From the NCBI GenBank assembly GCA_002322035.1, contig DCNF01000049.1, positions 5,553-25,097 on the forward strand: a stretch of DNA of 19,545 nt, in the 5' to 3' direction. Origin of the DNA: Geobacter sp. UBA1603 (GTDB lineage: Bacteria > Desulfobacterota > Desulfuromonadia > Geobacterales > Pseudopelobacteraceae). A model generated the notes under the pieces. That model ran no database searches. It saw nothing but the letters and a program-made list of their open reading frames with translations, and was not told the origin of the DNA. Made by a program: the position numbers and the translations under genes. Below are positions 1 to 19,545 of the stretch, piece after piece; position 1 is the first letter of the stretch, and every line of letters begins with the position of its first letter.

Positions 1-527
1 TCTCGGGCGGCCAGCGCCAGCGGATCGGGATCGCCCGGGCACTGGCGTCGGAACCATCGCTGATCATTGCCGATGAGCCGGTCTCATCGCTTGACATATC
101 GATTCAGGCCCAGATCATCAACCTGCTGATGAGACTGCAACGAGACCACAGCCTGACGGTGATCATCGTCTCCCACAATCTGTCCGTACTTCGTCACATG
201 TGCGACCGCATCTTCATCATGTATCTCGGTACCGTGGTTGAATCAGCCCCTGCCGCAACGCTGTTCACTTCATTTCGTCATCCATATACGGAAGCGCTGC
301 TCGCTGCTGTTCCACAGCTCTTAGCGTCAGGAGCACAGACACCACCAATTCTTAATGATGACGTGCCGTCACCATTACGCATCCCTGCCGGCTGCCGCTT
401 TCACCCCCGCTGCCGCTATGCCCGCGATATATGCCGCGTTGAGCAGCCGTACCTTTCCGCTGCAGCACCTGGCCACACCTCGGCCTGTCACTTCAGCAGC
501 GAGCTTTTTGGCCGGCACACGCCGTAG
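1..527 (+). CDS. oligopeptide/dipeptide-type ABC transporter ATPase, C-terminal part (5' truncated)
   Basis: This is the C-terminal half of an ABC ATPase; the open frame starts at base 3 and the Walker A region lies outside the window. The visible order is the ABC signature SGGQRQR at the very start, Walker B (LIIADEP), the D-loop (SSLD), and the switch-histidine segment (VIIVSHN). A C-terminal extension follows with [15 protein letters not shown], the Cys-containing tail of the oligopeptide/dipeptide (Opp/Dpp) ATPase family. By family knowledge it would hydrolyse ATP on the cytoplasmic face to power peptide or nickel-type uptake. The substrate cannot be told from this fragment, and the permease and binding-protein genes are not in the window. 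It ends at TAG (525-527). Confidence 0.9.
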
Positions 528-532
528 TGTGC
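515..532 (+). terminator. weak hairpin at the end of the ABC ATPase gene
   Basis: GCACAC and GTGTGC form a perfect 6-bp inverted repeat around a 6-nt loop that includes the TAG stop codon. T-rich runs start only about 27 nt later (around 559-577). It is therefore not a classical intrinsic terminator and may be coincidental. Confidence 0.2.
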
Positions 533-578
533 TCCCGCAACCTTCAGCAAAACAGTCATTTTTTGTGGTATTTTTTTA

Positions 579-607
579 TTGACGGCATATAAATCTATAT
601 ATAGTAT
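579..607 (+). promoter_or_regulatory. sigma-70-type promoter of the ArsR-family gene
   Basis: TTGACG (579-584) and TAGTAT (602-607) are separated by 17 bp in an AT-rich stretch that differs from the surrounding GC-rich coding DNA. The predicted start of transcription is about 25 nt upstream of the ATG at 640. A ribosome-binding site, GAAAAGG (626-632), stands 7 nt before that ATG. Confidence 0.6.
595..604. promoter_or_regulatory. palindrome over the -10 element, candidate ArsR operator
   Basis: CTATATATAG is a perfect 10-bp palindrome that overlaps the -10 hexamer of the promoter before the ArsR-family gene. ArsR/SmtB repressors commonly bind AT-rich dyads over their own promoter, so autoregulation is a reasonable inference. 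The simple alternating TA composition means chance is possible. Confidence 0.4.
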
Positions 608-639
608 TTTTGCTAAAATTATCATGAAAAGGCTCGGGT

Positions 640-915
640 ATGGAATTCAACAAAAACAAGCAGTTTACCGTAGAAGCTGAAATCCTTAAGGTCCTCGGTC
701 ACCCGATCCGCCTGAAAATAGTGGCTGGGCTCTGTACCAGGGAATGCAATGTAAAACACATCTGGGAGTGCCTCAACCTCCCCCAGGCAACGGTTTCACA
801 ACATCTGGCTCTACTGAAAAACAAGGGAATCATCGAAGGAAAGCGGGAGGGTGTTGAGGTTCACTACAGTGTAATTAATCCCTTGGCCAAGAAAATCATT
901 GCCACATTACTATAA
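640..915 (+). CDS. small ArsR/SmtB-family transcriptional regulator
   Basis: This 91-residue winged-helix repressor is little more than the ArsR DNA-binding domain. The N-terminal helix carries LGHPIRLKIV (about residues 19-28), as in ArsR proteins. The recognition helix region is PQATVSQHLALLKNKGII (about 48-65), followed by a wing (EGKREGVEVHYSV). Cys32, Cys36 and Cys44 lie in and just before the helix-turn-helix, where ArsR-type metalloid sensors carry their thiols. The classical ELCVCDL motif is absent, so the ligand is not predictable. It has its own promoter, a palindrome over the -10, and a good ribosome-binding site. Its 3' end converges on bioC with 7 bp between them. Autoregulation is inferred; other targets are unknown. 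Confidence 0.88.
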   Translation: MEFNKNKQFTVEAEILKVLGHPIRLKIVAGLCTRECNVKHIWECLNLPQATVSQHLALLKNKGIIEGKREGVEVHYSVINPLAKKIIATLL

Positions 916-922
916 TGTTTAG

Positions 923-1753
923 CTAGAGTTTGCGGGCCACCAGGTAAAACGTCTCATAGGTTGCCGGCAGTGTCCCGTCCGGCAGAGCATAACGCTGACG
1001 ATAGCGCTCTGAAATGTCGTTCAGAATCCCGCGCCACCCCAGACCGCCACCCCCTCCTTTTCCGGCATAATTGGCGGTTCCTGCACCTATCCCTTTGATT
1101 GAACGAAGCAGGTCATACAGATCCATCCGCACATCGGTCTCGCGTTCAGAAAACAGCTGCACTACCTTGAGAGATTCATTCTGCCCGGCAACCGCAGCAA
1201 AATATTCTCCGGAATGGAAGCGATGGAGCCTATTCTTGGCTGCATCGTGATCCGGCAGACGTTTTCCAGCCAGCACCTCACGATAGCATTCATGGAGTTC
1301 CCAGAGGGTTTTACCTCCAAACAACGCCAGACAGACCAACCCGCCCGGGCGCACCACGCGCGTGAGCTCTGCAATGCCGTGCTCCAGTGTTTCCAGCCAT
1401 TGCATGGTCGAGGTTGAGACGGCCAGATTAAATGAGTGATCACGAAATGGCAGGTTTTCCAGATCCCCAGAAACGGTCATTGCCCGCTGCCCCATTTTAG
1501 CAGCAGTCTGACGGGCCATGCCGAATGCCAGATCCAGGCCGGTGCAGCATGCAGAAGGATACTCCTGTGTCAGATGCTCAAGAAGTGCTCCAGTGCCGCA
1601 GCCCGCATCAAGGACCTGTTCCGGAGCGGCATTCAGGCTATTCCTGATCAACTCGGCCATCCGGGCAACAACCCGCTTTTGCACGGTCGCAACGCGGTCA
1701 TACTGCTCGGAATGAAGCGCAAACGAGCGGCGAATCATGCTGCGGTCAAGCAT
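923..1753 (-). CDS. bioC: malonyl-ACP O-methyltransferase BioC
   Basis: A class I SAM-dependent methyltransferase of 276 residues. BioC methylates the free carboxyl of malonyl-ACP so that fatty-acid synthesis can extend it to pimeloyl-ACP methyl ester, the start of biotin synthesis. Motif I is DAGCGTG (about residues 49-55), with MLDRSMIRRSF at the N-terminus (compare the BioC pattern of an RxxxxxSF-type lead-in) and STMQWLE in the middle. The ATG at 1753 was chosen because it overlaps the end of bioH (ATGCTTGA); a TTG at 1783 would give 286 residues but overlap bioH by 38 nt. It is the last gene of bioF-bioH-bioC, so family and context agree. Confidence 0.9.
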   Translation of the reverse strand: MLDRSMIRRSFALHSEQYDRVATVQKRVVARMAELIRNSLNAAPEQVLDAGCGTGALLEHLTQEYPSACCTGLDLAFGMARQTAAKMGQRAMTVSGDLENLPFRDHSFNLAVSTSTMQWLETLEHGIAELTRVVRPGGLVCLALFGGKTLWELHECYREVLAGKRLPDHDAAKNRLHRFHSGEYFAAVAGQNESLKVVQLFSERETDVRMDLYDLLRSIKGIGAGTANYAGKGGGGGLGWRGILNDISERYRQRYALPDGTLPATYETFYLVARKL

Positions 1754-2570
1754 CGCGCACCGCCTGCCCAGAAACAGATTCAATGATAAGTCGCGCCATA
1801 TAATCAGGTTCTGTCATTAACGGGGCATGACCGCAGCCGCTGATTGTCACATGTCGGCTTCCCGAAATCGCATCAGAAATCCATTGAGACGCCTGTGCAG
1901 GGCAAATTCGGTCGTCTGCACCGCTTATGACAAGCGTCGGTATTCTGATCGCAGGCACCATCATTCTCAAGTCGCTCTTTGCAAGGCTTTCGAGACCATC
2001 AAGCGCGGTAGCGGCATCGGGGAACGGGACACTCCCCAGCCAGGCGCCGAGAAGATCACGCATACCCGTGTCATTCTGCATAGCAGCCGGCAGCATCAGC
2101 TGCCTGAAATCATTGAGAGCGCGATGCACATCACGCTGTAGACGCTTAGCCATACCGGCAATTTCAGCCGTGAGCAGTCCCCAGGTCACATCAGCGGTTG
2201 AGCAGAAACAGGCGGTACTGCAGATAAGCACCAGCGACTTCCAGCGCCGGTTTCCGTCCGCTGCGATCTTCATGGCCGCCTGCCCCCCCATAGACCACCC
2301 GGCCAGGACAGCAGCATTGAGGCCAAGGTGGTTTCCCAGCAGTTCAGCATATTCGGCCCAGAGCACGTAATCAGCCCTGCCGAGCGAAGGTGACCGCCCA
2401 TGACCTGGAAAATCGGGCATAATCACCCTGAATCTCGTCGAGAGGCGTTCCGCCAGTGGCTTCCACACCTCGCTCGACATACACCAGCCATGCAACAGTA
2501 CAAGCGCAGGACCGTTACCGCAGGTTTCGTACCAGATATCAGAACCATCCGGACCAGGGCACCACGGCAT
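1746..2570 (-). CDS. bioH: alpha/beta hydrolase, pimeloyl-ACP methyl ester esterase (BioH-type)
   Basis: A 274-residue alpha/beta hydrolase. BioH removes the methyl group from pimeloyl-ACP methyl ester, ending the chain elongation that BioC began. The oxyanion motif HGW lies near residue 27. The nucleophile elbow is GWSMGG (Ser93), the acid lies in SGADDR (Asp219/220), and the catalytic His248 is in GCGHAP. The ATG at 2570 was chosen because it forms TGATG with the bioF stop and has GAGAGGA about 8 nt upstream; an earlier start at 2609 would run back into bioF. Several unrelated hydrolases can fill this step, so the specific role rests on the position between bioF and bioC. Confidence 0.87.
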   Translation of the reverse strand: MPWCPGPDGSDIWYETCGNGPALVLLHGWCMSSEVWKPLAERLSTRFRVIMPDFPGHGRSPSLGRADYVLWAEYAELLGNHLGLNAAVLAGWSMGGQAAMKIAADGNRRWKSLVLICSTACFCSTADVTWGLLTAEIAGMAKRLQRDVHRALNDFRQLMLPAAMQNDTGMRDLLGAWLGSVPFPDAATALDGLESLAKSDLRMMVPAIRIPTLVISGADDRICPAQASQWISDAISGSRHVTISGCGHAPLMTEPDYMARLIIESVSGQAVRDA

Positions 2571-3745
2571 CAGAGGATTCCTCTCGAACGGCCATGGAAG
2601 GTAATCCACTCGACAGCCCGATCGAGCTCTTCAATCGTATGGGCCGCCATCAGTGTGCAGCGCAGCCTGCTGGTGCCGGACGGCACGGTCGGCGGACGGA
2701 TTCCCTGCAGAAAAATTCCGTCAGCAAGCAGAGCAGACGCAAAATCCATGGTGACTGACGCATCTCCGACAATCAAAGGGATAATTGGCGTCGGGTCTGC
2801 GGCTACGGTAAACCCGTTCTGTCGCAGTTTCTCCCTGAAATACTGAACCAATTCATGGAGCCGCTTGCGCAGTTCTTCGCCTTCCGGTGCCTGAACCATA
2901 TTCAGTGCGGCCAGCGATGCAGCCAGAACCGGCGGCGGGAGTGATGTGGAAAAGATAAAACTGCGCGAGCGGTTTATCAGAATCTTCCTGACCTCATCGG
3001 GCACAGCGGCATAGGCTCCGTAGCTTCCCAGGGCCTTGCCGAACGTCCCCATCTGAATATCAATACCTTCGGTGCACCCCAAATATGCAGCCGTCCCACG
3101 CCCCTGGGAACCCAGCACCCCGCTGCCATGGGCGTCGTCAACCATCAAAAATGCGGCGTATCTGCGTTTAAGCTCAATCAGTCCGGCAAGTTCCGCCAGG
3201 TCGCCATCCATACTGAATACCCCGTCGGTAACGATCAGTACGCGGCCCTTTCCGCACTGGCGCTCCATCAGCCGAGCCAATGCCTGCACATCGTTGTGGG
3301 GGTAACGAATCATCTTCGCCCCGGAAAGAATGATGCCGTCAACAATACTGGCATGATTAAGCCGGTCAGAGAAGACAGTATCTCCGCGCCCGACCAGAGC
3401 CGGTATGATACCGGTGTTGGCCGCGTAGCCGCTGTTGAACAACAGCGCCGATTCGGTTTGCTTAAATCGGGCCACGGCCTGCTCAAGTTCTTCATGGAGG
3501 GCCATGGTTCCGGACACCAGTCGTGAAGCGCCACTTGATGTGCCAAACAGACAAGCGGCACGACTGGAAGCATCCGCCAGGGCCGGATGCCCGGCCAGTC
3601 CAAGGTAATTATTGGAACAGAGCAGCAGGCATTCCCGACCGTCGACCGTCACGGTAGAATCCTGCCGTCCGGCGATCATCCGCGTGCTGCGCAGAAGCCC
3701 GGATCCGGACAGGTGCAACAGCTCTTGTTGTATGGTTTGTGACAT
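2570..3745 (-). CDS. bioF: 8-amino-7-oxononanoate synthase BioF
   Basis: A 391-residue PLP-dependent alpha-oxoamine synthase that condenses pimeloyl-ACP (or -CoA) with L-alanine to give 8-amino-7-oxononanoate, the first committed step of the biotin rings. Visible family features are the NNYLGL substrate-side motif (about 45-50), SGTMALHEELE, His131 in DRLNHAS, VDDAHG (about 202-207) for the PLP pyridine ring, and the PLP lysine Lys237 in MGTFGKALGSYG. The length is normal. The ATG has AAAGGA about 5 nt upstream. It is the first gene of the bio cluster and sits directly behind a BirA-type operator. bioA, bioD and bioB are not in this window. Confidence 0.95.
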   Translation of the reverse strand: MSQTIQQELLHLSGSGLLRSTRMIAGRQDSTVTVDGRECLLLCSNNYLGLAGHPALADASSRAACLFGTSSGASRLVSGTMALHEELEQAVARFKQTESALLFNSGYAANTGIIPALVGRGDTVFSDRLNHASIVDGIILSGAKMIRYPHNDVQALARLMERQCGKGRVLIVTDGVFSMDGDLAELAGLIELKRRYAAFLMVDDAHGSGVLGSQGRGTAAYLGCTEGIDIQMGTFGKALGSYGAYAAVPDEVRKILINRSRSFIFSTSLPPPVLAASLAALNMVQAPEGEELRKRLHELVQYFREKLRQNGFTVAADPTPIIPLIVGDASVTMDFASALLADGIFLQGIRPPTVPSGTSRLRCTLMAAHTIEELDRAVEWITFHGRSRGIL

Positions 3746-3754
3746 AAGTTCCTT

Positions 3755-3786
3755 TGGTCAACCCATACAGAACGAAGGGTTGACAA
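3755..3786 (-). promoter_or_regulatory. BirA-type biotin operator upstream of bioF
   Basis: Read on the minus strand, TTGTCAACC and GGTTGACCA are separated by exactly 14 nt, with the inverted repeat extending to GTCAACCC/GGGTTGAC. This matches the known BirA box (TTGTnAACC, 14-16 nt, GGTTnACAA) used by bifunctional biotin ligase/repressors. It begins 10 nt upstream of the bioF ATG, in the 61-bp gap after the histidine-kinase gene. By the established model, BirA carrying biotinyl-5'-AMP would bind here and shut off bioF-bioH-bioC when biotin is ample. I could not assign convincing -35/-10 boxes beside it, so it may block read-through from the kinase gene. Confidence 0.8.
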
Positions 3787-3806
3787 TCACATCAAAAAAA
3801 ATCAGG

Positions 3807-4958
3807 TTATACGGGAAGCGAAAAGCTGAACGTGGTTCCCTCGCCAGTACTGCTGGTGAAGTTGACGGATCCGTTCAGATACCGTTCCCCGAACAGCTTC
3901 ATGCTGTAGGTGCCAATACCCCGTCCCGTCACTGACTTGGTACTGAACGAACGGTTGAAGAGCTGCAGTTGGACATTCCGGGGGATCTCACCCGGATTGT
4001 GAACGTGGAAGACGACCTGATCACCGCACACCACCGAGAGCGTAACCCTGCCTCCTGGAGGTGTCGCTTCCAGGGCATTGATGATCATATTGCCAACGAT
4101 CCGGCGCACCACGGAACGATCGCTAGTTATGCGGCATTCGTCAACTGCTCCCCGCATCAGGATACGTCCGGGAGTCCGTTCATGATGGCGGTACAATGTA
4201 ATCAGCTCATCAATCAGGGGAGCGACCTCAAATTCTGTCAATTCCGGGATGAATTCGCCCCGCTCTGCCTCAAGCAGCTTCCGCTGGGCACGGATCTCTT
4301 CCAGCAGGTTTCCCGACAGCACAACCAGCCACTGTTTGTATTCCGATTCAAGGTGTCCCGGAAGATTTGAATGCTCCATCAGCATCGATGCCAGACCGTG
4401 GATTCCGCCGGCAGTATTTATGACATCATGGAAAAAGACGCGCTCCAGCAGTTCACGACGTTTGACAGCGCTGACATCGGTTAGAGAGAGAACCGTATAG
4501 GCTTCCCGGTGAATGACAACCGGGGTGGCAATCACCTGAAGGTCAAGGGCTACACCCGCTTCGCGACCCAGAACAACCCTGCACTCCCGTGAATCCTGCC
4601 TACCGGTCTTCTGACTGTTCACAATTGCCTGAACCGCACCGCAGACCGAGCAATGCTCACCGGTTCCGCATCCATCCGGCCCTTCACAGGCATGGAGACA
4701 GTTGAGCGCCTCACCCGGCCGCATCCCGATCAGAACATCCAGGTCATGACTGATGCTGGCACTCAGCACCGCATGATTGACAGCCACGATCTGCCGCTGG
4801 CGGTTAAGAACCATGACATACCCCGGCATGGCCTGCATCAGGGCATTGACAATTTCTTCCATCTGCAGTGTCGAATGCTGCTGTTCCAGATCCATCGCCA
4901 AAGCCCTGCCGGCTGGTGCACAACATGCTTCTGCGGAATATTCAGCCATGATCTGCAT
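3807..4958 (-). CDS. PAS-domain sensor histidine kinase with a Cys cluster
   Basis: A soluble, cytoplasmic-looking histidine kinase of 383 residues with no transmembrane segment. A PAS-like domain (about residues 40-165) carries a cluster of cysteines in NCLHACEGPDGCGTGEHCSVC-type spacing (C-x3-C-x5-C-x5-C-x2-C), which suggests a bound cofactor or metal or a redox switch. The DHp helix has FFHDVIN with the likely phospho-acceptor His177. An HATPase domain follows, with N-box NMIINALEA and G-box GRGIGTYSMKLFG. The ATG at 4958 is preferred (GCAGGGAT upstream); a TTG at 4979 overlapping the upstream stop as TTGA would add 7 residues. No response regulator is adjacent, and the signal and target are unknown. 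Confidence 0.88.
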   Translation of the reverse strand: MQIMAEYSAEACCAPAGRALAMDLEQQHSTLQMEEIVNALMQAMPGYVMVLNRQRQIVAVNHAVLSASISHDLDVLIGMRPGEALNCLHACEGPDGCGTGEHCSVCGAVQAIVNSQKTGRQDSRECRVVLGREAGVALDLQVIATPVVIHREAYTVLSLTDVSAVKRRELLERVFFHDVINTAGGIHGLASMLMEHSNLPGHLESEYKQWLVVLSGNLLEEIRAQRKLLEAERGEFIPELTEFEVAPLIDELITLYRHHERTPGRILMRGAVDECRITSDRSVVRRIVGNMIINALEATPPGGRVTLSVVCGDQVVFHVHNPGEIPRNVQLQLFNRSFSTKSVTGRGIGTYSMKLFGERYLNGSVNFTSSTGEGTTFSFSLPV

Positions 4959-4975
4959 CGTGTACCGATCCCTGC

Positions 4976-6055
4976 TCAAAGTACTGCAGCACGGTCCTGT
5001 GCTGCCAATTCCTCAACAACCTTCTTGACATCCTGGGCCCGTTCGCGGTGACAAACCAGAATTGCATCGCCCGTTGAAACAATAATCAGGTCACTGACCC
5101 CCACAGTTGCCACAGTCCGACCATCTCCGTATATCAGGCAATCAGCAGAATCGATCGAAACATAAGTTGCAGCATTGACCACAATGCTACCGGTGGCATT
5201 GTCCGGTGCAACAACATCCGGCAGGGCGCTCCAGCTGCCGACATCACTCCACCCCATTTCAACAGGAAGGACCTGAACCCGTTCAGACTTTTCCATGACG
5301 CCGTAATCGATCGAAACGCTGTCAACCTGCTGGTACATCTGAATGATCTGTTCTTCCAGGTCGGACAGCTCCCATACATCGCCGCTGAATCCGATGGCGC
5401 CAAGCCGGGCAGAAAGTTCGGGCATATGCCGGCTGATTTCTTGCAGGATAATATCAGCACGCCAGATGAACATACCGCTGTTCCAGAAGAAGTTGCCCGC
5501 CTCAAGATACTCCAGAGCCTGCTCAAGCGGCGGTTTTTCGACAAACCGGCGAACCGGGAACGGCCCACCGCCGCGCAGGTCGGTATCGGCCTCAATATAA
5601 CCGTAGCCGGTTTCCGGTCGGGATGGCATGATGCCGAGCGTCACCAGATATCCGTTACGGGCGGTGTGTGAAGCACTGACAAGCGTCTGGCGCAGGGCCT
5701 CCTCGTCACGGATAAAGTGATCAGCCGGCAGGACCGCCAGAATGCCGGACGGATCGTGGGACGCAATAATAGCCGCTGCAAGACCTATTGCCGGGGCAGT
5801 ATTGCGGCCGGCCGGCTCTGCGATCACGTCAATCGGCACCCTCCTGTAGGAAGCAAGCTGACGTCTCGTTTCATCGGCCTGGAGATGGTTTGTCACCACC
5901 AGTATCCGTCTGGGTTTTAATGGCAGAACACGCTCAACCGTACGCTGCAGCATGGTCGGGCCGCCGGTAATTGAAATCAGCTGTTTGGGACGCGACACCC
6001 GGGACAGCGGCCAGAAGCGCGTACCGGAACCACCGGCAAGAATAACAATATACAC
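4976..6055 (-). CDS. manC: mannose-1-phosphate guanylyltransferase (single-domain)
   Basis: A sugar-nucleotide pyrophosphorylase of 359 residues, expected to make GDP-mannose from mannose-1-phosphate and GTP in the cytoplasm for surface glycans. The N-terminal nucleotide-binding motif is LAGGSGTRFWPLSR (about residues 6-19), followed by PKQL, PADH (about 110-113), FVEKP (171-175) and FFWNSGMF (189-196). All are typical of the GMP family. The protein ends where the nucleotidyl-transferase domain ends, so it lacks the C-terminal isomerase domain of fused ManC/AlgA proteins. A separate cupin at 6600-6956 supplies that domain. The start is GTG with TAGGGGG just upstream. Confidence 0.9.
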   Translation of the reverse strand: MYIVILAGGSGTRFWPLSRVSRPKQLISITGGPTMLQRTVERVLPLKPRRILVVTNHLQADETRRQLASYRRVPIDVIAEPAGRNTAPAIGLAAAIIASHDPSGILAVLPADHFIRDEEALRQTLVSASHTARNGYLVTLGIMPSRPETGYGYIEADTDLRGGGPFPVRRFVEKPPLEQALEYLEAGNFFWNSGMFIWRADIILQEISRHMPELSARLGAIGFSGDVWELSDLEEQIIQMYQQVDSVSIDYGVMEKSERVQVLPVEMGWSDVGSWSALPDVVAPDNATGSIVVNAATYVSIDSADCLIYGDGRTVATVGVSDLIIVSTGDAILVCHRERAQDVKKVVEELAAQDRAAVL

Positions 6056-6063
6056 ATTACCCC

Positions 6064-6603
6064 CTACTTGTATTGGATCCGGTCGATGAAATCAGCCGTT
6101 TCCCTGGCAAGCATCGCCAGGGCTGCCGCCGTATCAAGAACATCCCAGAGCGTCTGCCTGAAATAGGCCACCTCCTGGTCTGTGGCACCATCATGCAGTG
6201 TACCGGTGATCGAGATCCGGAAACGACCGACCCGGGTAAATTTTCCTTTCAGTACCAGTGTCCGTTCAGTCGGCTGACCATTGCGGAAGATTTCCGGGAA
6301 TATTTTGTGTGAGCGGGCATACCGTTCAATTGACTCGGCCAGTTCGGACGGCATTCTGGCGTACATGCGGTCACGCTCGCCCATGCGGTTTTCAGGAGTA
6401 TCAGTGTACAACTCCCGCTTCATCTCAAAATCACGGATCAAAAGCGCTTTATAGGTTGACATCGGTTTCGTGTTGGTGACAACCTCTTCATCCATCACCG
6501 TGGTGGATGTGACGGCACAGCCCGACACCAGCACCGCCAAAAGAATAACGGCTGCTGCATGCAGTAGCCGTGAAATGCGTCGTGCGCCGCCACGTTTGAT
6601 CAT
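6064..6603 (-). CDS. predicted outer-surface lipoprotein of unknown function
   Basis: A 179-residue protein that I do not recognise. It has a basic N-terminus, a hydrophobic stretch (about residues 13-26) and a lipobox ending LVSGC with Cys29 as the lipidation site, so it should be exported and lipid-anchored. The mature part contains a charged helical segment (about 50-95) and a C-terminal half with alternating beta-like strands (LVLKGKFTRVGRFRISITG). That part loosely resembles small periplasmic lipoproteins that measure or bind envelope components. The ATG at 6603 overlaps the stop of the upstream cupin gene (ATGA); a GTG at 6615 is the alternative. It lies between the isomerase-type and guanylyltransferase genes, so a link to glycan export or assembly is only inferred. 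Confidence 0.75.
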   Translation of the reverse strand: MIKRGGARRISRLLHAAAVILLAVLVSGCAVTSTTVMDEEVVTNTKPMSTYKALLIRDFEMKRELYTDTPENRMGERDRMYARMPSELAESIERYARSHKIFPEIFRNGQPTERTLVLKGKFTRVGRFRISITGTLHDGATDQEVAYFRQTLWDVLDTAAALAMLARETADFIDRIQYK

Positions 6604-6956
6604 GCCTGCGGACACCGATCATAATCATCGTCAAAACGGACGATATCGTCTTCGCCGAGATACTCGCCGCTCTGGACCTCGATGATTACCAGCGGAATTT
6701 TACCAGGATTTTCGAGACGATGGTTCTGGCCGATCGGTATGAAGGTTGATTCGTTCACATTGACGACCTGCTGGAGATCGCCGCAGGTCACCAGGGCCGT
6801 ACCGGAAACAACAATCCAGTGTTCGCTGCGATGGTGATGCTTCTGCAGCGAAAGTCGCTGCCCCGGCTTGACTTCGATCCGTTTGATCTTGTAGCTCGCG
6901 TTTTCATCAAGCACCTGGTAAATCCCCCAGGGACGCTCACCCCGTTCAAACTGCAT
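6600..6956 (-). CDS. cupin, mannose-6-phosphate isomerase type II domain
   Basis: A 118-residue stand-alone cupin that matches the C-terminal isomerase domain of bifunctional ManC/AlgA proteins. That domain interconverts fructose-6-phosphate and mannose-6-phosphate using a metal ion. RPWGIYQVL (about 8-16) is the family lead-in. The metal-binding set is in QKHHHRSEHW (His40, His41, His42, Glu45, His46), with a further His79 in IPIGQNHRLEN. It probably feeds the guanylyltransferase two genes downstream, although a phosphomannomutase is also needed and is not in this window. A strong AAAGGAG lies in the last codons of rfbD, and the gap to rfbD is 3 nt, so the genes are probably coupled. Confidence 0.85.
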   Translation of the reverse strand: MQFERGERPWGIYQVLDENASYKIKRIEVKPGQRLSLQKHHHRSEHWIVVSGTALVTCGDLQQVVNVNESTFIPIGQNHRLENPGKIPLVIIEVQSGEYLGEDDIVRFDDDYDRCPQA

Positions 6957-6959
6957 AAT

Positions 6960-7793
6960 TCAGGCTCCTTTACGCTGTGCAAGGTAGTGTTTCAGTGCTT
7001 CACGCCATGACTGTGGACAAAAGCCGGTATCACGGATCAGCTTGCTGCAGTCCAATGTAGAATATAAAGGCCTCCTGGCGGGCCGGTTCAACTGCTCGGT
7101 GGTCATTGGCGCGACACGCACCGGAAATCCGCTCTCCTCAAAAATTGCCGTGGCAAATCCGTTCCAGGAGCAAAACCCCTGATTGGCAGCATGGTACACA
7201 CCGCGACAGCCATTTTTCAGCAACGCCATGACTGCCGATGCCAGATCGATCGTCCAGGTGGGTGATCCTATCTGATCGTCAACCACAGTCAGTTGACTTT
7301 TTTCAGCGCCAAGCGCAAGCATCGTCTCGACAAAGTTCTTGCCGTGGTGCCCATAAAGCCACTGGGTCCGGACAATCAGGTGTTCGGGATTAAACGCCGC
7401 ATTCATTTCTCCGGCCAGCTTGGACTCTCCGTAAACATTCAGGGGATGCGGAGAATCGTCTTCCTGATAAGGAGAACCTTTGGCACCGTCGAAAACATAG
7501 TCAGTGCTGACATGAACCAGGCGGGCACCGATCTCCCGGGTTGCCATGGCAAGATGTGCCACTCCCTCGCCGTTAACCTGCATGGCTTTCTCGACATCGC
7601 TTTCGCAGCCGTCCACATCAGTGTATGCCGCACAGTTCACAACCGCTTCCGGCTTAAGCGTCGTAATCACACGGGTTGTTGACTCCAGATCCGTTATATC
7701 AATCTCGCCGATATCAACCCCGCGGGCAGAGTCACCGACCAGCGACATAAGATCGCGGCCCAGCATTCCATCAGCGCCAACCACCAGTATCAT
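6960..7793 (-). CDS. rfbD: dTDP-4-dehydrorhamnose reductase
   Basis: An extended short-chain dehydrogenase/reductase of 277 residues. It catalyses the last step of dTDP-L-rhamnose synthesis, NAD(P)H-dependent reduction of dTDP-4-dehydro-L-rhamnose. The N-terminal Rossmann motif GADGMLG (6-12) is followed by VNCAAYTDVDGCE, a family hallmark. The catalytic STDYVFDG (96-103) and YGESK (Tyr121, Lys125) come next. GGAGGA lies about 10 nt before the ATG. The epimerase gene rfbC lies more than 9 kb away on the other strand; rfbA and rfbB are not in the window. It belongs to the glycan block with the glycosyltransferases upstream. Confidence 0.93.
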   Translation of the reverse strand: MILVVGADGMLGRDLMSLVGDSARGVDIGEIDITDLESTTRVITTLKPEAVVNCAAYTDVDGCESDVEKAMQVNGEGVAHLAMATREIGARLVHVSTDYVFDGAKGSPYQEDDSPHPLNVYGESKLAGEMNAAFNPEHLIVRTQWLYGHHGKNFVETMLALGAEKSQLTVVDDQIGSPTWTIDLASAVMALLKNGCRGVYHAANQGFCSWNGFATAIFEESGFPVRVAPMTTEQLNRPARRPLYSTLDCSKLIRDTGFCPQSWREALKHYLAQRKGA

Positions 7794-7860
7794 AAATGAC
7801 GTTCCTCCATCTTATGAGCCTGCAAAATGTTTCTTGTAGCATAATTTTCTGGCGAGGTGG

Positions 7861-8970
7861 TCAGAAAAATCGGCAACAGCGTGGTTCGAGGATGCCTTCC
7901 TGTGTCAGAAGCGTCATCGCTCCGGTTACGACCTGCTCGATCGATATTGTTTTCATGCAGGACACATCCGATTTGCAGGCGGGGGTAGTCCCGAAGGTCG
8001 TACAGGGAGAACAGGGGAGCTGACGATTGATAACCACATGGCGCTCCCCCCGCGGAGCCCACTTTCTTGTCCGGCCCGGCCCGAACAGCGACACCGTTGG
8101 CTTATTCAGGCCTACAGCCATATGGAGGACTCCTGAATCTCCACTGATCAGCAAAGCGCTTCGATCAATGACAGCAGCGGTTTCAGCAAGCGATGTCTTC
8201 CCAGCCAGATTAATGCCGGCGCCCCCGGCAATAATCTCGTCACCCTGCCGGCTATCGTCGCGACCTCCGACCACGACCGTTTTGATTCCTGCCGAGAAAA
8301 GCATTTCGGCAACCCTTCGAAAACGCTCCGCCCCCCAGCGGCGTTCATAAATACTGGCTCCGGGAAATATCGCAACAAACGGGGCTTCAATACAGCCGGA
8401 AAGCAATCGGCCGGCAGACGCACATGCATCAGCAGGCAGTTCCAGATACCGCTCCGGCACCGGTATTCTGCCTATTCCAAGCGGTTCACAGAGGCGAAGA
8501 AAGCTTTCTGCTTCATAGTCATCGTGAGAATAGGCATGCGCATGAGTAAACATACGGGCCCGATTGTTAGTGCCAAAACCGATTTTCATCGGGGCTTTGA
8601 TCATTCGCGCGACAACTGCCGATAAATAGTGCCACTGCTCGGTATCAACAACAACGTCATAATGACGACGGAGTACCGCACCCAGGTCTATCGGCTTGTC
8701 ATAAAGAAAAACTTCATGAATGTTGCGGCACAATACAAACGCACCCTGGTTTCTCGATTCGGCCAGAACATCAATGGTGCAATCAGGATAATAGGCTTTC
8801 AGTAAGTTGATGGCAGGTATAAGATGGATAGCATCGCCGACCCCACCCGGGCGGATGAGCAAAATTTTGACATATTCTTCTTCTAACGCAAATAATCTGG
8901 CATGGGGAAGAATTCGAACCAAAAACTTACCAAGCCATGCATCAAGTTTTTTCATAAAGCATACAATCAT
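7861..8970 (-). CDS. glycosyltransferase family 9 (heptosyltransferase-like)
   Basis: A GT9-type (ADP-heptose:LPS heptosyltransferase-like, GT-B fold) enzyme of 369 residues that acts on lipopolysaccharide core or a related surface glycan at the cytoplasmic side of the membrane. The N-terminal domain has KILLIRPGGVGDAIHLIPAI (about 35-54), the acceptor-side signature. The C-terminal domain has FPGASIYERRW and SGDSGVLHMAVGLNKPTVSLFGP, which bind the sugar nucleotide. The C-terminal part is Cys-rich (PCSPC, then CKSDVSCMK), as in many GT9 proteins. Two starts are possible: ATG at 8970, used here, or ATG at 8955 (MKKLDAW), and neither has a clear ribosome-binding site. It follows the GT2 gene by 10 nt. 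Confidence 0.88.
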   Translation of the reverse strand: MIVCFMKKLDAWLGKFLVRILPHARLFALEEEYVKILLIRPGGVGDAIHLIPAINLLKAYYPDCTIDVLAESRNQGAFVLCRNIHEVFLYDKPIDLGAVLRRHYDVVVDTEQWHYLSAVVARMIKAPMKIGFGTNNRARMFTHAHAYSHDDYEAESFLRLCEPLGIGRIPVPERYLELPADACASAGRLLSGCIEAPFVAIFPGASIYERRWGAERFRRVAEMLFSAGIKTVVVGGRDDSRQGDEIIAGGAGINLAGKTSLAETAAVIDRSALLISGDSGVLHMAVGLNKPTVSLFGPGRTRKWAPRGERHVVINRQLPCSPCTTFGTTPACKSDVSCMKTISIEQVVTGAMTLLTQEGILEPRCCRFF

Positions 8971-8980
8971 GACAATACGT

Positions 8981-9955
8981 TCACATCATCTTACGAAGCC
9001 GCAACATCAAATATGATGTGATTGGAATAAGCTCTGATCTTATAATTTGGGGGGGAAGAACAAACAACTCCTGAATATTGCGGCGTTTATTAATCATATG
9101 TGGTATTTTTCTAATTGCATCCCACTTCCCGCGAAGAAAAGGTGACCACTTGCCTTTAATAATGCAAAAAAATGCAAATGAGCTCACTTCGTACATCACT
9201 CGTTGCAAAACACTGAAAAACACAAGTCGCACAGGAACGTTTTTTATCCAAACCCATACCGTGTTTCTTGAAAAATAATATACACCCGTATCACTTAACT
9301 CCCCCACAGACGCACTAACCTTATGGTACACAACTGCTTCTGGAACAAACATACATCTCCAGCCTGATAACCAAGCCCGGAGATTAAGATCGGTATCTTC
9401 ATGATTAAAAAAGAAATCTTCATCCAAAAATCCTATCTGGTCTAGCATTTCACGTCTATAGATTGCGGCGGCAGCACAGGCTCCCGGGACAGGCCTCCGT
9501 TCATTAAAACAATGCTCTGGTTCATGCTCACCCATTTTCGTACCAGAAAATGCTGTAGTAAATGTATCTCCGACACTATCAATTCTATCTGTTCCCGCAA
9601 TAATAATTTTTGAAGCACACAATCCAATTTTTGAATCTGATGACATTACACTCATCATACTTTCAAGCCAGTGTTCCACAAGTACAGCATCATTATTTAG
9701 CAAAACAATAAAATTGCCATGACACAATCGATAACCAGCAACATTGCCACCAGTAAAACCGTAGTTTTCAGACAGTTGCACAATATTGACTGTGGGATAA
9801 TTAGCCCGGATGAAATCAACAGAATCGTCTTGAGAAGCGTTGTCAACCACTATAACTTCAAAATTTGAATAGGTTTGGCGTATTACAGATTCAAGGCACT
9901 CATGCAACAGATCACGACCATTCCAATTCACAATAATAAAACTAACTTTGCCCAT
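8981..9955 (-). CDS. glycosyltransferase family 2 (rhamnosyltransferase-like)
   Basis: A GT-A-fold inverting glycosyltransferase of about 324 residues. VSFIIVNWNGRD at the N-terminus, VVDNASQDDS (about 36-45) and VLLNNDAVL (about 84-92, in the position of the DXD metal site) are typical of the WbbL-like rhamnosyltransferase branch. FFNHEDTDLNLRAWLSGW follows in the acceptor region, and the C-terminus has a hydrophobic segment (about residues 235-260). The ATG at 9955 was chosen because it starts right at the conserved domain and has GGAG 8 nt upstream; ATG at 9961 is possible, and earlier starts overlap the previous gene. The DNA is much richer in AT than its neighbours. The likely donor is dTDP-rhamnose, an inference from rfbD/rfbC nearby. 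Confidence 0.88.
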   Translation of the reverse strand: MGKVSFIIVNWNGRDLLHECLESVIRQTYSNFEVIVVDNASQDDSVDFIRANYPTVNIVQLSENYGFTGGNVAGYRLCHGNFIVLLNNDAVLVEHWLESMMSVMSSDSKIGLCASKIIIAGTDRIDSVGDTFTTAFSGTKMGEHEPEHCFNERRPVPGACAAAAIYRREMLDQIGFLDEDFFFNHEDTDLNLRAWLSGWRCMFVPEAVVYHKVSASVGELSDTGVYYFSRNTVWVWIKNVPVRLVFFSVLQRVMYEVSSFAFFCIIKGKWSPFLRGKWDAIRKIPHMINKRRNIQELFVLPPQIIRSELIPITSYLMLRLRKMM

Positions 9956-9999
9956 TTTCATAACTCCGTGCTTATAAACGACACAGCGCATGGCTGTTA

Positions 10000-10875
10000 T
10001 TATCCGTAGATCCCCCACCCCACCAGCACTGCCCAGACAAGTCCGGTAATACACAGTGGGATATCCCTCAACAGCGATTCTGTCGGATCTCCTCCCCCCC
10101 CTCTCGCTATCCGCAGCACATAGCGGAACAGGCCGAAACAACAGAGCGGTATCGAATACAAAAGAAGTTCCGAATGGCGCGATATGACATACATGCTGTA
10201 TGTGACCAGCACAGAGGAACCGGTCATCAGCATGACTTTTTCAAGAAAACCGTCCGGATAGCCGTCAAGCACCTTCCGGTGCTGCCCGGCGCCCTCTCCC
10301 AGCTCCTGCTTTTCTGACAATCGCTTGCCGGTGCTGAGAAACAGGGACAAAAGAAATACACTCAGGAAAAGCCATTCCGAAACACGCACACCGAAGGCTG
10401 CACCGCCTGCCATAAGGCGCAGCACAAAACCAGCCGAGATACAGAAGATGTCGATGATCGGTAAATCTTTCAGGCGGATACTGTAGGCCGACGATACCGC
10501 AAGGTATGCGAGCAGGTACACCAGGAAGGCCGGTGACACCGACCATGCGAGTACGATTGCCATACCGGCAAGGGCCCCGCAGGTTCCTGCCGCGATGGGA
10601 GCAGACACGGCGCCCGAGGGGATCGGGCGCCGTGATTTCACCGGATGGTTGCTGTCATTGGTGCTGTCAAGGATATCGTTCAGGACATAGGTAGCGCTTG
10701 ATGCCAGGCAAAATGCAGCGAACGGAATCAGCACCCCCGGACGAAGCATCATCGGCCGCAGCAATGTGCCACCCAGAAAGGGCGGGAAGAACAGCATCAG
10801 GTTCTTCAGCCACTGATGCGGGCGCATAAGCGTACCGTATGCCCGCATCAGTGAAACAGAAAGCAGCACTTTCAT
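10000..10875 (-). CDS. UbiA-family prenyltransferase, decaprenyl-phosphate phosphoribosyltransferase type
   Basis: A polytopic membrane protein of 291 residues from the UbiA superfamily. RPHQWLKN (about 18-25), YVLNDILDSTND (about 63-74, with the Asp-rich Mg-pyrophosphate site) and NHPVKSRRPI (about 76-85) mark the branch that uses phosphoribosyl pyrophosphate and polyprenyl phosphate. A second motif, SIRLKDLPIIDI, lies near 132-142. About eight hydrophobic helices follow one another through the chain. In actinobacteria this branch makes decaprenyl-phosphoryl-phosphoribose, the precursor of arabinan. In this locus it would supply a lipid-linked pentose for a surface glycan; partner epimerases are not in the window. 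Confidence 0.8.
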   Translation of the reverse strand: MKVLLSVSLMRAYGTLMRPHQWLKNLMLFFPPFLGGTLLRPMMLRPGVLIPFAAFCLASSATYVLNDILDSTNDSNHPVKSRRPIPSGAVSAPIAAGTCGALAGMAIVLAWSVSPAFLVYLLAYLAVSSAYSIRLKDLPIIDIFCISAGFVLRLMAGGAAFGVRVSEWLFLSVFLLSLFLSTGKRLSEKQELGEGAGQHRKVLDGYPDGFLEKVMLMTGSSVLVTYSMYVISRHSELLLYSIPLCCFGLFRYVLRIARGGGGDPTESLLRDIPLCITGLVWAVLVGWGIYG

Positions 10876-10913
10876 TGCCGCATCACCATTCTATCTTGAC
10901 GAACTCTGCCAGG

Positions 10914-11756
10914 TTATTCAAAGCCAACTTCCCGCGATTCGTCGAGTACACCTTCGAGTTCAACTATCTGAAGATCGCTGATATCAAGCAATTCGGCCTC
11001 GGGAGTCGCCGCCAGGACCAGATCAGGTGAATGTTTCAACCCCAGTCCTATTCGATGGCACGCCATGTTGACAAAGCGCACAATTGCCAGCATTTTGTTA
11101 ACCGTATCCCACTTTTCAGCATGGTGATCCCGGATGACATCACAGTACATCGCCGGGAAATTCCAGTGCTGCATCAGCCGGTACCCTTGTTCCACATGCA
11201 TGACATCGAAAATTTCAAGGATCAGGTCATCATCGAACATCGAACTGATCACGCCAGCACCAACCAGTCGTTCGATGGATTTAAGCAGGTAGAGTTTCCC
11301 CACATCATGCAAAAGAGCCGCAAGATAGGTTTCATCCGCCACTCCGCGCATCCCGCACGACTGGGCCAGCCAGCGGGCACCGAGAGCGGCGCCGTGGCTG
11401 TGCAGCCACAGGTCCTTCATGTACCGGTCAAGCGCGTCATTCTGTGATGCATGGGCGGTGGCCTGGGATGCCGCTATCGCCAGGTTGATAACCTGCTGCG
11501 CTCCGAGCCTGATCACCGCCTCTTTGATGGTAGCAACTTTAGAGCGCCCCATGTACATGGGCGAATTCGCCATTTTGAGCATCTGACTCGCCAGCGACTG
11601 GTCTTCCGTAGCAACCTGGGAGACCTCATCAACCGTGAAATCGTAATCCATCAACATCCGCTGGAGTTTGAGCGCAACCGGATGAAAAATCGGCAGCTCG
11701 ATCGGCTGCGAAGCAAGCAGTTTACGGACGGTTTCCGGAATGGTAACACTGGCCAT
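10914..11756 (-). CDS. HDOD-domain signalling protein
   Basis: A 280-residue HDOD protein, a degenerate relative of HD-GYP/HD phosphohydrolases used in signalling and regulation and common in Geobacter relatives. LPIFHPVALKLQRML (about 21-35) and the helical block DQSLASQMLKMANSP (about 52-66) are typical of HDOD domains. LAALLHDVGKLYLL (His150-Asp151) keeps an HD pair, and RDHHAEKW (about 205-212) follows. No GYP motif or receiver domain is present. AGGAGAGGAT lies 6 nt or so before the ATG. It starts 26 nt after hgcB, so it may be co-transcribed, but no link with mercury methylation is known to me. Confidence 0.9.
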   Translation of the reverse strand: MASVTIPETVRKLLASQPIELPIFHPVALKLQRMLMDYDFTVDEVSQVATEDQSLASQMLKMANSPMYMGRSKVATIKEAVIRLGAQQVINLAIAASQATAHASQNDALDRYMKDLWLHSHGAALGARWLAQSCGMRGVADETYLAALLHDVGKLYLLKSIERLVGAGVISSMFDDDLILEIFDVMHVEQGYRLMQHWNFPAMYCDVIRDHHAEKWDTVNKMLAIVRFVNMACHRIGLGLKHSPDLVLAATPEAELLDISDLQIVELEGVLDESREVGFE

Positions 11757-11782
11757 GGTAGTATCCTCTCCTGATAGTCAGA

Positions 11783-12070
11783 TCAGCAGCAGTCGCCACT
11801 GTCCATTCTGATGTTGAAGCGGGACAACCAGCGGTTGATCATCCCGCTGGCACACCCCACATCGGCAACCACGCTGATTGCCCGGACCGGGCAGTTCAAG
11901 GCGCAGGCACCGCATTCCATACAGGCATCCCGCGTGACCATGACCGCTTTGCGGTCCTGTATCTGATAGACACCATGGGGACAGACCGTCAGACAGATGC
12001 CGCACCCCACACAGGTCTCGCTGTTCACGTCGAGCGTCAGATCTTCAGCAAGGTACCGAAACCCGTTCAT
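11783..12070 (-). CDS. hgcB: HgcB, 2[4Fe-4S] ferredoxin of mercury methylation
   Basis: A 95-residue ferredoxin with two 4Fe-4S motifs, CVGCGICLTVCP (Cys20-23-26-30) and CMECGACALNCP (Cys50-53-56-60). It also has the extra cysteines that distinguish HgcB from ordinary ferredoxins: Cys73 in DVGCASG and a terminal Cys94-Cys95 pair, the same positions known in Desulfovibrio-type HgcB. By established work, HgcB reduces the cobalt centre of HgcA, and its Cys tail is proposed to handle mercury. Its ATG overlaps the hgcA stop (ATGA), so the two are translationally coupled. The normal length, intact clusters and paired hgcA make this call strong. Confidence 0.97.
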   Translation of the reverse strand: MNGFRYLAEDLTLDVNSETCVGCGICLTVCPHGVYQIQDRKAVMVTRDACMECGACALNCPVRAISVVADVGCASGMINRWLSRFNIRMDSGDCC

Positions 12071-13170
12071 GACAAAAAAAACCTGGCGATCAGTGAGACA
12101 ATACCCAACGCCGCGGCCCAGGCCATGCAGGGGAGCGAGAGCGCCATCTCCCGCCGAACCCCCGAAGGCGACGTAAATGGCGTACTGCCGGTAAAGTTCA
12201 TTGCGTAAAACGAACTGACTGCCGCCATGATCAACAGAAGTGCCGCACGATCAAAGACACTCGGATGCTCCAGGACGGCTGTCAGCAAAACTGCGGCAGC
12301 AACTCCGATAGCAGCCCCTTTGACAGAAAACATCCGACCGGGGAGAAACGGAAGCAGAAGCGGCACCAGCACCGTACCGCAGACAACAGCCCCAAGATAG
12401 ACCGCCGTAGCAGCCACGAAACACTGCCAATCAAACCCGCCCGGATTCAAACCCGCCAGAATAGCCAAGGGAAACCCGACAAACAACACCGATTTCAAGC
12501 CTACGACAAGCTCAATCGGTATCAGCACCGCCCGTTCAGCAAAGCTGAAACTTAATTCACGCATCCCGGGGACAGGTGTCATGGCATTGTCAAGAAATGC
12601 GGGGAGGTCACCAATCCTCAATGTTGCAAAAACGGCATCAAAACCACTTCGCGCCTTGACCTCAACTGCCCGGACTCCGGCTGCCCCCATGATCGGGAGC
12701 AGAAGCGTACGGTGCGACACCACCTTTTCAAGGCCGGAACTCTGCACCCGGCGGATCAGCTCACCGGTGCCAAACGTTCCTTTGCCTGCCGCGCACCAGA
12801 CATTGATGCCATATGTCTCCAGCACCAGAATCCAGACGTCTCGACCTGCCAGAGCCTGGCGAACGAGGTCGTAGCTCATTTTATAGTTGGCGGTCACCAC
12901 AACCGGCGAATTTTCGTCAGGACAGCCAATCGCGTACAGGCCCGGAGGAACGATGTAGGTCATGCGTCCAAGCCCCCAGCGCGCTTTCCAGCCGCCGATC
13001 GTATCCGCCGCAGTCAGACGGCTGGAAACCAGCGGCACCGGGCCGGACGGCGTGTCATGCCAGGCGATGAATCCGGGCACCCGTTCATCTATGATCCCGC
13101 TGACCGCGGGAGTTTTCGGCCCTCAACAGGGAGGCTGGGTATCTGCCTGGTCCGCTTCGTTGTTTTTCAT
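12067..13170 (-). CDS. hgcA: HgcA, corrinoid membrane protein of mercury methylation, possible selenoprotein
   Basis: HgcA transfers a methyl group from its corrinoid cofactor to Hg(II), giving methylmercury. The cytoplasmic domain holds the diagnostic cap-helix motif NVWCAAGK (Cys126 of 367), with GTFGTGELIRRV after it. MTYIVPPGLYAIG and VVVTANYKMSYD precede it. The C-terminal third is about five hydrophobic helices, as in HgcA. A GTG at 13080 opens a 337-residue frame with the full corrinoid domain. Thirty codons of open frame precede it up to ATG 13170, 7 nt after the previous stop, broken only by TGA 13125-13123 (context PPC-TGA-GPK). A SECIS-like hairpin follows, so I give the extended form. 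If TGA is a true stop, 12067-13080 is the CDS. The hgcB overlap is ATGA. Confidence 0.93.
13095..13125 (-). promoter_or_regulatory. in-frame TGA and bacterial SECIS-like hairpin in hgcA
   Basis: On the minus strand, TGA (13125-13123) is followed after 12 nt by the hairpin TCCCGCGGTCAGCGGGA, giving a 6-bp stem with loop GGTCA. The distance from the TGA to the loop is 17 nt. Bacterial SECIS elements lie inside the coding frame just after the UGA, with a G at the first or second loop position and about 16-37 nt to the loop. The E. coli fdhF element has the same GGUC in its loop at nearly the same distance. All of these hold here. No SelB binding has been shown, and short GC-rich hairpins occur by chance. 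Confidence 0.6.
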
Positions 13171-13177
13171 ACCCTTG

Positions 13178-13579
13178 TCAGCACCCACAGCCGCAGTTAT
13201 GGCACACCCGCTGAAATTCACTGGCCGGGGCCACGGTTTCCGGCGCAAATGCCAGCCGCTTTACCGCAGCTTCGATATCTTCACATATGTCACAATGCTC
13301 ACTCTTGCCGATAATATGCCCGACACAGTGGATTCCGGGCAACTCATCAAGCGAAAGCCTGACGCAGTTGAGCAGATCGGCATAACTCTTGACATGAATG
13401 ACCATGTCAGTGCTGTCGCGACGCAGAAGCTTAAATCCGAGCCGCCCCATCTCCGTTTTCAGCTGCTCAAAAAATACCGTAAACCGGTCACCATCGAAAT
13501 CCACATACCAATCGGGCCTCACATGCCTCTGGCCAAAAATAGTGACCGTCAGGGACCTGCGCTGTTGTCTGCATCCCAT
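13178..13579 (-). CDS. unknown Cys-rich protein upstream of hgcA
   Basis: A 133-residue protein that I do not recognise. It has nine cysteines, including CDIC (Cys96, Cys99) in a His/Cys-rich segment (GIHCVGHIIGKSEHC) and a C-terminal thiol tail, CHNCGCGC (Cys126, 129, 131, 133). The N-terminal half looks like a mixed alpha/beta fold (DWYVDFDGDRFTVFFEQL). No signal peptide or membrane helix is visible, so a cytoplasmic location is likely. It ends 7 nt before the ATG at 13170 of hgcA. The Cys tail resembles thiol-rich metal-binding ends, so a role in supplying or binding mercury for HgcA is an inference from position and composition only. ATG 13579 was taken as the start; the ribosome-binding site is weak. 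Confidence 0.8.
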   Translation of the reverse strand: MGCRQQRRSLTVTIFGQRHVRPDWYVDFDGDRFTVFFEQLKTEMGRLGFKLLRRDSTDMVIHVKSYADLLNCVRLSLDELPGIHCVGHIIGKSEHCDICEDIEAAVKRLAFAPETVAPASEFQRVCHNCGCGC

Positions 13580-13604
13580 AATCGTTATGCCGCTCCCGCC
13601 CTGT

Positions 13605-14108
13605 TCAGTCTTTCAGAGGACATTCCGCCTCCCAGGCGACATAACCGTCGCCGGCAATCGCCATAAATCCATCAATCCTGTTCCGGTAATAGTCTCCGGC
13701 AGTCAACTCCTGTTCAAGAAAAACCAGCTCATCGGCAGAAATAAGGTGCAGCGAGTGCAGATAGTGATAGAACTTGCCGATGGCCTCCAGGTGCCGCTCC
13801 AGTACAGAGTATTCCGGGTCAAGCGTATGAGTCGCAAACCAGGTTGCTGCAAAACGCTTCACAAGACCCGGCTGCGGTCGCACCACATTCTGGCGCCCGA
13901 AATCAAGCAGATAGTCGCGGACATAGTAATCTGCCGCAAACGCCAGTTCGGAAGCCTTTTCCGGTTTGAGACCCGAAGCCTGCAGATGAAGATAAAAACG
14001 CCGAAGCAGTTCCCGGCAGCGCTGATCAACCTGCAACTCCTCGTCCAGGGAATCAAACTCGAAATCATCGTGCTCAAATACAATTTCCGGCTGTGCTGAA
14101 CTGATCAT
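13605..14108 (-). CDS. unknown helical protein, possibly co-transcribed with hgcAB
   Basis: A 167-residue protein that I do not recognise. It begins with an acidic stretch (EHDDFEFDSLDEEL, about 12-25) and is otherwise predicted to be helical, with many aromatic and Leu residues (DYYVRDYLLDFG, FYHYLHSLHLI). That pattern vaguely recalls SAM-like all-helical domains of tyrosine recombinases, but no catalytic part is present and I do not claim that function. There is no signal peptide. Its ATG overlaps the stop of the M29 aminopeptidase gene (ATGA), and 25 nt separate it from the 133-residue gene, so it is probably translated from the same message as the genes up to hgcB. Confidence 0.72.
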   Translation of the reverse strand: MISSAQPEIVFEHDDFEFDSLDEELQVDQRCRELLRRFYLHLQASGLKPEKASELAFAADYYVRDYLLDFGRQNVVRPQPGLVKRFAATWFATHTLDPEYSVLERHLEAIGKFYHYLHSLHLISADELVFLEQELTAGDYYRNRIDGFMAIAGDGYVAWEAECPLKD

Positions 14109-15220
14109 CTGCCGGCACTCTCCTGCGGGTTGAAATCCAGAAGACGGGGGTGGACGAAAAGGCCGTTTTTCTGAATCAGCTGATCATCAAACCATATTTC
14201 TCCATCGGACATGATCCGGACAATATCCCAGTGAACAGCCGAACGGTTGCCGTTATCGCATTCATCATAGGCTTGCCCGGGAGTCAGGTGAATTGATCCG
14301 AAAATTTTCTCGTCAAAAAGAATATTTCTCATCGGCTGACGGATCCCCGGATTAATACCGAGCGAAAATTCACCGATATAGCGGGCCCCTTCATCAGTAT
14401 CAAGGATACTGTTAAGTGCCGGCGTCATGCCGGCATCAGCCGAAGCGTCAATAATCCTGCCCTCCCGGAATTCGAAACGGACACCGCTGTACTCCTTGCC
14501 CTGATAGATGCTGGGGCAGTTGTATGTGATGTAACCCTGGACCGAGTCACGAACCGGGGCAGTGAAAACCTCTCCGTCCGGCATGTTATAACGGCCGTCG
14601 CATTTTATCCCCGGCAGGCCGGCAATACTGAAGGAAAGCTCAGTGTCGGGTGCGGTCAGACGCACCCGCGCAGTCCGGTCGATCATTTTCTTGAGAATGT
14701 CCTGCTTCCTGGACTCGGCCTTCCAGTCGATGCAGCAGGCCGAGAAAAGGTAATCCTCATACTCATCGAGACTCATGCGGGCCTCCTGGGCAGCGGCATG
14801 GGTCGGGTAGCGGGTCACACACCAGCGGGTATGCTTAACGCGTTGGTCCACCAGTGGCTTGGTCACTTTCTGCCAGGCAACCATGGCCTCCTGGCGGGCA
14901 TTGGCCATAACCATGGAATTGTCACCGGCCGAAATGCCGATATACACTGTCAGTCGCTTGTAAAAATCGAGGCGGTGCTGAGGGAAATAGGCAAGCTGCT
15001 GTTTATTGGCAAGATTGTAGAACATGCGGTCAACGTCCGGCACCGAAAATGAGTACTCGACACAGGCCGCCCCGCGTTTGATACAAAGAGCATAAAGCTC
15101 CTTGACCAGCGGCAGCGCCTCAAACCCTGCCGCATTGATCAGTACCACATCACCCTTCTTGACACGGGTGGAATAGTCCACCAGTATCTCAGCAAAATGG
15201 CGAATCCGGGGATCGTTCAT
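14105..15220 (-). CDS. aminopeptidase, M29 family
   Basis: A metal-dependent aminopeptidase of 371 residues. M29 enzymes remove N-terminal residues from peptides in the cytoplasm using two divalent metal ions. Family features visible are NMPDGEVFTAP (Glu as metal ligand, about residues 222-232), EGARYIGEFSLGIN (about 280-293) and a late His-Trp-Asp in SAVHWDIV (about 335-342). The N-terminal half has VKKGDVVLINA and the Tyr-rich region around NLANKQQLAYFPQHR. The start is supported by TAAGGAGT about 11 nt upstream. It is the first gene of the minus-strand run, 98 bp from the divergent dut gene, so the main promoter for the whole hgcAB segment may lie here. No link to mercury is known to me. 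Confidence 0.9.
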   Translation of the reverse strand: MNDPRIRHFAEILVDYSTRVKKGDVVLINAAGFEALPLVKELYALCIKRGAACVEYSFSVPDVDRMFYNLANKQQLAYFPQHRLDFYKRLTVYIGISAGDNSMVMANARQEAMVAWQKVTKPLVDQRVKHTRWCVTRYPTHAAAQEARMSLDEYEDYLFSACCIDWKAESRKQDILKKMIDRTARVRLTAPDTELSFSIAGLPGIKCDGRYNMPDGEVFTAPVRDSVQGYITYNCPSIYQGKEYSGVRFEFREGRIIDASADAGMTPALNSILDTDEGARYIGEFSLGINPGIRQPMRNILFDEKIFGSIHLTPGQAYDECDNGNRSAVHWDIVRIMSDGEIWFDDQLIQKNGLFVHPRLLDFNPQESAGR

Positions 15221-15318
15221 CGGATGGGAGACTCCTTACAGGTTTTGGTGGCCATTAGCGCACAAGCTCTGCTATGGTAACGGCTTATTTATATGCTATT
15301 TCAATCGTGGGAATTTAC

Positions 15319-15783
15319 ATGAACAGGCGCAAAATTGAAATCAAAATCATAAATCCGCTGATCGGAACCAGCATCGCATTGCCCGCCTATGCGACACCCG
15401 GTTCAGCCGCTCTTGATCTGAGGGCCTGCCTGGAAGGCGCGCTTCCTGTGGCACCAGGGGAAACGGTCATGATTCCAAGCGGCATTGCGATCAACATAAA
15501 TGACAGCGGCCTGGTGGCACTGTTGGCACCCCGTTCGGGGCTGGGGATCAGGCACGGGATCGTTCTGGCGAACTCGATCGGGGTCATTGATTCAGACTAT
15601 CAGGGAGAAATCGGGGTGGGAATCCGCAATCAGGGGCACAACACCTACACCATAGAACCGGGCGAACGGATCTGCCAGATGCTGTTCGTGCCGGTCGAAC
15701 AGGTTCACCTTATACCGGTCAGAGAGTTCAGCGTTGCCAGCAGTCGGGGTTCAGGGGGATTCGGACACAGTGGGCGCCACTGA
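15319..15783 (+). CDS. dut: deoxyuridine 5'-triphosphate nucleotidohydrolase
   Basis: A trimeric dUTPase of 154 residues that hydrolyses dUTP to dUMP and pyrophosphate, keeping uracil out of DNA and supplying thymidylate synthesis. All five motifs are present: PGSAALDLRA (about 27-36), PRSGLG (71-76), the catalytic region GVIDSDYQGE (Asp91, 88-97), GERICQ (115-120) and the glycine-rich RGSGGFG C-terminal arm (143-149). The ATG at 15319 was chosen because the conserved fold begins right after it; the frame could extend back to 15274 but adds nothing recognisable. The stop TGA abuts the M16 stop on the other strand. Confidence 0.93.
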   Translation: MNRRKIEIKIINPLIGTSIALPAYATPGSAALDLRACLEGALPVAPGETVMIPSGIAININDSGLVALLAPRSGLGIRHGIVLANSIGVIDSDYQGEIGVGIRNQGHNTYTIEPGERICQMLFVPVEQVHLIPVREFSVASSRGSGGFGHSGRH

Positions 15784-17046
15784 TCAGAACCGGATCTGTT
15801 CCAGTGTCAGGTCCAGCCCGGCGGTTCGACCCATGATTTCAAGATTCAGACAGCGGCCGTCAAAAAGCCGCCCAGCCAGACCGGTAATATCCGCGGCAAC
15901 AACAGCATCAAAACACTCCAGCACCTCATCGAGCGGCTGGTTGCGTCCCAGATAGATCTCGTTCTTTGCCAGACGGGTCATCAGACTGTCAGTGCTTTCC
16001 AGTGACATCAACAACTTGCCCTTCAACTGTTCGCGCGCCGCATCAAGTTCATCAGCGGCAACCGTTTCGCGGGCAATCCTGCCAAGTTCACCCTGAACGA
16101 TCTCAAGGACTTCACGGCAATGCTTCTGTCCGGTGCCGGCATAAACCACCAAGGCCCCGCAATCAGCATGGGAAATCACGTAGGAGTATACAGCGTAGGC
16201 CAGACCACGCTTTTCACGAACCTCCTGGAACAACCGTGAACTCATTCCCCCGCCGAGGACCGTGCTCAACAGATAAAGGGCATAACGGTCGGGATCATCC
16301 TGGGAGACACCCTCCGTGCCAAGACAGATAAGGGTTTGCTCCAGATCCCGCTCATTGAAATTGATCTGCCGGCCGCCGTCCGGGACGGCACGGGCCTGGT
16401 GACGCTGGCCTCCTTCGGCGCTGATGGCCGAGAAATGGGGTAAAAAGAGATCGACCAGCTGGCTGTGTTCAAGATTTCCGGCGGCGGATATGATAATATC
16501 CTGCGGACGGTAGCGCGTCTGTTTATAGCCGGTAATGACGTCACGGGAAAAAGAGCCGACAGTCTCTTCACTGCCCAGAATCGAAAAACCGAGGGATGCG
16601 CCTTTCCAAAAATTCTGATGGAAACGGTCATGGATGAATTGTTCCGGATCATCGTCCCGCATCTTGATTTCCTGCAGTATTACCTTGCGCTCCCGCTCAA
16701 TCTCTTCAGCCGGGAACGTTGAATGGAGAAAAATGTCAGTCAATAGATCAGCTGCCCGTGGCAGAAATTTGGCGAGGACTTTGGCGTAGTAGCAGACATA
16801 TTCATGGCCGGTGAAAGCATTCAGAATACCGCCCATGGAGTCCATTTCGCTTGAAATCTGACGGGCAGTACGCCGCCCGGTCCCCTTGAACAGGAGATGC
16901 TCTATAAAATGAGCGATCCCGTTCAGTTCGGGCGACTCGTGCCGCGTGCCACTGGCAACCCAGATTCCGATCGAAACCGTATGCATCTGAGGAAGACGCT
17001 GGCTGATGATTCTGATTCCGTTGTCAAGGTGTGTGGTTGTTATCAT
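15784..17046 (-). CDS. M16-family zinc peptidase
   Basis: An M16B-type (mitochondrial processing peptidase beta-like) zinc protease of 420 residues, often encoded near pnp/dut in Deltaproteobacteria. The inverted zinc motif HFIEH (His46, Glu49, His50) lies in GIAHFIEHLLFKGTGRRTA, and a further acidic stretch (ILQEIKMRDDDPEQFIHD, about 123-140) carries the third zinc ligand. The C-terminal domain has GGGMSSRLFQEVREKRGLAYAVYSY, typical of M16. There is no signal peptide, so it is probably cytoplasmic. ATG 17046 was chosen because LDNGIR follows; ATG 17058 (MLTLMITTT) is an alternative with a slightly nearer GCGGGG, and upstream starts run into the rfbC leader. Its exact substrate is unknown. 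Confidence 0.9.
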   Translation of the reverse strand: MITTTHLDNGIRIISQRLPQMHTVSIGIWVASGTRHESPELNGIAHFIEHLLFKGTGRRTARQISSEMDSMGGILNAFTGHEYVCYYAKVLAKFLPRAADLLTDIFLHSTFPAEEIERERKVILQEIKMRDDDPEQFIHDRFHQNFWKGASLGFSILGSEETVGSFSRDVITGYKQTRYRPQDIIISAAGNLEHSQLVDLFLPHFSAISAEGGQRHQARAVPDGGRQINFNERDLEQTLICLGTEGVSQDDPDRYALYLLSTVLGGGMSSRLFQEVREKRGLAYAVYSYVISHADCGALVVYAGTGQKHCREVLEIVQGELGRIARETVAADELDAAREQLKGKLLMSLESTDSLMTRLAKNEIYLGRNQPLDEVLECFDAVVAADITGLAGRLFDGRCLNLEIMGRTAGLDLTLEQIRF

Positions 17047-17113
17047 AAGCGTTAGCATACCCCGCTTTTTTAAAAAATCCACCTTTGAAATTTTATGTGG
17101 CTGCAATTGCCTG

Positions 17114-17142
17114 TTGCGGGGTTGTGAGGTATTTGCTAGTAA
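17114..17142 (+). promoter_or_regulatory. possible promoter of rfbC
   Basis: TTGCGG (17114-17119) and TAGTAA (17137-17142) stand 17 bp apart, about 40 nt before the chosen rfbC ATG. The -35 match is partial. The same divergent gap must also serve the M16 gene on the minus strand, for which I see no clear boxes. Confidence 0.35.
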
Positions 17143-17180
17143 TGCAGTCAGATAATGATTCCAGGGAGAATACTGCCGAC

Positions 17181-17726
17181 ATGAACGTAATTGCCACCAC
17201 ACTTCCCGATGTGCTGATTCTCGAACCGAAGGTATTCGGCGATGATCGGGGTTTTTTCTTCGAGAGCTTCAATGAAAAGGTCTGGCAGAAGATAACCGGT
17301 CTTGACGTCCGCTTTGTGCAGCACAATCACTCCCGCTCTGCCGGCGGTGTACTGCGGGGGCTCCACTATCAGATCCGCCAGCCGCAGGGCAAGCTGGTCC
17401 GTGTTGTCACCGGTGAAGTCTATGATGTGGCCGTTGATATTCGCCGCTCCTCTCCGACCTTCGGGCAATGGTTCGGCGCAACGCTTTCAGCTGCCAACAA
17501 ACGTCAGATGTGGATTCCAGCCGGCTTTGCCCATGGGTTCTGTGTCACCTCCGAATCGGCGGAGTTTCTCTACCTGACCACCGATTACTGGGCCCCCGAG
17601 CATGAACGCTGCATCGCCTGGAATGATCCTCAACTGGCAATCACCTGGCCGCTGGATCATACTCCGACCGTATCTGCCAAAGACAGCCAGGGGAGCCGAT
17701 TCCAGGAGGCGGACATGTTCCCATGA
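17181..17726 (+). CDS. rfbC: dTDP-4-dehydrorhamnose 3,5-epimerase
   Basis: An RmlC cupin of 181 residues that converts dTDP-4-dehydro-6-deoxy-glucose to dTDP-4-dehydro-rhamnose, the step before RfbD. The family signature HNHSRSAGGVLRGLHYQ carries the catalytic His62, and WIPAGFAHGF (111-120) and the Tyr-rich FLYLTTDYWAPEHE (about 129-142) follow. The ATG at 17181 was chosen because the conserved fold begins immediately; AGGGAG lies about 12 nt upstream. An ATG at 17142 or at 17085 would only add a non-conserved leader. The stop overlaps the start of the MFS gene (ATGA). Confidence 0.94.
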   Translation: MNVIATTLPDVLILEPKVFGDDRGFFFESFNEKVWQKITGLDVRFVQHNHSRSAGGVLRGLHYQIRQPQGKLVRVVTGEVYDVAVDIRRSSPTFGQWFGATLSAANKRQMWIPAGFAHGFCVTSESAEFLYLTTDYWAPEHERCIAWNDPQLAITWPLDHTPTVSAKDSQGSRFQEADMFP

Positions 17727-18970
17727 GCAGTCAGAACACCCGCTGGCTGATGTTGCTCTGCAGCTGCCAGCTCCTGATTATGCTGGTGTTCATCAACTAT
17801 TCTGCCGTGCTTCCAATTCTGCGCCAGGAATGGAGAATGAGCAACACCCAGGCCGGCATGATCTTTTCGGTCTATCAACTCGGCTACATCGCCTCCGGCG
17901 TCCTGCTTTCGACCTTGACCGACCGGTTTAACACCAAGCTGATTTTCATTACCGCAGCCCTCTGTTCAGCCACCGGCAACCTGCTCTTTGCCCTGTACGC
18001 CCATGATTTTACCAGCGGCATGCTTCTGCGCGGCCTGACCGGTATCGGCATGGGGGGAACCTATATGCCGGGTTTGAAACTGGTGGCCGAGCGCTTTGAG
18101 CCGTCCACTCGGGGAAAAGCGATCGGGATTTATGTCGGTTCGCTGGTAATGGGTGCATCTCTCTCCCTGGCTGTTACCGGGTGGCTGACCGGAATTTATG
18201 GCTGGCGAACAGCATTCATGGCCTGTTCAGCCGGTGTCTTTGCTGGTGCCGCACTTTCATTACCCGTGTTTAAAGGATATCGCCCTGCTCCGCGCCGCAC
18301 CAGTAACGCCGGCTATGGCGGTGAAGTTATCAGAAACCGTCCCGCTCTCCTGATGATTATGGGATATGGAGCCCATATGTGGGAAATGTATGGAATGCGC
18401 AGCTGGCTGGCACCGTTTTTTGCCGCAGCCCTGATCGGCTGGGGGGTTGAATCGGGGCAGGCAACCGCTCTGGCCTCAACCATCGCCGCCGTTCTGGTCG
18501 GCATCGGGGCATTCTCGACCGCCATAACCGGCACCCTGTCGGACCGTTTCGGCCGCACCGCCACAATCGGAACCGTCATGCTGGCAAGTGCATCCCTCTC
18601 CTTCTGCTTCGGCTGGCTGATTAATACCAATCTCTGGCTGACCCTGGCCATCGGCATACTGTACGGTTACCTGATTGTTGCCGAGTCTCCGGTATTCTCA
18701 ACCGGCCTGACCGAACTGGTTGCCCCGGGATATCTGGGAGCAGCCATGGGACTGCAGTCACTAATCGGCTATACTCTGGGGATGGTCTCGCCAACCGTGT
18801 TCGGGTGGTTTCTCGACATCTGCAGGGGATGGGAACCACTGCCCGGCATCCGCGGTGAATGGGGTGTTGCATTTACAAGCCTGGGAGCCGGAGCCCTTGC
18901 AGGACCGGTATTCATGTGGCTGCTGCGGCGCACTCCAGAGAGTTCGGTCATGGCCGGTGGCAGACAATAA
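17723..18970 (+). CDS. major facilitator superfamily transporter
   Basis: A 12-helix MFS protein of 415 residues in the inner membrane. The first half has the Motif A-like STLTDRFNTKL (about 63-73) between helices 2 and 3 and GLTGIGMGGTYMPG (about 104-117) in helix 4. The second half repeats Motif A as GTLSDRFGRTA (about 271-281). The pattern is closest to the CynX/YnfM-type drug or anion efflux/uptake proteins, but the substrate cannot be told. The start is coupled to rfbC (ATGA). No obvious functional partner is adjacent. Confidence 0.85.
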   Translation: MSSQNTRWLMLLCSCQLLIMLVFINYSAVLPILRQEWRMSNTQAGMIFSVYQLGYIASGVLLSTLTDRFNTKLIFITAALCSATGNLLFALYAHDFTSGMLLRGLTGIGMGGTYMPGLKLVAERFEPSTRGKAIGIYVGSLVMGASLSLAVTGWLTGIYGWRTAFMACSAGVFAGAALSLPVFKGYRPAPRRTSNAGYGGEVIRNRPALLMIMGYGAHMWEMYGMRSWLAPFFAAALIGWGVESGQATALASTIAAVLVGIGAFSTAITGTLSDRFGRTATIGTVMLASASLSFCFGWLINTNLWLTLAIGILYGYLIVAESPVFSTGLTELVAPGYLGAAMGLQSLIGYTLGMVSPTVFGWFLDICRGWEPLPGIRGEWGVAFTSLGAGALAGPVFMWLLRRTPESSVMAGGRQ

Positions 18971-18992
18971 GCGCACTGACATCGGTAATTAC

Positions 18993-19020
18993 TTGATTTT
19001 AAAGTACATACCGGTATGAT
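18993..19020 (+). promoter_or_regulatory. promoter and palindrome before the DJ-1/PfpI gene
   Basis: TTGATT (18993-18998) and TATGAT (19015-19020) are separated by 16 bp in the 89-bp gap after the MFS gene. The perfect palindrome ATACCGGTAT (19008-19017) overlaps the -10. It could be a regulator's operator or a coincidence. Confidence 0.5.
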
Positions 19021-19059
19021 AATTCACAGCGGAAAACTCCGGAAGGGAGAACATCACGT

Positions 19060-19545
19060 ATGGCGAGCGTTCTAGTCCCACTGGCTGACGGATTTGAAGA
19101 GATCGAAGCACTTGCAGTTATTGATATCTTGCGGCGGGCCGCATGCCGCGTCGTGATTGCCGGGCTTCAGCCGGGACCGGCAGTGAGCGCCCGTGGAGTC
19201 AGCATTAACCCGGATACGACCATTGATGCCGTTTCGTCGGCTGATTTCGATGCTATCGTGCTGCCTGGCGGACAGCCGGGAACCGACAACCTGAACGCCG
19301 ATACCAGGATTCACTGCCTTCTGCTTGAATTCAGCGGGGCCGGAAAAGTGATCGGCGCAATTTGTGCTGCCCCTTCCGTGCTTGCCTCCACAGGAATTCT
19401 GAACGGCAGGCAGGCCACATCATACCCGACCTACAGCGAACGGTTGGCCGGAGCCCAGTATGAAAATGTACCGGTGGTCAGCGACGGGACGGTTATTACC
19501 AGCCAGGGGCCGGGAGCGGCGATCGCCTTTGCCCTGACACTGGCC
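19060..19545 (+). CDS. DJ-1/PfpI family protein, 3' truncated
   Basis: The first 162 residues of a DJ-1/PfpI superfamily protein; the gene runs off the window. PLADGFEEIEAL (7-18) holds the conserved Glu, and the nucleophile elbow GAICAAPSVLA carries Cys102. VLPGGQPGTDNL (68-79) is also typical. These are the features of the YajL/ThiJ/DJ-1 branch, proposed to act on reactive carbonyls or as oxidative-stress chaperones; the exact reaction is disputed. GGAAGGGAGA precedes the ATG by about 10 nt. It may be a separate transcription unit from the MFS gene. Confidence 0.92.
   Translation, partial: MASVLVPLADGFEEIEALAVIDILRRAACRVVIAGLQPGPAVSARGVSINPDTTIDAVSSADFDAIVLPGGQPGTDNLNADTRIHCLLLEFSGAGKVIGAICAAPSVLASTGILNGRQATSYPTYSERLAGAQYENVPVVSDGTVITSQGPGAAIAFALTLA

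What the first reader, a model, noticed from the sequence alone, without database searches (positions are those of the whole stretch)
13081..13170. HgcA may be a selenoprotein: in-frame TGA with a SECIS-like hairpin
Seen: 30 codons of open frame run from ATG 13170 to the GTG at 13080, with only one stop, TGA at 13125-13123, in the context PPC-TGA-GPK. The ATG lies 7 nt after the preceding gene's stop, whereas a GTG start would leave a 97-nt gap in an otherwise tight operon. The TGA is followed by hairpin TCCCGCGGTCAGCGGGA with loop GGTCA, 17 nt from the TGA. Known: bacterial SECIS elements have this geometry, and the fdhF loop contains GGUC. Desulfuromonadia commonly make selenoproteins. Inferred: UGA is decoded as selenocysteine, giving a Cys-Sec pair at the HgcA N-terminus. 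I know of no described Sec-containing HgcA.
Basis: partly seen in the sequence, partly recalled or inferred. Interest (0 to 1): 0.95.

Follow-up and report, generated by a model that had tools for sequence, protein, structure and literature searches.

The report
Selenocysteine tail on mercury-methylating HgcA
The gene for the mercury-methylating protein HgcA in this bacterium carries an early UGA codon that is predicted to be read as selenocysteine instead of stop, a trait already proposed for this protein family and found here, with the matching RNA hairpin, in many related genomes.

Summary
In 68 of 80 relatives plus the window the codon is TGA in 59, TGC/TGT in 10, never TAA/TAG; 12 loci lack the motif or region. 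A bacterial-SECIS-type hairpin with its loop 17-20 nt after the UGA occurs in 58 of 59 TGA genes, 50 at -7.5 kcal/mol or lower; 0 of 10 Cys genes reach that. Synonymous shuffling expects 7.2 and the stem covaries. The genome encodes tRNA-Sec, SelA, SelB and SelD. The alternative GTG start is kept in 9 of 69. The novelty claim fails: Sec-HgcA was proposed by Haft & Gwadz 2023 and is tabulated with a CU motif in a 2026 review. Added here: 42 of 110 phylum-wide hgcA loci show the UGA form, with reversed-order and lone-Sec variants and at least 5-6 Sec/Cys switches. A mercury-relay role of the tail is inferred.

The parts
12067..13170 (-). hgcA read through the UGA: 367 residues, Sec at residue 16, Cys of the corrinoid motif at residue 126
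   Evidence: NCBIfam HgcA NF040863 414.9 bits against a cut-off of 275, matching residues 45-364
13123..13125 (-). in-frame UGA, predicted Sec codon (PPC-U-GPK)
   Evidence: TGA in 59 and Cys codon in 10 of 69 sequences, window included
13095..13111 (-). predicted SECIS stem-loop: 6-bp stem, GGUCA loop starting 17 nt after the UGA, -10.9 kcal/mol
   Evidence: conserved and covarying in homologues
13078..13080 (-). GTG that the mechanical ORF list takes as the start; predicted to be an internal Val codon
   Evidence: at this offset from the UGA/Cys codon: GTG in 9 of 69, GTT 30, GTC 19, GTA 10, ACC 1
12781..12804 (-). NVWCAAGK corrinoid motif, Cys at residue 126, 110 residues after the Sec
   Evidence: N123 to K130 invariant in the 41-row alignment
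11783..12070 (-). hgcB: two [4Fe-4S] motifs, VGC with Cys (not Sec), C-terminal Cys-Cys; its ATG overlaps the hgcA stop (ATGA)
   Evidence: NF040864 113.7 bits against a cut-off of 99; tail; overlap
13178..13579 (-). preceding gene, no Pfam or NCBIfam match, ends 7 nt before the hgcA ATG

Best explanation
The in-frame UGA at codon 16 of hgcA is predicted to be decoded as selenocysteine, directed by the stem-loop that follows it, so that HgcA would carry a flexible N-terminal Cys-Sec tail that likely binds Hg(II) for delivery to the corrinoid centre. Shown: the UGA, its exchange with Cys codons in relatives, the conserved and covarying hairpin that the Cys forms lack, and the genes of the selenocysteine machinery in the genome. 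Inferred: UGA decoding itself, by SelB with Sec-tRNA. Inferred with less support: the role of the tail. By analogy with the C-terminal Cys pair of HgcB, and given selenium's affinity for mercury (own knowledge), the Cys-Sec pair would act as a mercury-catching arm near the corrinoid domain. A further predicted consequence is that full-length HgcA, and probably the translationally overlapping HgcB, would be made well only when selenium is available.
For: (1) Same codon: TGA 59, TGC 9, TGT 1, TAA/TAG 0 in 68 loci plus the window; 12 further loci lack the motif or the region. TGA is also found in isolate records (NZ_ accessions: L003, L013, L029, L042, L053, L056, L058, L061, L062). (2) A SECIS-model hairpin with its loop at 17-20 nt in 58 of 59 TGA genes, 50 of 59 at -7.5 kcal/mol or lower; 0 of 10 Cys genes reach that. 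(3) Synonymous codon shuffling expects 7.2 of 59 (observed 50), and 0.15 of 10 for Cys forms (observed 0); for the window 2 of 300 shuffles were as stable. (4) Covariation: 94.4% of 413 cells paired against 44-74% in slid controls; 25 double-change cells against 6.7 +/- 2.0 shuffled. (5) Machinery: tRNA-Sec 76.5 bits with anticodon TCA, SelB 302 bits, SelA 608 bits, SelD 358 bits with an in-frame TGA. (6) SelA or SelB over cut-off in 55 of 58 near TGA genomes; SelA in 42 of 42 phylum-wide UGA-form genomes against 59 of 66 other HgcA genomes (with the assignment). (7) C15, residue 16 (Sec or Cys), G17, P18, G25 and V31-F34 are invariant in 41 rows, 34 of them UGA forms with the UGA entered as Cys. 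(8) AlphaFold2 gives the tail low confidence (residues 1-10 and 11-20: mean pLDDT 49 and 53) ahead of a confident fold, as a flexible arm would show. (9) Either C-terminal Cys of HgcB suffices, but losing both cuts methylation by 95%, and that pair is proposed to carry Hg (PMC7305189, passages).
Against: No protein-level evidence of Sec. Rfam has no match in the window. Three of 58 near TGA genomes show neither SelA nor SelB over cut-off (L017, L018, L023; incomplete assemblies are possible, not tested). One covariation measure, pairs with a change on both sides, is unremarkable (3 against 2.3; 154 of 500 shuffles reach it). One near TGA gene (L034) lacks an unbroken stem. In the wide sample the hairpin rule was looser (-5 kcal/mol): 27 of 41 reach -7.5, L138 and L153 have only a weak hairpin at another spacing (24 nt), and L179 has no unbroken stem. 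Against the Hg-relay role: 38 of 110 wide loci are neither Sec nor Cys-Cys by a crude rule, and the best-studied HgcA (ND132, reactive Cys at residue 93) leaves no room for a residue 110 positions upstream, so the tail cannot be universally essential.
Confidence: 0.87

Rival explanations
1. The UGA is an ordinary stop of a short upstream reading frame, and HgcA starts at the GTG at 13080.
For: A GTG is present, the NCBIfam HgcA model matches only from residue 45 of the read-through protein, and the confident fold begins near residue 31.
Against: The GTG is kept in 9 of 69; the stretch before it is conserved as protein; the UGA alternates with Cys codons and never with TAA/TAG in 69 sequences; a GTG start leaves a 97-nt gap.
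Confidence: 0.02
2. The UGA is a sequencing or assembly error for TGC/TGT, or the gene is a decaying pseudogene.
For: The genome is a 108-contig assembly, 76% complete; raw reads were not available.
Against: 58 other loci show the same TGA, nine of them in isolate records; the frame after the UGA is open for 351 codons; the RNA stem is present in TGA genes and not in Cys genes.
Confidence: 0.01
3. Sec is incorporated, but the tail's main purpose is not Hg capture: it serves thiol/selenol redox chemistry, or couples HgcA synthesis to selenium supply.
For: The native role of HgcA is not known to be Hg methylation (own knowledge). A Sec codon at residue 16, with the ATGA overlap to hgcB, would make both products depend on Sec supply. 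Sec and Cys exchange repeatedly (12 parsimony changes, at least 5 or 6 forced by well-supported branches), so Sec is not indispensable.
Against: A Cys-Cys or Cys-Sec pair in a flexible tail of this complex resembles known Hg-carrying pairs (PMC7305189, passages). A purely regulatory codon need not sit next to a conserved Cys.
Confidence: 0.35

Closest known systems
Sec-containing HgcA (Haft & Gwadz 2023, J Bacteriol 205:e00259-22; NCBIfam NF040863, example WP_250697417.1)
   Same: Same protein family, same CU motif as tabulated in the 2026 review (PMC13188914, passages).
   Different: A new member, from the genome of this window. The 2023 paper is not held, so its alignment and hairpin could not be compared with mine.
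Sec-containing HgcB (NF040864, GVGU motif; listed in the same review)
   Same: Same pathway and the same kind of replacement of a conserved Cys.
   Different: The HgcB of this window has Cys at that place (VGC) and a C-terminal Cys-Cys; HgcB could be read at 64 of 69 near sequences (window included) and shows Cys there in each.
Bacterial SECIS consensus model (PMC13188914, Fig. 2 legend)
   Same: Loop 3-9 nt, stem 4-16 bp, G in the first two loop positions, loop 16-37 nt after the UGA, -7.5 kcal/mol or lower: all met in the window.
   Different: The stem is short (5-8 bp in the near set); the window's GGUCA loop is shared by 9 of 59, while 37 of 59 have GGC or GGU loops.
HgcB C-terminal Cys94/Cys95 pair of strain ND132
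   Same: Vicinal pair in a disordered tail of the same complex, proposed to carry Hg (PMC7305189, passages).
   Different: On the partner protein, at the other terminus, and sulfur only.

Membership tests
HgcA (NF040863) | curated family score | tested here: met
   414.9 bits against 275
HgcA (NF040863) | N(V/I)WC(A/S)(A/G)GK-type corrinoid motif with the reactive Cys (pattern partly recalled) | tested here: met
   NVWCAAGK, Cys126
HgcA (NF040863) | corrinoid domain followed by five transmembrane helices | tested here: met
   predicted model only: long helices at 210-240, 248-271, 281-299, 305-327, 335-366; that there are five is from PMC7305189
HgcA (NF040863) | adjacent hgcB | tested here: met
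   NF040864 113.7 bits against 99, ATGA overlap
HgcA (NF040863) | mercury methylation activity | not testable with these tools
   needs an assay
bacterial selenoprotein | in-frame UGA aligned with Cys in homologues | tested here: met
   59 TGA, 10 Cys codons, 0 TAA/TAG in 69 sequences
bacterial selenoprotein | SECIS element after the UGA | tested here: met
   all limits of the published model met in the window; 50 of 59 TGA genes meet them including energy
bacterial selenoprotein | tRNA-Sec, SelA, SelB, SelD in the genome | tested here: met
bacterial selenoprotein | selenium physically present in the protein | not testable with these tools
   needs 75Se labelling or mass spectrometry
Sec-HgcA of Haft & Gwadz 2023 | CU motif | tested here: met
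   PPCU in the window; CU listed for HgcA in PMC13188914
Sec-HgcA of Haft & Gwadz 2023 | same position and SECIS as in the original description | tested here: inconclusive
   paper not held; the NF040863 match starts after the Sec region

The most novel reading that the evidence does not exclude
In much of this HgcA family selenium itself would be the mercury ligand: a flexible N-terminal Sec arm catches Hg(II) and presents it to the corrinoid, working opposite the HgcB Cys-Cys tail. The partner Cys is dispensable and can sit on either side (CU, UC, lone U), and synthesis of the whole HgcAB pair would be gated by selenium supply. Biochemistry done on the short-tailed HgcA of ND132 would have missed this step.
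Probability: 0.3. Interest if true: 0.75.

Novelty: new member of a known kind. Interest (0 to 1): 0.42.

Why it matters
HgcAB is the only enzyme pair known to me that makes methylmercury, and selenium and mercury chemistry are linked in the environment (own knowledge). A Sec at the HgcA N-terminus means that the standard profile does not cover the true N-terminus, that automatic gene calls may truncate it, that expression without Sec insertion would give at best a shortened protein, and that methylation in Geobacter-type organisms may depend on selenium supply. The survey here indicates that the UGA form is common (42 of 110 sampled loci) rather than a curiosity, and makes the question directly testable.

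Tried and rejected
Rejected: start at the GTG; chance hairpin; assembly error (raw reads not available); absence of Sec machinery; Sec in this HgcB. Little gained: Rfam scan of the window (0 matches at gathering scores); Pfam (HgcA only as CdhD); the solved-structure search (query without the tail) found only corrinoid iron-sulfur protein relatives. Literature: searches. Seen: PMC13188914 (abstract and outline, section 5, passages); PMC11588087 (passages), PMC7305189 (passages), PMC2398784 (passages), PMC12013277 (one reference passage); PMC5029168 searched without a hit. The review also cites Zhang & Gladyshev 2008 (PMC2398784) for Sec-HgcA, but its main text gave no hit for 'CO dehydrogenase', 'acetyl-CoA synthase' or 'corrinoid'; its supplements were not available. 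A notebook slip: notes 57 and 76 give CGA for L105 and L184; the codon is AGA.

Limits: the near and wide sets share sequences (L165/L003, L168/L002, L154/L051, L142/L076, L148/L066 by their printed tails), so they are not independent. The pattern admits only a stop, Cys or Ser at the codon; one search shows the unpatterned reading for 79 of 80 loci (L079 left out). One search takes the Val codon at a fixed offset of 15 codons. The Cys-Cys label is a crude 'CC in the zone' rule, and L179 was added by eye to 41 automatic calls. Five fragmentary over-cut-off hgcA hits were not fetched (G095, G159, G213, G228, G320).

Full report
WHAT IS THERE. On the minus strand hgcA can be read from ATG 13170 with a single in-frame TGA at 13125-13123 (codon 16) to its stop at 12067. 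The preceding gene ends 7 nt before this ATG. The hairpin TCCCGCGGTCAGCGGGA lies at 13111-13095, its loop starting 17 nt after the TGA. The protein is HgcA (NF040863, 414.9 bits against 275) and the next gene is HgcB (NF040864, 113.7 against 99), with an ATGA overlap.

COMPARISON WITH NEAR RELATIVES. A scan of genome contigs found 85 relatives and kept the best 80. The motif around the UGA was found in 68 of these and the window; 12 loci lack the motif or the region: L005 and L079 are cut or fragmentary, and nine of the other ten are Firmicutes by their record titles. At the UGA position there are 59 TGA (window included), 9 TGC, 1 TGT, and no TAA or TAG. The codon at the place of the window's GTG is GTG in only 9 of 69; the rest are GTT 30, GTC 19, GTA 10, ACC 1. 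In a 41-row alignment (34 UGA forms, window included, and 7 Cys forms) C15, residue 16, G17, P18, G25 and the VPGF segment are invariant.

RNA LEVEL. The published bacterial SECIS limits are: loop 3-9 nt, stem 4-16 bp, G in the first two loop positions, 16-37 nt after the UGA, -7.5 kcal/mol (PMC13188914, Fig. 2 legend). By these, 58 of 59 TGA genes have a hairpin with its loop at 17-20 nt, 50 of them at -7.5 or lower; of 10 Cys genes none reaches the threshold (whose scan started at 12 nt; with the limit of 16 nt gives the same 50 and 0). With the amino acids kept and codons shuffled synonymously, 7.2 of 59 would reach the threshold, and 2 of 300 shuffles of the window's segment are as stable as the real one. 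On the gap-free alignment of the 59 TGA genes the seven-pair stem is formed in 94.4% of 413 cells (slid controls 44-74%), with 25 double-change cells against 6.7 +/- 2.0 in shuffles; one measure, pairs with a change on both sides, is not unusual (3 against 2.3; 154 of 500 shuffles reach it). The hairpin alone in the window is not rare: 14 of 815 TGAs have one as stable.

MACHINERY. The window's genome (75.9% complete) has tRNA-Sec (76.5 bits; anticodon TCA), SelB, SelA (608 bits) and SelD, which itself holds an in-frame TGA. Among the 58 near TGA genomes SelA is over its cut-off in 52 and SelB in 3 of the other 6, so 55 of 58 have one or the other. Among the 10 Cys genomes SelA is over cut-off in 6 and SelB in one more (L039); L041, L050 and L077 have neither over cut-off. 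Of 10 no-motif loci submitted, 2 genomes were not held and 3 of 8 have SelA.

WIDER DISTRIBUTION. In 395 genomes drawn evenly from the phylum, 114 (the window's own among them) have HgcA over the cut-off. I read 110 hgcA loci from 108 of them. First in-frame stops lying 104-112 codons upstream of the corrinoid motif are TGA in 43 loci and TAA in 3. Of the TGA loci 41 have a SECIS-type hairpin by a looser rule (-5 kcal/mol or lower; 27 of 41 reach -7.5; L138 and L153 have only a weak one at 24 nt), a 42nd (L179) is the same by protein context but has no unbroken stem, and one TGA (L159) and the three TAA cases have no hairpin and look like ordinary upstream stops. Thus 42 of 110 are read as Sec forms, 29 as Cys-Cys by a crude rule, 38 as neither, and one (L109) could not be labelled. 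SelA is over cut-off in all 42 Sec-form genomes and in 59 of the other 66. Two loci (L105, L184) have AGA (Arg) at the place, followed by what by eye is a remnant of the hairpin. The partner Cys precedes the Sec in 33 of 42 and follows it in four (L133, L138, L145, L176); one is CxU (L158) and four have no Cys next to the Sec (L117, L131, L178, L194). On trees of the domain without the tail, Sec and Cys need 12 changes, at least 5 (FastTree, 190 rows) or 6 (IQ-TREE quick, 146 rows) forced by well-supported branches; direction is not determined, and some rows have long branches. The near and wide sets overlap.

LIKELY MECHANISM. Decoding of the UGA by SelB and Sec-tRNA at the hairpin is inferred from the above. 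The Sec sits in an N-terminal stretch that AlphaFold2 leaves at low confidence (mean pLDDT 49 and 53 for residues 1-10 and 11-20), 110 residues before the reactive Cys and just before a confident fold. In HgcB the C-terminal Cys pair sits in a disordered tail, its double replacement removes 95% of activity, and it is proposed to carry Hg (PMC7305189, passages). I infer a similar role for the Cys-Sec tail of HgcA. Against its being essential: strain ND132 HgcA has its reactive Cys at residue 93, which leaves no room for a residue 110 positions earlier, and many HgcA proteins lack the motif. A regulatory reading, HgcAB made only with selenium, is compatible.

WHAT IS KNOWN. Sec-HgcA is not new. 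[quoted passage not shown] PMC13188914 (passages) lists HgcA with a CU motif (WP_250697417.1) and HgcB with GVGU. The 2023 paper is not held, so its details could not be compared. The NF040863 match starts at residue 45 of the read-through protein, so the profile gives no view of the Sec region.

VERDICT. A correct and well-supported selenoprotein call in a family already proposed to contain selenoproteins; this is a new member. I do not claim that these details are absent from print.

Noticed in passing
L133, L138, L145, L176; L117, L131, L178, L194; L158: UGA-form HgcA in which the Cys follows the Sec (UC), or no Cys is adjacent, or the order is CxU; all called with a SECIS-type hairpin, weak and at another spacing in L138.
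   Followed up: partly
L105, L184: The UGA place reads AGA (Arg), followed by what by eye is a hairpin remnant; a possible loss of Sec.
   Followed up: partly
L095 (G000:C93:7193-8116): SelD of the window's genome contains one in-frame TGA, so it is probably a selenoprotein itself.
   Followed up: no
window 13178-13579 (-): Gene just before hgcA with no Pfam or NCBIfam match, ending CHNCGCGC; among the 80 near loci a relative was found only in L001 (51%).
   Followed up: partly
window 13605-14108 (-): Gene without Pfam or NCBIfam match, with relatives upstream of hgcA in L001, L002, L003, L004, L006 and L008 (44-61% identity).
   Followed up: partly
L158 and L170 (same genome, G361): One genome holds two hgcA loci, one of UGA form and one not.
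   Followed up: no
L006: No strict HgcB cluster motif found in the 700 nt after a UGA-form hgcA, although the contig goes on.
   Followed up: no
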